Source: Thermopolyspora flexuosa
GTDB lineage: Bacteria; Actinomycetota; Actinomycetes; Streptosporangiales; Streptosporangiaceae
DNA length: 64,000 nucleotides
Direction: 5' to 3'
Assembly: GCF_006716785.1 (NCBI RefSeq)
Contig: NZ_VFPQ01000001.1
Span: 4,030,001 to 4,094,000 of the forward strand
The position numbers and the translations under genes were made by a program. The notes below the pieces were generated by a model. It ran no database searches. It was not told the DNA's origin and saw only the letters and a list, made by a program, of their open reading frames with translations. Shown piece by piece: positions 1 to 64,000 of this stretch (position 1 is the first letter of the stretch; every line of letters begins with the position of its first letter).

Positions 1-1122
1 CGTACCCGGTACGCGCCGAACCTCTTCCTCGAGCAGGCCAAGCGCTTCATCCGGCGGGCCGCGGCGTCCGGCGAGCCGTTCCTGCTCTTCTACCCGAGCA
101 CGCTGCCGCACGCGCCCAGCGACGTGCCCGGTGACCTCGGCATCTACCGCGACATGCCGTGGAGCCGGGCGAACCGCGGCCACGCCGCCCAGGTCACCCT
201 GCTCGACACCCAGGTGGGCGAGCTGGTCCGCACGCTGCGCGAGGCGGGCGTGGCCGACTCCACGGTGCTCGTGTTCACCGCGGACAACGGGCCGCACCAC
301 GAGAAGGGCGTCGACCCGGAGCTGTTCGACGCCAACGGGCCGCTGCGCGCGGGCAAGCGGGACATGTACGAGGGCGGCATCCGCATCCCCCTGATCGTCT
401 GGGGCCCGTCGCTGCCCCGGCGGCGCCGGGTGATCGACGAGCCGGTGGCGTTCTGGGACCTGCTGCCCACGCTCTGCGACCTCGCCGGCGTGCCCATCCC
501 CGACCGCATCGACGGCCGATCCTTCCGCGGGCTGCTCGACGGCACCCGCCACGTCGGCCACGACCACCTGTTCTGGAACCGGCCCGGCACGGCCCAGGCG
601 GTACGGCGCGGCGACTGGAAGGCGGTGCGGTTCCGTCCCGGCGTCGCCGGCGCCGGACCGGGCGGCCGGTTCGAGCTGTACAACCTGCGCACCGACATCG
701 GCGAGCGCCGTGACGTGGCGCGCAAGCACCCCGACATCGTCGGCGAGCTCAACGCGCTCATGGACGCCGCGGTCGGCCCCGACCCGCGCCGGCCGTACGG
801 CATGCACGTCACCGGGGCCACGTCCGGGGTCGCCGGGCGCCCGATCACGCTCGCGGTGCACCTGCAGAACGGTTCCCGCGAGGCCTGGACCGGGCTGCGG
901 CTGCGGATCACCGCCCCGTCCGGCTGGCGGATCACCGGCGGGGCCGCGCCCCGCGCGCTGCGCCCGGGGCAGGCGGCCCGGGTGACCTTCACCGCGGTCC
1001 CGCCGTCCGGGAGGACCGGGGAGACGCGGCTGCTCGCCGTGGCCGACTTCCGCGCCGGCGGGCGGCGGGTGCGCTTCCAGGCCCGGCGCACCCTCGAGGT
1101 ACGGCTCGGCGGCGACCTCTAG
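1..1122 (+). CDS. Sulfatase family protein, 3' part (5' end outside window)
   Basis: The frame is open from base 1, so the N-terminus, including the C/S-x-P-x-R motif that matures to formylglycine, lies outside the window. What remains looks like the C-terminal half of an arylsulfatase-A-type sulfatase: a TADNGPHH metal-site motif, then GPLRAGKRDMYEGGIRIP, where the Lys and the EGG(I/V)R element are typical of the family. The last 90 or so residues form a beta-rich segment resembling a NEW3/NPCBM-associated domain, often attached to secreted carbohydrate-active enzymes. Family knowledge predicts hydrolysis of a sulfate ester, probably outside the cell; the substrate cannot be told. The stop overlaps the stop of the convergent SpoIIE-type gene by 4 bp. 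Confidence 0.88.
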   Translation, partial: RTRYAPNLFLEQAKRFIRRAAASGEPFLLFYPSTLPHAPSDVPGDLGIYRDMPWSRANRGHAAQVTLLDTQVGELVRTLREAGVADSTVLVFTADNGPHHEKGVDPELFDANGPLRAGKRDMYEGGIRIPLIVWGPSLPRRRRVIDEPVAFWDLLPTLCDLAGVPIPDRIDGRSFRGLLDGTRHVGHDHLFWNRPGTAQAVRRGDWKAVRFRPGVAGAGPGGRFELYNLRTDIGERRDVARKHPDIVGELNALMDAAVGPDPRRPYGMHVTGATSGVAGRPITLAVHLQNGSREAWTGLRLRITAPSGWRITGGAAPRALRPGQAARVTFTAVPPSGRTGETRLLAVADFRAGGRRVRFQARRTLEVRLGGDL

Positions 1123-3380
1123 CCGCAGGAGGCGGGCAGCGTCTGCTCCACCCATATGGACTTGCCCGTCGCGGTGAACCGGGTGCCCCAGCGGTGCGAG
1201 AGGGCGGCGACGAGCTGCAGGCCGCGGCCGCCCTCGTCGAGGTGGCCGGAGCGGCGGATGCGCGGGGTGGACAGGCTCGCGTCGGAGACCTCGCAGGTGA
1301 GCACGTTGCTGCGGAGCAGGCGCAGGTGGATCGGCCCCCTGGCGTGCCGTACCACGTTGCCGACGAGCTCGCTGACGAGCAGCTCGGTGGTCATGATGAG
1401 CGGCTCCAGGTGCCACTTGGTGAGCTGCTCGCGGGCGTGCCGCCGGGCGAGCCCGGCCGCGACCGCGTCCTCGGGCAGCCGCCACATCGCCACGTTCTCC
1501 GGCGGCAGCACGTGGGTGCGGGCGACGAGCAGGGCCGCGTCGTCGGAGCGGTCCGGCGGCATGACCGCCTCGGCGATCTCGTCGCACATCTCCTCGGGCA
1601 GCGCCGGGGCGACGCCGTCGCCGTTCGGCCCGCCGGAGCGGTCCTCCCGGAAACGGGCCTGGCGCTCGGTGAGCACCCGGGTGAGGCACTCCAGGCCCAC
1701 GTCGATGTCCTGCTCGGCGGACTCGACGAGGCCGTCGGTGTAGAGCGCCAGCACGCTGTGCTCCGGCAGCCGCATGCGGTACGTGGCGAACGGCGGGGAC
1801 GCGGCGCCGAGCGGCGGGTCGGGCTCGGTCACCGGGAAGAGCACGGTCCCGCCGGGCAGGGCGATCGCGGGAGGCGGGTGCCCGGCGATGGAGCACACGC
1901 AGCTCCGGTCGGTGGGGTCGTAGATCAGGTACAGGCAGGTGGCGAAGAAGTGCTCACCCATGTCGATGACGGTGTCGTTGAGGTGGGTGAGCAGCTCGTC
2001 GGGCGGCAGCTCGAGGTCGGCGAGCGTGCGCACCGCGGTCCGCAGCCGTCCCATCGCCGCCGCCTCGGACACGCCGTGCCCCATCACGTCACCGATCACC
2101 AGGGCGACCCGGTCGGCGGACAGCGGGATCACGTCGTACCAGTCGCCCCCGACCTCCATCTCCCTCCCGGCGGGCATGTAGCGGGCGTTGACGCTCACCC
2201 CGGGCAGCCGCGGCAGCTCCCGGGGGAGCAGGCCGCGCTGCAGCTCGCGTGCCCGGACGTGGGCGGCGTCGTAGAGCCGGGCCCGCTCCAGGGCCTGCGC
2301 GGCGAGCCCGCACAGCGCGATGAGCAGGTCGCGCTCCTCCGGGGGGAAGTGGTGCGGCTCGTCGAAGGCGATGATCGCGGCGCCCAGGTCGTGGCCGGAG
2401 GCGACGAGCGGCAGGAAGGCCCAGGCCTGTTTCCGGCTCACCTCGGGGATCACGGCGATCTGCGGGAACTGCGCGGCGAACTCCTCGCCGCTCTCCACGA
2501 AGTCCGGGCGGCGCAGCCGGATGGGCGTGTTGAGCAGCTCGCCCTGCCGGGAGTAGAGCTCGGTGAGGAGATCGGTGAACTCGTCGGGGTAGCCGACCGA
2601 CCCGACCACGTGGGGATGGTCGTCCTCGAGCATCCAGATCTGCACGCCGGTGGCGCCGAACGGCGAGAGCACGTGGCGGGCCATGACGTCCACGACCTCG
2701 GAGACGGTGAGCGCGTCCCCGAGCGCCCGCGTGAGCTCGGCGATGCGGGAGGTGCGTTCGGCGACGGCCCGGTCGATCTCGGCCTGCTCGGTCTGCCGCG
2801 CGCGTCGTTCGTGGACGTCGGTGATGAGGATGGTGAGCGCACCGGGCGCGGGCGACACGCACAGCCGGTACCAGCGGTGGTCGGTGGGCCAGCACACCTC
2901 GATGTCCTCGGGCATGCGCTCCGCACGGGCGGCGCGCAGGCGGTCGGCCATGGCGGTCAGACCGTCGGGGAGGCGGCTCCACAGGCTGCGGTCGAGTACG
3001 TCCCCGGCGGGGCCGAGCAGGCGTTCCGCGGCCCCATTGAGGAACACGATGCGCCACGCGGCGTCGACGATGAGGAACCCGTGGCCCATGTGCAGCAGCA
3101 GGTCGACGACGTCCGACTCCCTCTCGCCGCCGCCCGCGCCGGGCGGCCGAGGGACGTCGCGGGCCGCCTCGCCGGGGCGGTCGTCATCGCCCACCGGCTG
3201 CTCGCCTTCCGCCGGGGCCTCGCCCGCCGGAGGACTCGGCGCGGCGCGGCGACCGCGTGCCGGGGGCACGCGTGCGGCCGTCCGGAGCCGGTGGGCCGCC
3301 CCGGGGGTACGTCCTGGCCGTATGGGAGTCATCCATCCCTGCATCCCTGCCCGGCCGCGACGCCGTATCATCTCGGACAA
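1119..3380 (-). CDS. PAS-GAF-PP2C (SpoIIE) phosphatase with C-terminal HATPase domain
   Basis: Multidomain cytoplasmic regulator of about 753 residues. A Pro/Arg-rich tail (1-90) precedes a PAS domain (about 97-165), a GAF domain (about 215-380) and a SpoIIE/PP2C domain (about 395-600). The PP2C metal site is visible as GGDWYD, VIGDVMGHG and ALYTDGLVE. A GHKL ATPase domain (about 640-753) shows SELVGNVVRHA and DEGGRGLQL, as in RsbW-like anti-sigma kinases. Proteins of this build control alternative sigma factors by phosphorylating and dephosphorylating anti-sigma antagonists in response to a sensed ligand. No target gene lies nearby. The start is a TTG at 3380; ATG codons at 3371 and further in are possible alternatives. 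Confidence 0.9.
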   Translation of the reverse strand: MSEMIRRRGRAGMQGWMTPIRPGRTPGAAHRLRTAARVPPARGRRAAPSPPAGEAPAEGEQPVGDDDRPGEAARDVPRPPGAGGGERESDVVDLLLHMGHGFLIVDAAWRIVFLNGAAERLLGPAGDVLDRSLWSRLPDGLTAMADRLRAARAERMPEDIEVCWPTDHRWYRLCVSPAPGALTILITDVHERRARQTEQAEIDRAVAERTSRIAELTRALGDALTVSEVVDVMARHVLSPFGATGVQIWMLEDDHPHVVGSVGYPDEFTDLLTELYSRQGELLNTPIRLRRPDFVESGEEFAAQFPQIAVIPEVSRKQAWAFLPLVASGHDLGAAIIAFDEPHHFPPEERDLLIALCGLAAQALERARLYDAAHVRARELQRGLLPRELPRLPGVSVNARYMPAGREMEVGGDWYDVIPLSADRVALVIGDVMGHGVSEAAAMGRLRTAVRTLADLELPPDELLTHLNDTVIDMGEHFFATCLYLIYDPTDRSCVCSIAGHPPPAIALPGGTVLFPVTEPDPPLGAASPPFATYRMRLPEHSVLALYTDGLVESAEQDIDVGLECLTRVLTERQARFREDRSGGPNGDGVAPALPEEMCDEIAEAVMPPDRSDDAALLVARTHVLPPENVAMWRLPEDAVAAGLARRHAREQLTKWHLEPLIMTTELLVSELVGNVVRHARGPIHLRLLRSNVLTCEVSDASLSTPRIRRSGHLDEGGRGLQLVAALSHRWGTRFTATGKSIWVEQTLPASCG

Positions 3381-3594
3381 CCCAAGAAAAAGGACAAAAA
3401 CGACAAAATGACCAGCTAGGCTGGGAGGTCTCCGGACCGGTCACCCCTCGGCGAGGATCCGCTCACAAGGCGCCGCCCGCCGGACCAGGCCGGCACCCGC
3501 CGCACCCCGACCCCGGTCGCGGCGCGTTTCCGGAGCCTCGGCGGCGCCCGGACGCGGCGTCGTGGTCACCGACGAAACGACGGAGCGGTCACGC

Positions 3595-3735
3595 ATGGGC
3601 GAGCACGTGCACGTGAGGGTCAACGCGGGTGTCGCGGTGAGCGACGCCGGGGAGCTGGTGGAGACGTTCCGCTGCGGCTGCGGCGCCACCTGGACCAGGG
3701 TCTACCGCGTCGAGGAGGGCGAGCCCGAGCGGTGA
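3595..3735 (+). CDS. Small CGCG-motif protein (46 aa), hypothetical
   Basis: Short frame encoding 46 residues, beginning MGEHVHVRVN and containing FRCGCGATWTRVYRV. A Cys-x-Cys pair followed by aromatic and basic residues could bind a metal or form a small beta structure. Codon third positions are nearly all G or C, in line with real coding sequence here, and a strong hairpin follows the stop. The ribosome-binding site is weak. I do not recognise the family; the call rests on composition and position only. Confidence 0.4.
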   Translation: MGEHVHVRVNAGVAVSDAGELVETFRCGCGATWTRVYRVEEGEPER

Positions 3736-3756
3736 CTTCCGAGCGCTGAACAGGGC

Positions 3757-3790
3757 GACGGCGGCCCTCCCGTGCGGAAGGACCGCCGTC
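3757..3790. terminator. Hairpin between convergent genes
   Basis: GACGGCGG (3757-3764) pairs with CCGCCGTC (3783-3790) around an 18-nt loop that can pair further. It lies between the 46-residue gene and the end of the SDR operon, so it could stop transcription from both sides. No clear T-run follows, as is common in high-GC actinomycetes. Confidence 0.5.
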
Positions 3791-3912
3791 GGTGTTTCCC
3801 GGTGAGTCGGCTCGTACGGCCGGCGCACGGTGCCGCGTGCGATTCCCGTGCCCGGCACGCGCGGGGGTCGCGCCGGCGGGTCACCCGTCCCCGCCGCCGG
3901 CGCACACCGGGA

Positions 3913-4809
3913 TCAGGCGGACCGCGGCGCCGGGTCGGGCCGGCGCAGCGGGAACGGCGACATGCCGCCGCCGTCCACCGGGATCGCCTGCCCGGTGACG
4001 TAGCCGCTGTCCGGCGAGGCGAGGTACGCGACGGCCGCGGCCACGTCCTCCGGACGGCCCACCCGGCCGACCGGGATGTTCTGCGCCCGCCGCCGCAGCG
4101 TCTCCTCGACGTCGAGGTCCGGGTTCGGGTCGAGGATCGCCCGGCTCGTCGCCACCAGGCCCGGGCACACCGCGTTGACCGTGATCCCCCACGGGGCCAC
4201 GTCCATCGCGAGCGCCCGGGTGAACCCGATCACCCCGGCCTTGGAGGCCGAGTACGCGGTGGAGAACGGCGCCGCGGTCAGGCCGGCCATCGAGGAGATG
4301 TTGACGATCCGGCCGTACCGCTGCCGCCGCATGTGCGGCACCGCCGCCCGGCACATCAGGTACGTGCCCCGCAGGTTGACCCCGATGACCAGGTCCCAGG
4401 CCTCCAGCGGGATGTCCATGATGTCGGCGCGGTCCGCCCCCTGGGGCGCGGCGGCGTTGTTGACCAGCACGTCGATCGCGCCGAACCGGTCGACCGTGGC
4501 GGCCACCATCGCCTCGGCGCTCTCCGGGCTGGACACGTCACCGAGGACCGAGGCGACCTCGTGGCCCTCGGCGGTCAGCCGCTCCACGAGCCGCGCCAGT
4601 CCGTCGGTCTGGCCGTACGTCTCGCCCTTCTTCTCGGCGACGATGCGCTGCCGGGCGTTCGGCACCCCGGCGGGCTCCTTGTCGGCGACCATCACCGCCA
4701 GGCCCGCGCGGGCGAGCCGTGTCGCGATCGCCTGTCCCATGCCGTCCGGCTTGCCGCAGCCGGTGACGAGCGCGACCCGGCGCCGCTCGGGGGCGTTTCC
4801 CTCCGTCAC
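3913..4809 (-). CDS. SDR family NAD(P)-dependent oxidoreductase
   Basis: Classical short-chain dehydrogenase/reductase of 298 residues. The nucleotide-binding glycine motif is TGCGKPDGMG, longer than the usual TGxxxGxG. NNAA, the catalytic Ser in NISS, and YSASK with the Tyr/Lys pair follow. A stretch of about 20 extra residues between strand 2 and the next helix (around EPAGVPNARQRIVAEKKGET) is unusual. Mycofactocin-associated SDRs also carry an insertion near the cofactor site, but I cannot assign this one to that group. The start is the GTG at 4809, which forms a GTGA overlap with the stop of the upstream gene, so translation is probably coupled. It is the last gene of the UGSC operon. The substrate is unknown. 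Confidence 0.88.
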   Translation of the reverse strand: MTEGNAPERRRVALVTGCGKPDGMGQAIATRLARAGLAVMVADKEPAGVPNARQRIVAEKKGETYGQTDGLARLVERLTAEGHEVASVLGDVSSPESAEAMVAATVDRFGAIDVLVNNAAAPQGADRADIMDIPLEAWDLVIGVNLRGTYLMCRAAVPHMRRQRYGRIVNISSMAGLTAAPFSTAYSASKAGVIGFTRALAMDVAPWGITVNAVCPGLVATSRAILDPNPDLDVEETLRRRAQNIPVGRVGRPEDVAAAVAYLASPDSGYVTGQAIPVDGGGMSPFPLRRPDPAPRSA

Positions 4810-5903
4810 TGCGCCTGCCCTTCCTTCGGCGGCTCGATCCGGGCGGAGATCCCGGACCAGTTGGAGAACAGCCGGACGACCATGGAGATGCCCGCGTTCC
4901 GGGCGCCCGCCACGATGATCGGGATGTTCTTCGGCGAGGCGTCGGCGTAGTAGCGGTCGAAGCCCTCGAGCTCGCCCTCGTCCCGCCGCACGTGCCCGTG
5001 GATGCCGTTCTTGCCGGCCTTCGCCAGCTCGGCCTTGGTCTTGCCGCAGCGCTCGAACAGCCACTGGCGCACGTCGTCCTTGCTGAAGCCCGCCTTGGCG
5101 AGCATCTGCGCGTGCTCGGGGCAGAACACGATGCCCGCGCTGGCGTGCGTGAAGATCCAGCTACCGGCGCGCGAGATGGTGTCGGCGAAGTCGCCGAGCA
5201 GCTTCTCGGGGTCACTGGTGTGCCGGTTGTCCACGAACTCGCTGGTGCGCAGCAGCATGGTGGAGACCGCGTTCACCCCGGCGGTCACGCCGCCGTCGAC
5301 GGACAGCGGCTCCCACGGGCTCTCCTCCTCGTTCTCGGCGATGCAGATCGACCACCGCCCGGGGATGCCCTGGGTCGCCTGCTCCAGCACGTGCGGCTTG
5401 ACGCCGAGCGCGTTGCGCACGATGAGGCCGACCGTGCGGGCCACGGTGGCGTTCGGCCGGAAGCCGGGGCCGAACACGCCGCCGGTGCTGTTGAAGCCGA
5501 GCTCGTTGCGGATCGGCCCGTTGATCACGATGAGCGGGGCCGGGCCGCTCGTGCTCTGCCAGCCGCCGCCGACCGTGGCACGCTCCGCCATGAGCGCGTC
5601 CCAGGTGGCGAGCACGACCGGGAAGTACTCCGGCTTGCAGCCGGCCATCACCGCGTTGATCGCGGCGAGCTCGACCGTCACCTCGCGCTTGAGGTGGTCC
5701 AGCCGACCGATCACCTCGTCGGCGGGCCGCGTGGTGGTGGCGAGGAACTCGTCCACCCGCTCGCGGGTCGCCGGGATCACGGGCAGGCCGTCGGTCCAGC
5801 CCTGCTCGTACATGTACTCGAAGGCCTTGTGGGCTCCCTCGAGCGGGTCCGTGATCGGACCCGCCCCGTCGGACGCCGTCTCGGCCACCTCGTTGATCGT
5901 CAT
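4806..5903 (-). CDS. Conserved protein associated with UGSC-type redox proteins
   Basis: A 365-residue soluble protein of the uncharacterised family usually encoded beside UGSC-motif (seleno)proteins. Recognisable features are the N-terminal YMYEQGWTDGLPVIPAT and a central GWQSTSGPAPLIVINGP with GFNSTGGVFGPG, which look like ligand-binding loops; Cys residues occur in VMAGCKPEYF, IVFCPEHA and FERCGKT. No known catalytic motif was recognised. The start is the ATG at 5903, which forms an ATGA overlap with the UGSC gene. It therefore probably makes a fixed ratio with that protein and may form a two-component enzyme with it. Role inferred from genomic pairing only. Confidence 0.75.
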   Translation of the reverse strand: MTINEVAETASDGAGPITDPLEGAHKAFEYMYEQGWTDGLPVIPATRERVDEFLATTTRPADEVIGRLDHLKREVTVELAAINAVMAGCKPEYFPVVLATWDALMAERATVGGGWQSTSGPAPLIVINGPIRNELGFNSTGGVFGPGFRPNATVARTVGLIVRNALGVKPHVLEQATQGIPGRWSICIAENEEESPWEPLSVDGGVTAGVNAVSTMLLRTSEFVDNRHTSDPEKLLGDFADTISRAGSWIFTHASAGIVFCPEHAQMLAKAGFSKDDVRQWLFERCGKTKAELAKAGKNGIHGHVRRDEGELEGFDRYYADASPKNIPIIVAGARNAGISMVVRLFSNWSGISARIEPPKEGQAQ

Positions 5904-6442
5904 TTCACTGCCTCGCACACCCGCTTCGCCACCACGTCCACCAGATCCGCGGCCCGCTGGGCGACCTGCTCCTGGTTGAGCACGGCGACCGGGTGCGGGG
6001 TGAGCAGGAACTCGAAGTCCTTGTCACCGTGCACCTCGGCCATCGCCCGCGCCGTCACCTCGAACGCCTCGGTGACGATCACCGCGGTCGGGATGCCCTC
6101 CCGCTCGAACAGGATCCCGTCGGCCGTCGCCGAGGCACTGCACGAGCCGCAGTCGCCCACGCCGACGACGACCACGTCGCTCACCGCGGCGACCTCCTTG
6201 AGCTGCGGCTCGTCCACCGGGAAGGCGACGTGCGGCTTGGTGCGCTGGATCGTCACCGTCGCGCCGTACCGCGACTCCAGCAGCTTGCCGATCTCGGCGA
6301 GCAGCTCCTTGGCGTTCTGCTTGGTGTTGTTCAGCAGACCCACACGGGCGCCCTTCAGCGAGGGCACCCGTCTCGCGGCCGTGGCCACGCTCGCGGGCCC
6401 CGACGACGTGAGCCCGGTCGGGTCAAGGATGCGGTCGAACAT
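5900..6442 (-). CDS. UGSC-type redox protein, cysteine form
   Basis: A 180-residue protein with the signature GDCGSCSAS (Cys98-Gly-Ser-Cys101). In the UGSC family the first position is selenocysteine in some members; here it is an ordinary TGC cysteine, so no recoding is needed. An alpha/beta pattern (LKGARVGLLNNTKQNAKELL near the start, then VVVGVG before the Cys motif) suggests a compact Rossmann-like fold, somewhat like selenoprotein B subunits of glycine/betaine reductases; that resemblance is my inference. The Cys-x-x-Cys pair predicts thiol redox chemistry or covalent catalysis. AGAGGTG precedes the ATG. It is the second gene of the operon, before its partner and an SDR. Confidence 0.8.
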   Translation of the reverse strand: MFDRILDPTGLTSSGPASVATAARRVPSLKGARVGLLNNTKQNAKELLAEIGKLLESRYGATVTIQRTKPHVAFPVDEPQLKEVAAVSDVVVVGVGDCGSCSASATADGILFEREGIPTAVIVTEAFEVTARAMAEVHGDKDFEFLLTPHPVAVLNQEQVAQRAADLVDVVAKRVCEAVK

Positions 6443-6602
6443 CCCTCACACACCTCTTTTCGTCATCTCCGGGCCTCCGGCCCGCTCATCGCCTCCGGCC
6501 GGCCCACTGCCTGCGCGTCCCGGTGGCCGGGCGCCGTCGTGCGGCGGCGTGGCCGTACCTCGGGCGCCCGCGGGACGCCCGCTCGCACGCCGCCGGGGTG
6601 AT

Positions 6603-6851
6603 CTAGGCGGACGGGGTCTCCGCCGCCTCCACGTCGCTGGGGTAGGTGAGCCGGATCGCGTCGGCGCCGACGCCGAGGATCGGCTCGAGCATGCTCGCCA
6701 ACACCTTCTTGGGTACGAGGCAGTCGGCACAGGCTTCGGGATCCGCGGTGATCCGCACGTCGTAGCCGGAGTCGTTCTCCGTCACGCTCAGGTGGTAGCC
6801 GTCGGCGGCCAGCGTGGACCGCATCTGCTCCAGGCGTGCCTCGTCGCGCAT
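6603..6851 (-). CDS. Small CxxC protein heading the UGSC operon
   Basis: An 82-residue protein with a single Cys-Ala-Asp-Cys pair (Cys41, Cys44) after a beta-hairpin-like YHLSVTENDSGYDVRITAD. GAGGCAAG sits directly before the ATG. About 160 bp separate it from the UGSC gene, but there is no gene or strong terminator between, so co-transcription is likely. A small acidic CxxC protein beside a Cys-based redox protein may serve as an electron or thiol carrier; that is inference. I do not recognise the family. Confidence 0.65.
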   Translation of the reverse strand: MRDEARLEQMRSTLAADGYHLSVTENDSGYDVRITADPEACADCLVPKKVLASMLEPILGVGADAIRLTYPSDVEAAETPSA

Positions 6852-6981
6852 CTTGCCTCACTAGTGATCTATGGCCGACGACCCGCGGGGACGGGCGGCA
6901 GGGGGGACCGGTAGAGTGAACGGGCCGTTACGACCCTGCTGTCGGCAATGTAAATCTCCGGCCTGGCCCAACGGAGCAGGG

Positions 6982-6998
6982 CTTTCGCGACACGGAAG
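6982..6998. promoter_or_regulatory. Candidate IclR operator, site A
   Basis: CTTTCGCGACACGGAAG, an imperfect 17-bp palindrome about 130 bp upstream of the UGSC operon. It matches the reverse complement of the site at 17208 except for one extra base and one substitution. Confidence 0.45.
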
Positions 6999-7052
6999 AC
7001 GAGACCCGCGATTGCTGTGAGGGAGCCGATCGCGGGCACTTTGGGAAGCCGA

Positions 7053-7069
7053 CTTCCGTCAGACGGAAG
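7053..7069. promoter_or_regulatory. Candidate IclR operator, site B
   Basis: CTTCCGTCAGACGGAAG is a perfect 17-bp palindrome with a single central base. It lies about 100 bp before the IclR gene. The TTCC/GGAA half-sites resemble those used by IclR-family proteins, so autoregulation is likely. Confidence 0.6.
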
Positions 7070-7135
7070 GAAATTTCTCCCGTTTTGCCCTTCTACCTAA
7101 AGAGTGTCCGTTTGTGTAGCCTGGTTAACGCTCAT

Positions 7136-7149
7136 GTAACCTAGGTCAC
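7136..7149. promoter_or_regulatory. Near-perfect palindrome before IclR start
   Basis: GTAACCTAGGTCAC has one mismatched pair and lies 17-30 bp upstream of the GTG start, where a bound protein would block transcription or initiation. A partly similar stretch (GGTTAAC) lies just upstream. Confidence 0.35.
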
Positions 7150-7165
7150 GAAATCGGGCAGGCAG

Positions 7166-8053
7166 GTGAGTATGACTGTCCTGGCAGACAGGTCTCCGGA
7201 GCCCGTTCGCCTGACGTCGGCCCAGCGTGTGCTCTCGATTCTCGGGGTCTTCGACACCGAGAACGTCGCGCTCACACTCAGCGAGATCAGCCGTCGCACC
7301 GGCCTCACGCTCAGCACGACCCACCGGCTCGTCAACGAACTGCGCTGCTGGGGGGCGCTCTCCCGGCACAGCGACGGCAAGTACAGCATCGGACTTCGCA
7401 TCCTCGAGCTGGGCACCCTGGCACCCCAGGGCGGACAGCTCCGCGAGATCGCACTCCCCTACCTGCACGATCTGCAGCATGCGACCCGCGCCAACGTCCA
7501 CCTCGCGGTGCCCGACGGGCACGACGTCATCTACGTGGAGTCGCTGCGCGCCCGGGACACCGTCCCGGTGCCGAGCCGGCTCGGCGGGCGCTGGCCCATG
7601 CACGCGACCGGCACCGGCCTGGTGCTGCTCGCCTACTCCCCGCAGGAGTTCCAGGAGGAGGTCTTCGCCTCCGACCTGCGCAAGTACACCGAGAAGACGC
7701 TGACCGACCCGGACGAGCTGCGGCACTTCCTCGCCGAGGTACGCAAGTCGGGCGTCGCGATCGTGGAGAACCAGCTCACCTACGACGTGATGGCGGTGGC
7801 CGTGCCGATCCGCGGCCCCCGGGACCGCGTCGTGGCCGCGCTCGGCATCACCGTGAAGACCGGCTCCACCTCGCCGCACTCGCTGGTGCCCGCGCTCGCC
7901 GCCACCTCCCGGAGCATCTCCCGCGCGCTCGGCGCGCCGTCCGCGGGCGCCGACCCGTCCATGCCGCGCCCGCAGCAGCACCACTGGCCGGTACGCGAGG
8001 CCAAGCGGGACAGCAGGCGCACGGTGGTGCCGCGCCGGCGGCCGCCGCGCTGA
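7166..8053 (+). CDS. IclR family transcriptional regulator
   Basis: A 295-residue DNA-binding regulator. The N-terminal winged helix-turn-helix (about 17-75) contains LTLSEISRRTGLTLSTTHRLVNEL. The IclR effector domain follows (about 85-260), with GLRILELG, a ligand-pocket region HATGTGLVLLAY and the late VAVPIRG strand. The C-terminal 35 residues are basic and variable. IclR proteins respond to small catabolic intermediates. The gene is divergent from the UGSC operon, with palindromic candidate operators between them; similar sites occur upstream of the alcohol dehydrogenase, peptide-type transporter and Zn-dehydrogenase operons. The GTG at 7166 or the ATG at 7172 is the start; the SD-like AGGTGAG overlaps the GTG. 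Confidence 0.9.
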   Translation: MSMTVLADRSPEPVRLTSAQRVLSILGVFDTENVALTLSEISRRTGLTLSTTHRLVNELRCWGALSRHSDGKYSIGLRILELGTLAPQGGQLREIALPYLHDLQHATRANVHLAVPDGHDVIYVESLRARDTVPVPSRLGGRWPMHATGTGLVLLAYSPQEFQEEVFASDLRKYTEKTLTDPDELRHFLAEVRKSGVAIVENQLTYDVMAVAVPIRGPRDRVVAALGITVKTGSTSPHSLVPALAATSRSISRALGAPSAGADPSMPRPQQHHWPVREAKRDSRRTVVPRRRPPR

Positions 8054-8180
8054 GCCGGAACGCCGGAAGAGAAGATCGGAACGTGCCAAAAACGCGCTGA
8101 GCCACGTGCCGCGAAGGCCACAAGCCGGACGCGGCACGCACACGCGACGGTGCCGGACCGCCGGTCGCCGGACCGGACGG

Positions 8181-9638
8181 TCAGTGCTCGGGCCGGGAGC
8201 GGTAGGACTCCGCGGGCCGGAGCGTGGGAAGCAGGCACCGGATCGACCGCCCCCTGATCGCGCCGCCCCACAGGCCCGCGCCGTACGCCAGGTCGTCGAG
8301 CCGCCGCGCCACGAGGAACCGCACCGGATCGAGGTCGGGCGCGCGCTTGCGGTACTCCGCCAGGCCCTCCAGCAGCGCGGCGACGAGCACCGCCCGCCGT
8401 ACCCGCCGGGAGAACACGCTCGCCACCAGGCTCAGCGGCCACCAGTGCCGCAGCAGCAGCCCGGCGCCCTGCCCCAGCGCGCCGGCCATCCCGAGCCCGG
8501 TGAGCGCCGCGGCGACGACGTGGGGGTTCTCGCTGCGTGGCAGCCTGCGGGCGAGCCGTACCGAGACCACCGCGGCGATCGCCGCCGACAGCGGGACCGA
8601 CCAGCGCCGCTGCGCGAGCAGGATGCCGAGCACCGCGGCACTCCACGGCGCGAGCGCGGCCGGGGCCACCGCGGGGCCGTGCCGCCGCGCCAGGTCGTGC
8701 CCGCCGGAGCCGTAGAACGCCTTGCGGCCGAACCAGGAGGTGAACCGGGTGCGGTGGTCGTGCCGCACCGTGGCGGCGGGCTCGTAGCGGACCCGCAGCC
8801 CGCGCGCGACCAGCCGCCAGACCAGGTCGACGTCCTCGCCCACCCGCATCTGCTCGACGTAGCCGTCGCCGAGCGCGGACACCCGCCCCACCAGGCAGGC
8901 GCTCGGCACCCAGCCGACCACCGAGCGGGGGTGCACCGGGGCCGCGACCGGCCCCAAATCGAGCGAGCTCTTGGCCGCCTCGTAGCGGCTGATCCAGTTG
9001 CCCCGGCCGGTCTCCAGGCCCAGCACCCGCGGGGCGACCGCGGCGACCAGCGGGTCGTGGAAGTGCCGCAGCAGCAGGGCGAGCGCCTCCGGCTCGGCCA
9101 CCACGTCGGAGTCGACGAACGCCACGTACGGCGTGCGCACCCGGGCGAGCCCGGCGTTGCGCGCCCCGGCGGGGCCCACGTTGCGCTCCAGCGCGACGAG
9201 CTCGGCGCCGTGCCGCCTCGCCACCTCCGCGATCGCCTCCGGGTCCTCGGAGGCGTCGTCCACCACGATCGCGCCGACCTTGCCGCCGAGCCCGGCGAGC
9301 AGCCGGTCGAGCTCCCTCGGCCGGTCGCGCACCGGCACCACCACGGTGAGCTCGGCGAGGTCGACCGGCGGTAGCTCGGTCACCACCGGGTCGGCCATGC
9401 CCATGGCGAGCAGCCGGTCGGCGAGCCGCTCGGAGGCGGCGTCGACCACCTCGAGGCGGCGGCCGCGCAGCATCGACCGGGCCCGGTCGCTCAGGTGGGC
9501 GACGCGCGGCGGCACGCCGCCGGCGAGCGTGCGCCCGCGGTCGAAGACGCGCACCCGGCGTCCCAGCTCGACGACGAACCCCTTGGGGAGCCGGTTGCGC
9601 CGGGACGGTTCGGGGGACGGTCCGGGGGACGCCGCCAC
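8181..9638 (-). CDS. mftF: Mycofactocin glycosyltransferase MftF
   Basis: A GT2-family glycosyltransferase of 485 residues with the architecture of MftF, the enzyme that adds glucose units to the redox cofactor mycofactocin. An N-terminal domain (RLPKGFVVELGRRVRVFDRG) precedes the GT-A fold, with LTVVVPVRDRP, VDDASEDP, the DxD-like VDSDV and GEDVDLVWRL. Hydrophobic C-terminal segments (about 340-440) suggest membrane association. The start is taken as the GTG at 9638, preceded by GAGAGGAG; an in-frame GTG at 9653 is less likely because the SD would be inside the gene. No mftA-E genes are in the window, so it is separated from the rest of the biosynthetic set here, but it adjoins dehydrogenases of mycofactocin-dependent families. 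Confidence 0.87.
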   Translation of the reverse strand: MAASPGPSPEPSRRNRLPKGFVVELGRRVRVFDRGRTLAGGVPPRVAHLSDRARSMLRGRRLEVVDAASERLADRLLAMGMADPVVTELPPVDLAELTVVVPVRDRPRELDRLLAGLGGKVGAIVVDDASEDPEAIAEVARRHGAELVALERNVGPAGARNAGLARVRTPYVAFVDSDVVAEPEALALLLRHFHDPLVAAVAPRVLGLETGRGNWISRYEAAKSSLDLGPVAAPVHPRSVVGWVPSACLVGRVSALGDGYVEQMRVGEDVDLVWRLVARGLRVRYEPAATVRHDHRTRFTSWFGRKAFYGSGGHDLARRHGPAVAPAALAPWSAAVLGILLAQRRWSVPLSAAIAAVVSVRLARRLPRSENPHVVAAALTGLGMAGALGQGAGLLLRHWWPLSLVASVFSRRVRRAVLVAALLEGLAEYRKRAPDLDPVRFLVARRLDDLAYGAGLWGGAIRGRSIRCLLPTLRPAESYRSRPEH

Positions 9639-9841
9639 GTCAGCTCCTCTCACCAGCCGGAAGCGGCCACGATGCGCGATACCTCACATTACCGGCACCG
9701 GGCCGCACGCCGGCGGGCGGTGGTGGCCCGGCGGCCGTACCGGAAGCGATGAGCCCGGGACACCGTGCGGCACCGCGTCCGCCGGATGGCCGTACGGCGG
9801 CGTGGCAGGCGTCCCGGGCGACATCCCTCTCGCCGGGCGGG

Positions 9842-10690
9842 CTACTCCTCGTCCATGGGCACCGAGGTGACCGGCTCGACCGGCCGGTACGTCGGGCCGC
9901 CCTCCACGGTGAGGATGTGACCGGAAACCCAGCGGGCGCGGTCGCTGAGCAGGAAGAGGGCCGCGTAGGCGATGTCCCAGGCGGTGCCCTCCTGCTGCAG
10001 GGCGTTCATCTTGCGGCGCGGCTCGCGCATGCGCTCGTCCATGTGCGCGGCGGCGAACGAGCCCCAGATCGCGCCGACCCGCACGCAGTTCACCCGGATG
10101 CCCTGCGGGCCGAGCGTGGTCGCCGCGCCCTCGGTCATGTTCTCCACGCCGGACTTGGCGACGTTGTAGACCATCGCCGGGCCGCGCGCCACGACGCCGA
10201 CCGAGGAGATGTTCACGATCGCGCTGCCCCGCGGCATCGCCGGGACCGCGTGCCGGGTCATGAGCCAGGCCGACTTGAGGTTGAGCGTCATCAGCTCGTC
10301 GAACCGCTTCGGCGTCACCTCGAACAGGCCGGCCCGGTCGCCGGAGGCGACGTTGTTGACGAGCGCGTCGAGCGTGCCCCAGCGCTCGACCACGGTGGCG
10401 ACGGCCTCGGCGCAGGAGCGGTCGGAGGTGACGTCGGCGACCACCGGCATCGCCTCGCCGCCGTCCTGCTCGATGATCTTGACGGTGCGCTGCGCCGCCT
10501 CGGGATCCCGGTCGAGCACCGCCACCCGCGCGCCGTGCGCGGCGGCGAGGCGGCAGATGGCGTACCCGACCCCGGGCAGCGTCCCGTTCTGGCCGCCGCC
10601 GGTGACCAGGGCGGTACGGCCGGCCAGCCACTTGGGGCCGGCGCCGGCGAACGGGTCGACCAGCGGATCGACCGCGGGTGCGTCGGGCAT
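9842..10690 (-). CDS. SDR family oxidoreductase with expanded glycine motif
   Basis: Short-chain dehydrogenase/reductase of 282 residues. The cofactor motif reads TGGGQNGTLPGVGYA, about five residues longer than usual between the first Gly pair and the GxG. NNVA, the catalytic Ser in NISS, YNVAK and a C-terminal SGHILTVEGG are present. The start is the ATG at 10690, preceded by GGAG at normal spacing. It stands apart from the ligase gene upstream by 275 bp containing a strong hairpin, so it may have its own promoter. The acyl or alcohol substrate is unknown; the neighbours suggest a role in the same catabolic route as the ligase and alcohol dehydrogenases. Confidence 0.87.
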   Translation of the reverse strand: MPDAPAVDPLVDPFAGAGPKWLAGRTALVTGGGQNGTLPGVGYAICRLAAAHGARVAVLDRDPEAAQRTVKIIEQDGGEAMPVVADVTSDRSCAEAVATVVERWGTLDALVNNVASGDRAGLFEVTPKRFDELMTLNLKSAWLMTRHAVPAMPRGSAIVNISSVGVVARGPAMVYNVAKSGVENMTEGAATTLGPQGIRVNCVRVGAIWGSFAAAHMDERMREPRRKMNALQQEGTAWDIAYAALFLLSDRARWVSGHILTVEGGPTYRPVEPVTSVPMDEE

Positions 10691-10804
10691 GGACTCGCTC
10701 CAATCGTCGTCACGGGGGCCCGGCCGCCGGGGAGAGGAACGGGGGCGGCGGGCCGGGGGAAGGGGGTTCACCACGGGCGGGCGCGGAGCGGGTCACGGGG
10801 GCGT

Positions 10805-10839
10805 CCCCGGCCCGGCAGGGGGACGATGCCGGGCCGGGG
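10805..10839. terminator. Strong GC hairpin downstream of the ligase gene
   Basis: A 13-bp perfect stem: CCCCGGCCCGGCA (10805-10817) pairs with TGCCGGGCCGGGG (10827-10839) around a 9-nt loop. It lies 127 bp past the end of the ligase gene and upstream of the SDR, so it probably separates two transcription units. No T-run follows on the minus strand. Confidence 0.5.
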
Positions 10840-10965
10840 TTTCCCCGTGGGCGCGCGCGGAGGGGATGACGCGCGCCGTGGTGTGCTCTCCCGGCCCCGC
10901 GCCGAGCCGGGAGAGGGCGGCGGGGCCATGGCGTACCACCGTGCCCCTGCGGCCCCGCGAGAGGG

Positions 10966-12255
10966 TCAGGACTCCACCCGCGTGAGGCGGGACTTCATCT
11001 CGGTGCGCTCGAGCGTGCCCGGCGGCACGAGGGTGACGTCGGCGCGCACGGTGAGCCGGGCCCGGATCAGGTCCTCGATCTCGCGCTTGAGCCGCTCCTG
11101 GTCGCCGGGCTCGGGGCCGAGCTCGACCTCGACGCGCAGCGGGGGCTCCACCCGCGGGCCGGGGTGCGGCAGCACGACCTGGATCACGCCGTTGGTGCGC
11201 GGCGCGAGCGTCTGCACCAGGTCGCGGATCGCGGTCGGGAACACGTTCACCCCGAGCACGATCAGCATGTCGTCGGTACGGCCGATGCACCGGATCAGCG
11301 GCGCGCCGTCCTTGTCCAGGCCGGTGACGCGCACCCGGTCACGGGTGCGGAACCGCACCAGCGGGCAGCACTCGCGGTCCACCGAGGTGTAGACGAGCTC
11401 ACCGGTGGCGCCCGGCTCGGGGATGATCACCTCGCCGGTGTCCGGGTCGATGAGCTCGACGACCACGTGGCGGCCGCCGGTGAAGCGCATGCCGCCCGCG
11501 CCCGGAGGCTCGGCGAAGATCACCGGGGCCATGTCGGCGTTGCCGAGCCCCTCGGTGACCTGCGCGCCCCACTCCGCCTCGATGTGCGCCCGGAAGGCCG
11601 GCTCGCCACCGCCGGGCTCGCCCCCGACGAAGATCTTCTTGATGCCGAACTCCTTGGGGTCGCGCCCCTGCTTGCGCACGTACTCGGCGAGGTAGCGCAC
11701 GTACGACGGGGTGGCGTGCAGCGCCGTGGCCTTGAGGGTGTCCATCGCCAGCACCGCCTTCTCCGAGGCGCCGGTGCCGATCGGGACCATGGTGCACCCG
11801 ATGCGCTCCAGCGCGTCACGGATCGGCAGGCCGCCGACGAACAGGGTCAGCCCCGCACCGTGCACCACGATGTCCTCGCGCGTGGCCCCCATGGTCATGA
11901 ACGCCCGGGCGACCATCTCGGTCCACGCCTCGGCGTCCCGCCGGGTGACGCCCACCCAGCTCGGCTTGCCGGTGGTGCCGGTCGACGCGTGGACGCGGAT
12001 CACCTCTTTCATGTCCACGCCCGCGTGCCGGCCGAGCGGAGGAGCCGCCGCCTGGGAGTCGCGCAGCATCTGCTTCGTGGTGAAGGGCAGCTTGCTCAGG
12101 TCCTCCAAGGACACCAGCGCCGTCGGATCGACCCCGTGCTCGGCGAACAGGTCGGCGTAGAACGGAGACCGCGCGGGCAGCCCGGCGAGCTGTGTACGGA
12201 GCATCGCGGTGACGGCGTCTCGGTCCTCAGCCGCGACGAAGCCGGGAGTGATCAA
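10966..12255 (-). CDS. Phenylacetate-CoA ligase-like AMP-forming enzyme
   Basis: ANL-superfamily ligase of about 429 residues, of PaaK-like length. The phosphate-binding loop is HASTGTTGKPSWVGVT; GLGNADMAPVIF and the adenylation motif YTSVDRECCPLVRFRTRDRV follow, and a C-terminal domain carries GRTDDMLIVLGVNVFP as in PaaK. It would activate a carboxylic acid to its CoA thioester via an acyl-AMP. The start is taken as the TTG at 12255, with GGAAGGA 8 nt upstream; an upstream GTG at 12318 has no such support. It follows the second alcohol dehydrogenase gene, so the alcohol, aldehyde and acid steps would lead to CoA activation. Substrate not known. Confidence 0.85.
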   Translation of the reverse strand: MITPGFVAAEDRDAVTAMLRTQLAGLPARSPFYADLFAEHGVDPTALVSLEDLSKLPFTTKQMLRDSQAAAPPLGRHAGVDMKEVIRVHASTGTTGKPSWVGVTRRDAEAWTEMVARAFMTMGATREDIVVHGAGLTLFVGGLPIRDALERIGCTMVPIGTGASEKAVLAMDTLKATALHATPSYVRYLAEYVRKQGRDPKEFGIKKIFVGGEPGGGEPAFRAHIEAEWGAQVTEGLGNADMAPVIFAEPPGAGGMRFTGGRHVVVELIDPDTGEVIIPEPGATGELVYTSVDRECCPLVRFRTRDRVRVTGLDKDGAPLIRCIGRTDDMLIVLGVNVFPTAIRDLVQTLAPRTNGVIQVVLPHPGPRVEPPLRVEVELGPEPGDQERLKREIEDLIRARLTVRADVTLVPPGTLERTEMKSRLTRVES

Positions 12256-12328
12256 CGTGTTGTCCTTCCAGGGAGTGGGATCGCCATGTGCTCTGGGACA
12301 GGCGGCGAAGAGCCCCACGCAGGGACGG

Positions 12329-13444
12329 TCAGTCCTCGTGGATGATGACGCCGCGGATGTTCTTGCCCTCTTCGAGGTCGTGGTAGGCCTCGTTCACCTG
12401 GTCGAGGGTGTACCGGCGGGTGATGAGCTCCTTGAGCTTCAGGTCGCCCGACCGGTAGAGCCCCAGCAGCTTCGGCACGTCGTACAGCGGGTTGCAGTCG
12501 CCGAACAGCGCCCCGCGGATCTGCCGCTGGTAGCTGATGAGAAAACCGGCGTGCACGTTCACCGCGCCCTGCCGGCCGACGCCGGTGATGGTGACCTTGC
12601 CGCCCTTGCCGACCATGAGCGTGGCCGCCTGGACCATCTCCGCGGTGACCAGGTCGGGGGTGAGGATCGCGTGGTCGGCGAGCTGTCCCCAGGTGGTCTC
12701 GACGACGAACTCGTGGGCCTCCTTGGCGGTGGCGAAGGCGTGCGTGGCGCCGAAGACCTCCGTCGCCATCTGCCGCTTGAACTCGACCGGGTCGACCACG
12801 ATGACGTTCTTCGCCCCGGCGAAGCGGGCGCCCTGCACCGCGTTGCTGCCGACGCCGCCCGCGCCGAAGATCACCACGGTGTCGCCGGCGCGGACCCCGG
12901 CGGCGTACACCGCCGAGCCCCAGCCGGTCGGCACGCCGCAGCCGACGAGCGCGCCGAGCTCGAACGGGATGTCGTCGGGCAGCGGGATGCACGCGTACTC
13001 CGACACCACCGCGTACTGGGAGAAGGTGCCGAGGGTGCAGAAGCCGCCGAAGTCCTCGCCGTCCTTGTGGAACCGGAACGTGCCGTCGAGGAACATGCCG
13101 GTGCCCGCGTTGAGGCCCTTCTCACACATGTTCTGGTGGCCGGTCGAGCAGGGCCGGCAGGCACCGCAGGCCGGGATGTAGGAGCAGATGATCCGGTCGC
13201 CCGGCTTCACCCGCCGCACGTGCGGGCCGACCGACTCGACGATGCCGGCGCCCTCGTGCCCGCCGACGATCGGGAACCGCACCGGGGCGTCGCCCTTGGT
13301 GATGTGGTTGTCGGAGTGGCACAGGCCGGACGCCTTGAAGCGCACGCGCACCTCGTGCGCCTTCGGGGGGTCGAGCTGGAGTTCGGTGATCTCCCAGCCG
13401 ATGTGCGGGGCGCGGGCGACGGCGGCCCGGGTCGTGATGATCAT
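12329..13444 (-). CDS. NDMA-dependent (mycofactocin-type) Zn alcohol dehydrogenase
   Basis: Medium-chain Zn alcohol dehydrogenase of 371 residues in the nicotinoprotein/NDMA-dependent class whose in vivo electron acceptor is thought to be mycofactocin. Catalytic zinc ligands are Cys42 and His63-Glu64 (GGHEGAG). The structural zinc site has Cys93, Cys96, Cys99 and Cys107 (CGACRPCSTGHQNMC). The Rossmann motif is GAGGVGSNA. The whole sequence is colinear with the protein encoded at 15968-17077, so the two are paralogues. GGGGA lies 5 nt before the ATG. It sits between a luciferase-like oxidoreductase and the acyl-CoA ligase. Confidence 0.9.
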   Translation of the reverse strand: MIITTRAAVARAPHIGWEITELQLDPPKAHEVRVRFKASGLCHSDNHITKGDAPVRFPIVGGHEGAGIVESVGPHVRRVKPGDRIICSYIPACGACRPCSTGHQNMCEKGLNAGTGMFLDGTFRFHKDGEDFGGFCTLGTFSQYAVVSEYACIPLPDDIPFELGALVGCGVPTGWGSAVYAAGVRAGDTVVIFGAGGVGSNAVQGARFAGAKNVIVVDPVEFKRQMATEVFGATHAFATAKEAHEFVVETTWGQLADHAILTPDLVTAEMVQAATLMVGKGGKVTITGVGRQGAVNVHAGFLISYQRQIRGALFGDCNPLYDVPKLLGLYRSGDLKLKELITRRYTLDQVNEAYHDLEEGKNIRGVIIHED

Positions 13445-13517
13445 GGGATTCCCCGTTCCTTTCGCGGTTGCCGTGTCCAGTACGTGTCGCGAGGACGAGC
13501 CTCGCCCGTGCGCGGGC

Positions 13518-14459
13518 TCACGGCGCCGCGACCTTCATCGCCTTGACGTGGGGCAGGACCTCGGCGCCGATCAGGGCGATGTGGTCCAGGTCGTGGATGT
13601 CGTAGACGGCCAGATAGACGGTGTCGATGCCGAGTTCGGCGAGCTCGCCGATGCGCTCCACGAGCTGCTCGGGCGAGCCGCTCGCCGCGTTGGACTGGAT
13701 GAACGGCGAGCCCATCGCGGCCACGCGGCGCTCGACGTCGGCGGCCGTGGTGCCGACCGCGGCCGGGACGAACGCCGAGCGGCGCGGCTCGGCGGGGTCG
13801 CGGCCGATCGCCTCGCAGGCCCGGGTGAACGTGTCGAGCTGCACGCGCATGTCGCCGCCGAGCGCCAGGTTGTACTCGGTCGCGTACCGGGCCGCGATCG
13901 CCGGGGTGCGCTTGAGGCCGGTGCCGCCGACGAGGATCGGCGGGTGCGGCGACTGCACCACCCGGGGCGGGCTGTAGTTCTTCTCGATCCGGTAGTGGGC
14001 GCCCTCGAAGGAGAAGGGCTCACCGGGCTTGGCCGTCCACAGCCCGGTGATGACCGCGAGCTGCTCCTCCAGCCGGTCGAACCGCTCCTTGGTGGCCGGG
14101 AACGGGATGCCGAACGCGGCGTGCTCCCGCTCGTACCAGCCGGTGCCGAGGCCCAGCTCGACCCGGCCGCCGCTCGCCTGGTCCACCGTGGCGAGGATGG
14201 TGGCGAGCAGGCCCGGGTAGCGGTAGGTGGCGGCGCCCATCAGGGCGCCGAGCCGTACCCGCTTGGTGTCCCGGGCCAGCGCGCCGAGCGTGGTCCAGCA
14301 GTCAGTGGGCTGGTAGGACGGGTCGTCCGCGACCACGCCGAGCAGGTGGTCGGACCGGAAGAAGGCGTCGAACCCGGCCTCCTCCACGGCGAGCGCGAGG
14401 GCCCGGAAGTCGGCGTAGGTGCCGCCGTGGCGCGGCTCGATGTGGATGCGCAGCCGCAC
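13518..14459 (-). CDS. LLM-class flavin/F420-dependent oxidoreductase
   Basis: Luciferase-like monooxygenase family TIM barrel of about 313 residues. Recognisable elements are RIHIEPRHGGTYADF at the start, GFDAFFRSDHLLGV, VDQASGGRVELGLGTGWYE and PPILVGGTG. In actinomycetes such proteins use F420 or FMN. Reaction and substrate are not determinable. Two starts are possible: GTG 14459, chosen because it sits just before the first strand, and GTG 14483, which overlaps the end of the aldehyde dehydrogenase gene by 14 nt. Either way the gene is tightly coupled to the aldehyde dehydrogenase upstream. Confidence 0.85.
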   Translation of the reverse strand: MRLRIHIEPRHGGTYADFRALALAVEEAGFDAFFRSDHLLGVVADDPSYQPTDCWTTLGALARDTKRVRLGALMGAATYRYPGLLATILATVDQASGGRVELGLGTGWYEREHAAFGIPFPATKERFDRLEEQLAVITGLWTAKPGEPFSFEGAHYRIEKNYSPPRVVQSPHPPILVGGTGLKRTPAIAARYATEYNLALGGDMRVQLDTFTRACEAIGRDPAEPRRSAFVPAAVGTTAADVERRVAAMGSPFIQSNAASGSPEQLVERIGELAELGIDTVYLAVYDIHDLDHIALIGAEVLPHVKAMKVAAP

Positions 14460-14469
14460 CCCCTCGCGG

Positions 14470-15954
14470 TCAGTTCGTGCCACGGATCGACACCGCCTTG
14501 ATCTGGGTGAAGTTCTTGACCGCCTCGGCGCTCATGGTCCGGCCGAAGCCGCTGCGCTTGTAGCCGCCGAACGGCGCGCCGATCACGCCGGCGCCGAGCG
14601 CGGCGTTCACCGCGACCTGGCCGGCCTGCAGCGCGCGGGACATCCGGACCGCGCGGCCGACGTCCTGGGTCCAGACCGAGGCGACGAGGCCGTAGTCGGT
14701 GCCGTTGGCGACCGCGACCGCCTCCTCCTCGTCGTCGACCGGGATCACGGAGAGGACCGGGCCGAAGATCTCCTCCTGCGCGATGCGCATGTCCGGGCCC
14801 ACGTTGTCGAACAGGGTCGCCTCGACGAAGAAGCCCTTCTCGAACTCCTCGCCCTTCGGCACGCCGCCGCCGAGCACCAGATCGGCCCCCTCCTCCTGGC
14901 CGATCTTGATGTAGTTGAGCACGCGGTCGTGCTGCTTGCCGTTGATCAGCGGGCCCATGCGGACCGGCTTGTACCACGGGCCGACGGTGACCTTCTTCAT
15001 CTCCTCGGCGAGGCGGCGCACCACCTCGGCGTGCACCGAGCGCTCGACCACCACGCGCGAGCCGGCCGCGCAGATCTGGCCGGTGTTGAGCGTGATGCCC
15101 GCGACGATCTGCGGGATCGCGGCGTCCAGGTTGGCGTCGGCGAAGATCACCTGCGGCGACTTGCCGCCGAGCTCCAGGTGGAGCGGGGTGAGGTTCTTGG
15201 CGCAGGCGGCCATGACCAGCTCACCGGTCTCCGGCGAGCCGGTGAAGCTCATCCGGCGGATGCCCTTGTGGCCCGCGACGGCCGCGCCGGCCTCGTGGCC
15301 GTACCCGGTGACGACGTTCACCACGCCCGCCGGGATGCCCGCCTCCATGGCGAGCTTGGCCAGCGCCAGCGGGGTGAGCGGGGCGTCCTCGGCCGGCTTG
15401 ATCACGATCGTGTTGCCCGCGGCGATCGCGGCGCCCACGTCGTTGCAGAACATCGGGCCGGGCGCGTTCCACGGGATGATGCTGCCGACCACCCCGTACG
15501 GCTCACGCAGGGTGAGGCCGATCACGTCGGGGGTGTGGGTCGGCATCGTGGTGCCGAGCACCTTGTCGGCCTGGCCGGCGATGAACTCGAGCTGGCGAGG
15601 GATCGCCAGCGGGCCCCAGTGCGGGCGGCCGACCTCCATCGACTCGAGCTTGTCGATCTCGGCCTCGTGTTCCCGGATGAGCCGTGCCCACTTGGCCACC
15701 AGCTCGCCGCGGACCGTGGCGCTGGTGTCCCGCCACTTGGGGAACGCCTCGGCGGCGGCCTTGACGGCGTTGTCGACGTCGGCGGCGGTGCCCCGCGGCA
15801 CCCGGGCGAGCACCTCACGGGTCGCCGGGTTGATCACCTCGATGGTCTCTCCGCTGACCGCCGGCACCCACTCGCCACCGATCAGGTGCGCGTTCTCGAT
15901 GATCAGCGGGCTCGCGGGAGAGTTGGTCGCCGACTCGGAGAGGGTGGTGGTCAT
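14470..15954 (-). CDS. NAD(P)-dependent aldehyde dehydrogenase
   Basis: A full-length ALDH of 494 residues. The cofactor region PWNAPGPMF, FTGSPETGELV, the catalytic Glu in LELGGKSPQVIF and the catalytic Cys in GQICAAGSR (around residue 300) are all present, as is EEIFGPVLSV near the end. It oxidises an aldehyde to the acid. GAGGAG lies 10 nt before the ATG and only 13 nt separate it from the alcohol dehydrogenase gene upstream, so the pair would convert an alcohol to an acid in two steps. The acid could then be used by the PaaK-like ligase two genes on. Confidence 0.93.
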   Translation of the reverse strand: MTTTLSESATNSPASPLIIENAHLIGGEWVPAVSGETIEVINPATREVLARVPRGTAADVDNAVKAAAEAFPKWRDTSATVRGELVAKWARLIREHEAEIDKLESMEVGRPHWGPLAIPRQLEFIAGQADKVLGTTMPTHTPDVIGLTLREPYGVVGSIIPWNAPGPMFCNDVGAAIAAGNTIVIKPAEDAPLTPLALAKLAMEAGIPAGVVNVVTGYGHEAGAAVAGHKGIRRMSFTGSPETGELVMAACAKNLTPLHLELGGKSPQVIFADANLDAAIPQIVAGITLNTGQICAAGSRVVVERSVHAEVVRRLAEEMKKVTVGPWYKPVRMGPLINGKQHDRVLNYIKIGQEEGADLVLGGGVPKGEEFEKGFFVEATLFDNVGPDMRIAQEEIFGPVLSVIPVDDEEEAVAVANGTDYGLVASVWTQDVGRAVRMSRALQAGQVAVNAALGAGVIGAPFGGYKRSGFGRTMSAEAVKNFTQIKAVSIRGTN

Positions 15955-15967
15955 ATGCTGCTGCTCC

Positions 15968-17077
15968 TCAGTGCTCGTGAATGATCACGCCGCGGATGTT
16001 CTTGCCGTCGTTCATGTCCTGGTAGCCCTGGTTGACCTCCTCCAGCCGGTAGCGGCGGGTGATCAGCTCGTCGAGCTTGAGGTCGCCCGTGCGGTACAGG
16101 CTCAGCAGGCGCGGCACGTCGTACAGCGGGTTGCAACCGCCGAAGATCGCACCCTGGACCCGGCGCTGGTAGCCGATGAGGATGCCGGGGTGGTGGTTGA
16201 GCTTGCCGTTGCCGACCGCGGTGATGGTCACCTGGCCGGACTTGCCCACGATGTTGAGCGCGTGGTCGATCACCTCGTCGTGCAGCTGGCCGACGGTGAT
16301 GATCGCGTGGTCGGCGAGGTGGCCCCAGGTGCTCTCGACGACGAACTCGTGGGCCTCCTTGGCGGTGGCGAAGGTGTGCGTGGCGCCGAAGACCTTCGCC
16401 ATGTCCCGCTTGAACTCGACCGGGTCGACCACGACCACGCGCTGCGCGCCGGCGAACCGGGCGCCCTGGATCGCGTTGCTGCCGACCCCGCCGGCGCCGT
16501 AGATCACCACGGTCTGGCCGGCCCGGACCCCGGCCGCGTACACCGCCGAACCCCACCCGGTCGGTACGGCACAGCCCACCAGCGCGGCGACGTCGAACGG
16601 GATGTCCTCGGGGATCTTGATGACCGAGTACTCCGACACCACCGCGTACTGCGAGAAGGTGCCGAGCACGCACAGCCCGCCGAAGTCCACGCCGTCCTGG
16701 TGGAACCGGAAGGTGCCGTCGGGGAACTCGCCGGTGGAGGCGTTCTTCCCGGCGTCGCACAGGTTCTGCCGGCCGGTGGAGCAGTAGCGGCACGCACCGC
16801 ACGCGGGAATGAACGAGCAGACGACGTGGTCCCCCACGGACACCCGGGTCACACCCTCGCCGACCGCGTCGACGATGCCGGCGCCCTCGTGGCCACCCAC
16901 GACCGGCATCCGCATGGGGCTGTCACCCTTTTGAATGTGGTCGTCGGAATGACACAATCCGGCGGCCATGAACTTGATACGGACCTCGTTCGGCCGCGGA
17001 TCGTCGAGTTCAAGTTCCGTGATTTCCCACGGCCTGCCGGGCTCCCGGCAAACGGCGGCACGCGTGGTAATGCTCAT
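15968..17077 (-). CDS. NDMA-dependent (mycofactocin-type) Zn alcohol dehydrogenase, paralogue
   Basis: A 369-residue alcohol dehydrogenase with the same zinc ligands and spacing as the protein at 12329-13444: Cys42, His63-Glu64, and CGACRYCSTGRQNLC for structural zinc, with Rossmann motif GAGGVGSNA. By family it is expected to hold NAD(H) tightly and pass electrons to mycofactocin. GAGGC precedes the ATG. It is the first gene of the ADH-ALDH-oxidoreductase-ADH-ligase string, and an 18-bp palindrome resembling the putative IclR sites lies about 130 bp upstream. Two such enzymes in one operon suggest two alcohol substrates or two steps of one pathway. Confidence 0.9.
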   Translation of the reverse strand: MSITTRAAVCREPGRPWEITELELDDPRPNEVRIKFMAAGLCHSDDHIQKGDSPMRMPVVGGHEGAGIVDAVGEGVTRVSVGDHVVCSFIPACGACRYCSTGRQNLCDAGKNASTGEFPDGTFRFHQDGVDFGGLCVLGTFSQYAVVSEYSVIKIPEDIPFDVAALVGCAVPTGWGSAVYAAGVRAGQTVVIYGAGGVGSNAIQGARFAGAQRVVVVDPVEFKRDMAKVFGATHTFATAKEAHEFVVESTWGHLADHAIITVGQLHDEVIDHALNIVGKSGQVTITAVGNGKLNHHPGILIGYQRRVQGAIFGGCNPLYDVPRLLSLYRTGDLKLDELITRRYRLEEVNQGYQDMNDGKNIRGVIIHEH

Positions 17078-17207
17078 TTGAGCCTCGTTTCCTGATTCGG
17101 GCGGCCACCTGCGCGGCTGCGCAGGAGGAGAATCCGAGGCGATGCCTCAAGGCGGTTATCAACGGTGATTTCACTATGCCCAGTCAGGGCATCCGCGAGC
17201 GATATGT

Positions 17208-17225
17208 CTTTCGTGTCGCGGAAAG
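17208..17225. promoter_or_regulatory. Candidate IclR operator, site D
   Basis: CTTTCGTGTCGCGGAAAG, 18 bp, with CTTTC/GAAAG ends, about 130 bp upstream of the first alcohol dehydrogenase gene. Its reverse complement is almost the site at 6982 with one extra base. Confidence 0.42.
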
Positions 17226-17245
17226 CGAATGCCGTGCTCCCTCCG

Positions 17246-18375
17246 TCACGAACGGACGGCGTCACCGGCCGTCGCGGCGCCGTTCCCGGAGGCGCTCGCG
17301 GTGCCGTTCGAGCCGCCGGACGACCCGCCGGACGACGCCGTGCTCGCGGTGCCGTTCGCCGACGCGCCGTCCGGGGTGGCGAGCGGGAAGTGGCAGGCCA
17401 CCTGGTGCCCGGGGAACAGCTCCCGCAGCCGCGGCACCTCCTGCGCGCAGCGCTCCTGCGCCAGCGGGCAGCGGGTGCGGAACCGGCAGCCGGACGGCGG
17501 GTTGATCGGCGAGGGCGGCTCGCCCTTGGGCGCGGTGGGACGGCGCACCTTGCCGGTCGCCGGGTCGAGGCCCGGGATGGAGTTGAGCAGCGCCGACGTG
17601 TACGGGTGCAGCGGCCGGCGGTACAGCTCCTCCGACGGGCCGACCTCGACGAGCTGGCCGAGGTGCATCACCGCGACCCGGTCGCTCACCTGCTTCACCA
17701 GCGCCAGGTCGTGCGAGATGAACAGGTACGACAGGCCGAGCTCGGTGCGCAGCCGCTCGAACAGGTTGAGCACCTGGGCCTGGATGAGCACGTCGAGCGA
17801 GGCGACCGCCTCGTCACAGACGATCAGCGCCGGGTTGAGCGCGATCGCGCGGGCGATGGCGACGCGCTGGCACTGGCCGCCGGACAGCTCGTGCGGGCGG
17901 CGCCTGCCGAACACGCCGGGGTCCATGCCGACCAGGTCGAGCAGCTCGCAGGCCCGCTCGCGGCGCTGTGCCTTGGTCCCCACCTTGTACCCGAGCAGCG
18001 GCTCCTCGACCAGCTCCAGCACGGTCCACCGCGGGTCGAGCGAGCCGTACGGGTCCTGGTAGACCATCTGCATCTGGCGGCGCGCCTCGGTGAGGGCCCG
18101 CCGCCCGAGCTTCATCAGGTCGGTGCCGAGGAAGCGCACCTCGCCCGACTTGGGGCGGGGCGCCTGGATGATCGACCGGGCGAGCGTCGACTTGCCCGAC
18201 CCGGTCTCCCCCACCACGCCCAGCGTCTCGCCGCGCCACATGTCGAACGAGACGTCCGACACCGCGTGCACCTTGGCGCCCTTCACCCCGCCCGGCCCGC
18301 GCACGGCGAACTCCTGGACGATGTTGCGCACCTCCAGCAGCTTCTCCGCGTCGCGTTCGCGTGCCATGGTCATCG

Positions 18376-18379
<4 letters not shown>
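17246..18379 (-). CDS. Oligopeptide/dipeptide-type ABC transporter ATPase (OppF/DppF-like)
   Basis: Cytoplasmic ATPase subunit of 377 residues. The Walker A motif is GETGSGKST, the Q-loop is VYQDPYGSLDPR, the signature is LSGGQ, and the Walker B region ALIVCDEAVASLD is followed by the switch His in FISHD. The C-terminal oligopeptide-transporter domain carries CRFRTRCPLAQERC, the Cys-rich element of DppF/OppF proteins. The tail after about residue 340 is low-complexity (A, S, G, T). The ATG overlaps the stop of the OppD-like gene as ATGA. It is the last gene of the five-gene importer operon. Confidence 0.93.
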
Positions 18380-19502
<1,123 letters not shown>

Positions 19503-19506
<4 letters not shown>

Positions 19507-20375
19507 CGACCACTCCATTGGGTGCGCAGCGCCTCGCCGAGGAGGTTGAAGGCGAGCACGGTGATGAACAGGGCGAGGCTGGGCCAGATCACGAGGTCAG
19601 GGGTGGCCGAGAGGCTCGCCTGGCCCTCCGAGATCATGTTGCCCCAGCTCGGGTTGGGCGCCGGGATGCCGAGCCCGAGGAAGCTCAGCGCGCCCTCGAT
19701 CACGATCACCGTGCCCATGCCGAGCATGGAGAACGTGATGAGCTGCGGCGCGATGTTCGGCACGATGTGCCGCAGCAGCATCCGCCACCACGGCGTGCCG
19801 GCGAGCTCGGCGGCGGTCATGAACGGCAGCTCGCGCAGGCTCAGCGTGGCCGCCCGGGCGACGCGCGCGACCGCCGGGATGCTGAAGAACGCGAGCGCGA
19901 AGATCGTGTTCGTCAGGCTCGGCCCCAGGCTCTGCGCCACCGCGAGGGTGAGCACGAGCGACGGGAACGCGATGAGCACGTCGAGCACCCGCATGATCAC
20001 GGTGTCGACCTTGCCGCCGATGTAGGCGGACAGCGCCCCCAGCAGTCCGCCGAGGGCGAGGCCGATGAGGTTCACCGTGACCGCGACGAACAGCGACGCC
20101 CGCCCGCCGTGCAGGATCCGGGAGAGGATGTCGTTGCCGTTCGGGTCGGTGCCGAGCAGGTGGCCGGGCGAGAACGACGGGAGGCTCGACTCCAGCACGT
20201 TCCCGCCCACCGGGGCCGGGATCGGCAGGACCACCGGGCCCAGGAAGCACGCGAGGAAGACGAACGCGGTGAGGCCGGCCGGCACCCAGAGGCTCAGTTT
20301 GCGCACCCACGCCCGGCGCGGACGCGGCGCGTCGACCTCGGCGACCGTCGCCACGGGGGCGTCAACTGCTGCCAT
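19503..20375 (-). CDS. Peptide-type ABC transporter permease (DppC-like)
   Basis: Inner-membrane permease of 290 residues. A cytoplasmic N-terminus is followed by a first membrane segment (VPAGLTAFVFLACFLGPVVL), the LLGTDPNGNDILSRILHGG element typical of DppC and OppC, and further transmembrane helices. The EAA loop, AAELAGTPWWRMLLRHIVPN, contacts the ATPases. The ATG at 20375 lies 14 nt inside the end of the upstream permease gene, so translation is coupled. Confidence 0.92.
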
Positions 20376-21375
20376 AGCGGATCCTCGGGTCGAGTACGGC
20401 GTAGAGCAGATCGGTGACGAGGTTCGCCACCACGGTCACCACGGCGAACACGATGACGCAGGCCTGGACCACCATCATGTCCCTGGTGTTGATGGCCTGG
20501 ACCATGAGCTGGCCGAGCCCGGGGATGGCGAAGATCTGCTCGATGATCACGGTGGCGCCGATCAGCGTGCTCAGGTTGAGCCCGACCACGGTGATCAGGC
20601 CGAACGACGAGTTGCGGAACGCGTGCCGGATCAGCACCCGCCAGGGGCCGACGCCCTTGGCCTGGGCGGTGATGATGTAGTCCTGCCCGAGCAGCTGGTC
20701 GACCAGGTCCCCGCGGAGGAACCGGGTGTAGAAGCAGAACAGCGGGAACGCGATCGCCGCCGCCGGGAGGGCCATGGTGCGGAGGTTCTCCACCGGGTCC
20801 TCGGTGAACGGCACGTAGCCGATCGCCGGGAACCAGCCGAGCTGCACCGCGAAGATCAGCACCAGGATGAGGGCGAGCACGTAGTTGGCGACCGAGAGCC
20901 CGGAGACGCTGACGATCATGCTCAGCCGGTCGAACAGCCGGTTCGGCCGGTACGCGGCGAGCAGCGCCACCGGGATCGCCAGGACGAGCGACCCGACCAT
21001 GGCGAGGATCACCAGCTCGAAGGTGACGACCAGCCGCTCGCCCAGCAGGGAGGTCACCTGCTGGTCGCTCACGAACGACTTGCCCAGGTCGCCGGTGACG
21101 GCGCCGCCGAGCCAGTCGAGGTAGCGGATCCACGCGGGCCTGTCGAGGCCCATCTCACGCTCGAGTGCCCTGACCTGCTCCTCGGTGGCCTCCACGCCCA
21201 GAAGCTGCTGCGCCGCGCTGCCCGGCACGAGGTTGAGCACCCAGAAGGTGAGGATGCTCACGCCAAGCGTGATCGGGATCGCCATCAGCAGGCGCTTGCC
21301 CACCAAGCGGAGGCTTGGTGAGGCAAGCAGCGCTGCTGTGACGTTTCGGGTGCGCCGCTCAACGGCGACCGTCAC
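20362..21375 (-). CDS. Peptide-type ABC transporter permease (DppB-like)
   Basis: Inner-membrane permease of 337 residues. The first membrane helix contains LLMAIPITLGVSILTFWVLN, and a large periplasmic segment follows, with GLDRPAWIRYLDWLGGAVTGDLG as in DppB/OppB. The EAA loop is YIITAQAKGVGPWRVLIRHAFRN. The GTG at 21375 forms a GTGA overlap with the stop of the binding-protein gene. Confidence 0.92.
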   Translation of the reverse strand: MTVAVERRTRNVTAALLASPSLRLVGKRLLMAIPITLGVSILTFWVLNLVPGSAAQQLLGVEATEEQVRALEREMGLDRPAWIRYLDWLGGAVTGDLGKSFVSDQQVTSLLGERLVVTFELVILAMVGSLVLAIPVALLAAYRPNRLFDRLSMIVSVSGLSVANYVLALILVLIFAVQLGWFPAIGYVPFTEDPVENLRTMALPAAAIAFPLFCFYTRFLRGDLVDQLLGQDYIITAQAKGVGPWRVLIRHAFRNSSFGLITVVGLNLSTLIGATVIIEQIFAIPGLGQLMVQAINTRDMMVVQACVIVFAVVTVVANLVTDLLYAVLDPRIRYGSS

Positions 21376-22979
21376 TGACTCCTCCAGACCTCGTCCCAGA
21401 TGACGCCGGTGTTGACCATCAACGGCGGGATCTTGGTGGTCAGGCCGGGCCCGTAGACGCCCTTGACGACGACGTTGCCGGGAGCGAACGCGAGACCGAA
21501 CGGAGCGTAGGCGTTGTCGCTGATGTACTGGCCGAGCTCGGTGTAGAGCCGCTCACGCTCCGCCTGGTCGATCGTGGCCGAGGCCTTCCGGACCAGCTCG
21601 TCGATCTTCGGGTCCTTGATGCCGCTGTACGGCGAGGTGGAGGTGAAGCGGAAGCCGACGCCCACGCCGGAGGCCGGGTCCCAGGCGCCCGCGGTCTGCA
21701 GCATCGCCTGCCACTTGTTCGTCTGGAACTCCTTGATCAGCGTGGCGAGCTGGTGGTCGACGATCTCGACCTCGATACCGGCTTCCCTCCACTGCGTCTG
21801 CAGCGCGGTGACGACCTGCTTGGCGACGTAGTTGCTGATCGTGCCAAGCTTGATCTTCATCCCGCCGAGCTCCTGGACGAGCTGCTTGGCCTTCTCCAGG
21901 TCGTAGGTGCGGTAGCCGGGCACGGTCTCCTTGTGGAAGAGGCCGCCGGACGCGGTGAACGACTGGCTCACCGGGTACTTGCCCTTGAACACGCCGTCCG
22001 CGATCGCCTGGAAGTTGGTGGCGTAGTAGATCGCCTCGCGGGCCTTCTTGTCGTTGAACGGCTCGATCTGGGTGTTCAGCTGGATGACGTACGGCGACGT
22101 CGGCGGCTGCAGCGTGACGGTGAGCTTGTCGTTGGCCTCCGCCTGCTCGAGCAGCGGCACGGTGTTCATGCCCTCGTAGGCGTGCGCCTGGCCGGAGAGC
22201 AGGGCGGTGTAGGCCGCCTGGTCACCGCCGATCGACTTGAAGGTGAGCTTGTCGAGGTAGGGCAGTCCCTGCTTGAAGTAGTTCGGGTTGCGCTCGAGCA
22301 CCAGCTCCGAGCTGAGCTTGTTGCTGACGACCTTGAACGGGCCGGCGCCGACCGGGGTCACCCGGAACTTCTCCTCGCCCATCTCCTTGAGGGCGGTCGG
22401 GGAGACGATCCAGTTGACGTTCGACACCGGGAAGGAGTTGATCACGGCGCCGTACGGCTCGGAGAACCGGAGCACGACGGTGTTCGGCTCCTCGACCGTG
22501 ATCGGGTCCTTCTCCGCCAGCGGCCAGGTCGGCTTACAGGTGCAGTTGGCGTTCAGGTTGCGCTCGAAGTTGAACCGGACGGCCTCGGCGTCGAGCGGCG
22601 TGCCGTCGGAGAACTTGATCCCGTCGCGGATCTTGATCTTTACGGTCTTGCCCCCGTCGAGCAGCTCGTAGCTCTCGGCCTGGTGCGGCTCGACCCGGGC
22701 GTTGCTGCCATCGTCGTTGGCGCGCACCAGGAAGAGCCCGCCGTAGATGGCCTGCATCATCGCGATGTTGGCACCGCCGGTGGTGTTGCTGGCCGGATCG
22801 AGCCCGGTCGGCCAGGAACCGGCGAACGCGCTGTCTTCAAGAACAGTGATCTCGCCGCCCTGCCGCGGAGACTCCACGGCCGCCGACGATCCTGTTGTGG
22901 ATGCACCCTGGTTGCTGCACGCGGCAACGCCCAGCAGCGCCGCCAGAAGGACAGCTATTCGCTGCGTCTTTCTTCTCAC
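21372..22979 (-). CDS. Peptide-type ABC transporter substrate-binding lipoprotein
   Basis: Family 5 solute-binding protein of 535 residues. The signal peptide VRRKTQRIAVLLAALLGVAACS ends in the lipobox VAAC, so it is a membrane-anchored lipoprotein. The mature part has the family 5 features YELLDGGKTVKIKIRDGIKFSDGTPLDAEAVRFNFER. It would present a peptide or other compound to the permeases; family 5 proteins also bind nickel, opines and sugars, so the ligand is open. The start is the GTG at 22979, with a perfect AGGAGG 6 nt away. It heads the importer operon; two inverted repeats lie 140-190 bp upstream. Confidence 0.93.
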   Translation of the reverse strand: MRRKTQRIAVLLAALLGVAACSNQGASTTGSSAAVESPRQGGEITVLEDSAFAGSWPTGLDPASNTTGGANIAMMQAIYGGLFLVRANDDGSNARVEPHQAESYELLDGGKTVKIKIRDGIKFSDGTPLDAEAVRFNFERNLNANCTCKPTWPLAEKDPITVEEPNTVVLRFSEPYGAVINSFPVSNVNWIVSPTALKEMGEEKFRVTPVGAGPFKVVSNKLSSELVLERNPNYFKQGLPYLDKLTFKSIGGDQAAYTALLSGQAHAYEGMNTVPLLEQAEANDKLTVTLQPPTSPYVIQLNTQIEPFNDKKAREAIYYATNFQAIADGVFKGKYPVSQSFTASGGLFHKETVPGYRTYDLEKAKQLVQELGGMKIKLGTISNYVAKQVVTALQTQWREAGIEVEIVDHQLATLIKEFQTNKWQAMLQTAGAWDPASGVGVGFRFTSTSPYSGIKDPKIDELVRKASATIDQAERERLYTELGQYISDNAYAPFGLAFAPGNVVVKGVYGPGLTTKIPPLMVNTGVIWDEVWRSQ

Positions 22980-23122
22980 TCGCGTCCTCCTGCTTTGGTG
23001 ATCGCGACTCAGTGACCGATGTGTCGTCGCGAAGCGCGCTCCAGGCGAAGGTCGAACACCTTGGACGTGGACCCCCGACCACTCCGCAATGTGGCCTGGC
23101 TCACGGATTGAGCTAAGAGTGA

Positions 23123-23141
23123 CCGCGTGATCTCCACGCGG
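23123..23141. promoter_or_regulatory. Inverted repeat before the importer operon
   Basis: CCGCGTG and CACGCGG are perfect 7-bp arms around a 5-bp ATCTC. It lies about 145 bp upstream of the binding-protein start and differs from the CTTTC-type sites. Confidence 0.4.
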
Positions 23142-23150
23142 CAAAGCAGG

Positions 23151-23167
23151 CTTTCGTGGGACGGAAG
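23151..23167. promoter_or_regulatory. Candidate IclR operator, site C
   Basis: CTTTCGTGGGACGGAAG, 17 bp, matches the perfect site at 7053 at 14 of 17 positions. It lies about 170 bp upstream of the binding-protein gene. Confidence 0.48.
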
Positions 23168-23525
23168 ACATCGTTGGCCGCCTCACCGCCGTCCCCATCA
23201 AGACGGTTAGGTCGGCGGTGTGCGGCCGAGACATATGTCGTAGCCGGCCTGGGACCGGTGCCGGGTGCGCGAAACCGGCCGGTCCGCCGGCCCTCCCGTC
23301 ACGTGCGAATCCACAGGGCGGGAGCCGCCTCGTGGGCCTCACCGGTCACATCGGTCACCGCGCCGGGAGCCCGCTCCCGGGCCGGAACCCGGCGCCCGTT
23401 CCGCACACCGCTGTCTCCCGGAAGCCCGGCGCCGCCGGGGATCGCGCCGCCGCGGCCGGGCCGTACCCCGGCTCGCCGTACCGGCCGCCCGAGGGCCGCC
23501 GGGACCGGGCGGGGGACGCGATTGG

Positions 23526-23541
23526 TTTCCGCGACGTGAAA
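23526..23541. promoter_or_regulatory. Candidate IclR operator, site E
   Basis: TTTCCGCGACGTGAAA matches the reverse complement of site D at 14 of 16 positions. It lies about 155 bp upstream of the Zn-dehydrogenase gene. Confidence 0.4.
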
Positions 23542-23696
23542 TCCTCGTCGCTTTCCGGTATCGCCATCGACATCCTGTCAGGCGACAGAGAGACGCGGAT
23601 CGGCGTGACGCGATGCGGCGCGACCCGGTGGCCAAGGCGTCGCGCGCTCGGCGAGTCACCGGCCGCCCAGCCCCCTGAAGAGAGGCCCGCAGACTT

Positions 23697-24812
23697 ATGG
23701 CAGAAACGGTACGTGCGGCCGTCCAGGTCGCTCCTCGCAAGATCGAGGTGCGTGAGTTCCCCCGTCCCAAGATCGGTGACGACGACGCGTTGCTGCGCGT
23801 GGAGGCGAACGGCATCTGCGGCAGCGACGTCGAGATCTACAAGGGACACATGGGCGTGGGGACGCGGAGCGACTTCACGCCGTTCGTGCCCGGGCACGAG
23901 CCGATGGGCGTCATCGAGGAGATCGGCGAGCGCGCCGCGGCCCGCTGGGGGGTGCAGCCCGGCGACCGGGTGGCGGTGGAGATCATCGTCCCCTGCCACT
24001 CGTGCCGGCAGTGCGTCACCGGCGCGTACCAGTCCTGCCGGAACCGCAGGGCGAGCCACGGCGTGACCGGGATCGACGTGGCGCCGTCGCTGTGGGGCGG
24101 GTTCGCCGAGCTGATGTACCTGTCCCCGAACACGATCGTCCACAAGATCGACAAGACCCTGCCGGTCGAGGTCGCGGCGATGTTCAACCCGCTCGGCGCG
24201 GGCGTGCGCTGGGCGCTCCACTACGGCGGCGTGAAGCTCGGCGACACCGTGCTCATCCTCGGCTCCGGGCAGCGCGGCCTCGCCTCGGTGATCGCCTGCC
24301 GCGCGGCCGGCGCGGGCAAGATCATCGTCACCGGCCTGGAGTCGGACGCGCACAAGCTCGCCCTCGCCAAGGAGTTCGGCGCCGACCACACGATCGTGGT
24401 GGACGGCGAGAACGCCCAGGACACCGTGGAGACGGTGCGCGAGCTCACCGACGGCGAGGGCGCCGACGTGGTGCTCGAGCTGACCCCGATGGCGGTCCAG
24501 CCGCTGCACGACGCGCTGCTCGCCGCCCGGCACGGCGGCCGGGTGGTGCTCGCCGGCCTCAAGGGGCACCGCGACATCCCGCTCAAGACCGACCTCATCA
24601 TCAACCGGGCGCTCACCGTGGTCGGCGCGTTCGGCGTGGACTACCGCGGCATGGAGGAGGCCATCCAGATCATCGAGTCGCGCCGGTACCCGCTGGAGAG
24701 GCTGCACACGCACTCGTTCACCCTCGACCAGACCGCCCTGGCGATCGAGACCCTCGCCGGCGAGGTCCCCGGCGAGCTCCCCGTCCACGTCACGGTCCAC
24801 CCCAACGCCTGA
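23697..24812 (+). CDS. Zn-dependent medium-chain dehydrogenase
   Basis: Zn-binding dehydrogenase of 371 residues, similar in layout to threonine and sorbitol dehydrogenases. Features are GICGSDVEIYKG (first zinc ligand), GHEPMG, a structural zinc site CHSCRQCVTGAYQSC, and the Rossmann motif GSGQRGLASV. It would oxidise a secondary alcohol or polyol with NAD(P). It starts the rightward operon with the amidohydrolase 24 bp downstream. GAGAGG lies about 13 nt before the ATG, somewhat far. Substrate unknown. Confidence 0.88.
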   Translation: MAETVRAAVQVAPRKIEVREFPRPKIGDDDALLRVEANGICGSDVEIYKGHMGVGTRSDFTPFVPGHEPMGVIEEIGERAAARWGVQPGDRVAVEIIVPCHSCRQCVTGAYQSCRNRRASHGVTGIDVAPSLWGGFAELMYLSPNTIVHKIDKTLPVEVAAMFNPLGAGVRWALHYGGVKLGDTVLILGSGQRGLASVIACRAAGAGKIIVTGLESDAHKLALAKEFGADHTIVVDGENAQDTVETVRELTDGEGADVVLELTPMAVQPLHDALLAARHGGRVVLAGLKGHRDIPLKTDLIINRALTVVGAFGVDYRGMEEAIQIIESRRYPLERLHTHSFTLDQTALAIETLAGEVPGELPVHVTVHPNA

Positions 24813-24836
24813 TCAACGCCCGGAGGGTTCCCCCAC

Positions 24837-25841
24837 ATGCTCATCGACTGTCACGCCCACCTGCTCCCCCGCGACTACCCGGCGGACGCGCCCGAGTGCT
24901 TCCCCCGCATGGAGCCGATCGACGGCGAGACCGCGCGCCTGCTGGTGTTCGGCGCCATGAAGTTCAAGGCGCGTGACGTGTTCTTCGAGGCCGAGCGGCG
25001 CGTCGAGGCGATGGACGCCGCCGGGGTCGACGCCGAGGTGCTCACCCCGATGCCGCCGCTGCTCCGCTACGAGCTGCCCGCCGGCGACTACCTGTCGCTG
25101 TGCCGGTGGGTGAACGAGTTCACCGCGGAGCTGTGCGCGTCCCAGCCCGGCCGGCTGTACGGCTTCGGCATCGTGCCGATGCAGGACGTGGACGCCGCGA
25201 CCGCCGAGCTGAAGGCGATCCGCGAGGCGGGCCTGTACGGCGTGGAGATCTCCTCGAACATCGCCGGCAAGTCCATCGGCGACGAGTCCTTCCTGCCGTT
25301 CTTCCAGGAGGCCGAGCGGCTCGGCATCCCGATCTTCGTGCACGCGATGCCGTCGCCGAACCCGCGGCTGCCGATGAGCACGATGGGCACGTTCGTGGTC
25401 GGCATCGAGGGCATGTACGCCGCGGCCTCGCTGATCCACGGCGGTACCGCGGAGAAGTGCCCGAACCTGCGCATCTCGTTCAGCCACGCGGCCGGTGGCT
25501 TCCCGCTCATGCTGCCCCGCGCCCAGTACTTCTGGGGCGGCACCTGGAACGAGGAGCCGCCGATCCCCGAGAAGGCGGTCGCCCACACCGAGGGGCCGTC
25601 CCCCATGGAGTACGCGCGCCGGTTCTACTACGACTCGCTCGTCTTCGACCGCCGCGCCCTCCGCTTCCTCGTCGACCTGCTCGGCCACGAGCGGCTGCTG
25701 GTCGGCTCGGACTTCCCGGCGATGGACCGCGAGGACCCGTGCGGGCGCACGCTCCGCATGCTCGACCTGCCGGAGGACGTGCTCAACGACATCACCTGGA
25801 ACAACGCCTTCCGCTGGCTGGGCATCGACCCGCCGAAGTGA
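24837..25841 (+). CDS. Amidohydrolase, ACMSD-like (amidohydrolase 2 family)
   Basis: A TIM-barrel metal-dependent enzyme of 334 residues. The metal site begins with DCHAHLLP (His-x-His); a further His is in IFVHAMPSP, another in SFSHAAGGFP, and the late Asp is in GSDFPAMDRE. The family includes 2-amino-3-carboxymuconate semialdehyde decarboxylase and gamma-resorcylate decarboxylase, so decarboxylation or hydrolysis of a ring-derived acid is plausible. CGGAGGG precedes the ATG, and the gene follows the Zn dehydrogenase closely. Three stable hairpins follow it, suggesting the end of the operon. Confidence 0.87.
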   Translation: MLIDCHAHLLPRDYPADAPECFPRMEPIDGETARLLVFGAMKFKARDVFFEAERRVEAMDAAGVDAEVLTPMPPLLRYELPAGDYLSLCRWVNEFTAELCASQPGRLYGFGIVPMQDVDAATAELKAIREAGLYGVEISSNIAGKSIGDESFLPFFQEAERLGIPIFVHAMPSPNPRLPMSTMGTFVVGIEGMYAAASLIHGGTAEKCPNLRISFSHAAGGFPLMLPRAQYFWGGTWNEEPPIPEKAVAHTEGPSPMEYARRFYYDSLVFDRRALRFLVDLLGHERLLVGSDFPAMDREDPCGRTLRMLDLPEDVLNDITWNNAFRWLGIDPPK

Positions 25842-25860
25842 CCCGGCGTCCGTGGTACGT

Positions 25861-25953
25861 CCCCTGGCGCGCCGGCTGACGCCAGGGGGAGGTGACACCG
25901 TGCCGGTGTCCGCCGAGCGCCGCCCCGTGCCGCCCGGACGGGGCGGCGCTCGG
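25861..25953. terminator. Three consecutive hairpins after the amidohydrolase gene
   Basis: CCCCTGGCG/CGCCAGGGG (25861-25888, 9-bp stem), GACACCG/CGGTGTC (25894-25910, 7-bp stem, 3-nt loop) and a 16-bp perfect stem, CCGAGCGCCGCCCCGT (25913-25928) with its complement at 25938-25953. They fill most of the gap before the acyl-CoA dehydrogenase gene. Confidence 0.65.
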
Positions 25954-26096
25954 CCGTGCCCGCCCGCCGTACGGCCCCGCCTGGGGGATTTGGCGGCAAT
26001 CGTCTCCTATGCCTGGGATTGACCCGCCGTCCGCACGGTACGTAGGGGGTGAGGCGGCCGCCTCTCCGCCCGACGGGCCGGAAGGAGGGCGTGGGC

Positions 26097-27245
26097 ATGA
26101 CCGAACGCTTCTACACAGCCGAGCACGACAGGCTGCGCGAGGTGGTGCGCGGCTACGTCGAGCGCGAGGTGGCGCCGAACCTCGGCCGCTGGGACCGGCA
26201 GCGGCTGGTGGACCGGGAGGCGTGGCTCGCGGCCGGGCGGCTCGGCCTGCTCGGCGCCCGGGTGCCGCCCGCGTACGGCGGGCCGGGGATCGACGACTAC
26301 CGGGTGCGGTGCGTGATCGCCGAGGAGATGGCGAAGGCCGGGGCCGCCGCGCCCGCGCTGGGCTTCGCGCTCAACGACGACATCGTGCTGCCGTACCTGC
26401 TGCGGCTCGGCACCGAGGAGCAGAAGCGGCGCTGGCTGCCCGGCTTCGTCACCGGGGAGACGATCTCGGCGATCGCGATGACCGAGCCGGGCGCGGGCAG
26501 CGACCTGCGCGGCATGCGGGCGGTCGCGGTGCGGGACGGCGACGGGTGGGTGCTCAACGGCACGAAGACCTTCATCACCAACGGCATCCTCGCCGACCTG
26601 GTGATCGTCGCCGCGCAGACCCGGATCGACGGCGCGGACGCCGGGCTGAGCCTGTTCGTGGTGGAGGACGGCACACCCGGGTTCACCCGGGGCCGCAAGC
26701 TCGACAAGCTGGGCCTGCACGCGCAGGACACCGCCGAGCTGTTCTTCGACGACGTGCGGGTTCCCGACGGCAACCTGCTCGGCGGCGTCGGCGAGGGCCT
26801 GCGCCACCTGATCGCGAACCTGCCCTCGGAGCGGCTCTCCATCGCCTACTACGGCCTCGCCGCCGCGGAGGCCGCGCTCGGCTGGACGCTCGACGCCGTC
26901 CGGGAGCGCACCGTCGCCGGCGTCCCCATGCTCGACCACCAGGCCGTGCGGTTCCGCCTCGCCGAGCTCGTCACCGAGGTGGAGGTGACGCGCGGCTACC
27001 TGGAGCGGCTCGTGCTCCGCTACAACGCGGGCGAGCTCGACGTGGTGGACGCGGCCAAGGCGAAGTGGTGGGCGACCGAGACGCAGCGGCGGGTGCTCGA
27101 CGGCTGCCTGCGGCTGTTCGGCGGCGAGGGGGTGCTGCTCGACCGGCCGCTCGCGCGGGCGTTCCTCGACGCCCGCGTGCAGACGATCTACGGCGGCACC
27201 ACCGAGATCATGAAGGAGATCATCGGCCGTTCGCTGCGCTCGTGA
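26097..27245 (+). CDS. Acyl-CoA dehydrogenase
   Basis: FAD-dependent acyl-CoA dehydrogenase of 382 residues. Conserved parts include IAMTEPGAGSDLRGM, NGTKTFITNG, VPDGNLLGG, and the C-terminal QTIYGGTTEIMKEIIGRSL. The position that carries the catalytic Glu in short- and medium-chain enzymes (Y-E-G) is Gly here, so the base is probably supplied from helix G as in long-chain and isovaleryl-CoA types. GGAAGGAGGG precedes the ATG at 26097. It follows the amidohydrolase gene but is separated by three hairpins, so it may have its own promoter. Confidence 0.93.
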   Translation: MTERFYTAEHDRLREVVRGYVEREVAPNLGRWDRQRLVDREAWLAAGRLGLLGARVPPAYGGPGIDDYRVRCVIAEEMAKAGAAAPALGFALNDDIVLPYLLRLGTEEQKRRWLPGFVTGETISAIAMTEPGAGSDLRGMRAVAVRDGDGWVLNGTKTFITNGILADLVIVAAQTRIDGADAGLSLFVVEDGTPGFTRGRKLDKLGLHAQDTAELFFDDVRVPDGNLLGGVGEGLRHLIANLPSERLSIAYYGLAAAEAALGWTLDAVRERTVAGVPMLDHQAVRFRLAELVTEVEVTRGYLERLVLRYNAGELDVVDAAKAKWWATETQRRVLDGCLRLFGGEGVLLDRPLARAFLDARVQTIYGGTTEIMKEIIGRSLRS

Positions 27246-27334
27246 TCGGCCTCCATGCACCCGCCGCCGAGCGCACGTCCTGCTCGGCCGACGGCGTCAC
27301 GATCAACGGTCGATTCGCCGCGACGAACGGCGGA

Positions 27335-27354
27335 TCCGGGCATCGATGCCCGGA
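27335..27354. terminator. Perfect 20-bp palindrome between convergent genes
   Basis: TCCGGGCATC and its exact complement meet without spacer, centred at 27344/27345. It lies between the ends of the acyl-CoA dehydrogenase and MFS genes, so a shared terminator or cruciform is likely. Confidence 0.45.
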
Positions 27355-27430
27355 CGACCGGGCCGCGGACGCCGCTCACGTCATCCACGTGTGATCGGCG
27401 GCCCCGTACGCGGCGGCCGTGCCGTACCGC

Positions 27431-29056
27431 TCAGCCTCGGTGCTCCACCAGGTGGACGACCCGCAGCGGCGGCCCGACGAGCTCCCGTACGGCACGGCCG
27501 ATGCGGGCCTCCGCCTCGGTCTGGCGCTCCAGGTGCTGCAGCACGTGCTCCTCCCAGGAGGCGACCGTCCACGCCTCCACGAGCACCCCCGGCCGGTCCG
27601 GGTCGGCGAACAGCCGCCACCGCCGCGCCCCGGTCCGCCGCCGGGACCGGCGCACCTGCCGCATCAGCTCGCGAAACGCCCGCTCGGCCGCCGGGTCCAC
27701 CCGGTACTCGACCAGCACGAGCACCCGCCGCCGCCCGGACGCGGCCGCGCGCGGCGGCTCCGGCCAGGGCACCGGGTCGCCCGCGCCCGCCGGCCGGGGC
27801 AGCCACCGCAGCAGCACCAGCAGCCAGACCGGCGCGAGCGCGACGGCCGCCGCGCAGAAGGCGGCCGGGCCGCCGATACGGTCGCCGGCCGCGCCCCACA
27901 GGTACGAGCCGACGGCGAGGCCGCCCTGGGAGGCCACCAGGTGGTAGGAGAGCGCCCGGGCGCGCACCCACGGCGCGAGGATCACCTGGTGGGTGGCCAT
28001 GAGCGTGGACCCGACCGCGGTCCAGGCGAACCCCGCGACGGCGAGGCCCGCCAGGACCGGAGCCCGGTGGTCCGCCACCGCGACGACCACGAGCGCCGCC
28101 GCGTAGCAGGGGATGAGCAGCGCGGCGTACGCGGTGTTCGACAGCCGCCGCCGGAGCGGGGCCAGCAGCACGGTGCCGCCGACCGCGCCCGCGCCCACCA
28201 CGGCGAGCATGAACCCGTAGCCGTCCGCGCCCTCCCCCATGCCGCGCATTGCGATCACCGGCAGCACGGCCCAGAACGCGCCGCCCGCCACGAAGAACCC
28301 GGCCGTGACCGCGAGCAGCCGCAGCTGGTCGGCGCTGTGCACCACGTGCGCGAACCCGGTGCGCAGCGCGGCGGTGAACCGCTCCGCGCCGAGCGGGCGG
28401 CGCAGGTTCCGCGCGGCCAGCCCGGCGAGCGCGTAGTAGAGGAACGCGGCCCCGCTCACCGCGAACGCGGCCGTCGCCCCGGAGGCGACGATGAGCACGC
28501 CGCCGAGCGCCGGGCCCACCACCCGCGCCAGGTTCACGCTGATCGACGCGAGCATCGACGCCGACGGCATCAGCTCCGGCTCGACGATGTCCGGCACCGA
28601 CGCCGACCAGGCCGCCTGGTTGATCGCCTGCGCGGTGCCGAGCAGCACGGTGAGCGCGAGCAGCGGCACCGGCGCGAGCGCCCCGGCCAGGCTCGCCCCC
28701 ACGAGCACGAGCCCGGTCAGCGTCGCGGCGAGGTTGGTCGCCACCAGAACGGTACGGCGCGGCAGCAGGTCGGCGAGCACCCCCGCGGGCACGCCGAGCA
28801 CGAGGAACGGCACGGTGATCGCCGCCTGCACCAGGGCGACCGTGAGCGTGGAGTGCCCGGCGTGCACCATGTACCACTGCGCGGCCACGGTCTGCACCCA
28901 GATGCCGAGCTGCATCGCCAGATGGCCGCTCCACAGGGTGCGGAAGGCCGGCGACCGCCGCAGCGGCGCGAGCAGCCCGGCACCCCGGTGGGCGTCGTCG
29001 CGGCGGTCGCGCGCGCGATCGCCGTGCCGATCCCGTTCCAGAGGCCGGACCGTCAA
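27431..29056 (-). CDS. MFS transporter with C-terminal ABM-like domain
   Basis: A membrane transporter of about 541 residues related to EntS-type (MFS_3) exporters. About twelve hydrophobic segments span 20-430, starting with PAFRTLWSGHLAMQLGIWVQT and including GVLADLLPRRTVL, the usual loop between helices 2 and 3. The last 95 residues (RRRVLVLVEYRVDPAAERAF onward) look like an antibiotic-biosynthesis-monooxygenase/Dabb fold, an attachment known in this family. The only start compatible with the junction is the TTG at 29056, giving a TTGA overlap with the DUF35 gene. As the last gene of the meta-cleavage operon it may export a toxic intermediate; that is inference. Confidence 0.85.
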   Translation of the reverse strand: MTVRPLERDRHGDRARDRRDDAHRGAGLLAPLRRSPAFRTLWSGHLAMQLGIWVQTVAAQWYMVHAGHSTLTVALVQAAITVPFLVLGVPAGVLADLLPRRTVLVATNLAATLTGLVLVGASLAGALAPVPLLALTVLLGTAQAINQAAWSASVPDIVEPELMPSASMLASISVNLARVVGPALGGVLIVASGATAAFAVSGAAFLYYALAGLAARNLRRPLGAERFTAALRTGFAHVVHSADQLRLLAVTAGFFVAGGAFWAVLPVIAMRGMGEGADGYGFMLAVVGAGAVGGTVLLAPLRRRLSNTAYAALLIPCYAAALVVVAVADHRAPVLAGLAVAGFAWTAVGSTLMATHQVILAPWVRARALSYHLVASQGGLAVGSYLWGAAGDRIGGPAAFCAAAVALAPVWLLVLLRWLPRPAGAGDPVPWPEPPRAAASGRRRVLVLVEYRVDPAAERAFRELMRQVRRSRRRTGARRWRLFADPDRPGVLVEAWTVASWEEHVLQHLERQTEAEARIGRAVRELVGPPLRVVHLVEHRG

Positions 29057-29484
29057 GCCGTGGCGTCCTCCCCCGGCACGGGTTCGAACACCGCGCCGCC
29101 GACCGGCCCGTCCGCCCCGCCCTCGGGGGCGCGCAGCCGCAGCCGCATGCCCACCTCGAGCCGGTCGAACGGCACCCCGGCCACGTTCGCCATGATCGTC
29201 GGCCCGCCGTCCAGGCTCACGTAGCCGAGCACGTACGGCACGGCCTCGGCGAACGCCGGATCCGGGCGGTGCACGACCGTGTACGAGTAGAGCGTGCCCT
29301 CCCCGGAGAGCACCCGGGTGGTGGTCGGCCCGGCCAGGCAGGCCGGGCAGCGGTCCCGCGGCGGCCAGACGTGCCCGTCGCACGCCTCGCACCAGGTGAC
29401 CACGAGCTCGCCCCGGGCGAGCCCGTCCCAGAACGCCCGCGACTCGGGCGTGACGTCGACCGCGACCTTCGGCAAGGTGCTCAC
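29053..29484 (-). CDS. DUF35 OB-fold protein (Zn-ribbon), thiolase partner
   Basis: A 143-residue acyl-CoA-associated OB-fold protein. The rubredoxin-like Zn ribbon reads WCEACDGHVWPPRDRCPAC, four Cys in two pairs, followed by the OB fold (SGEGTLYSYTVVHRP, then VPYVLGYVSLDGG). Such proteins pair with thiolase-like enzymes and bind the acyl-CoA. The GTG at 29484 makes a GTGA overlap with the thiolase gene just upstream, which fits a two-subunit complex. Confidence 0.9.
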   Translation of the reverse strand: MSTLPKVAVDVTPESRAFWDGLARGELVVTWCEACDGHVWPPRDRCPACLAGPTTTRVLSGEGTLYSYTVVHRPDPAFAEAVPYVLGYVSLDGGPTIMANVAGVPFDRLEVGMRLRLRAPEGGADGPVGGAVFEPVPGEDATA

Positions 29485-30635
29485 TTCACATCCCCCCGGC
29501 ACAGGATCGCCGTCGCCGCCGAGGCCCGGCTGCCCAGCGAGAAGCCGGACCCGTGCACCAGCGCGAACTCGCAGTCGGGCACCTGCAGCTCCGGATGGGC
29601 CTCGCCGCGCAGCTGCCGTACCGCCTCGATCGCCCGGATCATGCCGCCGCGGCGGTCCGGGTGGTTGTTGGCGAGCCCGCCGCCGTCGGTGTTGCACGGC
29701 AGCCGCCCGTGCGGCGCGTGCAGCGCCCCGTCCCGCACGAACCTGCCGCCCTCGCCCTTGGCGCAGAACCCCAGGTCCTCCAGGGCGGTGAGCACGGTGA
29801 TGGTGAACGAGTCGTACAGCGACACGTAGTCGATGTCGCCGGGGGTGAGCCCGGCCGCGGCGAACGCCTCCGGCCCGGTGCGGGCGGCCCCGGTGACGGT
29901 GAGGTCGACCTTGCCGTTGTTCCAGTGCCGCACGGTGGTGGCCTCGGCGAGGATGCCCGGGCAGGGCCGGCCGAGGCTCGCGGCGATCTCCTCGGACACC
30001 ACGACGAGCGCGCCGCCGCCGTCGGTGGTGACGCAGCAGTCGAGCCGGTGCAGCGGCTCGGCGATCGGCGGCGACTCGAGCACCTCCGCCACGGTGACCC
30101 GCCTGCGCAGCAGCGCGTTGGGGTTGAACGACGCGTGGTAGGCCGCGGCCACCTTGATGTGCGCCAGGTCCTCGCGGGTGGTGCCGTACTCGTACATGTG
30201 CCGCCGGGCGACCAGCGCGTACTGGGCGATGAGCGTGGAGCCGTGCGCGGCCTCGAACGGCAGCGTCGGGGACGGCGGCGCGCCGCGCAGCCCGACGCCC
30301 TGCCGGGGCAGCCCGGCGTGGATGATCAGCGCCACGTTGCACCGCCCCGCCTGGATCGCCCGCGCGGCCGCGCCGAGCGCCGCCACGTAGGTGGCGCCGC
30401 CGAGGTCGGTGCCGTCGACGTGCCGCAGGTTGGCGAGGCCGAGCAGCTCGGCGAGCGCGAGCGGCCCACCGGGGGTGACCGAGGTGAACAGCCCGTCGAC
30501 GTCGGCCGGGGTGAGCCCGGCGTCGGCGAGCGCGCCGGCCGCGATCTCCAGGTGGACGGACTCCAGCGAGCGGCCGGGGATGTCGCGTTCGGGGTGTTCG
30601 AAGGCACCGGCGATCCGGGCCATGACCCTGCCCAT
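29481..30635 (-). CDS. Thiolase-like protein (lipid-transfer/SCP-x thiolase type)
   Basis: A 384-residue thiolase-superfamily protein of the type that works with DUF35 partners in steroid and aromatic side-chain metabolism. It has VDGLFTSVTPGG, the region around CCVTTDGGGALVVVSEE, DYVSLYDSFTI and the His-containing CNTDGGGLANNHPDRRGG. The classical nucleophile Cys at the N-terminal helix is not obvious, as in many members of this subgroup, which act in thiolytic or retro-aldol reactions. The ATG at 30635 has GAGGAG close upstream. It follows the CoA-transferase B gene by 8 bp. Confidence 0.87.
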   Translation of the reverse strand: MGRVMARIAGAFEHPERDIPGRSLESVHLEIAAGALADAGLTPADVDGLFTSVTPGGPLALAELLGLANLRHVDGTDLGGATYVAALGAAARAIQAGRCNVALIIHAGLPRQGVGLRGAPPSPTLPFEAAHGSTLIAQYALVARRHMYEYGTTREDLAHIKVAAAYHASFNPNALLRRRVTVAEVLESPPIAEPLHRLDCCVTTDGGGALVVVSEEIAASLGRPCPGILAEATTVRHWNNGKVDLTVTGAARTGPEAFAAAGLTPGDIDYVSLYDSFTITVLTALEDLGFCAKGEGGRFVRDGALHAPHGRLPCNTDGGGLANNHPDRRGGMIRAIEAVRQLRGEAHPELQVPDCEFALVHGSGFSLGSRASAATAILCRGDVK

Positions 30636-30643
30636 GTGACTCC

Positions 30644-31336
30644 TCACTCTCCAACGCCGGGCGCGAAGCGGACCGGCGCGCCGGTGGCGCGGACCACGGT
30701 CTCCGGCGCGACGCCGGGGGCGAGCTCGAGCACGGTGAAGACGCCGTCGCCCGGCTCGAACACGCCGAGGTCGGTGATGACGCGGCGCACCACGCGCGGG
30801 CCGGTGAGCGGCAGCGTGCACGCGGGCACGAGCTTGGGCTTCCCCCTGCGGTCGCAGTGGTTCATCAGCACCCACACCCGCTTCGCGCCGAGCACGAGGT
30901 CCATCGCGCCGCCGACCCCGGGGGTACGGCCCGGCGCGGTCCAGTTGGCCAGGTCGCCGTGGGCCGACACCTGCAGCGCGCCGAGCACGGCGAGGTCGAG
31001 GTGGCCGCCGCGGATCATGCCGAACGAGTCGGACGAGTCGAAGGTCGCCCCGCCCGGGACGATGGTGACCGGCCGCTTGCCCGCGTCGGTCACGTCGACG
31101 TCGATCTCGTCCTCCGGCGGCGCCCCGCCCATGCCGAGGATGCCGTTCTCCGAGTGCAGGAAGATCTCCCGCGCCGGGTCGAGGAAGTCGGCGACCAGCT
31201 GCGGCATGCCGAGGCCGAGGTTGACGTACCAGCCGTCGGGGATGTCGGCGGCGGCCCGCGCCGCGATCTGCTCACGGGTCCAGCCCGTCCGGGCGGCCGT
31301 GCCGGGCCGGGTCGCCGCGGGTGCGGTGCTCGTCAC
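30644..31336 (-). CDS. CoA-transferase subunit B (PcaJ/ScoB-like)
   Basis: Subunit B of a 3-oxoacid-type CoA transferase, 230 residues. It has the catalytic Glu in HSENGILGMG and IVPGGATFDSSDSFGMIRGGH, typical of ScoB/PcaJ proteins, and starts with TGWTREQIAARAAADIPDGWYVNLGLGMP. With subunit A it moves CoA from succinyl-CoA or another donor to a 3-oxoacid. The GTG at 31336 overlaps the stop of subunit A as GTGA. Confidence 0.92.
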   Translation of the reverse strand: MTSTAPAATRPGTAARTGWTREQIAARAAADIPDGWYVNLGLGMPQLVADFLDPAREIFLHSENGILGMGGAPPEDEIDVDVTDAGKRPVTIVPGGATFDSSDSFGMIRGGHLDLAVLGALQVSAHGDLANWTAPGRTPGVGGAMDLVLGAKRVWVLMNHCDRRGKPKLVPACTLPLTGPRVVRRVITDLGVFEPGDGVFTVLELAPGVAPETVVRATGAPVRFAPGVGE

Positions 31337-32055
31337 CGGGCGGCTCCTTCCTTCGACTGCACGACGTGGTCGACGTAGATGCCGGGGAGGTGGATGTCGT
31401 CGGGGCCGAGCTCGCCGACCTCGACGATGTGCCGGGCCTCGACGAACGTGGTCGTCGCCGCGATCGCGGCCACCGGGTTGAAGTTGCGCGCGGACAGCCG
31501 GAACGCGCAGTTGCCGAGCCGGTCCGCCCGGTCGGCCTTGACCAGCGCGAAGTCCACGTGGAGGGCGTACTCGAGCACGGCCTGCCGCCCGCCGAAGGTG
31601 CGGACCTCCTTGGGCGGGAGGTACTCGACCGGCCGCCCCGACGCGTCGTACCGGCTGGGGTAGCGGCCGTTCGCCAGGTCGGTGCCCGCCGAGGTCGGGG
31701 TGTAGAAGGCGGGGATGCCGTACCCGGCGGCGCGCAGCCGCTCGGCGAGCGTGCCCTGCGGGACGAGCTCCAGCTCGATCTCCCCGGCGAGCAGCCTGCG
31801 GTTGAACTCCTTGTTCGAGGGGAACGAGCCGGTGAACTTCCGGATCCGCCCCTCCTCGGCGAGCCGGCCGACGCCGCGCGGGTCGATGCCGGCGTTGTTC
31901 GCCACGATGTGCAGGTCGCGGCGGTCGAGCTCGCACAGGGCGTCACACAGGTCCATCGGCACGCCGGTGACGCCGAAGCCGCCGATCGCGATCGTCGCTC
32001 CCGACGGGATCATCTCCATCAGCTCGAGGGCGGAGCCCCGTATCTTGTTGATCAA
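31333..32055 (-). CDS. CoA-transferase subunit A (PcaI/ScoA-like)
   Basis: Subunit A, 240 residues, with the CoA-binding glycine run IAIGGFGVTGVPMDL, NNAG and ELVPQGTLAERLRAAGYGIPAFYTPT. A stretch of about 25 residues around RYPSRYDASGRPVEYLPP is longer than in typical PcaI. The start is placed at the TTG at 32055, giving LINKIRGSALELMEMIPSGA, which matches where ScoA and PcaI proteins begin; GGAG lies about 10 nt upstream. The 156 bp before it, up to the dioxygenase gene, are GC-rich with inverted repeats and no gene. Confidence 0.9.
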   Translation of the reverse strand: MINKIRGSALELMEMIPSGATIAIGGFGVTGVPMDLCDALCELDRRDLHIVANNAGIDPRGVGRLAEEGRIRKFTGSFPSNKEFNRRLLAGEIELELVPQGTLAERLRAAGYGIPAFYTPTSAGTDLANGRYPSRYDASGRPVEYLPPKEVRTFGGRQAVLEYALHVDFALVKADRADRLGNCAFRLSARNFNPVAAIAATTTFVEARHIVEVGELGPDDIHLPGIYVDHVVQSKEGAAR

Positions 32056-32211
32056 TTCAGCGCACTCCGTGGCTTTCGGGTACGGCGTGGCGGGCCCGGC
32101 CGCCCGGCCGGGGGCGACGCGGACGGCCGGGCCGGGTGCGGGACACGAAGGGGTTGGCGGTACGGCACCCGGCACGCGGCGGGGTGCCCGGGACGGGTCA
32201 CCGGGCGCGGG

Positions 32212-33135
32212 TCAGGACGAGTGGGCGCCCATCATGGCGGCGGCGAGATCCTCGGGGCGGAACATCTGGGCCGGCGGCGGGGGACCCCACGAGTAGTAGG
32301 TCTTCGGCCCCTCCCACTCGCCGGGTTCCCACAGCTCGTCGTCGACGATGACGTCCATGTCGGAGTAGTACTCGGTGAAGTTGCCCGCCGGGTCCTTCAG
32401 GTACCAGAAGAAGTTCGACCCGACGTAGTGCCGCCCGAGCCCCCACACGTGCCGCCGCTCGTCGGCCTCGAGCATGCGCAGCGCGGCCTGGCCGACCGCG
32501 TCCACGTCCGGCACCTGCCAGGAGGTGTGGTGGAGGAACCGGATCGGGGCGGACTGGACGAGCAGGTTGTGGTGGTCGGTGGAGCAGCGCAGGAACCCGG
32601 CCCGGTCCTTGATCAGGTCGCTGATCTTGAAGCCGATGCCCTTGACGAAGAAGTCCTGGGAGCGTTGCTGGTCGGTGGAGCCGAGCACCACGTGGCCGAG
32701 CTTGCGCGGCCGCAGGTGCTCCTCGTCCCGGGTGAGCGCCGTGGCGCGGGCGTTCGGCCGGTCCACGCGGCCGGGGCCGTTCACCGCCGCGGGCGGGGTC
32801 TCGGCCTGGCGGATGCGCTCGGCGATCTCGACGCGGACCTCGACCCCGGTGCCCTCCTCGACCGCGGTGAGCGCGGCGGGCTCCCGCCTCGCCGCGACGC
32901 CGAGCGCGGCGAGGTTCGCGGCGATCCGGTCGAGGTCGTCGGGGTCGTCCACGCCGATGCCGACCTGGACCGCGCGCCGCCGCTCGGTGCGGACGAGTTT
33001 GAGCTGCTCGCCGCCGTCGACGGTGGCGAACCGGCCGTCCCCGAGCGGGGTGAGACCGAACTCGGTGTAGTACGCCTCGGCCGCGGCGACGTCGGGGACG
33101 CCGAGGACGAGCCTGGTGAGTCTGTGCAGTGGCAT
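32212..33135 (-). CDS. Two-domain extradiol ring-cleavage dioxygenase (VOC fold)
   Basis: A 307-residue type I extradiol dioxygenase built from two vicinal-oxygen-chelate domains. The Fe(II) ligands can be read as His148 (KLGHVVLGS), His203 (FLHHTSW) and Glu255 (NFTEYYSDM), the usual 2-His-1-carboxylate set. A conserved HHNLL and GRHYVGSNFF are also present. It would cleave a catechol beside its hydroxyls (meta cleavage). GAGGGAAC precedes the ATG. It follows the FAH-family gene by 64 bp in the same operon. Confidence 0.92.
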   Translation of the reverse strand: MPLHRLTRLVLGVPDVAAAEAYYTEFGLTPLGDGRFATVDGGEQLKLVRTERRRAVQVGIGVDDPDDLDRIAANLAALGVAARREPAALTAVEEGTGVEVRVEIAERIRQAETPPAAVNGPGRVDRPNARATALTRDEEHLRPRKLGHVVLGSTDQQRSQDFFVKGIGFKISDLIKDRAGFLRCSTDHHNLLVQSAPIRFLHHTSWQVPDVDAVGQAALRMLEADERRHVWGLGRHYVGSNFFWYLKDPAGNFTEYYSDMDVIVDDELWEPGEWEGPKTYYSWGPPPPAQMFRPEDLAAAMMGAHSS

Positions 33136-33199
33136 CGCCGGTTCCCTCTGCTCGTTTGTCGGGCTCGTACGGTCCGCCCTGGTTTCCGGTGGGCGGCGC

Positions 33200-34051
33200 T
33201 CAGTCCTGGGCCGCGATCGGGTTGCGCAGCACGCCGACGCCGTCGATCTCGACCTCGACCACGTCGCCGGGCGACAGCAGCCGCGGCGGGTCGGAGAACA
33301 GGCCCACGCCGCCCGGGGTGCCGGCCGCGATCACGTCGCCGGGGTTGAGCGGCGTGAACGTGGACACGTACGCGATCAGCTCGGCGACCGAGAAGAGCAT
33401 GTCCTTCAGCCGGGCCGACTGGCGCACCTCGCCGTTGACCCGGGTGACGAGCTCGGCGTCGCCGAGGTCGGCCACCTCGTCGGCGGTGACGATCCACGGG
33501 CCGAAGCCGCCCGAGCGGTGGAAGTTCTTGCCCGGGATCCACTGGCCGCTGTGCCGCTGCCAGTCGCGGGCGCTGCCGTCGTTGAAGCAGGCGTAGCCGA
33601 AGACGTGCTCGGCCGCGGCGCTCTCCGGAACGTTCCACGCCCGCTTGCCGATCACGACGGCGAGCTCGCCCTCGTAGTCGAACTGCTCGCAGACCCGGGG
33701 CAGGATGATCGGCTCGCCGTGGCCGACCACGCTGTCCGCGTACCGGGTGAAGATCGTCGGGTGCTCCGGCCGGGCGGCCGAGAGCTTCACCTCCTCGCGG
33801 TGGGTGGGGAAGTTGACCCCGGCGCACAGCAGCTTCGCCGGCTCCACCGGCGGCAGCAGGGTGACCTCGTCGAGGCCCGCGGTGGCCGGCGCCGCGGCGA
33901 GCGCGGCCGAGTCGGGCAGCGTCCCGCCCGCGATGAGCTCGCGGACCGAGCCCGCGGTCACGCCGGGCACGTCACGGTGGTCGACGACGCGGTCCCCCAC
34001 CACGAACCCGTAGGAGACACGGCCGTCGTGGGCATAGCTGACGATCTTCAC
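33200..34051 (-). CDS. Fumarylacetoacetate hydrolase-family protein
   Basis: A 283-residue FAH-domain enzyme. The acidic metal ligands are in EQFDYEGELAVVIGKRA, and FGYACFNDGSARDWQ, GKNFHRSGGFGPW and TGTPGGVG-like AAGTPGGVGLFSDP follow, all typical of hydrolases, decarboxylases or hydratases acting on meta-cleavage products. The start is the GTG at 34051, with GAGGAG 6 nt upstream. It is the first gene of the operon and is divergent from the GntR regulator. It probably acts after the extradiol dioxygenase on the ring-opened acid. Confidence 0.9.
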   Translation of the reverse strand: MKIVSYAHDGRVSYGFVVGDRVVDHRDVPGVTAGSVRELIAGGTLPDSAALAAAPATAGLDEVTLLPPVEPAKLLCAGVNFPTHREEVKLSAARPEHPTIFTRYADSVVGHGEPIILPRVCEQFDYEGELAVVIGKRAWNVPESAAAEHVFGYACFNDGSARDWQRHSGQWIPGKNFHRSGGFGPWIVTADEVADLGDAELVTRVNGEVRQSARLKDMLFSVAELIAYVSTFTPLNPGDVIAAGTPGGVGLFSDPPRLLSPGDVVEVEIDGVGVLRNPIAAQD

Positions 34052-34120
34052 GATGCTCCTCAACCGGTGCCGATCGGAAAACAGCTCTCACTAGACCACA
34101 TGATTGTTGATTGCACAAGA

Positions 34121-34134
34121 GATTTTCGAAAATC
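34121..34134. promoter_or_regulatory. Candidate GntR operator
   Basis: GATTTTCGAAAATC is a perfect 14-bp palindrome in the 104-bp gap between the divergent FAH and GntR genes, 22 bp before the GntR ATG. The surrounding 60 bp are clearly AT-rich. Confidence 0.55.
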
Positions 34135-34155
34135 CACGCTGCTATCATCAACGCC

Positions 34156-34944
34156 ATGGTGCGGACCAACGGGGCGGAGACGCTGGGCGCGGACGTCTAC
34201 GTGCAGCTGCGGTCGGACATCCTGGACGGCCGCTACCTGCCCGGCGAACGCCTGCAACCGGCCAAGCTCGCCGCCACGTACGGCGTGAGCGCCGGGGTGA
34301 TCCGCGAGGCGCTCACCCGGCTCGCCGAGCAGCGGCTCACCGTGGTCGAGCCGAACCGGGGTCACCGCGTGGTCACGATCAGCGTCAAGCAGATCCGCGA
34401 CCTGGTCCAGCTCCGCCAGATCAACGAGTGCGCGGCGCTGCGGTTGTCGATGGAGCACGGCGACGCCGCCTGGGAGGGCGAGGTGCTCGCCGCCCACCAC
34501 CGGCTGCGCTCGGTCGGCCCGGTGCTGGAGGCCCCGGCGGACGCCTGGGCGGCCGCCCACCGGGACTACCACATGGCGCTGTTCTCCGCCTGCGGCAACG
34601 AGCGGCTGCTGCGGCTGTGCGAGGAGCTGTTCGCCGCCTCCGAGCTGTACCGCCGCTGGTCGAGCGGGCCGGTCGACGAGCGCACCCCGGACGAACGGCG
34701 GGCCCGCGGCGCCGAGGTGGACGCCGAGCACGCCGCGATCCTCGAGGCCGTGCTCGCCCGGGACGCCGACCGCGCGGTCGCGCTCTACCACGAGCACCTG
34801 GAGCACACCGCCCGGAACGCGGGCGCGGCGGTCGAGGCCGCCGCGCGCCGCATCGCCGCTCGGGAGGCGCTCAGTCGGGGCGCGGCGCCGGGTTCCGGGT
34901 CACCGCGCGCAGCAGCGGACGGGACAGCGCGTCGGCCGCGATGA
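34156..34944 (+). CDS. GntR family regulator (FadR/FCD subfamily)
   Basis: A 262-residue regulator. The N-terminal winged helix (about 10-75) contains YVQLRSDILDGRYLPGERLQPAKLAATYGVSAGVIREALTRL split over the usual helices. The FCD ligand domain (about 90-235) has RDYHMALFSACGNERLL, with His residues that bind a metal or acid in this family, and a later AEHAAILEAVLARD. It likely represses the meta-cleavage operon in the absence of a pathway acid. The ATG at 34156 lacks a clear SD. Its last 74 bp overlap the end of the convergent FtsX gene, and the final 25 residues look like a late extension. Confidence 0.9.
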   Translation: MVRTNGAETLGADVYVQLRSDILDGRYLPGERLQPAKLAATYGVSAGVIREALTRLAEQRLTVVEPNRGHRVVTISVKQIRDLVQLRQINECAALRLSMEHGDAAWEGEVLAAHHRLRSVGPVLEAPADAWAAAHRDYHMALFSACGNERLLRLCEELFAASELYRRWSSGPVDERTPDERRARGAEVDAEHAAILEAVLARDADRAVALYHEHLEHTARNAGAAVEAAARRIAAREALSRGAAPGSGSPRAAADGTARRPR

Positions 34945-36868
34945 CCCCGCCGAACCCCACGGCGATCGTGACCAGCAGGATGGCCGCCCCGCCCGCGCTG
35001 AGCGTGGCGAACACGAACGGCAGCGCGCAGAACATCCCGGCGAGCAGCGAGCCGCCGCCCATCACCGCGAGCGGCACCAGGGTCTCGATGCGCCGCGCCC
35101 GGTCGAGCACCTCGAGCGGGGTCCCGGCGAGGCGCAGCAGCGCGTAGGTCTGCCGCCGGTCGAGCACCGAGGAGGACGCGGTGATCCCCGCGCTCACGAT
35201 CGCCACCAGGAACGACGCGCCGAGCACGATCAGCGTGCCGGTGCGCAGGTCGGCGAAGAGGACGAACGCGGCCCGCTGCTCGTCCATGGGCGAGGTCGCC
35301 ACGTGCCCGGGCACGAGCCCGGCGAGCGCGGTGCGCGCGGTGTCGACCTGCGCGGTGTCCGCGGTCTTGGGCAGCTCCACGATCACCCTGGCCCGCTGCG
35401 GCACGTCCGCCCGCGCCCGCCCGTCGGCGCGCGGCTCCCGGACGCGCACCTCGGCCTCGACCCCGGCCCGGGCCAGCCGCGCCCGGGCCTCGTCGGCGAC
35501 CGCGCGCACCTGCTCCGCGGGCGCGAGCACGATGAGGTCGGTCGAGGACGGGCTGCCGAGCATGCCGCCGGACGGGGTGAGCAGCCCGGTGAACCCGGCG
35601 ATGAAGCCGGTGAGCGCCACGCCCGCGATCGTCCGCCACGCCGACCTCGGGTCGTCGACCAGCCGCCGCCCGGCGAGCAGGGCCGCCGGGCCGCGCGCCA
35701 CCCGCGCGGTGATCCGGCCGATCACGCTCACCACCCACGGGCCGGTGAGGTTGAGCGCGAGGAAGGCGAGCGCGAGCACCACGGCCACCACGGTCACCGA
35801 GGTGCTGCGGGACGCGAGCGGCACCACGGCGAGGGCCGCGAACAGGGCGACCAGCCGGATCACCCGCATGCCGGGCGGCGTCTCCCGCTTCGCCACCCCG
35901 AGCGGGCTGATCACCACGCGCCGCAGCCCGACCACCGCCGACACCCCGACGAGCAGCGGTACGGCGAGCAGCACCCCGGCCACCGGAAGCAGGCCCGGCC
36001 ACAGGTCGGAGACGAACCACGGGCCGCCCGCGAGCTCGATCCGCGCCACCAGCGGCATCGACGCGACGTACAGCACGAGGCCGAGCACGGCCGCGCCGGC
36101 CGCGACGATCATCGCCTCGGCGACCGTCATCAGCACCACCTGCCCCGGCGTCGCCCCGACCAGCCGCAGCGCGGCGAGCCGCTGGTCCCGCCGGGCCACC
36201 GTGAGCCGGGCCGCCGCGCCCCCGAACACCAGCAGCGGCACGACCATGAGCACGCTCGCGATCACGGTGAGGATGCGGTAGCCGAGCAGCATCTCCCCGT
36301 GCCGCCCGGTGAAGTCGGCGACCCGCGTCGGCCCGATGACGGTGGACGACGCGTACAGCGGCTTCCGGGTGACCGCGGGGTCGTCGGGCGCCCGCCCCAC
36401 GACGGCGACGAGCTCGTCCGGGTGCACCAGGGCCTCGTCGCCGATCGTGCCCGCCACCGTGCCGGGGAACCGGCCGGCGAGCCGCTCGTCCGGCAGCCGC
36501 CGGGCCAGCTCGGCGAGCGCGGGCGACAGCCACACCTCGCCCGGCCGCGGCATGCGGGTCAGCCCGGGCGGGTGCACGCCGGACCGCTCCGCGCCGTCGA
36601 GCGGGGCGATGGTGACCACCGTGATGATCTCGTCCTCGACGAAGTCCTGGGCGACCGCCTGGATCGCCACGGCCCCGCCGCTCGCCTCGACCGGGTGCCG
36701 CCACGCCTCCCGGTCCGCCCGGGCCAGGAACGCGACGTTCCCGGCGATCGTGAACAGCAGCAGCGCGGTGGACACGGTCACCGCGGCCGCGGTGAGCACG
36801 GTGCCGAGCATGCCGTGCCGCCCGGCGCCGCGCAGCAGCCGCCAGCTCAGCGAGAGCATGCCGGTCAC
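34871..36868 (-). CDS. FtsX-like ABC transporter permease
   Basis: A membrane protein of 665 residues with two FtsX/MacB-type permease units. An N-terminal helix (TVLTAAAVTVSTALLLFTI) is followed by a large extracytoplasmic domain. Hydrophobic segments cluster at about 230-380, and a second set near 560-650 includes LIVLGASFLVAIVSAGITASSSVLDRR. Such proteins with their ATPase often export lipids or peptides or transmit signals. The GTG at 36868 overlaps the ATPase stop as GTGA; an ATG at 36859 is possible. Confidence 0.88.
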   Translation of the reverse strand: MTGMLSLSWRLLRGAGRHGMLGTVLTAAAVTVSTALLLFTIAGNVAFLARADREAWRHPVEASGGAVAIQAVAQDFVEDEIITVVTIAPLDGAERSGVHPPGLTRMPRPGEVWLSPALAELARRLPDERLAGRFPGTVAGTIGDEALVHPDELVAVVGRAPDDPAVTRKPLYASSTVIGPTRVADFTGRHGEMLLGYRILTVIASVLMVVPLLVFGGAAARLTVARRDQRLAALRLVGATPGQVVLMTVAEAMIVAAGAAVLGLVLYVASMPLVARIELAGGPWFVSDLWPGLLPVAGVLLAVPLLVGVSAVVGLRRVVISPLGVAKRETPPGMRVIRLVALFAALAVVPLASRSTSVTVVAVVLALAFLALNLTGPWVVSVIGRITARVARGPAALLAGRRLVDDPRSAWRTIAGVALTGFIAGFTGLLTPSGGMLGSPSSTDLIVLAPAEQVRAVADEARARLARAGVEAEVRVREPRADGRARADVPQRARVIVELPKTADTAQVDTARTALAGLVPGHVATSPMDEQRAAFVLFADLRTGTLIVLGASFLVAIVSAGITASSSVLDRRQTYALLRLAGTPLEVLDRARRIETLVPLAVMGGGSLLAGMFCALPFVFATLSAGGAAILLVTIAVGFGGVIAADALSRPLLRAVTRNPAPRPD

Positions 36869-37626
36869 GCCCACCCCCGCACGGTCGTCTCGGGCGCCGG
36901 GTGGCCCGGGTCCTGCGGCGAGGCGTCGGCCGTGCCGTACCGGGAGCCGATGATCCGGCCGTCCCGCATCTCGAGGACGCGGTCGCACCACGCCGCCACC
37001 TGCGGGTCGTGGGTGACCACGACGAGGGAGGCGCCGTTGTGCTTGGTCGCCTCCACGAGCAGGCGCATCGTCTCGTGGCCGGTGGCCTGGTCAAGGGCGC
37101 CGGTCGGCTCGTCGGCGAAGATCACGGCGGGGCGGGTGACGAGCGCCCGGGCGATCGCGACCCGCTGGGCCTGCCCGCCGGACAGCTCGCCCGGCCGCCG
37201 CGCGGTCAGGCCGTCGAGGCCGAGCGGGGCGAACCAGCGCCGCGCCTCGTCCACCGCCTTCGCCCGCGGCACGCCGCCGAGCATGAGCGGCAGGGCGACG
37301 TTCTCGTCCGCGGGCAGCTCGGGCAGCAGCTGCCCGAACTGGAACACGAACCCGAACCGGGTACGGCGCAGCTCGCTGCGCCGCCGCTCCCCCACTGTGT
37401 CGATCCGTTGCCCGAGCAGGTGGACCTCGCCGGAGTCGGGCCGCATGATCCCGGCGAGGCAGTGCAGCAGGGTGGACTTGCCGGAGCCGCTCGGCCCCAT
37501 GATCGCCACGGCCTCGGTGCGGCCGATCGCGACGTCCACTCCGGCGAGGGCGACGGTGGTGCCGAAGCGTTTCACCAGTCCCCGGCCCGTCAGTACGGGT
37601 TCGTTCGTGTCCGCGGTTGCGCTCAT
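36865..37626 (-). CDS. ABC transporter ATPase (LolD/MacB type)
   Basis: An ATPase of 253 residues working with the FtsX-like permease. Walker A GPSGSGKSTLL, Q-loop VFQFGQLLPEL, signature LSGGQAQR, Walker B AVIFADEPTGALD and switch VVTHD are present. The C-terminal 25 residues are non-conserved. GAGGGTG precedes the ATG. No two-component system is adjacent, unlike the antibiotic-resistance pairs of this class, so the substrate stays open. Confidence 0.93.
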   Translation of the reverse strand: MSATADTNEPVLTGRGLVKRFGTTVALAGVDVAIGRTEAVAIMGPSGSGKSTLLHCLAGIMRPDSGEVHLLGQRIDTVGERRRSELRRTRFGFVFQFGQLLPELPADENVALPLMLGGVPRAKAVDEARRWFAPLGLDGLTARRPGELSGGQAQRVAIARALVTRPAVIFADEPTGALDQATGHETMRLLVEATKHNGASLVVVTHDPQVAAWCDRVLEMRDGRIIGSRYGTADASPQDPGHPAPETTVRGWA

Positions 37627-37739
37627 ACGGACACCCTCGCCGAACCGCCCCGTACCGCGGATCGGCCGACCGGGCGAAACGCGCCGCCCGCATCGGCCGA
37701 AAGTCGGAGGCGCGCCCGGGCGCGGCCCGGGCAACCGGG

Positions 37740-38342
37740 TCAGTTCTGCCGCTTGAGCTCGGCGCAGGCGATGCGGCCGCCGGAGTCGCCGGCCTTGCGG
37801 GTCTCGGCGTCCGGCCCGCCCTTGCCGTCCACGCGGTAGCGCTCGGGGATGTTGCCGTGGTTGTCCGGCTTCTCGTGCACGAGCATCGCGGTGCCCTCGC
37901 CACCGACCAGCTTGTCCACCTGGACCCGGTCGGTCACGTACGAGCCCTCGCCGGTGCCGTCCTTGTTGACGAGCAGGTTGGGCAGGTCGCCCTCGTGGTC
38001 CGGGTGGTCGCCCGAGCCGAGGTGCGCCCCGGCGCTGGAGAACGGGCTGCCGGTCTCCGGGTCCTTGGCCGAGGCGTCGCAGACGCCCTTGGCGTGCAGG
38101 TGGAGGCCGTGGAAGCCCGGGGGCAGGTCGCGCGTCTTGACGGTCACCCGGGTCTTGCCGTCGCCCGCGTCCTCGATCTCGACGGTGCCGACGGTCCGGC
38201 CCTCGGCGTCCTTCAGCTCGGCGCTCACCCCGCCGGTGGGCGACGCGGTGGGCGACGGGGACGGCGAGGCCCACGCGGCGCCGGCGCCGCCCGCCACGGT
38301 GAGCGACGCCAGGGTCAACGAGACAGCTGCGTACCGGAGCAT
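37740..38342 (-). CDS. sodC: Secreted Cu/Zn superoxide dismutase
   Basis: A 200-residue SodC. A signal peptide (MLRYAAVSLTLASLTVAGGA, cleavage near AWAS) precedes a Ser/Pro/Thr linker. The copper and zinc ligands are visible as HGLHLHAKGVC, AGAHLGSGDHPDHEGDLPN and MLVHEKPDNHG. The Cys in GVC and a C-terminal Cys (RIACAEL) form the usual disulphide. It removes superoxide outside the membrane. AAAGGGGAT sits just before the ATG at 38342. It appears to be transcribed alone. Confidence 0.93.
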   Translation of the reverse strand: MLRYAAVSLTLASLTVAGGAGAAWASPSPSPTASPTGGVSAELKDAEGRTVGTVEIEDAGDGKTRVTVKTRDLPPGFHGLHLHAKGVCDASAKDPETGSPFSSAGAHLGSGDHPDHEGDLPNLLVNKDGTGEGSYVTDRVQVDKLVGGEGTAMLVHEKPDNHGNIPERYRVDGKGGPDAETRKAGDSGGRIACAELKRQN

Positions 38343-38578
38343 GGAAATCCCCTTTCCGGTTCCGCCGGCGCCCCGCCGCCGCGGCGGAACGCCGACGTCG
38401 GGTACAGCCAGGTTAGGTAGCCGTCCCGGCGGCGTGGCCCAAGCCGACGTCAACTCTGCACCCGTACTGTCTTGCCGGTCCCACCCCGCGCTTTCGGGCG
38501 CGTCCCGCCCGCCCGCGTGCCGGTCAACGCCCTACCGGGTACGGCCCAAGCCGCGGTCGCGCGGCGGCCGGGCGCGCG

Positions 38579-39643
38579 TCAGGCGTCCCAGGCGGCGCCG
38601 AGGGCGAGCAGCCGGTCGCGGTGCTCCAGGTGCGCGGTCCAGTCGGCGGGCCAGGCGGCGGCGCCGTGCCAGGCCCCGGCGAACGCGCCGGTCAGCGCGG
38701 CGATGGAGTCGGAGTCGCCGGAGGAGCAGGCGGCGCGGCGCACCGCGGCGAGCGGGTCGCCGGGCAGCAGCAGGAAACAGTACAGGCCGGTGGCGAACGC
38801 CTCCTCGGCGGTCCAGCCCGCGCCGGTGGCGAGGCACGGGTCGGCCTCGAGGTCGGGGGCGGCGAGCGCGCGCTCCAGGCGGTCGAGCACGGCGAGGCAC
38901 TCGTCCCAGCCGCGGGCGAGGTACGCCGCGGGGTCGGCGGCCCCGGCGCGGGCGGCGAGGTCGCCGAGCCAGTCGCCGTGGTAGACGGTGCGGGACGCCT
39001 TGGCGTGGTCGCGCAGCGCGGCCACCAGCTCGGCGGGGTCGGTCCCGTCGGCGAGCAGCCGTACCGCGTGGGCGGTGAGGTCGGCGGCGGCGAGCGCGGT
39101 GGGGTGCCCGTGGGTGAGGGCGGCCTGGAGCTGGGCGGCGGCCGAGCGGGTCGGCCCGTCGAGGCCGGGGACGAGCGCGACCGGCGCGACGCGCATGTTC
39201 GCCCCGCAGCCCTTCGACCCGGTCTGGCTCGCCGCCTGCCAGGGGCGGCCGTCGCCGAGCAGCGCGCAGGCGCGCAGGCAGGTCGTACCGGGCGCGCGGT
39301 CGTTGTCCGGCGACCGCCACCAGGCGAGGAAGCGGTCGCGCAGCGGGCCGACGAGCCGGTCCGGGGTGAGCGGCCCGGCCGCGGTCGCGTCCGCGAGCGC
39401 CTCGGCCACGGCGAGGGTCATCTGGGTGTCGTCGCTGACGAGCACCCGGCCGCCGGAGACGATCAGGGTCATCGCGCGCCACGGGCCGTACCGGGCGGTG
39501 ATCTCGCCGACGCCGAGGAACTCGGCCGGGTAGCCCAGCGCGTCGCCGACGGCGAGGCCGAGCAGGGTTCCGGTCGCCGCTCGTTTCACGTGCTCAACCC
39601 CACAGCCGTCATCGAATCGGTACGGCACCGCCGGGTGGGTCAC
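38579..39643 (-). CDS. ADP-ribosylglycohydrolase family protein
   Basis: An all-helical metal-dependent hydrolase of about 354 residues in the DraG/ARH family. It has the N-terminal GTLLGLAVGDALGYPAE, the metal-binding SDDTQMTLAVAEAL and the late GDSDSIAALTGAFAGA, which together bind two Mg/Mn ions. It would remove ADP-ribose from a protein or small molecule. The GTG at 39643 forms a GTGA overlap with the ROK gene; a GTG at 39589 is a shorter alternative that begins nearer to typical homologues. The coupling to a ROK regulator suggests a link to sugar or nucleoside metabolism. Confidence 0.88.
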   Translation of the reverse strand: MTHPAVPYRFDDGCGVEHVKRAATGTLLGLAVGDALGYPAEFLGVGEITARYGPWRAMTLIVSGGRVLVSDDTQMTLAVAEALADATAAGPLTPDRLVGPLRDRFLAWWRSPDNDRAPGTTCLRACALLGDGRPWQAASQTGSKGCGANMRVAPVALVPGLDGPTRSAAAQLQAALTHGHPTALAAADLTAHAVRLLADGTDPAELVAALRDHAKASRTVYHGDWLGDLAARAGAADPAAYLARGWDECLAVLDRLERALAAPDLEADPCLATGAGWTAEEAFATGLYCFLLLPGDPLAAVRRAACSSGDSDSIAALTGAFAGAWHGAAAWPADWTAHLEHRDRLLALGAAWDA

Positions 39644-40932
39644 CGGTTGAGGCAGCCCCGGGGGTGCCGCCGGTGGGCGCCGCCCGGGACGGGCGGGTGC
39701 CCGGCCGCCCGGCGCGCCGCGGTCCGGCGCTCGTAGGCGCGCATCTCGGCGAGCACCTCGAGCGGGTCCTCCAGCAGCCGGGAGAAGGCGAGCTCGGCGG
39801 CGCCGACGAGGGTGGCGTCGTCGCCGAGCCCGGCCACGCGGAGCCGTACCTGCTCGCGGGAGACGGGCAGCACGTTCGCCCGGATGCGCGCCCGGACCTG
39901 GGCCTCGGCGCGCGGGTAGACCTCGCGCAGCATGCCGCCGAAGATCACCATGCCCGGGTTGAACAGGTTGATCAGGTTGGCCACGCCGATGCCGAGCCAG
40001 TCGCCGATGCGGTGGAACGCGTCACGGGCCGCGGCGTCGCCCTCGTCGGCGGCGCGCACCACCGTGTGCCAGCCCTCGCGGCCGGACAGCTCGCCGGACC
40101 GCCCGGCGAGGTCGATCAGCGCCTGCTCGCCGACCTCCGCCTCCAGGCAGCCGCGCGAACCGCAGGCGCACGGCCGTCCCTGGTACGGGTTCACCATCAT
40201 GTGGCCGAGCTCGCAGCCGTACCCGCGCTCGCCGTCGAGCAGCCTGCCGTCGACGATGATCCCGCCGCCGACGCCGACGTCGCCGTGCAGGTAGACGAGG
40301 TTCCGGTAGCCGACGCCCGCACCGCGCTCGTGCTCGGCCACCGCGCCGAGGTGGGCCTCGTTGCCGACGAGCACCGGCAGCCCGAGCCGCAGCCCGAGCT
40401 CGGCGCCGAACGCCTGGTCCACCCAGCCGAGGTTCGGCCCGTACCGCACCATGCCGTCGGCGCGGCTGATCATGCCGCAGTAGGAGGCGCCCACCCCCAC
40501 GCAGAGCGCGTCCGGCGGCGCGGTACGGCGCAGCTCGTGCCCGAACGCGGAGAGCACCTCGACCACGTACTCGAGGTCGGCGCCCGCGCGCCGCCGTACC
40601 GCCTCGCGGCGGTCGAGGATCCGTCCGCCGAGCGCCACCCGCGCGGCGACGAGCCGGTCGACCCGGACGTCGAACGCGAGCACGTACAGGCGGGGGTCCG
40701 GACGGACCACGAGGGACGGCCGCCCCGCCCGGCCGGTGTCCCGCGGCTGCTCCTCCCGGACGAGCCCGGCCGCGGACAGCTCGGCGGTCAGCGCCATGAT
40801 CGTGCTCCGGTTGAGCCCCATGCGGTGGGCGAGCTCCGACCGGGACAACGCGCCGCTTCGGTGCAGGTGCCGCAGGAGGGTCCCGAGGTTGTGCCGGCGT
40901 ATCTCCTCCTGGGAACGGCCGCCCTTCACCAT
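39640..40932 (-). CDS. ROK family transcriptional regulator
   Basis: A 430-residue NagC/XylR-type repressor. An N-terminal winged helix (about 12-70) includes SRSELAHRMGLNRSTIMALTAEL split over the helices. The ROK sugar-kinase-like domain follows, with GDVGVGGGIIVDG, the HxxC zinc motif ending in CACGSRGCLE, and a phosphate-loop-like GVGASYCG. It probably binds a sugar or sugar phosphate. The C-terminal 40 residues are Arg-rich and unconserved. The gene upstream of the ADP-ribosylglycohydrolase is translationally coupled to it. Confidence 0.92.
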   Translation of the reverse strand: MVKGGRSQEEIRRHNLGTLLRHLHRSGALSRSELAHRMGLNRSTIMALTAELSAAGLVREEQPRDTGRAGRPSLVVRPDPRLYVLAFDVRVDRLVAARVALGGRILDRREAVRRRAGADLEYVVEVLSAFGHELRRTAPPDALCVGVGASYCGMISRADGMVRYGPNLGWVDQAFGAELGLRLGLPVLVGNEAHLGAVAEHERGAGVGYRNLVYLHGDVGVGGGIIVDGRLLDGERGYGCELGHMMVNPYQGRPCACGSRGCLEAEVGEQALIDLAGRSGELSGREGWHTVVRAADEGDAAARDAFHRIGDWLGIGVANLINLFNPGMVIFGGMLREVYPRAEAQVRARIRANVLPVSREQVRLRVAGLGDDATLVGAAELAFSRLLEDPLEVLAEMRAYERRTAARRAAGHPPVPGGAHRRHPRGCLNR

Positions 40933-41834
40933 GCCGCCGCCCGCGGGCCGGACGCCTGGCGGCGCGGGGGCAGGACGCGATCGCGCATGCCGATCACCCG
41001 CGGCGCCCCGGGCGCGTTACGCGGGTACCGGCCACGCTTCCGACCGGGACGCGGCGGGAAAGGCCACGGGCGTGGAACGTTCACGGACCGAGCCCGCCGT
41101 CCGCCGCCTGCCGGGTGGCCCTCGTATGCCGCCTCGGACGCCTCGGGACAGGACGTCCGCGGCGACGGACAGGGAATTACCGATCGGGCCATGTGTTCAT
41201 ATGAACATAGAACGTGTGCTCTGGCAAGTGACACCCGGCCGTACGGGCGCGCTGCGCGGGGCGGCCGGAGACGGGCTCCGATGCGCGCCCACGGCCGGAC
41301 GATGCAACACGGAACAAGGGGTCGATCACCTCACAACTCACCTATCGCCAGTCAACACCGGACCGTCAAGGGATGCCGGAAAGCGCCGCCCACCTGCGGT
41401 TTCGCAGCGCGGGACGACCCAGGAGCCACGTGACGACTCACTGCATCGAAGCAGGAAGTCGACATTCCGGACAGCGTTCCAGGCGTGATGGGACACCGTC
41501 CCCCTCGTCCGAGGGCACGAGCCGGCCGTACGGAACGCCGGTCGGGCAGAGTACCGGCACGCGCTGGTCGTGGCCCTCGGGGGCCACCGTGCTCGGCCAC
41601 GGCCTGCCGGATCCCCGGCGAACCACTCCACCTGAGCCGCGCCCGCGTCCGCACGCTCCCGGCCGGCGCCCCGGTATCGGTGCGTGAGGGCGACGTCCTT
41701 CTCCGGTTCGGGTGCAGGGCGCGGCGGTGCCGGTGGCCCTGAAGCCGTTGCCGGATCCGCACCTCAAGCCTCCGGTGCCCTGACCCGCTCCGGGGCCGGC
41801 GCGACGATGGAGGCCGGGGCGCCGCGATTGCCGG
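40933..41834. other. 902-bp region without a confident gene
   Basis: No reading frame on either strand has a start with SD and a recognisable protein. One perfect palindrome lies at 41194-41207. Two short stretches with coding-like third positions in different frames, near 41490-41580 and 41600-41700, may be the remains of a small decayed gene. GCCGTACGG occurs at 41238 and 41525. Confidence 0.55.
41194..41207. promoter_or_regulatory. Perfect palindrome upstream of the ROK gene
   Basis: TGTTCATATGAACA, a perfect 14-bp palindrome about 265 bp upstream of the ROK start, in locally AT-richer sequence. It could be the ROK operator or belong to a lost gene. Confidence 0.4.
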
Positions 41835-42287
41835 TCAGGAGCCCTCGGGCGTTCCCTTCTCGGACTCGCCGAGCTCCTGGAACACGGTGATGTGCAGGCC
41901 CGCGGGCGCGTCCAGCCGCGAGTTGAGCGAGCGCCACGGGGTCCTCGTCGGCGGGGCGACCTGCTCGGCCCCCGCCTCGACGAGCCGGGCGGTCACCGCA
42001 GGGGTGTCGTCCACCTCGAAGGCGAGCCGGATCTTCGGCGCCACCTGGCGGCCCACCTCCACCTCGTCGATGAACCGCTTCTGCGCCGGATTCGCGATCT
42101 CCAGCGTCGCCCGGCCGGCGTCGAGGATCGTCACCCGGGCGTCGCCCTCCCCGGAGATCGCCGCCTGCTCGGGCATGCCGAGCACGTCACGGAAGAAGGC
42201 GACGGCCGCGTCGTAGTCCTCCGCCTCGACCACGACGCGCAGCTGCCGGACCACCGGCGCGTCGCCACCCGTTCCTGCCGCGCTCAT
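41835..42287 (-). CDS. VOC family (glyoxalase/bleomycin-resistance-like) protein
   Basis: A single-domain VOC protein of 150 residues with beta-alpha-beta-beta-beta repeats: VVVEAEDYDAAVAFFRDVLGM at the start, TILDAGRATLEIANP in the middle, and IRLAFEVDDTPAVTARLVEAGAE in the second half. The metal-ligand positions are partly replaced, so it may bind or sequester a compound rather than catalyse. GAGGGGGTG precedes the ATG at 42287. No partner gene defines its role. Confidence 0.85.
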   Translation of the reverse strand: MSAAGTGGDAPVVRQLRVVVEAEDYDAAVAFFRDVLGMPEQAAISGEGDARVTILDAGRATLEIANPAQKRFIDEVEVGRQVAPKIRLAFEVDDTPAVTARLVEAGAEQVAPPTRTPWRSLNSRLDAPAGLHITVFQELGESEKGTPEGS

Positions 42288-42313
42288 CCCACACCCCCTC
42301 GGTGTCGACAAGG

Positions 42314-42746
42314 TCAAAACGTGGCGAGGATACCTACGAGACGGGCCTCGCCGACGTCGCGGCCGGTCAGCGTGGTCACCGAGAAACCGTGATCCGCCAC
42401 GGCCGACGCCACCTTCGCGGCGATCTCGCCCGCGCGCGCCTCCGGCGGCGCCTCCCAGTACAGGTGGAACCCGCCGCCGGACGCCGGCCGGCGCCGCAGG
42501 GCGGGCAGCTCGCGTTCCGCGGGGCCGGTCCCCGCCCCGCCGCCACCGCGTCCCGGTTGCGCCGCACGGCGGCCTCGATGGCCGTGCTCGATCGGTCGAG
42601 GCCGAGGTAGGTGCCCCGGTCAAGGCGGTCGAGCACGAGCGCGGCGGCCACCCCGCGCCCGCAGCCGTCTCCAGCACCCGCTCGTCCGGCCCGAGGCACA
42701 GCGTCTCCACCGCCCACGACAGCCGTGCGGGCACCTGAGTCCCCAT
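42314..42746 (-). pseudogene. Class I SAM-dependent methyltransferase, two frameshifts
   Basis: Three reading frames in succession make one small methyltransferase. Frame 1 gives MGTQVPARLSWAVETLCLGP and DERVLE. Then one base seems to be missing near 42660-42668, after which frame 2 gives the SAM motif GCGRGVAAALVLDRL, TYLGLDRSSTAIEAAV. A second base is missing near 42515-42545, after which frame 3 gives ERELPALRRRP, FHLYWEAPPEARAGEIAAK and ends at a stop at 42314. Each segment has proper third-position bias. It is either an inactive gene or a sequencing error in GC-rich runs. The joined protein would be about 145 residues. Confidence 0.72.
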
Positions 42747-43088
42747 GATCGCCACCCTAGGCGGCGACGGCCGCCGAAGGCCGGGCGTGATCCGATCGAT
42801 CGGGCGAGCGGGTCCGGCATTTCGGGTACGGCGGCACGCCGTGGGGGCGATGAGGTGCCCTCCCCCGCCGCCCGTGGTGTGCCACCGAGGGACACGGCGG
42901 CGGCCGGGCCGTGGGCACGACGCCCGGTGCCGCCCCGCGGCACCGGACGAGACCGACGGGCAACCGGGACCCGCGCGGGACGTCACCGCGACCCACCGCG
43001 ACGCCCACGCCGTTGCGCCGCTGCGGGCGCCGCGACGGGGGAACCTGCGGTGGAAGGGAACGGCCGGTGCCCTCCCATGTCACTCGGC
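42747..43088. other. 342-bp intergenic region
   Basis: This lies between the methyltransferase start and the end of the Clp-N gene. Frames running through it are Arg/Pro-rich and have no SD or recognisable domain. I see no clear promoter or hairpin. Confidence 0.5.
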
Positions 43089-43796
43089 TCAGCAGACCAG
43101 AGGCATCACGGCGGCCGGACCGGCGGTCACGGTGCGCCCTGTGGTGCGCTGGTAGCGCCGGACGAGGTCGGCGAGGCGGGATCGGCGGCCAAGGCGGCGG
43201 TCGAGGCGCAGCACCACGTTCCGGCGCGGCGGCGGGAAGGCCGCGGCGAGGGCGGCGAGCACCGTCTCCGGTTCCGCGCCCGCCCGGTTGAGCACCCACG
43301 CCGTGCCGGCGTCGAAGGCGACGAGCGCGAGGGCCAGATGTTCCCGGCGGTGCCACCGCTCGCGGCGGGCGAGGGCCAGCCGCAGCGAGGCCTCGTAGGC
43401 CGCCTGGGCGTCCAGGCCGATCGGGGGGTTCATCCGGGCGCAGCGGCGACGCGCCCTGGCCGCGCCGAGCGGCAGCAGCGGTTCCCGCGCGGGCGGCCGG
43501 TCGAGCAGCGCCGTACCGGCCTCGCCCAGCATCCGGTCGAGGTCGACACCGAGCCTGGCGAGCATCTCCCGGTCGGCCGCCGCCCCGGCGTCGGCGGGCT
43601 CGGCGGCGCGGGCCGCCGCGCGGATCGCGTCCTCGGTGGCGCCGTGCGCGCCCAGCAGCTCCGCGACGGTACCGCCGCCCACGGCGAGCGCGAGCAGCAG
43701 ATGCTCGGCGCCCACCCTCGGGTGCCCGAGGTCGCGGGCGAGCACCCACGCCCGCCCGATCGTCCGGCTCAGGTCGGGATCGTCACCGCGGAACAT
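43089..43796 (-). CDS. Clp-N (ClpA/C N-domain) protein without ATPase
   Basis: A 235-residue protein made of two Clp N-terminal repeats. The first is about 8-75, with ARDLGHPRVGAEHLLLALAVGGG. The second is about 125-195, with ASLRLALARRERWHRREHLALALVAF. The AAA+ modules of ClpC are absent. Free Clp-N proteins are common in actinomycetes and may bind adaptors or damaged proteins. Its ATG overlaps the stop of the HTH gene by one base (TGATG), so both are made together. The C-terminal 50 residues are very basic. Confidence 0.83.
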   Translation of the reverse strand: MFRGDDPDLSRTIGRAWVLARDLGHPRVGAEHLLLALAVGGGTVAELLGAHGATEDAIRAAARAAEPADAGAAADREMLARLGVDLDRMLGEAGTALLDRPPAREPLLPLGAARARRRCARMNPPIGLDAQAAYEASLRLALARRERWHRREHLALALVAFDAGTAWVLNRAGAEPETVLAALAAAFPPPRRNVVLRLDRRLGRRSRLADLVRRYQRTTGRTVTAGPAAVMPLVC

Positions 43797-44014
43797 CAGC
43801 CCTCCAGGAGACGGTGGTACTTGCGGTGCACGGTCTGCTTGGTGACCCCGAGCCGGACCGCGATGTCCCGCCAGGACCAGCCCGCCCGGCGCGCCGCCGC
43901 GACGCGCTCGGCCTCCAGCCTCTCCACGAGACGACGCAGCCTCGCGACCGCGCGCAGTCCGGCGTCGAGATCATCCCCGTGCAGCGCCTGTTCGAGATCG
44001 GCGTTCACGGACAT
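43796..44014 (-). CDS. Small helix-turn-helix protein (72 aa)
   Basis: A 72-residue DNA-binding protein with a predicted amphipathic N-terminal helix (LRRLVERLEAERVAAARRAG) and a sigma-region-4/homeodomain-like HTH, WRDIAVRLGVTKQTVHRKYH. The start is the ATG at 44014. No SD is visible; a perfect palindrome begins 3 bp upstream, so the message may be leaderless or the operator may overlap the start. With the Clp-N gene it forms a two-gene operon probably regulated by itself. Confidence 0.85.
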   Translation of the reverse strand: MSVNADLEQALHGDDLDAGLRAVARLRRLVERLEAERVAAARRAGWSWRDIAVRLGVTKQTVHRKYHRLLEG

Positions 44015-44017
44015 GGC

Positions 44018-44033
44018 GTCAGCATATGCTGAC
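44018..44033. promoter_or_regulatory. Palindromic operator 1 of the HTH/Clp-N operon
   Basis: GTCAGCATATGCTGAC, a perfect 16-bp palindrome directly before the HTH start codon. Confidence 0.7.
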
Positions 44034-44044
44034 GACTCGAGGCC

Positions 44045-44060
44045 GTCAACATATGCTGAC
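44045..44060. promoter_or_regulatory. Palindromic operator 2 of the HTH/Clp-N operon
   Basis: GTCAACATATGCTGAC, the same sequence with one change, 27 bp away centre to centre, about 2.6 helical turns. Confidence 0.68.
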
Positions 44061-44368
44061 GCACCGCCTGCCTCGCTCCTGGGCCGGGATCGCGCGGCCG
44101 CCGCCTGGGTAAGCGCACCCCCGGTGGCCGCCACGGCGACCTCGGCCCACCGGCCGCCCTCCGCCCGGCATCGATTCCACGGAGTGGGCCCCTCCTCAGA
44201 ACATCGGGCCGTTCACCCTGGGTCCCCCCTGCTCAAGGCCAAGTGCCCGGCTCGTGCGGAGGCGCGGTGCCACCTCACCGAAACGGGCGTCACCCACCCG
44301 CGCCCGTACGGCGGGTGCCCGCCAAGGCGGCCGTGCCGTAACCGGGAACGCGCGAACCGCCTCGCGGC
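44061..44368. other. 308-bp region between HTH operators and ADH gene end
   Basis: No gene is visible. It contains the hairpin at 44295-44317 and one CCGTACGG octamer in the hairpin loop region (44304-44311). Confidence 0.5.
44295..44317 (-). terminator. Hairpin after the Zn alcohol dehydrogenase gene
   Basis: CACCCGC (44295-44301) pairs with GCGGGTG (44311-44317), about 50 bp past the stop of the dehydrogenase gene. Confidence 0.45.
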
Positions 44369-45406
44369 CTACCTGGTGAGGACCACCTTCAACGCCCCGG
44401 TGTCCTGGGCGTTGGCGAACGTCTCGTACGCGGCCTCCATCTCCTCCAGCGCGAAGCGGTGGGTGATGAACGCCGTGGGGTCGAGACGGCCCGCGGCGAT
44501 CATGTCGAGCAGCGTCGGGGTGGAGTAGGTGTCCACCAGGCCCGTGGTGATCGTGACGTTCTTGATCCACAGGTCCTCGAGGTGCAGCGTGGCGGGCTTG
44601 CCGTGCACGCCGACGTTCGCCACCCGGCCGCCGGGCCGTACCAGGCGGGTGCACAGCTCGAACGTCTCCGGCACGCCGACCGCCTCGATCGCGGTGTCCG
44701 CGCCGAGCCCGCCGGTGAGCTCGGCGACCGCCGCGGCGGCGTCGTCACCCGGGCCGACGACCACGTCGGCGCCGAAGCGCTTGGCCGCCTCCAGCCGGGC
44801 CGGGGCCAGGTCGACGGCGACGATGTGGCTCGGGGTGAACAGCCGCGCCGAGAGGATCGCGGAGAGCCCGATCGGGCCGGCGCCCACGACCACCACGGTG
44901 TCGCCCGGGCCCACCTTGCCGTTGAGCACGCCGACCTCGTACGAGGTGGGCAGGATGTCGGCGAGCATGAGCGCGGACTCGTCGGCGACCCCCTCCGGGA
45001 GCTTGTAGGTGGAGGTGTCGGCGAACGGCACGCGCAGGTACTCGGCCTGCGTGCCGTCGACCCGGTGGCCGAGGATCCATCCGCCACCGCCGAGGCACTG
45101 CCCGAACATGCCGATCCGGCAGTACCGGCACCGGCCGCACGCGGTGATGCACGACACCAGCACCCGGTCGCCCTCCGCGATCGTGCGTACCGCGGCGCCG
45201 GTGCGCACGACGGTACCGACCGCCTCGTGGCCCAGGATCCGCCCCGGCTCGACCGTCGGCACGTCCCCCTTGAGGATGTGCAGGTCCGTGCCGCAGATCG
45301 TCACCGCCCGCACCTCGACGATCGCGTCGGTGTCGTCGATGATCTCCGGATCCGGAACCTCCTGCCAGGACCGGTTGCCCGGCCCCTGGTACACCATCGC
45401 CTTCAT
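44369..45406 (-). CDS. Zn-dependent alcohol dehydrogenase
   Basis: A medium-chain dehydrogenase of 345 residues. Catalytic zinc ligands are in CGTDLHILKGDVP and GHEAVG. The structural site is CGRCRYCRIGMFGQC, with four Cys. The Rossmann motif is GAGPIGLSAI. It belongs to the broad alcohol/formaldehyde/threonine dehydrogenase group and is not of the mycofactocin type seen near 12-17 kb, since the NDMA-ADH sequence around the structural zinc is absent. GGAGGACGC precedes the ATG. A stable hairpin lies 31-55 bp upstream of the start. Confidence 0.9.
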   Translation of the reverse strand: MKAMVYQGPGNRSWQEVPDPEIIDDTDAIVEVRAVTICGTDLHILKGDVPTVEPGRILGHEAVGTVVRTGAAVRTIAEGDRVLVSCITACGRCRYCRIGMFGQCLGGGGWILGHRVDGTQAEYLRVPFADTSTYKLPEGVADESALMLADILPTSYEVGVLNGKVGPGDTVVVVGAGPIGLSAILSARLFTPSHIVAVDLAPARLEAAKRFGADVVVGPGDDAAAAVAELTGGLGADTAIEAVGVPETFELCTRLVRPGGRVANVGVHGKPATLHLEDLWIKNVTITTGLVDTYSTPTLLDMIAAGRLDPTAFITHRFALEEMEAAYETFANAQDTGALKVVLTR

Positions 45407-45436
45407 GCGTCCTCCTCCGGTTCCGCTGGGCTCTTA

Positions 45437-45461
45437 CGAGGGGCGGTTCCACCGTCCCTCG
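45437..45461. terminator. Hairpin upstream of the Zn alcohol dehydrogenase gene
   Basis: An 11-bp stem with one G-T pair: CGAGGGGCGGT (45437-45447) with ACCGTCCCTCG (45451-45461) and a 3-nt loop. It could end the methyltransferase transcript (stop at 45680) or lie in the leader of the dehydrogenase mRNA. Confidence 0.45.
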
Positions 45462-45679
45462 GGCGAGCCCGCCCCACCCAGTGGCGGAAGGCCCCTCCTG
45501 CGCAGCCCTTCGTCACTCGATGCGCACGTGGCCGACGCGGGCGCGCTGAAGGAAAGGTGGATCCGGTACCGCCGGACGGCATGGTCAAACCCGTCCGGCA
45601 CCGGAGGACGGCCGCGGTGCCCTGCCGTACGGCCGGCCGCGCGGTCGCCGCGCCGTACGGTCTGCCCGGTTCGGCGGGG

Positions 45680-46492
45680 TCAGGAGCCGGGGAGGATGCC
45701 GATGCCCGCGAAGCCGTCCACGCCGGGGAGGGGCGGCAGGGCGAGGGGTTCGTCCTCGAGCCACTCCCGGGTGGCGACCACGCCCGGCGGCACGAGCTCG
45801 AAGCCGTCGAAGAAGCGCAGCACCTGCTCGCGGGTGCGCGGGGTCGGCATGCCGGTACCGGTGCCCTGGTAGACGGCGCGGCCCTCGTCCACCTTCCGCT
45901 CGTCGAGGTCACCGCTGGTCAGGTGGGTGATGGCGAGCGCGCTGCCGGGCACGAGCCGATCCCGCAGCGTGGTCACGATGCGCTCGGCGTGCTCCTGCTC
46001 GGGGACGAAGTGCAGGACGGCGAGCAGCAGCACCGCCACCGGCTTGGCGAAGTCGAGGTGGCCGGTGACCTCCGGGTTGTCGAGGATCGTCGCCGGCTCG
46101 CGCAGGTCGCCGTCGACCACGATCGTCTGCCGGTTGTCGGCGAGCAGGGCCCGGCCGTGCACGAGCACGATCGGATCGTTGTCGACGTAGACGACGCGGG
46201 AGTCCGGGGCGACCGAGAGCGCCACCTCGTGCACGTTCTCCTGGGTGGGCAGTCCGGCGCCGATGTCGAGGAACTGGCGGATGCCGCGCTCGGCCAGGAG
46301 CGTGACCGCGCGCTTGAGGAAGCGCCGGTTCTCCCGCACGCCCTCCCTGACGTTCGGCGCGAGCTGGAGCAGCTTCTCCGCCGCCGCCCGGTCCGCGGCG
46401 AAGTTGTCCTTACCGCCCAGCAGGTAGTCGTAGATCCGTGCCGCGCTCGGAACCGTGGGGTCGATCCCGGGTGGCGCCTTTTCCTCGCTCAT
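45680..46492 (-). CDS. SAM-dependent methyltransferase (DUF574/Methyltransf_19 type)
   Basis: A 270-residue protein of the actinomycete-specific family with PSAARIYDYLLGGKDNFAADR near the N-terminus and FLDIGAGLPTQENVHEVA as the SAM-binding motif, then VVYVDNDPIVLVHGRALL and the late AITHLTSGD. Family members are very numerous in actinomycetes and mostly uncharacterised. The start is the ATG at 46492; an in-frame TTG three codons earlier is possible. It is divergent from the TauD gene, with an inverted repeat 40 bp upstream. Confidence 0.9.
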   Translation of the reverse strand: MSEEKAPPGIDPTVPSAARIYDYLLGGKDNFAADRAAAEKLLQLAPNVREGVRENRRFLKRAVTLLAERGIRQFLDIGAGLPTQENVHEVALSVAPDSRVVYVDNDPIVLVHGRALLADNRQTIVVDGDLREPATILDNPEVTGHLDFAKPVAVLLLAVLHFVPEQEHAERIVTTLRDRLVPGSALAITHLTSGDLDERKVDEGRAVYQGTGTGMPTPRTREQVLRFFDGFELVPPGVVATREWLEDEPLALPPLPGVDGFAGIGILPGS

Positions 46493-46531
46493 CTCGTCCA
46501 ACTTTCCAGGGCGGTCACATCTGGTTGATCA

Positions 46532-46544
46532 CCAACATAGTTGG
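46532..46544. promoter_or_regulatory. Inverted repeat between methyltransferase and TauD genes
   Basis: CCAAC-ATA-GTTGG, perfect 5-bp arms, 40 bp before the methyltransferase ATG, beside a TGATCA element. Confidence 0.35.
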
Positions 46545-46650
46545 ATTGATCGCCCACCGCAGGACAATCGCCGAGCGGGCTCGCCGTACCGGGCGGACGG
46601 CCTCGCTCCCTCGGATGGCCACGGGTCGCGGCGAAGGGCTTCCCGGGCAA

Positions 46651-46675
46651 ATTTCCGTCTTATACAGTAGGAAAT
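46651..46675. promoter_or_regulatory. Inverted repeat in the TauD promoter region
   Basis: ATTTCC (46651-46656) and GGAAAT (46670-46675) with a 13-bp AT-rich spacer, about 90 bp before the TauD start. It lies in the most AT-rich stretch of this area and may be an operator or promoter element. Confidence 0.4.
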
Positions 46676-46766
46676 ACAGGTTTATTGCCGCCGTCCGGCG
46701 GGCCACGCCGCCGGGGCGTACCGGAGATCCACCGTCCGCCCACCACCCGCGAGGAGGGGACGCAGC

Positions 46767-47672
46767 ATGTCCAGTGATTCCCGGTTCGAGATCCGGAAGA
46801 TCGGCGGGCGAATCGGGGCCGAGGTCGTCGGCGTCGACGTGCGCGACCTGTCCGACACCGCCTTCGCCGAGATCAAGGCCGCGCTGCTGGAGCACAAGGT
46901 GCTCGGCTTCCGCGGCCAGGAGCTGACGGACGAGGACCAGATCGCCTTCGCCGCCCGGTTCGGCCCGCTCACCGGGGCGCACCCCACGGTGCCGTCGGTG
47001 GCGGGCAGACCGGAGGTGCTCGCCGTGGACGCGGAGCAGGGCATCCGCTCCAACCACTGGCACACCGACGTCACCTTCATCCGCACGCCGCCGAGCATCA
47101 CCACGCTGCGCGCGCTCGTCATCCCCCCGTACGGCGGGCACACGCTGGTCGCCAACGCCGCCACGGCGTACCGGGACCTGCCGCGGGAGCTGCGCGAGTT
47201 CGCCGACCGGCTGTGGGCGGTGCACACCAACGACAACGACTACATCCGCCCGGCCCGCAACGCGAAGGGCGAGGCGTACCGCAAGGTCTTCACCTCGCGG
47301 GTGTGGAAGACCGCGCACCCGGTGGTCCGGGTGCACCCCGAGAGCGGGGAACGCGGCCTGTTCGTCAACGGGTTCGCCCAGAGCATCGTCGGCCTGAACC
47401 TCCGGGAGAGCCAGGCCATCCTGCAGATCTTCCAGTCGTACGTCGTCCGTCCCGAGAACGTGTTCCGCTGGACCTGGTCGCCGGGCGACCTGCTGGTCTT
47501 CGACAACCGGATCACCCAGCACTACGCCCCGGACGACTACGACGACCTGCCGCGCAAACTCCACCGGGTGACCGTGGCCGGCGACGTCCCGGTCGGCGTG
47601 GACGGCCGGACGAGCCACATCATCGAGGGCGACGACGCCGCCCACTTCACCCCGGCCGCGGGCGCGGCCTGA
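46767..47672 (+). CDS. TauD/TfdA family 2-oxoglutarate-dependent dioxygenase
   Basis: A 301-residue Fe(II)/2-oxoglutarate oxygenase. The Fe ligands are His and Asp in NHWHTDVTF and a distal His, probably in RKLHRVTVAGD; the 2-oxoglutarate region is around TWSPGDLLVFDNRITQHYA. Family members attack taurine, other sulfonates, alkylsulfates or aryloxyalkanoates. The neighbouring MetX/MetY genes make a sulfur-scavenging role plausible, but that is inference. GAGGAGGGG precedes the ATG. It stands alone on the plus strand, divergent from the methyltransferase. Confidence 0.9.
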   Translation: MSSDSRFEIRKIGGRIGAEVVGVDVRDLSDTAFAEIKAALLEHKVLGFRGQELTDEDQIAFAARFGPLTGAHPTVPSVAGRPEVLAVDAEQGIRSNHWHTDVTFIRTPPSITTLRALVIPPYGGHTLVANAATAYRDLPRELREFADRLWAVHTNDNDYIRPARNAKGEAYRKVFTSRVWKTAHPVVRVHPESGERGLFVNGFAQSIVGLNLRESQAILQIFQSYVVRPENVFRWTWSPGDLLVFDNRITQHYAPDDYDDLPRKLHRVTVAGDVPVGVDGRTSHIIEGDDAAHFTPAAGAA

Positions 47673-47877
47673 GGCGGCCGATCCGGGCATCGAGCCCCGG
47701 CCCCGGCGGACGCCGACGCCGCTTTCCCCGCCGGCTCTCCGACAGCGCGCCGAACGCGGCGCACCGGCCGCGAGGCGCCCGCTCATCCTCGGCTGATCAC
47801 CCGTGCCCGCCGTACGGCCGGGCGAGGGACGCGGCCGCCCGGGCTCGGACGGCCCGGGCGGCGATCCGCAAGGGCGG

Positions 47878-48360
47878 CTACTGGAGGCCGCCGCGCACGG
47901 AGGTGATGCGCTGGGTGTTGAAGCCGAGCCAGTGCATCCGGCCGACGTAGCGCGCGTGCTCGACCTTGATGCACCGGTCCATGATCACGGTGACGCCGCC
48001 CTCCTCGGCGATCCGCGCCGCCTCCTCGTTCACCACGCCGAACTGGCCCCACAGGGCGCGGGCGCCGATCCGTACGGCCTCGCGGGCGATGCCGGGCAGC
48101 GCGTCCGGGGCGCGGAACACGTTCACCACGTCCACCGGCTCGGGCACCTCGAGCAGGCTCGGGTAGCTGGTCTCCCCCAGGATCTCGGTCTCCCGGGGGT
48201 TGACCGGGATCACCCGGTAGCCGTGCCGCTGGAGGTAGTAGCCGACGAAGTTGCTCGCCCGCAGCTCGTTCTTGGACAGCCCCACGATCGCGATCGTCTT
48301 CGCGGTGTGGAGGACGCGCTGGATGGTGAGCGGGTCCTGGTAGCGCGCGAGATCGGTCAT
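47878..48360 (-). CDS. CoA-binding domain protein (YccU-like)
   Basis: A small Rossmann-fold protein of 160 residues with TIAIVGLSKNELRASNFVGYYLQ, the CoA-binding motif, and a C-terminal IMDRCIKVEHARY, typical of the YccU/CoA_binding_2 family. Function in the cell is not established. The ATG overlaps the MetY stop as ATGA. Its constant pairing with MetY in actinomycetes would fit a role in sulfur or acyl-CoA handling, which is inference. Confidence 0.88.
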   Translation of the reverse strand: MTDLARYQDPLTIQRVLHTAKTIAIVGLSKNELRASNFVGYYLQRHGYRVIPVNPRETEILGETSYPSLLEVPEPVDVVNVFRAPDALPGIAREAVRIGARALWGQFGVVNEEAARIAEEGGVTVIMDRCIKVEHARYVGRMHWLGFNTQRITSVRGGLQ

Positions 48361-49697
48361 GCCGCCCCCGCCTTCTCCTCCTCGAGCACCGCGGCGACGC
48401 GGGCGAACCCCTGTTCCAGATCCCAGATGAGGTCGTCGACGGACTCGATGCCGACCGACAGCCGCACCGACCCCGGCCCGACGCCGGCCGCCCGCAGCTC
48501 GTCGTCGCTGAGCTGCCGGTGGGTGGTGCTCGCCGGGTGGATGACGAGGCTCTTGGCGTCGCCGACGTTCGCCAGGTGCGACCACAGGGTGAGGCCGGAG
48601 ATGAAGCTCTGCCCGCCCTTGCGGCCGCCCGCGCAGTCGAACGAGAACACCGCCCCGGCACCGCGCGGCAGGTACTTCTCCACCAGCGGCCGGTACCTGC
48701 TGTCCGGCAGGCCAGGGTAGGTGACGTTGGAGGCCAGCTCGTGTTCCTGCAGGTACCGCGCGACCGCGAGCGCGTTCTGCACGTGCCGCTCCATGCGCAG
48801 CGACAGCGTCTCCAGCCCCTGCAGCAGCAGGAACGCGTTGAACGGCGAGAGCGCGCCGCCCAGGTCACGCAGGGTCTCGGCGCGCAGCTTCATCAGGAAG
48901 CCGTACATGCCGAACGTCTCGTGGAACTTCAGCCCGTGGTAGGCGGGCGAGGGCTCCGCGATCACCGGGTAGCGCCCGTTCGACCAGTCGAACGTTCCAC
49001 TGTCGACCACGACGCCGCCGAGGGTGGTGCCGTGGCCGCCGATGAACTTGGTCGCCGAGTGGATCACGATGTCCGCGCCCCACTCGATCGGGCGGCACAG
49101 GTACGGCGTGGCGAACGTGTTGTCCACGATCAGCGGTGCCTCGTGCTCGTGCGCGATCGCCGCCACGGTCTCGATGTCGAGCACGTTCCCGGCGGGGTTG
49201 CCGATCGTCTCGCCGTAGAACGCCTTGGTGTTCGGCCGCACCGCCTTGCGCCAGGCCTCCGGGTCGTCGGGGTCGACCCAGGTGAGCTCCACGCTCATCT
49301 TGCCGAGCAGGTGCTTGAGCTGGTTCACCGTACCGCCGTAGAGCGCGGCGGACGCGACCACGTGGTCGCCCGGGCGCAGCAGGGTGAAGAACACAGCCGC
49401 CTGCGCGGCGATGCCGCTGGCGAACGCGACCGCGCCGCAGCCGCCCTCGAGGTTCGCCACCCGCTCCTCGAACACGGCGACGGTCGGGTTCATGATGCGG
49501 GAGTAGGTGTTGCCGTACTCCTGCAGGTTGAAGTAGGCCGCCGCGGACTCCGGATCCTCGAAGACGTAGCTCGTGGTCTGGAAGATCGGTACGGCACGGG
49601 CGCCGGTGTTCGGGTCGGGCCGTTGCCCGGCGTGCACCTGCCGGGTCTCGAACCCGAACTCCCGCGCCTCCTCTGTACGGGGGAACCGGTCGGTCAC
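48357..49697 (-). CDS. metY: O-acetylhomoserine sulfhydrylase (MetY-type)
   Basis: A PLP enzyme of the Cys/Met metabolism family, 446 residues, longer than cystathionine gamma-synthase and of MetY length. It has [36 protein letters not shown], the PLP-lysine region [15 protein letters not shown] and the C-terminal [16 protein letters not shown]. It replaces the acetyl group of O-acetylhomoserine with sulfide to make homocysteine. The GTG at 49697 follows GAGGACT. Only 17 bp separate it from metX, which makes its substrate. Confidence 0.93.
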
Positions 49698-49714
49698 AGT
49701 CCTCTTCCTCGACG

Positions 49715-50926
49715 TCAGTCGGCCCCGGCCTCGGCCAGGAACCGCTGGATGATGGGCGTCTGTCGCGCTTCCTCGAGCAGGAAGCAGTCGTGACCGTACG
49801 GCGCGTCGATCACATGCAGTTCGACCGGCTTGCCGAGGGCACGCAGCGCCCGCTCGATTTCCTCGGACGCGGAGGGAGGGTACAACCAGTCGGAGCTGAA
49901 GGCGATGAGCAGGGTCCGCGCACGGACCGGCTCGAGGGCCCGCTCCAGCGACCCGCCGCCGTGCTGCCGCGCCAGGTCGAAGTAGGTGAGCGCGCGCGAC
50001 AGGTACAGGTAGGTGTTGGCGTCGAAGCGCTTGACGAACGAGCCGGCCTGGTGGCGCAGGTAGTTCTCCACCTGGAACTCCGGCTCGGTGATCGTGTAGC
50101 GGATGTCGTCGGAGAACTGCAGCCGGCGGCCGAACTTGCCCTCCAGCGCGACCGCGGACAGGTAGGTGATGTGGCCCACCATCCGGGCCACGCCCATGCC
50201 GGCGTCGGGCGCCCGGCCCGTGCCGTAGTAGCGGCCGCCCTGCCAGGCCGGATCCCGCATGATCGCCTCACGCGCGATCGCGTTCCACGCCACCCCCTGC
50301 GGGTGGAGCGCGTGCGTGCTGGCGATCACCACGATCGAGTCGACCTCGTCGGGGTAGCTGACCGCCCACTCCAGGGCCTGCATGCCGCCGAGCGAGCCCC
50401 CGGCGACCGCGGCGAGCCGTTCGATGCCCAGCGCCCGCAGGAACGCCCGCTGCGTCCGCACCATGTCGGCGACCGTGATCACGGGGAAGTCCGGCCCGTA
50501 CGGCTCGCCGGTCTCCGGGTTGATCGACGACGGCCCGGTCGTGCCGCGGCAGCCGCCGAGCAGGTTGGTGCAGACGACGAAGTAGCGGTCGGTGTCGAAG
50601 GCCTTGCCGGGACCGATCATCCCGTCCCACCAGCCGAGCCCCTTGTTGCGCGCGCCGTCCCGCTCCTCGGCGCCGAACCCGTCACGGGTGCCCGCCTCGG
50701 GCGGCGTCTTGGCGATGCCGGCGGCGTGGGCGTCGCCGCTGAGCGCGTGGCACACCAGGATCACGTTGTCGCGCAGCGGCGACAGGGTGCCGTAGGTCTC
50801 GTAGGCGACACGCACGGGGTACAGCTCGCGGCCGCAGTCGAGGGGGATCGGCTCCGGCAGGTCGAGGTACCGGGTCTCCACCACGCCGACACTGCCGGGT
50901 GCGACCGTCGGTACTGAGTGTGACAT
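49715..50926 (-). CDS. metX: Homoserine O-acetyltransferase
   Basis: An alpha/beta-hydrolase-fold acyltransferase of 403 residues. The nucleophile Ser is in GGSLGGMQALEWA and the catalytic His in YGHDCFLLE. LVCHALSGDAHAAG and GCRGTTGPSSINPETG match the MetX family. It makes O-acetylhomoserine from homoserine and acetyl-CoA, the first step of direct sulfhydrylation. It is the first gene of metX-metY-CoA-binding, divergent from the OsmC gene with 80 bp between; that gap is too short for a known SAM riboswitch and I see none. Confidence 0.95.
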   Translation of the reverse strand: MSHSVPTVAPGSVGVVETRYLDLPEPIPLDCGRELYPVRVAYETYGTLSPLRDNVILVCHALSGDAHAAGIAKTPPEAGTRDGFGAEERDGARNKGLGWWDGMIGPGKAFDTDRYFVVCTNLLGGCRGTTGPSSINPETGEPYGPDFPVITVADMVRTQRAFLRALGIERLAAVAGGSLGGMQALEWAVSYPDEVDSIVVIASTHALHPQGVAWNAIAREAIMRDPAWQGGRYYGTGRAPDAGMGVARMVGHITYLSAVALEGKFGRRLQFSDDIRYTITEPEFQVENYLRHQAGSFVKRFDANTYLYLSRALTYFDLARQHGGGSLERALEPVRARTLLIAFSSDWLYPPSASEEIERALRALGKPVELHVIDAPYGHDCFLLEEARQTPIIQRFLAEAGAD

Positions 50927-51006
50927 GGGGCCATGCTAGCCGCCGCCTTCCGTATATGGTCAAATACCTAGCGGCAAACCTGGGATTTAGGCAAAGGACG
51001 GATCTC

Positions 51007-51558
51007 ATGACGACCACGGTCGACAACGGTGTGAACGTCAAGCACCTGCTCGACGCCCGCGAGGCCCTGAAGCAGCAGCCGGAGGCCGCCCAGTTCGTCT
51101 GGAAGGCGAAGTCCAAGTGGGAGCGGGGCGTCAACACCACCATCACCGTCAAGGAGTTCTACGGCCTCGGTGAGGACCGGGAGCACAAGAGCGAGTCGGT
51201 GTTCAAGGCCGACCACCCCGAGGTCTTCGGGGCCGAGGACGACGGCATCACCCCGATCGAGTACCTCCTCGTCGGCCTGGCGAGCTGCCTGACCGCCGGC
51301 ATCGCCTCCGTCGCGCAGAACCGCGGCATCCAGCTCCGCTCGGTGGAGGCCACCGTCGAGGGCCGCCACGACATCCGGGGTATCCTCGGTGCCGACCCCG
51401 ACGTCCGGAACGGCTACAACGACATCAAGGTCACGTTCCACATCGACGCCGACGCCTCCCGCGAGGACATCGAGGCCCTGGTGGCCCAGTCCCAGAAGCG
51501 TTCGGCCGTGTTCGACGCCCTCACCAACCCGACGGACGTCACCGTCGAAGTCGCCTGA
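51007..51558 (+). CDS. OsmC family protein
   Basis: A 183-residue OsmC-fold protein. The core is ITPIEYLLVGLASCLTAGIA, with Cys94 as the likely peroxidatic residue. The second Cys of classical OsmC/Ohr enzymes (often in VEC or HCP) is absent, since the strand reads SVEATVEGRHD. It may therefore be a one-Cys type or a thiol-binding variant. AAAGGA lies before the ATG. It is followed by a FAD oxidoreductase with no intergenic space. Confidence 0.88.
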   Translation: MTTTVDNGVNVKHLLDAREALKQQPEAAQFVWKAKSKWERGVNTTITVKEFYGLGEDREHKSESVFKADHPEVFGAEDDGITPIEYLLVGLASCLTAGIASVAQNRGIQLRSVEATVEGRHDIRGILGADPDVRNGYNDIKVTFHIDADASREDIEALVAQSQKRSAVFDALTNPTDVTVEVA

Positions 51559-51569
51559 AAGGTCCGGCC

Positions 51570-52814
51570 ATCAGCGAGCAAGTCACCACGGTCGTCATCG
51601 GGGCCGGCCATGCCGGCCTCGCGGCGAGCCACTTCCTGAGCGAACGGTCGATCGACCACGTCGTGCTCGAACGCGGTGAGGTGGCGAACTCCTGGCGGAG
51701 GGAGCGCTGGGACTCCCTCCGCCTCCTCACCCCGAACTGGCAGAGCCGCCTGCCGGGCTTCCACTACGACGGCCCGGACCCGGACGGCTACATGTCCATG
51801 CCCGAGGTGATCAAGTTCATCGAGGGCTTCGCCGCGTTCACCCGCGCCCCCGTCCGCACCGGCGTGAACGTCACCTCGGTACGGCGCGGCGACGACGGCT
51901 ACCACCTCACCACGAGCGACGGCGAGTTCCGCGCCCGCACGGTGGTGCTGGCGAGCGGCGCCTGCAACCGGCCGAACGTGCCCGGGCTCAGCGAGGGCGT
52001 GCCGCCGGAGATCGTGCAGATCACCCCGTTCGACTACCGCGGGCCCGACGCGCTTCCCGAGGGCGGCGTGCTCGTGGTCGGCGCGTCCGCGACCGGCGTG
52101 CAGCTCGCCGCCGAGCTGCAGCGGTCCGGCCGCCAGGTGATCCTCTCGGTGGGCGAGCACGTACGGCTGCCGCGCGTCTACCGCGGCCGCGACGTGCTGT
52201 GGTGGATGGACCACTCGGGCGTGTGGGACCAGCGGTACGACGAGATCGACGACCTCACCCGGGCCCGCCGCCTGCCCTCCCCCCAGCTCGTCGGCACCCC
52301 CGAGCGGGTGACGCTCGACCTCAACGCGCTCACCGCCATGGGGGTCGAGCTGGTGGGCCGCTGGGCCGCGGTGCGCGACGGCGTCGCGCTGTTCTCCGGC
52401 GGCCTGCGCAACATGTTCACGCTCGCGGACCTCAAGATGAACCGCCTGCTCAACACCTTCGACGAGTGGGCGCGCGAGACCGGCCGCGACGACGAGGTCG
52501 ACGCCCCCGAGCGCTTCGAGCCCACCCGGGTCCCGTCGTCCGCCCGCCTGCGCATCGACCTGCGCAGCGGCGAGATCCGCACGGTCCTGTGGGCCACCGG
52601 CTTCCGCCCCGACTACTCCTGGCTCCACGTACCGGTCGTCGACGACAAGGGCCACCTCCGCCACGACGGCGGCGTGGTCGCCGACAGCCCCGGCCTGTAC
52701 GCCCTGGGCCTCCCCGTCCTGCGCCGCCGCAGGTCAACCTTCATCAACGGCATCGAGTCCGACGCCCGCGAGGTCATCGACCACCTCGCCGGGCATCTGG
52801 ACCACGCCGCGTGA
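51570..52814 (+). CDS. FAD-dependent oxidoreductase (FMO/thioredoxin-reductase-like), non-ATG start
   Basis: About 414 residues if it begins at the ATC at 51570. The N-terminus then reads ISEQVTTVVIGAGHAGLAA, including the FAD-binding GxGxxG, with GAAAGG 7 nt upstream. A CTG at 51555 overlapping the OsmC stop as CTGA is the alternative. The first standard start in frame, GTG 51663, would remove the FAD motif. A second dinucleotide motif, VLVVGASATGVQLAAEL, and a late GLYALGLPVLRRRRSTFINGIESDA follow. It probably uses NAD(P)H to reduce a small molecule or oxygenate a substrate. It is co-transcribed with the OsmC gene. Confidence 0.85.
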   Translation: MSEQVTTVVIGAGHAGLAASHFLSERSIDHVVLERGEVANSWRRERWDSLRLLTPNWQSRLPGFHYDGPDPDGYMSMPEVIKFIEGFAAFTRAPVRTGVNVTSVRRGDDGYHLTTSDGEFRARTVVLASGACNRPNVPGLSEGVPPEIVQITPFDYRGPDALPEGGVLVVGASATGVQLAAELQRSGRQVILSVGEHVRLPRVYRGRDVLWWMDHSGVWDQRYDEIDDLTRARRLPSPQLVGTPERVTLDLNALTAMGVELVGRWAAVRDGVALFSGGLRNMFTLADLKMNRLLNTFDEWARETGRDDEVDAPERFEPTRVPSSARLRIDLRSGEIRTVLWATGFRPDYSWLHVPVVDDKGHLRHDGGVVADSPGLYALGLPVLRRRRSTFINGIESDAREVIDHLAGHLDHAA

Positions 52815-52845
52815 CGCCGTCCGGCGTACCCGCGGAGCCACGCGA

Positions 52846-52875
52846 AAGCCGGCCCAGCCGATCCTGGGCCGGCTT
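52846..52875 (+). terminator. Terminator of the OsmC-oxidoreductase operon
   Basis: A 12-bp perfect stem, AAGCCGGCCCAG (52846-52857) with CTGGGCCGGCTT (52864-52875), 31 bp after the stop, 6-nt loop. Confidence 0.75.
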
Positions 52876-53347
52876 ATCTACTCCACCGGTACAAACCGCG
52901 GGGTGCGATCGGGAGCCAATTGCCGACGCTCGATTGTCCGGCCGCACCGCGTGGACAGGCCGCGTCCCGGGCTGGTCTTACGGTCAGGTGGGACCGGCAT
53001 CGACGGGTCTGGGGGACCTTTTCGCTGAGGTCCACTCCCGTACGACCGCGCGGTGGCGTCCGGCGAGACGCTGTGTGACCGGCAAGGGCGCGTCATCCCC
53101 CATGCGCCCGGTCGGTAATGGTGGCAGACCGGCCCCGCAACGCCGTGTACGCCGGTGTCAGGCAGTGGCAGCTGGATGGATGTCGGCCCCGCCCGGCGAT
53201 GGGAAGGACGACGCCTCGCGACCGGCCATCGGGTGCACCGGCCGATCGCCATGGTCATCCTGACGGCCCCGGGCCCCTCGTGCTCGTCGCCCCGCCGGAA
53301 GCCATGGCGGGCGGGCCGAGACGGCGCCGGCGATCCTTCGGTCAGAC

Positions 53348-53380
53348 GGAAAAACCAGCTCACTCGCGGTGAGCTGGTTT
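53348..53380 (-). terminator. Rho-independent terminator of tRNA-Arg
   Basis: On the minus strand a 12-bp perfect stem, AAACCAGCTCAC with GTGAGCTGGTTT around a 5-nt loop (53352-53380), runs into five T residues. It begins just after the tRNA. Confidence 0.82.
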
Positions 53381-53386
53381 CGATGG

Positions 53387-53458
53387 TGCCCCCTGCAGGA
53401 TTCGAACCTGCGCACCCGGCTCCGGAGGCCGGTGCTCTATCCCCTGAGCTAAGGGGGC
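53387..53458 (-). tRNA. tRNA-Arg(CCG)
   Basis: A complete cloverleaf on the minus strand: acceptor stem GCCCCCT/AGGGGGC, D arm GCTC-AGGGGATA-GAGC, anticodon arm CCGGC-CTCCGGA-GCCGG with anticodon CCG, a 4-nt variable loop and T arm GCAGG-TTCGAAT-CCTGC, discriminator A. CCA is encoded next to it (53384-53386). It reads the CGG codon, which is frequent here. A terminator follows. Confidence 0.95.
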
Positions 53459-53587
53459 GCGCCGCGGGTTCAAGGTTACCAGTCGTCGAGGGGTGGTTGG
53501 GACATCGGCGGGGTCACGGATCAACGACCGGACACGGTTCGGGCGGGGAGTGGGCGGAGAGAGGGGGTTTGGTTTAGCCTCGCGGCC

Positions 53588-53986
53588 GTGAGTGATTCTC
53601 CTGGGCGTGTGCTGGTGGTGGATGACGACGAGGTCATCCGGCAGCTGATCGCGGTCAACCTCACCCTGGAGGGGTTCGAGGTGGAGACCGCCTGCGACGG
53701 GCAGGACTGCCTCGACCGGGTGCTGGAGGTCCGGCCGGATGTGATCACCCTCGATGTGATGATGCCGCGGCTGGACGGGTGGGTGACGGCCACCCGGCTG
53801 CGGGACGACGAGCGGACCAGGCACATCAAGGTGATCCTGCTCACCGCTAGGGCGCAGGAGGCCGACAAGCAGCGCGGGCTCTCGCTCGGGGTGGACGCCT
53901 ACATGACCAAGCCGTTCGATCCGGAGGAGCTCATCCAGCTCGTGCGCGAGCTGGCGCAGCAGGCGCGGGCGCCGCAGCACGGCTGA
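53588..53986 (+). CDS. Single-domain response regulator (CheY-like receiver)
   Basis: A 132-residue receiver without output domain. It has the acidic cluster VVDDDE, the phospho-acceptor Asp in VITLDVMMPRLDGW, a switch Thr in ILLTARAQE and the Lys in YMTKPFDPEEL. It probably works by protein-protein contact. No histidine kinase is beside it. The ATG/GTG region at 53588 has only a weak SD. The downstream gene for a DUF5666-like protein may or may not be its partner. Confidence 0.92.
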   Translation: MSDSPGRVLVVDDDEVIRQLIAVNLTLEGFEVETACDGQDCLDRVLEVRPDVITLDVMMPRLDGWVTATRLRDDERTRHIKVILLTARAQEADKQRGLSLGVDAYMTKPFDPEELIQLVRELAQQARAPQHG

Positions 53987-54120
53987 GCGCGGCCGGACGG
54001 GGTGGAACCGGGGCGGGAGCGGGCGGGACGACGCGCGGGCCGCGGCCGCCGGCGGGGCAATGGCCATCTAGCTGGGCAAACAGGACGAATGACCTTACAG
54101 CGGTCTTAGCCGCCAGGGCG

Positions 54121-54138
54121 CATCCTGGACTCATCCTG
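54121..54138 (+). promoter_or_regulatory. Direct repeat before the DUF5666-like gene
   Basis: CATCCTG occurs at 54121 and 54132, 11 bp apart, the spacing used by OmpR/PhoB-type regulators. It ends 20 bp before the ATG. Confidence 0.3.
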
Positions 54139-54158
54139 CTGGTGCGAAGGAAGAAGAG

Positions 54159-54873
54159 ATGAGTCCCGGCCACGACGAGTTCAGCACGACGGAGATCCTC
54201 GAGAGCGGACCTCCCCGGCGTCGCCGCCTCCCGAGGTCCGTCCTCTTCACCGCGGTCGCCGCGATCACGGTGACCGCGGGCGCGGGAGTGGCGGCCGCGA
54301 CCACGACCGACACCCCGGAGCCCGGGACGCCGACGCCCACGGCCACCGCCACGGGCGGCCCGGCCCCGAGCGAGAGTCAGAGCCCGGCCCCGAGCGAGAG
54401 CCCGTCCGCCGGGCCGGACCGGGACGGGCGATCCCGGTGGCGCGACGGCCGGGGTTCGCGGTGGTTCCGGCCCTTCGGCGGGAGCATCCACGGCGAGTTC
54501 ACGGTGCCCGGCGCGCAGGAGGGCCAGTGGCGGACGGTCGCCGTCCAGGTCGGCGAGGTCACCGCGGTCGACCAGGACTCGGTGACGGTCCGCAGCGCGG
54601 ACGGCTACACCCGGGAGTACGTGGTCACCTCGGACACCCGGATCAACAGCGACCAGGGGATCGGCGCGGTCCAGGTCGGCCACCAGGTCGCGGTGACGGC
54701 CCAGGTGGAGGGCGGTACCGCGACCGCGCGCGATCCTCGACAGGGACCTGCGGCCGAGCCGTGGCTTCCGGCACTACCGGAGAGGCCCCCACTGGCACGG
54801 CCGCGACAACGACCAACCTCACTCCTCACCACCGTCGCCGTCGGCCACGCCCTCGGCGACGACCACGGCCTGA
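54159..54873 (+). CDS. Membrane-anchored DUF5666-like protein, likely frameshift near 54727
   Basis: The N-terminus is cytoplasmic (basic PPRRRRLPRS), followed by one membrane helix (SVLFTAVAAITVTAGAGVAAA), a Pro/Thr/Ser-rich linker and a small beta-barrel domain with GEVTAVDQDSVTVRSADG, as in DUF5666/OB-like proteins. Read directly, the frame runs on to 55088 with Arg/His/Pro-rich sequence. A shift within the alternating GC run at 54722-54733 instead gives ILDRDLRPSRGFRHYRRGP and a stop at 54871-54873, 11 bp before a hairpin. That version has normal composition and a Ser/Pro/Thr tail. GAAGAAGAG precedes the ATG. Confidence 0.68.
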
Positions 54874-55291
54874 GGGCTCACCACCCGAGGGAGCCCTCGG
54901 GCCGTGGCCACACCCGTCCACGGTCACAGCCTGCGGTGGACACCCGGCCCCGGCTCCGCGTCACGCGGACCGGGGCCGAGGCATGCCCGGAGACCGCCCG
55001 CCAGCCCGCCGTGGGCCGATTCCCGCGGCACGGCCCGGGGCACGCCCGCCGGTACGGCCCGGCCGTACGGCTTGCCACTCCGGCTTGAGGCCGGGGCCTG
55101 CATGCCCGTTCGCCGGGAAGCCCGGCGATCGTTCAGCGGGCTCGCCGGGGAGGCCGTACGGCTCCGGTCCCGGGCCTGGCCCGCTCGTGGTCGGCCCTGG
55201 GTCACGAGGACCGACGGGCCGGGCCACATCCTGCGATCACCTCGGCACAGCGGACCGCACCGCGCCCGCCGGTTCGGCCCGGCCGTACGGC
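54874..55291. other. 418-bp region between DUF5666-like gene and dehydrogenase gene
   Basis: No gene is visible if the frameshift reading of the upstream gene is right. It contains a hairpin at 54884 and three CCGTACGG octamers (55063, 55154, 55283). Confidence 0.5.
54884..54901 (+). terminator. Hairpin after the DUF5666-like gene
   Basis: CCCGAGGG (54884-54891) and CCCTCGGG (54894-54901), 11 bp after the stop at 54873. It supports that stop as the true gene end. Confidence 0.5.
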
Positions 55292-56164
55292 TCAGCCCTC
55301 GGGTTCGAGGTCGAGGCCGGCGGCGCGGGCCTGCTCGACGAGGAGGGCGGCGAAGTCCTCCTGGCCGTGGCCGGTGGCCACGGCGGCCTGGATGAGCTGG
55401 TGGGTGAGCGCGGCGAGCGGGACCGGGGCCTGCAGGGCGCGGGCGGCGGCGAGGCCAAGGTCGAAGTCCTTGCGCAGCAGCTCGGTGGTGAACGAGGGGG
55501 TAAAGTCGAGCCCGACCAGGGCCGGGGTCTTGTACCGGGTGAAGGTGGAGCCGACCACCGAGTCGTTGAGGAAGCCGAGGAAGGTCGCCCGGGGGATGCC
55601 GGCCTTCTCCGCCATCACCGTCACCTCGGCGAGCGCCTGGGTGAGCACGCCGAGCACGATGTTGTGGCAGAGCTTGGCGACGCGGGCGCTCTCCCCCTCG
55701 CCCACGTAGCTCACGGCCCGGCCGAGGGCGCCGAGCACGCCGGAGACCTCGTCGAACGCCTCCCGCGGGCCGGACACCACGAGCGTGGCGTTGCCCGCGG
55801 CGACGGCGCCGGGGTTGCCGCTCACCGGGGCGGCGAGCAGCGCGGTGCCCTCCGCCGCGGCCCGGTCCCGGACGCGCTGCGAGACGTCGGGCGCGACGGT
55901 CGAGGTGTCGACGAGCACCCGGCAGCCGCCCGCGTCGAGCAGCGCGGTGGCGACCTCGGCGAACTGCGGGGAGTCCGGCAGCGAGGTGAACACCACGTTG
56001 AACCCGGCGAGGTCGGCGATCGCGTCGGCGACGGTCGCGCCGGAGATCGCCTCCGCCTTCGCCCGGGTGCGGTTGTACACGGTCACCGCGTGCCCGGCCG
56101 CGATCAGCCGCGCCACCAGGGCGGCCCCCATCCTGCCGACGCCGATCCATCCGATGCGGGTCAC
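55292..56164 (-). CDS. NAD(P)-dependent beta-hydroxyacid dehydrogenase (HIBADH family)
   Basis: A 290-residue enzyme of the 3-hydroxyisobutyrate/6-phosphogluconate dehydrogenase family. The N-terminal Rossmann motif is IGWIGVGRMGAALVARL, the substrate-binding APVSGNPGAVAAGNATLVVSG follows, and the catalytic Lys is in VAKLCHNIVLG. The C-terminal helical domain has TRYKTPALVGLDFTPSFTTELLRKD. Likely substrates are tartronate semialdehyde, succinic semialdehyde or 3-hydroxyisobutyrate. The GTG at 56164 follows GGGAGGTG. It is divergent from the sugar-uptake operon. Confidence 0.9.
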   Translation of the reverse strand: MTRIGWIGVGRMGAALVARLIAAGHAVTVYNRTRAKAEAISGATVADAIADLAGFNVVFTSLPDSPQFAEVATALLDAGGCRVLVDTSTVAPDVSQRVRDRAAAEGTALLAAPVSGNPGAVAAGNATLVVSGPREAFDEVSGVLGALGRAVSYVGEGESARVAKLCHNIVLGVLTQALAEVTVMAEKAGIPRATFLGFLNDSVVGSTFTRYKTPALVGLDFTPSFTTELLRKDFDLGLAAARALQAPVPLAALTHQLIQAAVATGHGQEDFAALLVEQARAAGLDLEPEG

Positions 56165-56251
56165 CGGCCACCTCCCGGGCCTGCTGCGATCACCTTTCCG
56201 CGAGTCTGTGCCGCACCGGTCCGCCGCGTCAACGGCTCCGCCGTACCGATC

Positions 56252-56265
56252 TGAGAGCGCTCTCA
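56252..56265. promoter_or_regulatory. LacI-family operator 1
   Basis: TGAGAGCGCTCTCA, a perfect 14-bp palindrome close to the CelR/CebR box TGGGAGCGCTCCCA. It lies 148 bp before the binding-protein start. Confidence 0.75.
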
Positions 56266-56285
56266 AACACGCTCAGCGCCCGTTG

Positions 56286-56304
56286 GGTAACAGCAATTGT
56301 TACC
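56286..56304. promoter_or_regulatory. Inverted repeat in the divergent promoter region
   Basis: GGTAACA and TGTTACC, perfect 7-bp arms around GCAAT. Unlike the LacI boxes in sequence, so a second regulator may act here. Confidence 0.5.
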
Positions 56305-56348
56305 TAGTCAGCCCTTGACCGCCATGAAAATTACAAACAATCTTAACG

Positions 56349-56360
56349 GAGAGCGCTCTC
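56349..56360. promoter_or_regulatory. LacI-family operator 2
   Basis: GAGAGCGCTCTC, the same core as operator 1, centred 96 bp away and 40-51 bp before the binding-protein ATG. A TTGACC element lies 29 bp upstream of it and may be the -35 box. Confidence 0.75.
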
Positions 56361-56399
56361 TTCATGATCAAGATTTCTGGCACCCAGAGAGGGTTCCCA

Positions 56400-57692
56400 A
56401 TGGGTAGATCGCGTTCCCGGCTCCTTGTTCCGCTCGTCTCGGCCGCGATGCTCATGGTCGCCGCCTGCGGCGGCGGGGGCGGGGCCGGCTCCGGCGGGCA
56501 GGGCGCGGCCCCGGGCGAGAAGATCAAGCTGACCGTCGGGCTGTTCGGCGACTTCGGCTTCGGGCCGCTGTACGAGGAGTTCAAGAAGACCCACCCCAAC
56601 ATCGAGATCGAGGAGCGCCAGGCCGCCTTCGCCGACCACCACACCAACCTCGCCGCGCGCCTCGCCACCGGCGCGGGCGCGGCCGACGTGGAGGCGATCG
56701 AGGTCGGCTACATCAGCTCGTTCACCGCGCAGCCGGACAAGTTCGTCAACCTGCGCGACTACGGCGCGGGCGAGCGGGAGAAGGACTACCTCGACTGGAA
56801 GTGGAAGCAGGGGCTGGCGAAGGACGGCTCGACGATCGTCGGGCTCGGCACCGACGTGGGCGGCCTCGCCATGTGCTACCGCAGGGACCTGTTCGAGAAG
56901 GCCGGGCTGCCGAGCGACCGCGACGAGGTGTCCCAGCTCTGGCCCACCTGGGAGAAGTACATCGAGGTCGGCAAGAAGTTCACCGAGAAGGCGCCGGACG
57001 GCGCGAAGTTCTTCGACGGCCCCGGCGAGATCTTCCGGGCGATGATCGGCCAGGCCCCGGTCGGCGTGTACGACGAGAACGACAACATCGTCGTGGCCAC
57101 GAACCCGCACGTGAAGCAGGCCTGGGACCTGAGCGTGCAGATGATCCAGGCCGGCCTGTCGGCGAAGATCGGCGCGTTCACCCCCGAGTGGAACACCGGC
57201 TTCGCCAAGGGCTCGTTCGCCACCGTGGTGTGCCCGGCGTGGATGACCGCCTACATCCAGGACCAGGCGAAGAACGCGGCCGGCAAGTGGGACATCGCCG
57301 CGATCCCCGGCGGCGCGGGCAACAGCGGCGGCAGCCACCTGACCGTGCCCAAGCAGGGCAAGCACCACAAGGAGGCCGCCGAGCTGGTGATGTTCCTCAC
57401 CTCGCCGGAGAACCAGGCGAAGGTGTTCAAGAGCACCGGCAACTTCCCGTCGATCCCGGCCCTCTACGACCAGCCGGACATCCAGGACTTCAAGAAGGAG
57501 TTCTTCAACAACGCCCCCGTCGGCAAGATCTTCTCCGACGCGGCGCGCAACCTCAAGCCGCAGCACCTCGGCCCCAAGGAGGGCGACGTGCGCACGGCCA
57601 TCGGCAACGGCCTCACCCGGGTCGAGCAGGGCAAGCAGTCGCCCGATGAGGCCTGGCAGCAGGTGCTGAAGGACGTGGAGAAGATCAGGTAG
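56400..57692 (+). CDS. Sugar ABC transporter substrate-binding lipoprotein
   Basis: Family 1 solute-binding protein of 430 residues. The signal peptide MGRSRSRLLVPLVSAAMLMV ends in the lipobox VAAC. The mature part has KIKLTVGLFGDFGFGPLYEEF, GTDVGGLAMCYRRDLFEKAG and the late MFLTSPENQAKVF, all typical of oligosaccharide-binding proteins. The start is taken as the ATG at 56400, with GAGAGGG upstream; an ATG at 56364 would put 12 extra residues before the signal peptide. The context with a GH1 enzyme and CelR/CebR-like boxes points to cellobiose or another beta-glucoside. Confidence 0.93.
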   Translation: MGRSRSRLLVPLVSAAMLMVAACGGGGGAGSGGQGAAPGEKIKLTVGLFGDFGFGPLYEEFKKTHPNIEIEERQAAFADHHTNLAARLATGAGAADVEAIEVGYISSFTAQPDKFVNLRDYGAGEREKDYLDWKWKQGLAKDGSTIVGLGTDVGGLAMCYRRDLFEKAGLPSDRDEVSQLWPTWEKYIEVGKKFTEKAPDGAKFFDGPGEIFRAMIGQAPVGVYDENDNIVVATNPHVKQAWDLSVQMIQAGLSAKIGAFTPEWNTGFAKGSFATVVCPAWMTAYIQDQAKNAAGKWDIAAIPGGAGNSGGSHLTVPKQGKHHKEAAELVMFLTSPENQAKVFKSTGNFPSIPALYDQPDIQDFKKEFFNNAPVGKIFSDAARNLKPQHLGPKEGDVRTAIGNGLTRVEQGKQSPDEAWQQVLKDVEKIR

Positions 57693-57775
57693 GCCCGGCC
57701 CCTCCGCCGACGTCGTCCGCGGGCCCGCCGGCGTACGCCACGCCACGCGGGCCCGCGCAGCCGGAAAGGAAACCG

Positions 57776-58759
57776 ATGTCCGCTCCCGTGAAGGCGGAGG
57801 CCCGGTCCCGGCCCGCGCCGTCCCGCCCGGCCGGCCACCCGCGCCCCCGCCGGCACCTGTTCGACACGAAGATCTCCCCGTACGCCTACATCTCGCCGTT
57901 CTTCCTGCTGTTCTTCGCCTTCGGCCTGTTCCCGCTGGCGTACACGGCGTGGGTGTCGCTGTACGACTGGAACCTGCTGTCGTCGGAGCAGACCTTCGTC
58001 GGCCTCGACAACTACACCGAGCTGCTCGCCGACGAGTACTTCTGGAACGCGGCGTTCAACACGCTCTCCATCGGCGTGCTGTCCGCGGTGCCGCAGCTGC
58101 TGTTCGCGCTGTGGCTCGCCCACCTGCTCAACCGGCCGCTGCGGGCGCAGACCTTCTTCCGGGTCACCCTGCTGCTGCCGAACGTCACCAGCGTGGTCGC
58201 CGTCGTGGTGATCTTCAGCCAGCTCTTCGGCCGCGAGTTCGGGCTGATCAACATGGTGCTCGAGGCCTTCGGGCTCGGCCGCATCGACTGGCAGGCGGGC
58301 ACCGCGACCAGCCACGCCGCGATCGCCACGATGATCATGTGGCGGTGGACCGGCTACAACGCGCTGATCTACCTCGCCGCGATGCAGGCCGTACCGCGTG
58401 AGTTGTACGAGGCCGCCACGCTCGACGGCGCGTCCACGTTCCGGCAGCTCGTCAGCATCACGATCCCGATGATCCGGCCGACGATCATCTTCACCGTCAT
58501 CGTGTCCACGATCGGCTCGATGCAGGTGATCGCCGAGCCGATGCTGTTCGGCGCGCAGGTGAGCGCGGGCGCGATGGCCACCGGCGGCGCGGACCGGCAG
58601 TTCCAGACCCTCGCCCTGTACCTGTACGAGCAGGGCTTCCGCAGCTTCGAGTTCGGCTACGCCTCGGCCGCGGCCTGGGTGATGTTCCTGCTGGTCGTGA
58701 TCGTCGTCGGGATCAACTTCCTGCTGGTACGGCGGATGCGGGGGTCGCTCGACTCATGA
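57776..58759 (+). CDS. Sugar ABC transporter permease (MalF-like)
   Basis: A membrane protein of 327 residues with six predicted helices. An N-terminal helix (YISPFFLLFFAFGLFPLAYTAW) follows a basic cytoplasmic tail, and the EAA loop reads ELYEAATLDGASTFRQLVSITIP. The MalF-type shape fits the binding protein upstream. There is an 83-bp gap after the binding-protein gene with GGAAAGGAAA before the ATG. No ATPase gene is in this operon, so a shared MsiK-type ATPase elsewhere is likely. Confidence 0.93.
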   Translation: MSAPVKAEARSRPAPSRPAGHPRPRRHLFDTKISPYAYISPFFLLFFAFGLFPLAYTAWVSLYDWNLLSSEQTFVGLDNYTELLADEYFWNAAFNTLSIGVLSAVPQLLFALWLAHLLNRPLRAQTFFRVTLLLPNVTSVVAVVVIFSQLFGREFGLINMVLEAFGLGRIDWQAGTATSHAAIATMIMWRWTGYNALIYLAAMQAVPRELYEAATLDGASTFRQLVSITIPMIRPTIIFTVIVSTIGSMQVIAEPMLFGAQVSAGAMATGGADRQFQTLALYLYEQGFRSFEFGYASAAAWVMFLLVVIVVGINFLLVRRMRGSLDS

Positions 58760-59613
58760 CGAACCGACACACCACCTCGATACGGCGGGCGTGGCAGAGC
58801 ATCGCCTCGCGGCCGCTCACCTACCTCACCCTCACCGCGGTGGCGTTCTTCTCCGCGTTCCCCATCTACTGGAGCGTGGTCGTCGCCTCGCACGACAACT
58901 CGGCGCTCGCCCAGATTCCGCCGCCGCTGCTGCCCGGCGGCAACTTCTTCGCCAACGTCGCCCGGGTGTTCGACACCGCGCCGTTCCAGCTCGCGCTGCT
59001 CAACTCGGTGCTCGTGGCCGGGTCGATCACGATCTCGGTGATGCTGTTCTCCACGCTCGCCGGGTTCGCCTTCGCCAAGCTGCGGTTCCGCGGGCGCAAC
59101 GCGCTGCTCGTGCTCGTCATCGCCACGATGATGGTGCCGACCCAGCTCGGGATCATCCCGCTCTACATGATGATGATCAAGCTGGAGTGGACCGGCACGA
59201 TGTACGCGGTGATCGTGCCGTCGCTGGTGAGCGCCTTCGGGGTGTTCTTCATGACCCAGTACCTGTCCCGGGCGCTGCCGACCGAGCTGATCGAGGCGGG
59301 GCGGGTGGACGGGGCGAGCACCTGGGCGCTGTTCTGGCGGGTGGTGCTGCCGATCGCCCGGCCGGCCGCCGCGGTGCTCGGCATGCTCACCTTCATGACG
59401 GCCTGGAACGACTACTTCTGGCCGCTCGTCGTGCTCACCCCGGAGAACCCCACCGTGCAGGTGGCGCTGTCCCAGCTCGCCGCCGGATACGTGCAGGACT
59501 TCACCCTCGGCCTCGCGGGCACCGCGGTCGCCACGCTGCCGCTCGTGCTCGTGTTCGCACTGCTCGGCCGCCACATCATCGGCGGCATCATGCAGGGCGC
59601 CGTCAAGGGATGA
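58756..59613 (+). CDS. Sugar ABC transporter permease (MalG-like)
   Basis: The second permease, 285 residues, with six predicted helices, beginning PLTYLTLTAVAFFSAFPIYW. The EAA loop is ELIEAGRVDGASTWALFWRVVLP and the C-terminal GRHIIGGIMQGAVKG is the classical MalG ending. The ATG overlaps the upstream stop as ATGA, so the two subunits are made in equal amounts. Confidence 0.94.
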   Translation: MTNRHTTSIRRAWQSIASRPLTYLTLTAVAFFSAFPIYWSVVVASHDNSALAQIPPPLLPGGNFFANVARVFDTAPFQLALLNSVLVAGSITISVMLFSTLAGFAFAKLRFRGRNALLVLVIATMMVPTQLGIIPLYMMMIKLEWTGTMYAVIVPSLVSAFGVFFMTQYLSRALPTELIEAGRVDGASTWALFWRVVLPIARPAAAVLGMLTFMTAWNDYFWPLVVLTPENPTVQVALSQLAAGYVQDFTLGLAGTAVATLPLVLVFALLGRHIIGGIMQGAVKG

Positions 59614-59710
59614 CGCCGGTACGGCCCGCCGTACCCGAGCCGCGGCGGGCACCGTTCGCGGCCACCGGCAACGGCCCGCGCAGGGCACCGATCACGGAAG
59701 GAGAACGATC

Positions 59711-61144
59711 ATCGACACCGAGACTCGGGGGCGGCCGGCGACGCTGAGCGCCGCCGGCCAGGACCACGACGACGTGATTTTCCCGGACGGCTTCGTGTGG
59801 GGGGCGGCGACCGCCGCCTACCAGATCGAGGGCGCGGCGGCCGAGGACGGCCGGGGCCCGTCGATCTGGGACACGTTCTCGCACACGCCCGGCAAGGTGC
59901 GCGACGGGCACACCGGCGACGTCGCCTGCGACCACTACCACCGGTACGCCGAGGACGTGGCGCTCATGCGCGAGCTGGGCCTGCGGGCGTACCGGTTCTC
60001 GGTCGCCTGGCCGCGGGTGCAGCCGGACGGCCGCGGCCCGGTCAACGCCCGGGGCCTCGACTTCTACGACCGGCTCGTCGACGAGCTGCTGCGGGCCGGG
60101 ATCACCCCGTACGTCACGCTCTACCACTGGGACCTGCCGCAGGCCCTGGAGGACGCGGGCGGCTGGCCCGAGCGGGACACCGCGTACCGGTTCGCCGAGT
60201 ACGCGCGGGCGGTGTACGACCGGCTCGGCGACCGGGTGCGCACCTGGACCACGCTGAACGAGCCGTGGGTGGCCGCGTTCCTCGGCTACGCCTCGGGCCG
60301 GTACGCGCCGGGCCGTACCAGCCCGGCGGACGCGTTCCGGGCGGCGCACCACCTGCTGCTCGCGCACGGCCTGGGCGTGGCCGCGCTCCGCGAGGCCGGG
60401 GCCGGCCAGATCGCACTCACCCTCAACCTCGCCCCGGTGCGCACCCCGCCGCACGCCACGTCGGAGCCGGACCAGGCCGCGGCCCGGCTCGTGGACGGCC
60501 TGCTCAACCGGCAGTTCCTCGACCCCGCGCTGCGCGGGAGCTACCCGGAGGACGTGCTCGAGGTGGTGGAGCGCCACGCCGGGCTCGGCCACATCCGCGA
60601 CGGCGACCTCCAGCTGATCAGCCGGCGGATCGACCTGCTCGGGGTCAACTACTACAACCCGAGCGTGGTCTCGGCCCGGCCCGGCGAGCCCGCGAACCCG
60701 GCCTTCCCCGGCACCGAGGGCGTGCGCTTCGAGCCGCCCGCCGGCCCGGTCACCGCGCTCGGCTGGGAGATCGACCCCACCGGGCTCAGCTCCCTGCTCG
60801 TCCGGCTCTCCCGCGAGTACCCCGGCGTCGGCCTGCTCATCACCGAGAACGGCGCGGCGTTCGACGACACGGTGGAGCCGGACGGGGCGGGCGGCGACCG
60901 CGTCCCGGACCGGGACCGCATCGCCTATCTCGACGGCCACCTGCGCGCCGCGCACGCCGCCATCCAGGCGGGCGCCGACCTGCGCGGCTATCTCGTATGG
61001 TCACTCTTGGACAACTTCGAGTGGTCCGAGGGCTACCACCCGAGGTTCGGCATCGTGTACGTGGACTATGGGACCCAGCGGCGGGTGCCCAAGGACAGCG
61101 CGCTGTGGTATCGGGATGTGATCCGGCGGAACGGAGTGCGGTGA
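59711..61144 (+). CDS. GH1 beta-glucosidase, probable ATC start
   Basis: A family 1 glycosidase. FPDGFVWGAATAAYQIEGA marks the N-terminal signature, the acid/base Glu is in TLNEPW, and the nucleophile Glu is in LITENG; the late WSLLDNFEWSEGY binds the glucose. It would hydrolyse cellobiose or other beta-glucosides in the cytoplasm. The first standard start, GTG 59774, would leave it without an SD and without the usual short leader. Instead GGAAGGAG (59696-59703) stands 7 nt before an ATC at 59711 (a second ATC is at 59708), giving IDTETRGRPATLSAAGQ before the conserved start. The length would be 477 residues. Confidence 0.9.
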   Translation: MDTETRGRPATLSAAGQDHDDVIFPDGFVWGAATAAYQIEGAAAEDGRGPSIWDTFSHTPGKVRDGHTGDVACDHYHRYAEDVALMRELGLRAYRFSVAWPRVQPDGRGPVNARGLDFYDRLVDELLRAGITPYVTLYHWDLPQALEDAGGWPERDTAYRFAEYARAVYDRLGDRVRTWTTLNEPWVAAFLGYASGRYAPGRTSPADAFRAAHHLLLAHGLGVAALREAGAGQIALTLNLAPVRTPPHATSEPDQAAARLVDGLLNRQFLDPALRGSYPEDVLEVVERHAGLGHIRDGDLQLISRRIDLLGVNYYNPSVVSARPGEPANPAFPGTEGVRFEPPAGPVTALGWEIDPTGLSSLLVRLSREYPGVGLLITENGAAFDDTVEPDGAGGDRVPDRDRIAYLDGHLRAAHAAIQAGADLRGYLVWSLLDNFEWSEGYHPRFGIVYVDYGTQRRVPKDSALWYRDVIRRNGVR

Positions 61145-62145
61145 GCAGGACGAGACGACCGACGCTGGAGGCGGTGGCGGCGCGTGCCGGAGTGTCCCGG
61201 GCGACGGTGTCCCGGGTGGTGAACGGCCTGCCGACGGTCACCCCGGAGATCCGCGCCCAGGTGATGCGGGCGATCGAGGAGCTCGGGTACATCCCGAACT
61301 CGGCGGCCCGCAGCCTCGTCACCAAGCGCACCGACTCCTACGCCCTGGTCGCCTCGGAGCCCCCGTCCCGGGTCTTCTCCGACGATCCGCTGTTCTCGAT
61401 CGTGATCCGCACGGTGAGCGTCGAGCTGGAGGCCGCCGACAAGCAGGTGGTGCTCATGCTCGCCAGCTCGCCGCGCAGCCACGCCCGGATCGAGCGGTAC
61501 GTCGCGGGCGGCCACGTGGACGGGGTCATGCTCATCTCGATGCACGCCGCCGACCCGCTCCCGGCCGCGATCCTGCGCATGGGGGTGCCGGTGGTCTCGT
61601 ACGGCCGGCCGGCGGTGAACGTCGAGATGCCGTACGCGGACAACGACAACGTGGGCGGCGCCCGCCGTGCGGTCGAGCACCTGCTCGCCACCGGCCGGCG
61701 CCGCATCGCCACGATCGCCGGGCCCCCGGACATGATCGCGGGCCAGGACCGGCTCACCGGCTACCGGGAGGCGCTGCGCGGCTCGGGGCGGCGGTCGATC
61801 GTCGCGGTCGGCGACTTCACCCGGGAGTCCGGCGCGGTCGCGATGCGGCAGCTGCTCGAGGACGATCCGCAGCTCGACGCGGTGTTCGCGGCGAACGACC
61901 TGATGGCGATCGGCGCGCTGCAGGCGCTGCGCCGGGCGGGCCGCCGGGTGCCCGACGACGTGGCCGTGGTCGGCTTCGACGACATCGAGGCGGCGAAGTT
62001 CACCGATCCCCCGCTCACCACGGTGCGCCACCCGGTCGTCGACCAGGCGACCGCGATGGTGCGCCTGCTGCTCACCCCGCCGTCCGAGCGGACCACCGAC
62101 CGGGTGATCCTGCCGACCGAGCTCATCGTGCGGGACTCGGCGTGA
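61141..62145 (+). CDS. LacI family transcriptional repressor (CelR/CebR-like)
   Basis: A 334-residue repressor. The N-terminal HTH is LEAVAARAGVSRATVSRVVN and the hinge helix NSAARSLVTKR. The periplasmic-binding-like domain follows, with DGVMLISMHAADPLP, PVVSYGRP, AVFAANDLMAIGALQAL and the C-terminal VVGFDDIEAAKFTDPPLTTVRHP. It is expected to bind the two GAGAGCGCTCTC palindromes before the binding-protein gene and to be released by cellobiose or a related sugar. The GTG overlaps the beta-glucosidase stop as GTGA, so repressor and enzyme are co-made. Confidence 0.93.
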   Translation: MSRTRRPTLEAVAARAGVSRATVSRVVNGLPTVTPEIRAQVMRAIEELGYIPNSAARSLVTKRTDSYALVASEPPSRVFSDDPLFSIVIRTVSVELEAADKQVVLMLASSPRSHARIERYVAGGHVDGVMLISMHAADPLPAAILRMGVPVVSYGRPAVNVEMPYADNDNVGGARRAVEHLLATGRRRIATIAGPPDMIAGQDRLTGYREALRGSGRRSIVAVGDFTRESGAVAMRQLLEDDPQLDAVFAANDLMAIGALQALRRAGRRVPDDVAVVGFDDIEAAKFTDPPLTTVRHPVVDQATAMVRLLLTPPSERTTDRVILPTELIVRDSA

Positions 62146-62152
62146 CGGGCGG

Positions 62153-62746
62153 TCACAGCCAGCCCATCTCCTGGGCGGTGCGGATCGCGGCGATGCGGTT
62201 CGCCGCGCCGAGCTTGGTCATCGCGCTCGACAGGTAGTTGCGCACGGTGCCCTCGGTGAGGTGGAGCTCCGCGGCGATCTCGCTCACCGAGGCGCCGCGC
62301 GCGGCGAGGCCGAGCGCGGCCCGCTCGCGCTCGGTGAGCGGGTTCTCGCCCGCCATCATCGCGGTGGCGGCGAGGTCCGGGTCGAGGTGCCGCCCGCCCG
62401 CATGCACCTTGCGGATCGCCGCGGCGAGCTCGTCGGCGGAGGCGTCCTTGGGCAGGAAGCCCCGCACCCCGGCGGCGAGGGCCCGCCGCAGGTAGCCCGG
62501 CCGGCCGAAGCTCGTCAGGATGAGCACGGCCCGGCCGGGCAGCGACTCGGCCACGGCGAGCCCGTCCATACCGGGCATCTCGATGTCGAGCACGACCACG
62601 TCCGGGTCGCAGGCGGCGACCGCGGCGGCCACCTCGTCGCCCCGGCCCACCTGGGCCACCACCTCGATGTCCGGCTCCAGGCCGAGCAGGGTGGCGATCG
62701 CGGTGCGCACCAGGTGCTCGTCGTCGGCGAGCAGCACGCGGATCAC
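62153..62746 (-). CDS. NarL/DesR-type response regulator
   Basis: A 197-residue two-domain regulator. The receiver has LLADDEHLVR, the phospho-acceptor Asp in VVVLDIEMPGMDG and Lys in GFLPKDAS. The LuxR-type HTH is LTERERAALGLAARGASVSEIAAELHLTEGTVRNYLSSAMTKLG. The GTG at 62746 overlaps the kinase stop as GTGA. It is convergent with the LacI gene, with 7 bp between. The regulon is not visible here; kinases of this type often sense membrane state or cell-wall stress. Confidence 0.94.
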   Translation of the reverse strand: MIRVLLADDEHLVRTAIATLLGLEPDIEVVAQVGRGDEVAAAVAACDPDVVVLDIEMPGMDGLAVAESLPGRAVLILTSFGRPGYLRRALAAGVRGFLPKDASADELAAAIRKVHAGGRHLDPDLAATAMMAGENPLTERERAALGLAARGASVSEIAAELHLTEGTVRNYLSSAMTKLGAANRIAAIRTAQEMGWL

Positions 62747-64000
62747 GTCGCCCCCCGCAGCGGGATCTCCGCGGACAGCTCCCACCGGCCGCGGCCGGCC
62801 GGTCCGGCCCGCAGCACCCCGCCCGCGGACGCGACCCGCTCGGCGAGGCCCGCCAGGCCGATCCCCCGCTCCTCGTCGCCGCCGGGCGCGGCGTCCGCCG
62901 GGGCGTCCGGCGCCCCGGGCCCGGCTCCGTCGTTGCGCATCTGCAGCACCACTCTTCCGTCTCGCACGCGCAGGCCGATCTCGCAGGCGCCCGCCCTGCT
63001 GTGCCGCAGCACGTTCGTGGCGCCCTCCCGCACCACCCAGGCGAGCAGCGTGGACACGTCCTGCGGCAGGCCGGCCGTGCCGGTCTCCGGCTCCACCGTC
63101 AGCGTGCACCGGACTCCCCCGGCCTCGAGCACGGCCCGCACGCTGCGCAGCTCGGCGTCGAGGTCGACGGTACGGTAGCCGCGCACCGCGGCGCGGATCT
63201 CGCGCAGCGCCTCCCGGGCGAGCCGCCGTACCTCGGCCATCTCCTCGGCGGCCCGGGCCATGTCCTTCCGGGCGAGCTTCTCGGCGACCTCGCTCTTCAC
63301 CGCGATCGCGGTGAGGCTGTGCCCGACCAGGTCGTGCAGGTCGCGGGCGAAACGCAGCCGCTCCTCGGTCACCGCGAGCCGCGCCTGGGCCTCGCGGCCC
63401 TGCTCGGCGTCCCGGACCAGCTCCCACAGCCACAGCTGGAACCGGTTCGACCAGGGCAGCAGGATGCACAGCAGCGCGTTGAACAGCAGGGTCGCCGGGT
63501 CCGGCGGCGCCTTCAGCGCGACGATCGGGGTGACCAGGGTGGTGGCGACGCAGATGACGGCCGCCGTGCGGCTGCTCACCCCGAGCACGGCGAGGGAGGC
63601 CCAGGCCGCGCCGAGCGTGACCCACGAGAGGTACTCGGAGTGCGGCCCGGTGAGCAGCGCGAGCGTGACCGCTCCGGCGGCCGCGACCGTCCTGGTGGCG
63701 AAGCGTCCCGCCAGCACCGAGCGGACCGCGCGCAGGTACAGGACGGTGAAGACGGTGAGCCCGGCCGCCTGGGCGGTCACGCGGAGGACCGACACCCCGC
63801 TGGTCATCACGGCCTGGATCGCGGCCACGGCCGGCCCCACCCAGGCCAGCACCACGCCGGCGGCGAGCATCCAGTAGGTGAGCCGCCGCCCCCGGCCGAG
63901 CCGCGACCGGTCGCCCCTGCCGAGCGGCCACCGCGCGGGCGCCCACCGGCGGGACTCCCCGCCGGGCCGCCGGTCGTCCGCCGGTCCGCGCGTCCCGGCC
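62743..64000 (-). CDS. DesK-type sensor histidine kinase, probably 5'-partial
   Basis: A membrane kinase whose frame stays open to the right edge. An ATG at 63870 is a possible start, but it has no SD and begins directly in the first membrane helix (WMLAAGVVLAWVGPAV). The upstream 43 codons give a basic cytoplasmic leader (RWPLGRGDRSRLGRGRRLTYW), so the true start probably lies outside. Several membrane helices fill the first 130 residues. HisKA_3 shows RFARDLHDLVGHSLTAIAVKSE with the phospho-acceptor His. The ATPase domain has EGATNVLRHSRA and GIGLAGLAERV. Confidence 0.88.
   Translation of the reverse strand, partial: AGTRGPADDRRPGGESRRWAPARWPLGRGDRSRLGRGRRLTYWMLAAGVVLAWVGPAVAAIQAVMTSGVSVLRVTAQAAGLTVFTVLYLRAVRSVLAGRFATRTVAAAGAVTLALLTGPHSEYLSWVTLGAAWASLAVLGVSSRTAAVICVATTLVTPIVALKAPPDPATLLFNALLCILLPWSNRFQLWLWELVRDAEQGREAQARLAVTEERLRFARDLHDLVGHSLTAIAVKSEVAEKLARKDMARAAEEMAEVRRLAREALREIRAAVRGYRTVDLDAELRSVRAVLEAGGVRCTLTVEPETGTAGLPQDVSTLLAWVVREGATNVLRHSRAGACEIGLRVRDGRVVLQMRNDGAGPGAPDAPADAAPGGDEERGIGLAGLAERVASAGGVLRAGPAGRGRWELSAEIPLRGAT

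Follow-up and report, generated by a model that had tools for sequence, protein, structure and literature searches.

A cysteine-form UGSC operon in Thermopolyspora flexuosa as a candidate two-subunit thiol reductase with its own dithiol donor

What does a UGSC protein do, and with which proteins does it act? UGSC is among the commoner selenoprotein families of aquatic metagenomes, as seen in the GOS survey with its 255 selenoproteins (PMC2398784). Selenoproteome papers place it among the thiol oxidoreductases (PMC2398784), and a thioredoxin-like fold has been suggested for it; our literature search found no paper on its function. A 2020 paper naming both mycofactocin and selenoproteins deals with other genes. 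Here, we analysed a stretch of 64,000 nucleotides (the window) from T. flexuosa (contig NZ_VFPQ01000001.1, positions 4,030,001 to 4,094,000), in which a UGSC gene lies in a small operon. The four open reading frames described in a first-pass annotation, encoding a CxxC protein, the UGSC protein, a 365-residue partner and an SDR, are all present on the minus strand (Table 1). Of the overlaps claimed for them, the ATGA at the UGSC/partner junction (AAATGACG) and the GTGA at the partner/SDR junction (CAGTGACG) were found, but the CxxC and UGSC genes do not overlap, being separated by a 160-bp gap (6443-6602). The CxxC gene is counted in the operon because an ortholog, 80% identical, stands in the same gene order in locus L198. 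In the host genome, the trio is present at two further places besides the window operon, and this recurrence puts the arrangement far beyond chance. Two diverged versions of the operon occur in this genome, and a plasmid search on the second copy gave no match.

Table 1. Coordinates of the UGSC operon and its neighbours in the window.
Feature	Position	Strand	Basis
82-aa Nfu-like CxxC protein	6603..6851	-	ORF; family HMM and alignment
UGSC family protein, 180 aa, Cys form	5900..6442	-	PF24696, NF041046
365-aa UGSC partner	4806..5903	-	conserved pairing with UGSC
SDR oxidoreductase, 298 aa, GTG start overlapping partner stop	3913..4809	-	PF13561/PF00106
Divergent IclR-family regulator	7166..8053	+	PF01614/PF09339
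Second SDR	9842..10774	-	orthologs directly after partner in other genomes
NDMA-dependent (mycofactocin-type) alcohol dehydrogenase	12329..13444	-	TIGR03989 501 bits, cut-off 440
LLM-class F420-type oxidoreductase	13518..14483	-	TIGR03560, exceeds cut-off
Aldehyde dehydrogenase	14470..15954	-	orthologs 70-78% in L040, L041, L204, L209
Second NDMA-dependent alcohol dehydrogenase	15968..17077	-	TIGR03989 529 bits
Zinc-type alcohol dehydrogenase (MDR)	23697..24812	+	adjoins partner in L041, L209
Amidohydrolase	24837..25841	+	PF04909

The UGSC protein matched PF24696 with 201.4 bits (cut-off 25) and NF041046 with 153.7 bits (cut-off 125). As annotated, its Sec position is TGC: the motif Cys98-Gly-Ser-Cys101 is encoded by TGC GGC TCG TGC, with the codon of Cys98 at 6149-6151 and that of Cys101 at 6140-6142. 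Cys98, Gly99 and Cys101 were invariant in an alignment of 67 UGSC sequences, and most relatives carry Sec at position 98.

The 365-residue protein, previously called the regular partner of UGSC, deserves that name. UGSC was found nearby in 76 of 80 partner loci and elsewhere in the genome for the remaining 4, the partner was present in 27 of the 28 loci that were found through UGSC and had their UGSC domain confirmed, and the two proteins are naturally fused in L084 and L113. UGSC and the partner thus form a near-obligate pair. The partner has no match in Pfam or NCBIfam, and searches of PDB sequences with the UGSC and partner profiles returned chance-level matches only. The partner alignment shows strong conservation of two cysteines, C89 (73/74) and C187 (71/74). 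Ala takes the place of C89 in L084 and L030, and L025 and L029 lack C187. Further conserved residues of the partner are D38, R156, N151/N164 and E190. A pyruvoyl-type subunit (GrdE/PrdA) was not recognised in the partner by Pfam and NCBIfam match, and a pyruvoyl group derived from Cys89 was rejected because of its replacement by Ala in the two loci named. The best structural match of the partner model (pLDDT 89.9) is a weak one to class I fumarate hydratase (Foldseek E 0.018; Z 5.6 over 95 residues), limited to the C-terminal third of the partner and below the level regarded as meaningful.

The CxxC protein carries Cys41 (codon 6729-6731) and Cys44 (codon 6720-6722), both invariant in 13 aligned members of its family, one clade of which has CxxxC instead of CxxC. 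The family profile matched 2z51 (NifU-like 2) with an E value of 3.4e-7, and relatives in L028, L036 and L210 reached the PF01106 NifU cut-off; for the window protein, PF01106 was absent among the matches listed up to E 10. Judged by sequence, the family of the CxxC protein is similar to the C-terminal (Nfu) domain of NifU. A profile search for its co-occurrence with UGSC, run on 296 genomes from this phylum, gave 7 matches scoring more than 80 bits, every one of them next to UGSC, and among 395 Actinomycetes 16 of 20 matches were fused to, or lay within 1.5 kb of, UGSC or the partner. Fusions occur in either order, Nfu-UGSC in 7 genomes and UGSC-Nfu in Arthrobacter. In these two genome samples hardly any strong match stands apart: nearly all adjoin UGSC or the partner, or form a fusion with UGSC. 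As had been suspected, this marks the CxxC protein as a dedicated component.

The role of thiol or electron carrier that the first-pass annotation had suggested for the CxxC protein is plausible, because a thioredoxin-like domain or trxB-trxA stands in for it at other loci. The partner bears a thioredoxin-like N-terminal domain in 21 of 107 loci, the gene order in Arthrobacter is trxB-trxA-partner-UGSC with trxA and the partner overlapping, and trxB adjoins the genes in L199-L201 and L211; neither trxA nor trxB was seen next to the window operon. A local donor is not universal: at about 70% of partner loci, the Nfu-like protein and a fused thioredoxin-like domain are both missing from the vicinity. 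The 13 Nfu-like loci and the 21 thioredoxin-fused loci do not overlap, a separation that follows lineage and would be only mildly surprising by chance, and which we therefore do not take as proof. The carrier role needs refinement in one respect: the protein being Nfu-like, Fe-S binding becomes a real alternative. Nfu domains are known as carriers of Fe-S clusters, which their CXXC motifs bind (PMC7939391), and not as donors of dithiols. The Nfu-like protein could accordingly build or deliver a cluster to a lyase- or dehydratase-like enzyme formed by UGSC and the partner, with the cysteines as ligands; the NifU match, the fumarate hydratase match and the conservation of C89 and C187 would all suit this. 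However, the loss of either partner cysteine in some loci would be unusual for cluster ligands, Sec occupies UGSC position 98 in most relatives, the thioredoxin-like domains and trxA/trxB of other loci cannot deliver clusters, and the fumarate hydratase match has the limits given above. We consider the Fe-S reading unlikely.

The structure model of UGSC (pLDDT 93.7) has strands alternating with helices in a Rossmann-like arrangement, with Cys98 immediately before a helix and Cys101 in its first turn. Its matches (VIA) were generic Rossmann and flavodoxin-like folds with Z up to 11.5, PatB-like and other hydrolases among them, and no thioredoxin chain occurred among the best 50, though a list of this kind does not disprove a thioredoxin-like structure. 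One chain of the MCR activation complex, 8s7v_H (Z 10.3), was likewise taken as a generic fold match and not read as a relationship. A more specific link came from hhalign, in which UGSC matched the Sec domain of GrdB/PrdB with a probability of 94% and an E value of 1.3e-7 (controls ≤4%), figures that describe a single pair of alignments and not a database search. Cys98 aligns with the Sec of GrdB/PrdB, and the homology is limited to about 62 columns around the Cys. PF07355 alone gave no match, because this Pfam model stops just before the Sec codon; the match appeared when PF07355 was extended by reading through the TGA. UGSC is thus remotely homologous to the selenocysteine domain found in GrdB, component B of glycine/sarcosine/betaine reductase, and in PrdB of D-proline reductase. 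The modelled placement of Cys98 and Cys101 is also the usual one for a nucleophile, which together with the hydrolases among the fold matches would be consistent with covalent catalysis without net redox, in which Cys98 would serve in transfer, hydrolysis or isomerisation and the only task of the CxxC protein would be to keep the cysteines reduced. Frequent Sec98 with an invariant Cys101 favours redox chemistry, however, and a dedicated trxB-trxA-partner-UGSC operon also speaks against this possibility, which we regard as improbable.

The divergent IclR regulator faces the operon, as annotated, and is kept near the pair in other loci (85% in L198, 77% in L039 and 64% in L040). The operon had been described as next to mycofactocin functions, which is true of two NDMA-dependent alcohol dehydrogenases 5-10 kb away, both above the TIGR03989 cut-off (440), but the mycofactocin maturase MftC lies elsewhere in the genome. 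Orthologs of these dehydrogenases occur in UGSC loci at 79-81% (12329..13444) and 81-86% (15968..17077), those of the LLM-class oxidoreductase in L041 and L042, and those of the amidohydrolase in L041 and L209 (70-73%); the catabolic cluster around the window operon is thus conserved across UGSC loci, and Geodermatophilus sabuli is one of the actinobacteria with this cluster. Overall, UGSC-locus neighbours vary among alcohol and aldehyde dehydrogenases, CoA transferases, amidohydrolases, and TctC and ABC transporters. The adjacent SDR did not prove to be a specific component: outside the window, its ortholog adjoins the partner at L040 alone, and this place is elsewhere taken by the ortholog of the second SDR in the window. 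It is a recurrent but exchangeable neighbour, and with 178.8 bits it does not reach the cut-off (300) of the mycofactocin-coupled SDR model TIGR03971. A role of the pair in guarding the pathway from oxidants, as peroxidase or disulfide reductase and not as a substrate-specific enzyme, would agree with the UxxC/CxxC motif and with the grouping of UGSC among thiol oxidoreductases (PMC2398784), yet is very unlikely given a catabolic gene context that changes with the pathway, two diverged operon versions in one genome, which suggest substrate specificity, and a predicted fold that looks Rossmann-like rather than thioredoxin-like.

The pair, its dedicated CxxC protein, the homology to GrdB, the invariant cysteines and the pathway neighbours, all obtained by computation, lead us to propose tentatively that the operon encodes a two-subunit Cys/Sec thiol reductase with its own dithiol donor, acting in reductive bond cleavage in alcohol/aldehyde catabolism; we put this at somewhat short of an even chance. 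Electron flow, reaction, substrate and regulation would, we infer, be as follows. UGSC would supply Cys98 (Sec in most relatives) and Cys101 as the redox/nucleophilic pair, and the partner would complete the enzyme and probably bind the substrate. The nucleophile would attack an activated carbon or heteroatom, and a C-X bond (X = N, S, O or halogen) would be cleaved reductively, leaving a Cys98-Cys101 disulfide. This disulfide would be reduced by the Nfu-like CxxC protein, itself recharged by thioredoxin. The mycofactocin-type alcohol dehydrogenases, the aldehyde dehydrogenase and a CoA transferase would be pathway partners, and the divergent IclR protein the putative regulator.

A broader reading, which we hold rather doubtful, is that UGSC and the partner constitute a separate class of Cys/Sec reductases without a pyruvoyl subunit, related to glycine/proline reductase and widespread among the catabolic clusters of bacteria and haloarchaea, for which an Nfu fold has taken on the work of a dithiol electron carrier. 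The operon opens the UGSC protein family to testing: it is a Cys-form operon that has kept partner and donor and needs no Sec incorporation, so the enzyme is expressible in ordinary hosts. If the proposed reductase is real, an abundant selenoprotein family would be tied to reductive bond cleavage in catabolism, and the Nfu fold would possibly gain a new role.

Compared with the known UGSC family (NF041046/PF24696), the window protein is alike in sequence family, motif and length, but its position 98 holds Cys in place of Sec, and its model is Rossmann-like, different from the thioredoxin-like fold suggested in print. The mycofactocin-dependent NDMA alcohol dehydrogenases (TIGR03989) have two true members in the same conserved cluster; they are neighbours and not part of the UGSC enzyme, and many UGSC loci have other neighbours. 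With Nfu proteins (PF01106; 2z51), the CxxC family shares the domain by profile and a CxxC in the same place, whereas the window protein itself falls below the Pfam threshold and its family is linked to UGSC, not to Fe-S assembly genes. GrdB/PrdB (PF07355) carry the remotely homologous domain at their C-terminus with its Sec, and a further likeness is the trxB-trxA linked to some UGSC relatives, betaine reductase being supplied by TrxA/TrxB (PMC8547467). Different from GrdB/PrdB, UGSC has no PF07355 domain (a Pfam scan gives PF24696 only), no recognised pyruvoyl subunit and a different partner, and while GrdB/PrdB belong to amino-acid fermentation, the genes around UGSC in actinobacteria, other bacteria and haloarchaea are those of catabolic dehydrogenases.

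The four open reading frames proposed by the first-pass annotation were all recovered on the minus strand (see the table below). The motif codons of the UGSC protein are TGC GGC TCG TGC (Cys98-Gly-Ser-Cys101), so that it is, as had been claimed, a cysteine form. The ATGA overlap between the UGSC and partner genes and the GTGA overlap between the partner and SDR genes were likewise confirmed; no overlap joins the CxxC gene to the UGSC gene, 160 bp lying between them. The order CxxC, UGSC, partner is preserved at L198, an 80%-identical ortholog. While the UGSC protein is a clear member of both PF24696 and NF041046, no named family was found for the partner in Pfam or NCBIfam.

Coordinates of the operon genes and of related features
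Feature	Position	Strand	Length (aa)
CxxC (Nfu-like) protein	6603-6851	minus	82
UGSC protein	5900-6442	minus	180
Partner	4806-5903	minus	365
SDR	3913-4809	minus	298
Second SDR	9842-10774		
Second host operon, copy L001	G000:C1:824446-827880		
Second host operon, copy L002	G000:C2:442459-445893		
Partner fused to UGSC-like domain	L031:1306-3054		
Arthrobacter operon	L210:6698-7486		

Of the 296 genomes sampled from the phylum, 23 have UGSC, in most cases with TGA in frame. Three UGSC genes are present in the host genome, each adjoined by a partner and a CxxC gene; the two operons outside the window are near-identical to one another, with partners about 50% identical to that of the window. These two (partners 99.5% identical) lie on a 5.2-Mb contig (L001) and a 505-kb contig (L002). 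Scanning GTDB genomes with a partner alignment yielded 80 partner loci, 76 of which have UGSC nearby and four of which have it elsewhere in the same genomes; among 28 loci found through UGSC, with the domain confirmed, 27 have a partner within 1.5 kb. The pair also occurs on haloarchaeal plasmids and as natural UGSC-partner fusions, and fusion of UGSC to a domain named Unknown_1, which may or may not be this partner, has been published (PMC2398784). Tandem or multiple partner copies were observed at L043, L082, L091, L117, L078 and L201; L043 has two partners and an Nfu-like gene, with UGSC absent nearby and present elsewhere in the genome. At L031 the UGSC-like domain fused to the partner reads GDMGTSS and contains no motif cysteines.

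With Sec counted as Cys, Cys98, Gly99 and Cys101 are invariant across 67 UGSC sequences, as are D38, G39, R156, N164, E190 and W197 across 74 partners. In the confident UGSC model (pLDDT 93.7), strands and helices alternate, Cys98 follows strand 90-96 and Cys101 belongs to the opening turn of helix 99-114. The model resembles Rossmann or flavodoxin-like folds in a generic way, which fits poorly with an earlier suggestion of a thioredoxin-like fold (PMC2398784). For the partner (model pLDDT 89.9) no clear structural match emerged; the best one, class I fumarate hydratase, is weak enough to be a chance hit.

An HMM built from the CxxC proteins of the window and the second operon recovered a small-protein family, some members of which reach the Pfam NifU-domain cut-off of 27 bits (L028, 34.8; L036, 30.7; an Arthrobacter fusion, 27.2); the family profile also matches chloroplast NifU-like protein 2 (PDB 2z51, E = 3.4e-7). 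The window protein itself has no NifU match in the Pfam search and is therefore termed Nfu-like. Regarding whether it occurs without UGSC, as the first-pass annotation had asked, all seven matches above 80 bits in the 296-genome sample adjoin UGSC, the next best scoring 50 bits. Across 395 Actinomycetes genomes, only 23 of which contain the partner, there are 20 CxxC matches with E up to 1e-8. Sixteen of them are either fused to UGSC or the partner or no more than 1.5 kb away from one of these; one more lies about 6 kb off, and one of the remainder is, judged by sequence, an ordinary Nfu protein. The closer relatives L040-L042 lack a CxxC gene within 8 kb, and the L041 genome has a strong match whose contig position is consistent with a distance of about 10 kb. 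The Nfu-like domain is fused to the UGSC N-terminus in seven genomes and to its C-terminus in Arthrobacter; because both orders occur, these arrangements are strong evidence for a shared function. In one clade (L185-L190), the fused domain carries CGDNC (CxxxC) instead of CxxC.

In the main rival reading the Nfu-like protein would serve an Fe-S cluster, as its NifU-type matches would allow; against this stand the thioredoxin parts at related loci and the frequency with which position 98 is Sec. At 21 of the 107 loci, a thioredoxin-like N-terminal domain (CxxC plus a VPT motif) with only weak Pfam matches to the thioredoxin clan is present on the partner. On an Arthrobacter plasmid trxB, trxA, partner and UGSC are consecutive, the trxA and partner genes overlapping; in Variovorax trxB and an SDR lie close to the partner and to a downstream gene in the UGSC position, and trxB adjoins the genes in three genomes of one actinomycete genus. 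The Arthrobacter operon is preceded by genes annotated as phosphosulfolactate synthase and CocE/NonD hydrolase, which might give a clue to the substrate. Co-occurrence, fusion, homology and conservation are what the analysis establishes; the UGSC system is best read as a Cys/Sec reductase, whose reaction, substrate and electron direction we infer. UGSC would provide the nucleophile and the resolving cysteine, the partner would complete the active site, and electrons would come from the Nfu-like protein, the fused thioredoxin domain or TrxA/TrxB.

In Geodermatophilus, Streptosporangiaceae and other genomes, the pair is repeatedly surrounded by orthologs of genes from the window: the two NDMA-dependent alcohol dehydrogenases (79-86% identity), the aldehyde dehydrogenase, the LLM oxidoreductase, the MDR, the amidohydrolase, the CoA transferase and the IclR gene. 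Given these orthologs and the mycofactocin maturase MftC in the host genome, the system belongs to a catabolic route via alcohols and aldehydes. Elsewhere, the neighbours are CoA transferases, amidohydrolases, dehydratases and TctC transporters, which makes a variable substrate likely. The operon SDR is kept beside the partner only in L040, and orthologs of the second SDR occupy the slot next to the partner in L198-L201, L203 and L040.

Among known systems, one likeness is to GrdB/PrdB, component B of glycine/sarcosine/betaine reductase and of D-proline reductase. The PF07355 (GRDB) model ends immediately before the Sec codon, and the Sec of L130-L139 is missed for this reason; these short proteins (UPxC or ULTC motif), common in the phylum, match only its C-terminal part. 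When GrdB/PrdB-type proteins were translated through TGA, their C-terminal domain aligned with UGSC at an hhalign probability of 94% (E = 1.3e-7), Cys98 falling on Sec; 50 column shuffles gave at most 3.9%, the reversed profile 0.4% and 20 unrelated alignments at most 3.1%. The alignment reflects remote homology of one domain and not family membership. Betaine reductase receives its electrons through TrxA and TrxB (PMC8547467), and by analogy with GrdB/PrdB the reaction of the UGSC system is probably a reductive cleavage.

Follow-up and report, generated by a model that had tools for sequence, protein, structure and literature searches.

Mycobacterial ClpC2 is a single chain that represses its own gene through sites of the form CGTCAAC-n5-GTTGACG, as demonstrated by EMSA, reporter, and knockout experiments in the available sections of Taylor 2023 (PMC10030653). 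According to these sections, the transcript is probably leaderless and its putative -35 and -10 elements are overlapped by the tandem palindromes; repression is lifted when the Clp-N part of the protein binds cyclomarin A, and the derepressed ClpC2 serves as a sponge that protects ClpC1; heat induces ClpC2 about 2-fold. They assign the DNA contact to R185 and R189 of the Clp-N part, report that ClpC1 binds DNA with little specificity, and present crystals of residues 4-72 and 94-252, and the terms “helix-turn-helix” and “HTH” are absent from the paper.

An HTH region in ClpC2 is nevertheless already in print: the available part of a 2026 report (PMC13284704) notes HHpred similarity between it and the antitoxin RelI (Rv2664, PDB 9SDC). 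The HTH region of RelI contacts the RNase toxin RelS, which is encoded before RelI, and the authors found neither evidence of DNA binding by RelI nor inverted repeats. The literature that we searched for split HTH/Clp-N pairs yielded no paper on them, and either the ClpC2 HTH or the nature of ClpC3 may have been covered before by Hoi 2023 (Cell).

A coupled HTH/Clp-N gene pair downstream of tandem operators

The window, by which we mean the whole 64-kb stretch of DNA analyzed here, contains a putative HTH repressor gene (P0001) followed by a Clp-N gene (P0002), and their features are collected in Table 1. An initial annotation had described two palindromes spaced 27 bp centre to centre, the nearer one 3 bp from the ATG of a 72-residue HTH gene without a Shine-Dalgarno sequence, and TGATG coupling to a gene for a Clp-N protein without an ATPase. 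All of these features are present in the sequence, the last being borne out by a Pfam search as well. To them we can add that the Clp-N gene does carry a Shine-Dalgarno sequence, and that the two genes have one base in common.

Table 1. Positions of the gene pair and its control elements in the window
Feature	Position	Strand	Basis
HTH repressor gene P0001 (putative), 72 aa	43796..44014	-	Open reading frame and family search
Clp-N gene P0002, 235 aa, without ATPase	43089..43796	-	Pfam Clp_N, 8.2e-11
TGATG stop/start overlap coupling the HTH and Clp-N genes	43794..43798	-	Sequence
Shine-Dalgarno GGAGGG of the Clp-N gene	43800..43805	-	Sequence
Thr61 codon, predicted recognition helix, tracks operator bases 5-6	43832..43834	-	Covariation
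Arg64 codon, predicted recognition helix, tracks operator bases 5-6	43823..43825	-	Covariation
Proximal operator (putative) GTCAGCATATGCTGAC, perfect palindrome	44018..44033	.	Pattern search
Distal operator (putative) GTCAGCATATGTTGAC (minus strand), one asymmetric base	44045..44060	.	Pattern search
-35 element TTGACG, inside and at the edge of the distal operator	44044..44049	-	Sequence
-10 element TATGCT, inside the proximal operator	44021..44026	-	Sequence
ATG of the HTH gene, predicted leaderless transcription start	44012..44014	-	6 nt after the -10 element

The two 16-bp palindromes stand apart from their surroundings. At up to 3 mismatches, the pattern GTCARCATATGCTGAC has four strand-matches in the window, all at these two sites, where 0.24 would be expected, and none of 100 shuffles of the window reached four. 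When the window’s own genome was searched at up to 2 mismatches, the only other places found were three sites with 2 mismatches, and a reversed-pattern control gave 2 per strand. The window holds no further GTCA-N8-TGAC or GTCA-N9-TGAC site on either strand, the motif being self-complementary so that one strand covers both.

The candidate promoter hexamers are 17 bp apart, and the single asymmetric base of the distal operator is such that TTGAC is kept as a -35 element. Since the -10 element ends 6 nt before the ATG of the HTH gene, transcription is predicted to begin at the A of this codon, and the HTH mRNA is probably leaderless. The initial annotation suggested that the start may be blocked by the bound protein; the promoter is a better candidate than the start for the blocked element, because both hexamers lie inside the operators.

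An AlphaFold2 model of P0001 (mean pLDDT, 88.7) has helices at residues 3-12, 16-43, 48-55, and 59-71, the last of which is the predicted recognition helix. Comparisons of this model with known folds were uninformative: Foldseek against the PDB returned no match at E ≤ 0.001, VIA-align placed Fis on top with values in a range common for unrelated models (Z 5.3, rmsd 5.2, 64 residues aligned), and neither 8ADA nor 9SDC was among the matches listed. The HTH family profile aligns with a profile of the ClpC2 N-domain over 47 columns (hhalign 98.1%, E 1.2e-13) and matches PDB 8ADA (Rv2667) at E 3.7e-5, in an alignment that runs to the final residue of 8ADA, 72, and ends immediately ahead of the recognition helix.

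Conservation of the layout and the proposed mechanism

A profile search of the class gave matches at E ≤ 1e-9 in 216 of 393 genomes, and a search of 60 relatives, the window’s own genome included, gave matches at E ≤ 0.001 in 49. Eight loci were added from named genomes, including Saccharothrix, Lentzea, Hamadaea, Nocardiopsis, and Gordonia. Counting loci with identical HTH DNA once, 202 hits came down to 194 HTH loci with more than 35 bits, and all counts of split loci given in this and the following sections are among the matches listed in these searches. A separate Clp-N gene lies downstream on the same strand in 177 of the 194, and HTH-Clp-N fusions number 0 in these 177. Tandem GTCA-N8-TGAC sites were found at 158 of the 194 loci (a single site at 18, none at 18); for the 177 loci with a Clp-N gene, the corresponding numbers are 149 tandem, 16 single, and 12 without a strict site. 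The palindrome is thus conserved before orthologues, whose lack of it the initial annotation had named as grounds for rejecting its proposal.

The promoter is conserved along with the operators. Among the 158 tandem loci listed, the sites are spaced 27 bp (80 loci), 28 bp (70), or 29 bp (8) from centre to centre, TTGAC occupies the equivalent -35 place in 153, TAnnnT the -10 place in 138, and the start codon falls 6 or 7 nt past the -10 element in 152. Sequences resembling a Shine-Dalgarno element precede the HTH start at 2 of these 158 loci and the Clp-N start at 142 of 153 loci. Taken from sequence, the identity of the operators, their overlap with the promoter, the leaderless layout, and the conservation of all of these are well supported, and the two-gene module is real and conserved. 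Three proposals of the initial annotation gain sequence support from this, namely that the palindromes are operators of the HTH protein, that the start is leaderless, and that the pair is autorepressed; we regard it as probably self-repressing.

Among the loci with Clp-N, the 12 that have no strict site were inspected by eye. Eight carry altered tandem sites, of the AGCAAC..GTTGAC / GTCAAC..GTTGCT kind, L194 and L199 have one altered site, and L144 and L177 are degenerate. A branch of the HTH family (L186, L192-L194, L197-L199, and L203) has changed outer operator letters (AGCAAC..GTTGAC), and it would extend any recognition code. Another branch (L204, L206, L211, and L212) occurs without Clp-N and without these operators.

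We propose, with a probability of roughly 0.7 for the mechanism as a whole, ligand release and sponge included, that the window pair is a two-gene sensor-repressor of the ClpC2 type. The HTH protein would dimerize through its long second helix and bind both palindromes, which would hold the -35 and -10 elements of the pair’s own leaderless promoter, such that both genes are repressed. The Clp-N protein, as a copy of the substrate- and drug-binding domain of ClpC1 without the motor, would associate with the HTH protein. Its capture of a ligand, which might be a natural product directed at Clp or a signal of protein damage, would release the repressor, both genes would be made, and the extra Clp-N protein may act as a sponge that spares ClpC1. 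We infer ligand release and the sponge function of the split pair by analogy, and the initial annotation’s suggestion that the Clp-N protein is a sensor that releases the repressor, with unfolded protein or Clp occupancy as the putative signal, likewise draws its support from the analogy with fused ClpC2, for which the available sections of PMC10030653 demonstrate cyclomarin A as the signal.

The HTH protein could instead be a plain autorepressor, with the Clp-N protein merely coexpressed as a sponge or ClpC1 adaptor and having no part in the control of DNA binding. In the model, the HTH protein has a full set of dimerization and recognition helices, which suggests that Clp-N would not be needed for specificity. 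However, the two genes are adjacent at nearly all of the listed loci, as counted above, and in the fused ClpC2 described in the available text of Taylor 2023 (PMC10030653) both parts belong to one chain in which a ligand on the Clp-N part lifts repression. We therefore consider a plain autorepressor unlikely and favor the sensor-repressor.

Recognition of the operator

We compared operator bases 5-6 with 212 alignment columns (45 from the HTH protein and 167 from the Clp-N protein) in the 149 of 194 listed loci at which a tandem pair and a Clp-N gene are both present. When information is taken per unit entropy, HTH residue 61 comes out on top, followed by HTH residue 64; in raw mutual information, residue 64 leads, followed by a Clp-N column and then residue 61. 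Arg64 occurs with GC at operator bases 5-6 at 22 of 24 listed loci and Lys64 with AC at 76 of 99, and where residue 64 is Thr, Gln, Ala, or Tyr, the operator leans toward other letters. The 21 listed loci that share Thr61 and Arg64 always have GTCAGC as both left half-sites; their distal right half is GTTGAC in 19, ATTGAC in 1, and GCTGAC in 1, and their proximal right half is GCTGAC in 17 and GTTGAC in 4. Arg64 changes just 4 times on a Clp-N tree of 144 of the 149 loci, and an independent-pairs sign test had 3-4 pairs, too few for significance, so we do not claim a proven recognition code. From these patterns, we infer that the HTH protein reads the operator. That the operator letters appear to track two recognition-helix residues, through few independent changes, is apparently new.

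An alternative reading extends the R185/R189 proposal of Taylor for ClpC2 to the split pairs: the Clp-N domain would read the operator and the HTH would merely dimerize. Its support is that ClpC2 binds DNA less well when R185A/R189A is introduced into the Clp-N part and that clpC2 mRNA rises about 2-fold in the equivalent double mutant (PMC10030653, available sections). In the split systems, however, the HTH is a separate protein, and it is the recognition helix of this protein that tracks the operator. Among the matches listed, 80 of 145 split Clp-N proteins have Ala at the position equivalent to R189, where 34 of 37 fused ones have Arg; the residue equivalent to R185 is Arg in 120 of the 145 listed split proteins and also in ClpC1, the low-specificity binder. 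The predicted recognition helix of ClpC2 is, moreover, part of neither published crystal. Together, these points make reading by the Clp-N domain very improbable.

This last point follows from numbering. L216, a fused protein of the mycobacterial type, has the two residues of the published dimer pair, D46 and R57, at exactly these positions. Its numbering therefore matches that of ClpC2, and its recognition helix, TKQAAQKRF, occupies residues 73-81, between the crystallized segments. This suggests that the DNA-reading part of ClpC2 has been overlooked. A recognition helix in ClpC2 residues 73-81, absent from both crystals, is apparently new as a proposal: in the literature searched, as far as its text was available, we did not find a statement that an HTH in the crystal gap is the operator reader.

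Scans that began from the operators rather than the genes led back to the HTH family. All 8 tandem sites of the window type in 386 genomes are at HTH hits, and the reversed-pattern control gave 0 in these genomes. Tandem sites of the general kind number 27 in the 60 relatives. Of these, 21 are directly before an HTH gene; the other 6 coincide with no HTH hit and precede DUF998, ABC-exporter, hydrolase, or beta-lactamase-like genes. The DUF998 membrane-protein genes at L294 and L295 start 4 nt past tandem 16-bp operators of the same kind and are possible further targets of the HTH repressor family, judged by their sites. The notion that the palindromes belong to another regulator, with the HTH and Clp-N genes among its targets, could draw on these 6 sites, but it is highly implausible given that the other 21, and all 8 of the window type, lie directly before an HTH gene and that the operator letters track the recognition helix of its product.

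The operators of split and fused systems also differ in spacing. We tried 39 fused ClpC2-type loci and kept 37 (one lacked the searched motif, and repeats of one locus were counted once); GTCA-N9-TGAC is present at 35 of these, 33 of which have two or more sites, and GTCA-N8-TGAC is present at 0 of 37. Within the 150 bp scanned, N8 sites, that is, a spacer of 4, occur at 176 of the 194 split loci among the matches listed, and spacers of 2, 3, 5, or 6 occur at 0 of 194. The difference is clean in this sample, and a constant 1-bp difference in the spacer, 4 bp in split and 5 bp in fused systems, is apparently a new feature of these sequences.

The Clp-N protein and other copies in the same genome

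P0002 has two Clp-N repeats, a longer inter-repeat segment, and a C-terminal helix. It was modeled with moderate confidence (mean pLDDT, 74.5, from five sequences); its best PDB fold match is the ClpC1 N-domain 8ibp (E 1e-5), and the ClpC2 C-domain is also among the fold matches listed. For the inter-repeat segment, we set aside a strict motif (105 of 149) as too narrow and used aligned length, taken as the number of aligned residues between ClpC1 positions 31 and 106. By this measure, split Clp-N proteins have a median of 118, with at least 100 in 133 of 145 among the matches listed, fused ClpC2 a median of 75, with at least 100 in 1 of 37, and ClpC1 75. Our guess is that the longer segment docks the HTH protein.

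The pocket of P0002 is also changed. P0002 keeps F2, E31, E89, and E106 of ClpC1, and it has G, D, I, G, and D at R4, T6, F80, T81, and R83. Of the cyclomarin-contact set F2, F80, and E89 (ClpC1 numbering), it thus retains F2 and E89 and has Ile for F80. In other ClpC proteins, R4, T6, and two Glu residues serve phospho-arginine. Given that several ClpC1 pocket residues are lost, a cyclomarin-like ligand is doubtful, and the ligand of P0002 probably differs from cyclomarin.

The same genome holds a second split pair (L214), with its HTH near contig 1 position 417.5 kb, sites GTCAACCAGGGTTGAC / GGCAACTTAGGTTGAC, and a Clp-N protein with a ClpC1-like pocket. The ClpC2 N-domain profile found no fused ClpC2 in this genome, its matches being just the two split HTH genes and one at E = 0.98. 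At L215 (contig 1, about 3070490-3071300), a CcdA-like ribbon-helix-helix is fused to two Clp-N repeats (Pfam). Like the split pair, L215 joins a DNA-binding domain to two Clp-N repeats, but its DNA-binding fold is unrelated, and there is no GTCA-N8/9-TGAC site in the 2.7 kb examined near it. Its domain content makes L215 a further arrangement, independent of the first, in which a DNA-binding domain is linked to a Clp-N sensor. A tandem operator-like pair also occurs at L299 (contig 1, 3585800-3585842), between what we take to be a DrrA-like ABC transporter gene, after the pair, and a MarR-type gene on the other side; it could equally be a MarR site.

Wider implications

A broader and more tentative reading, which we think somewhat doubtful, is that actinomycetes run several insulated Clp-N sensor-repressors per cell. 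Insulation would come from a two-part operator code, one part being the half-site letters, read by residues 61 and 64, and the other a 1-bp difference in spacer, with 4 bp in split pairs and 5 bp in fused ClpC2, that may keep the two kinds apart. Each sensor might then watch a different Clp-directed toxin or class of stress, and the window type, with its altered pocket, might answer a new ligand. The inter-repeat segment, roughly 43 residues longer in split pairs, would be their HTH dock.

ClpC1 is a tuberculosis drug target, and one class of drugs against it is made less effective by ClpC2 through a self-induced sponge. The two-gene form would make this logic widespread in actinomycetes, many of which are natural-product producers. 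Altered pockets in new Clp-N types may be a lead to Clp-directed natural products that are still to be discovered. In ClpC2, the part that probably reads DNA would become a helix missing from both published crystals, and the split pairs provide naturally occurring repressor/operator combinations that are possibly orthogonal.

Comparison with known systems

The window HTH is in the same small HTH family as RelI, but its adjoining, translationally coupled partner is a Clp-N protein and not a RelS toxin. P0002 is predicted to share the fold of the ClpC1 N-terminal domain; unlike ClpC1, it lacks AAA+ modules, and it has the extra inter-repeat segment and the C-terminal helix. The closest studied relative of the window pair is ClpC2 (Rv2667). 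Both have a homologous N-terminal dimerizing HTH domain (Rv2667 4-72), Clp-N repeats without an AAA+ ATPase, and tandem GTCA..TGAC palindromes over the -35 and -10 elements, with the start codon at the predicted +1 of a probably leaderless mRNA; autorepression, probable for the window pair, is a further shared trait. They differ in that a stop codon separates HTH from Clp-N in the window while ClpC2 is one chain, in that the window operator has a 4-bp spacer and that of ClpC2 (GTCAAC-N5-GTTGAC) a 5-bp spacer, and in that the inter-repeat segment of ClpC2 is as in ClpC1. ClpC2 also keeps the cyclomarin pocket, its ligand being cyclomarin A, unlike the window protein. On these sequence features, we class the window pair as a split relative of ClpC2 and not as ClpC2 proper.
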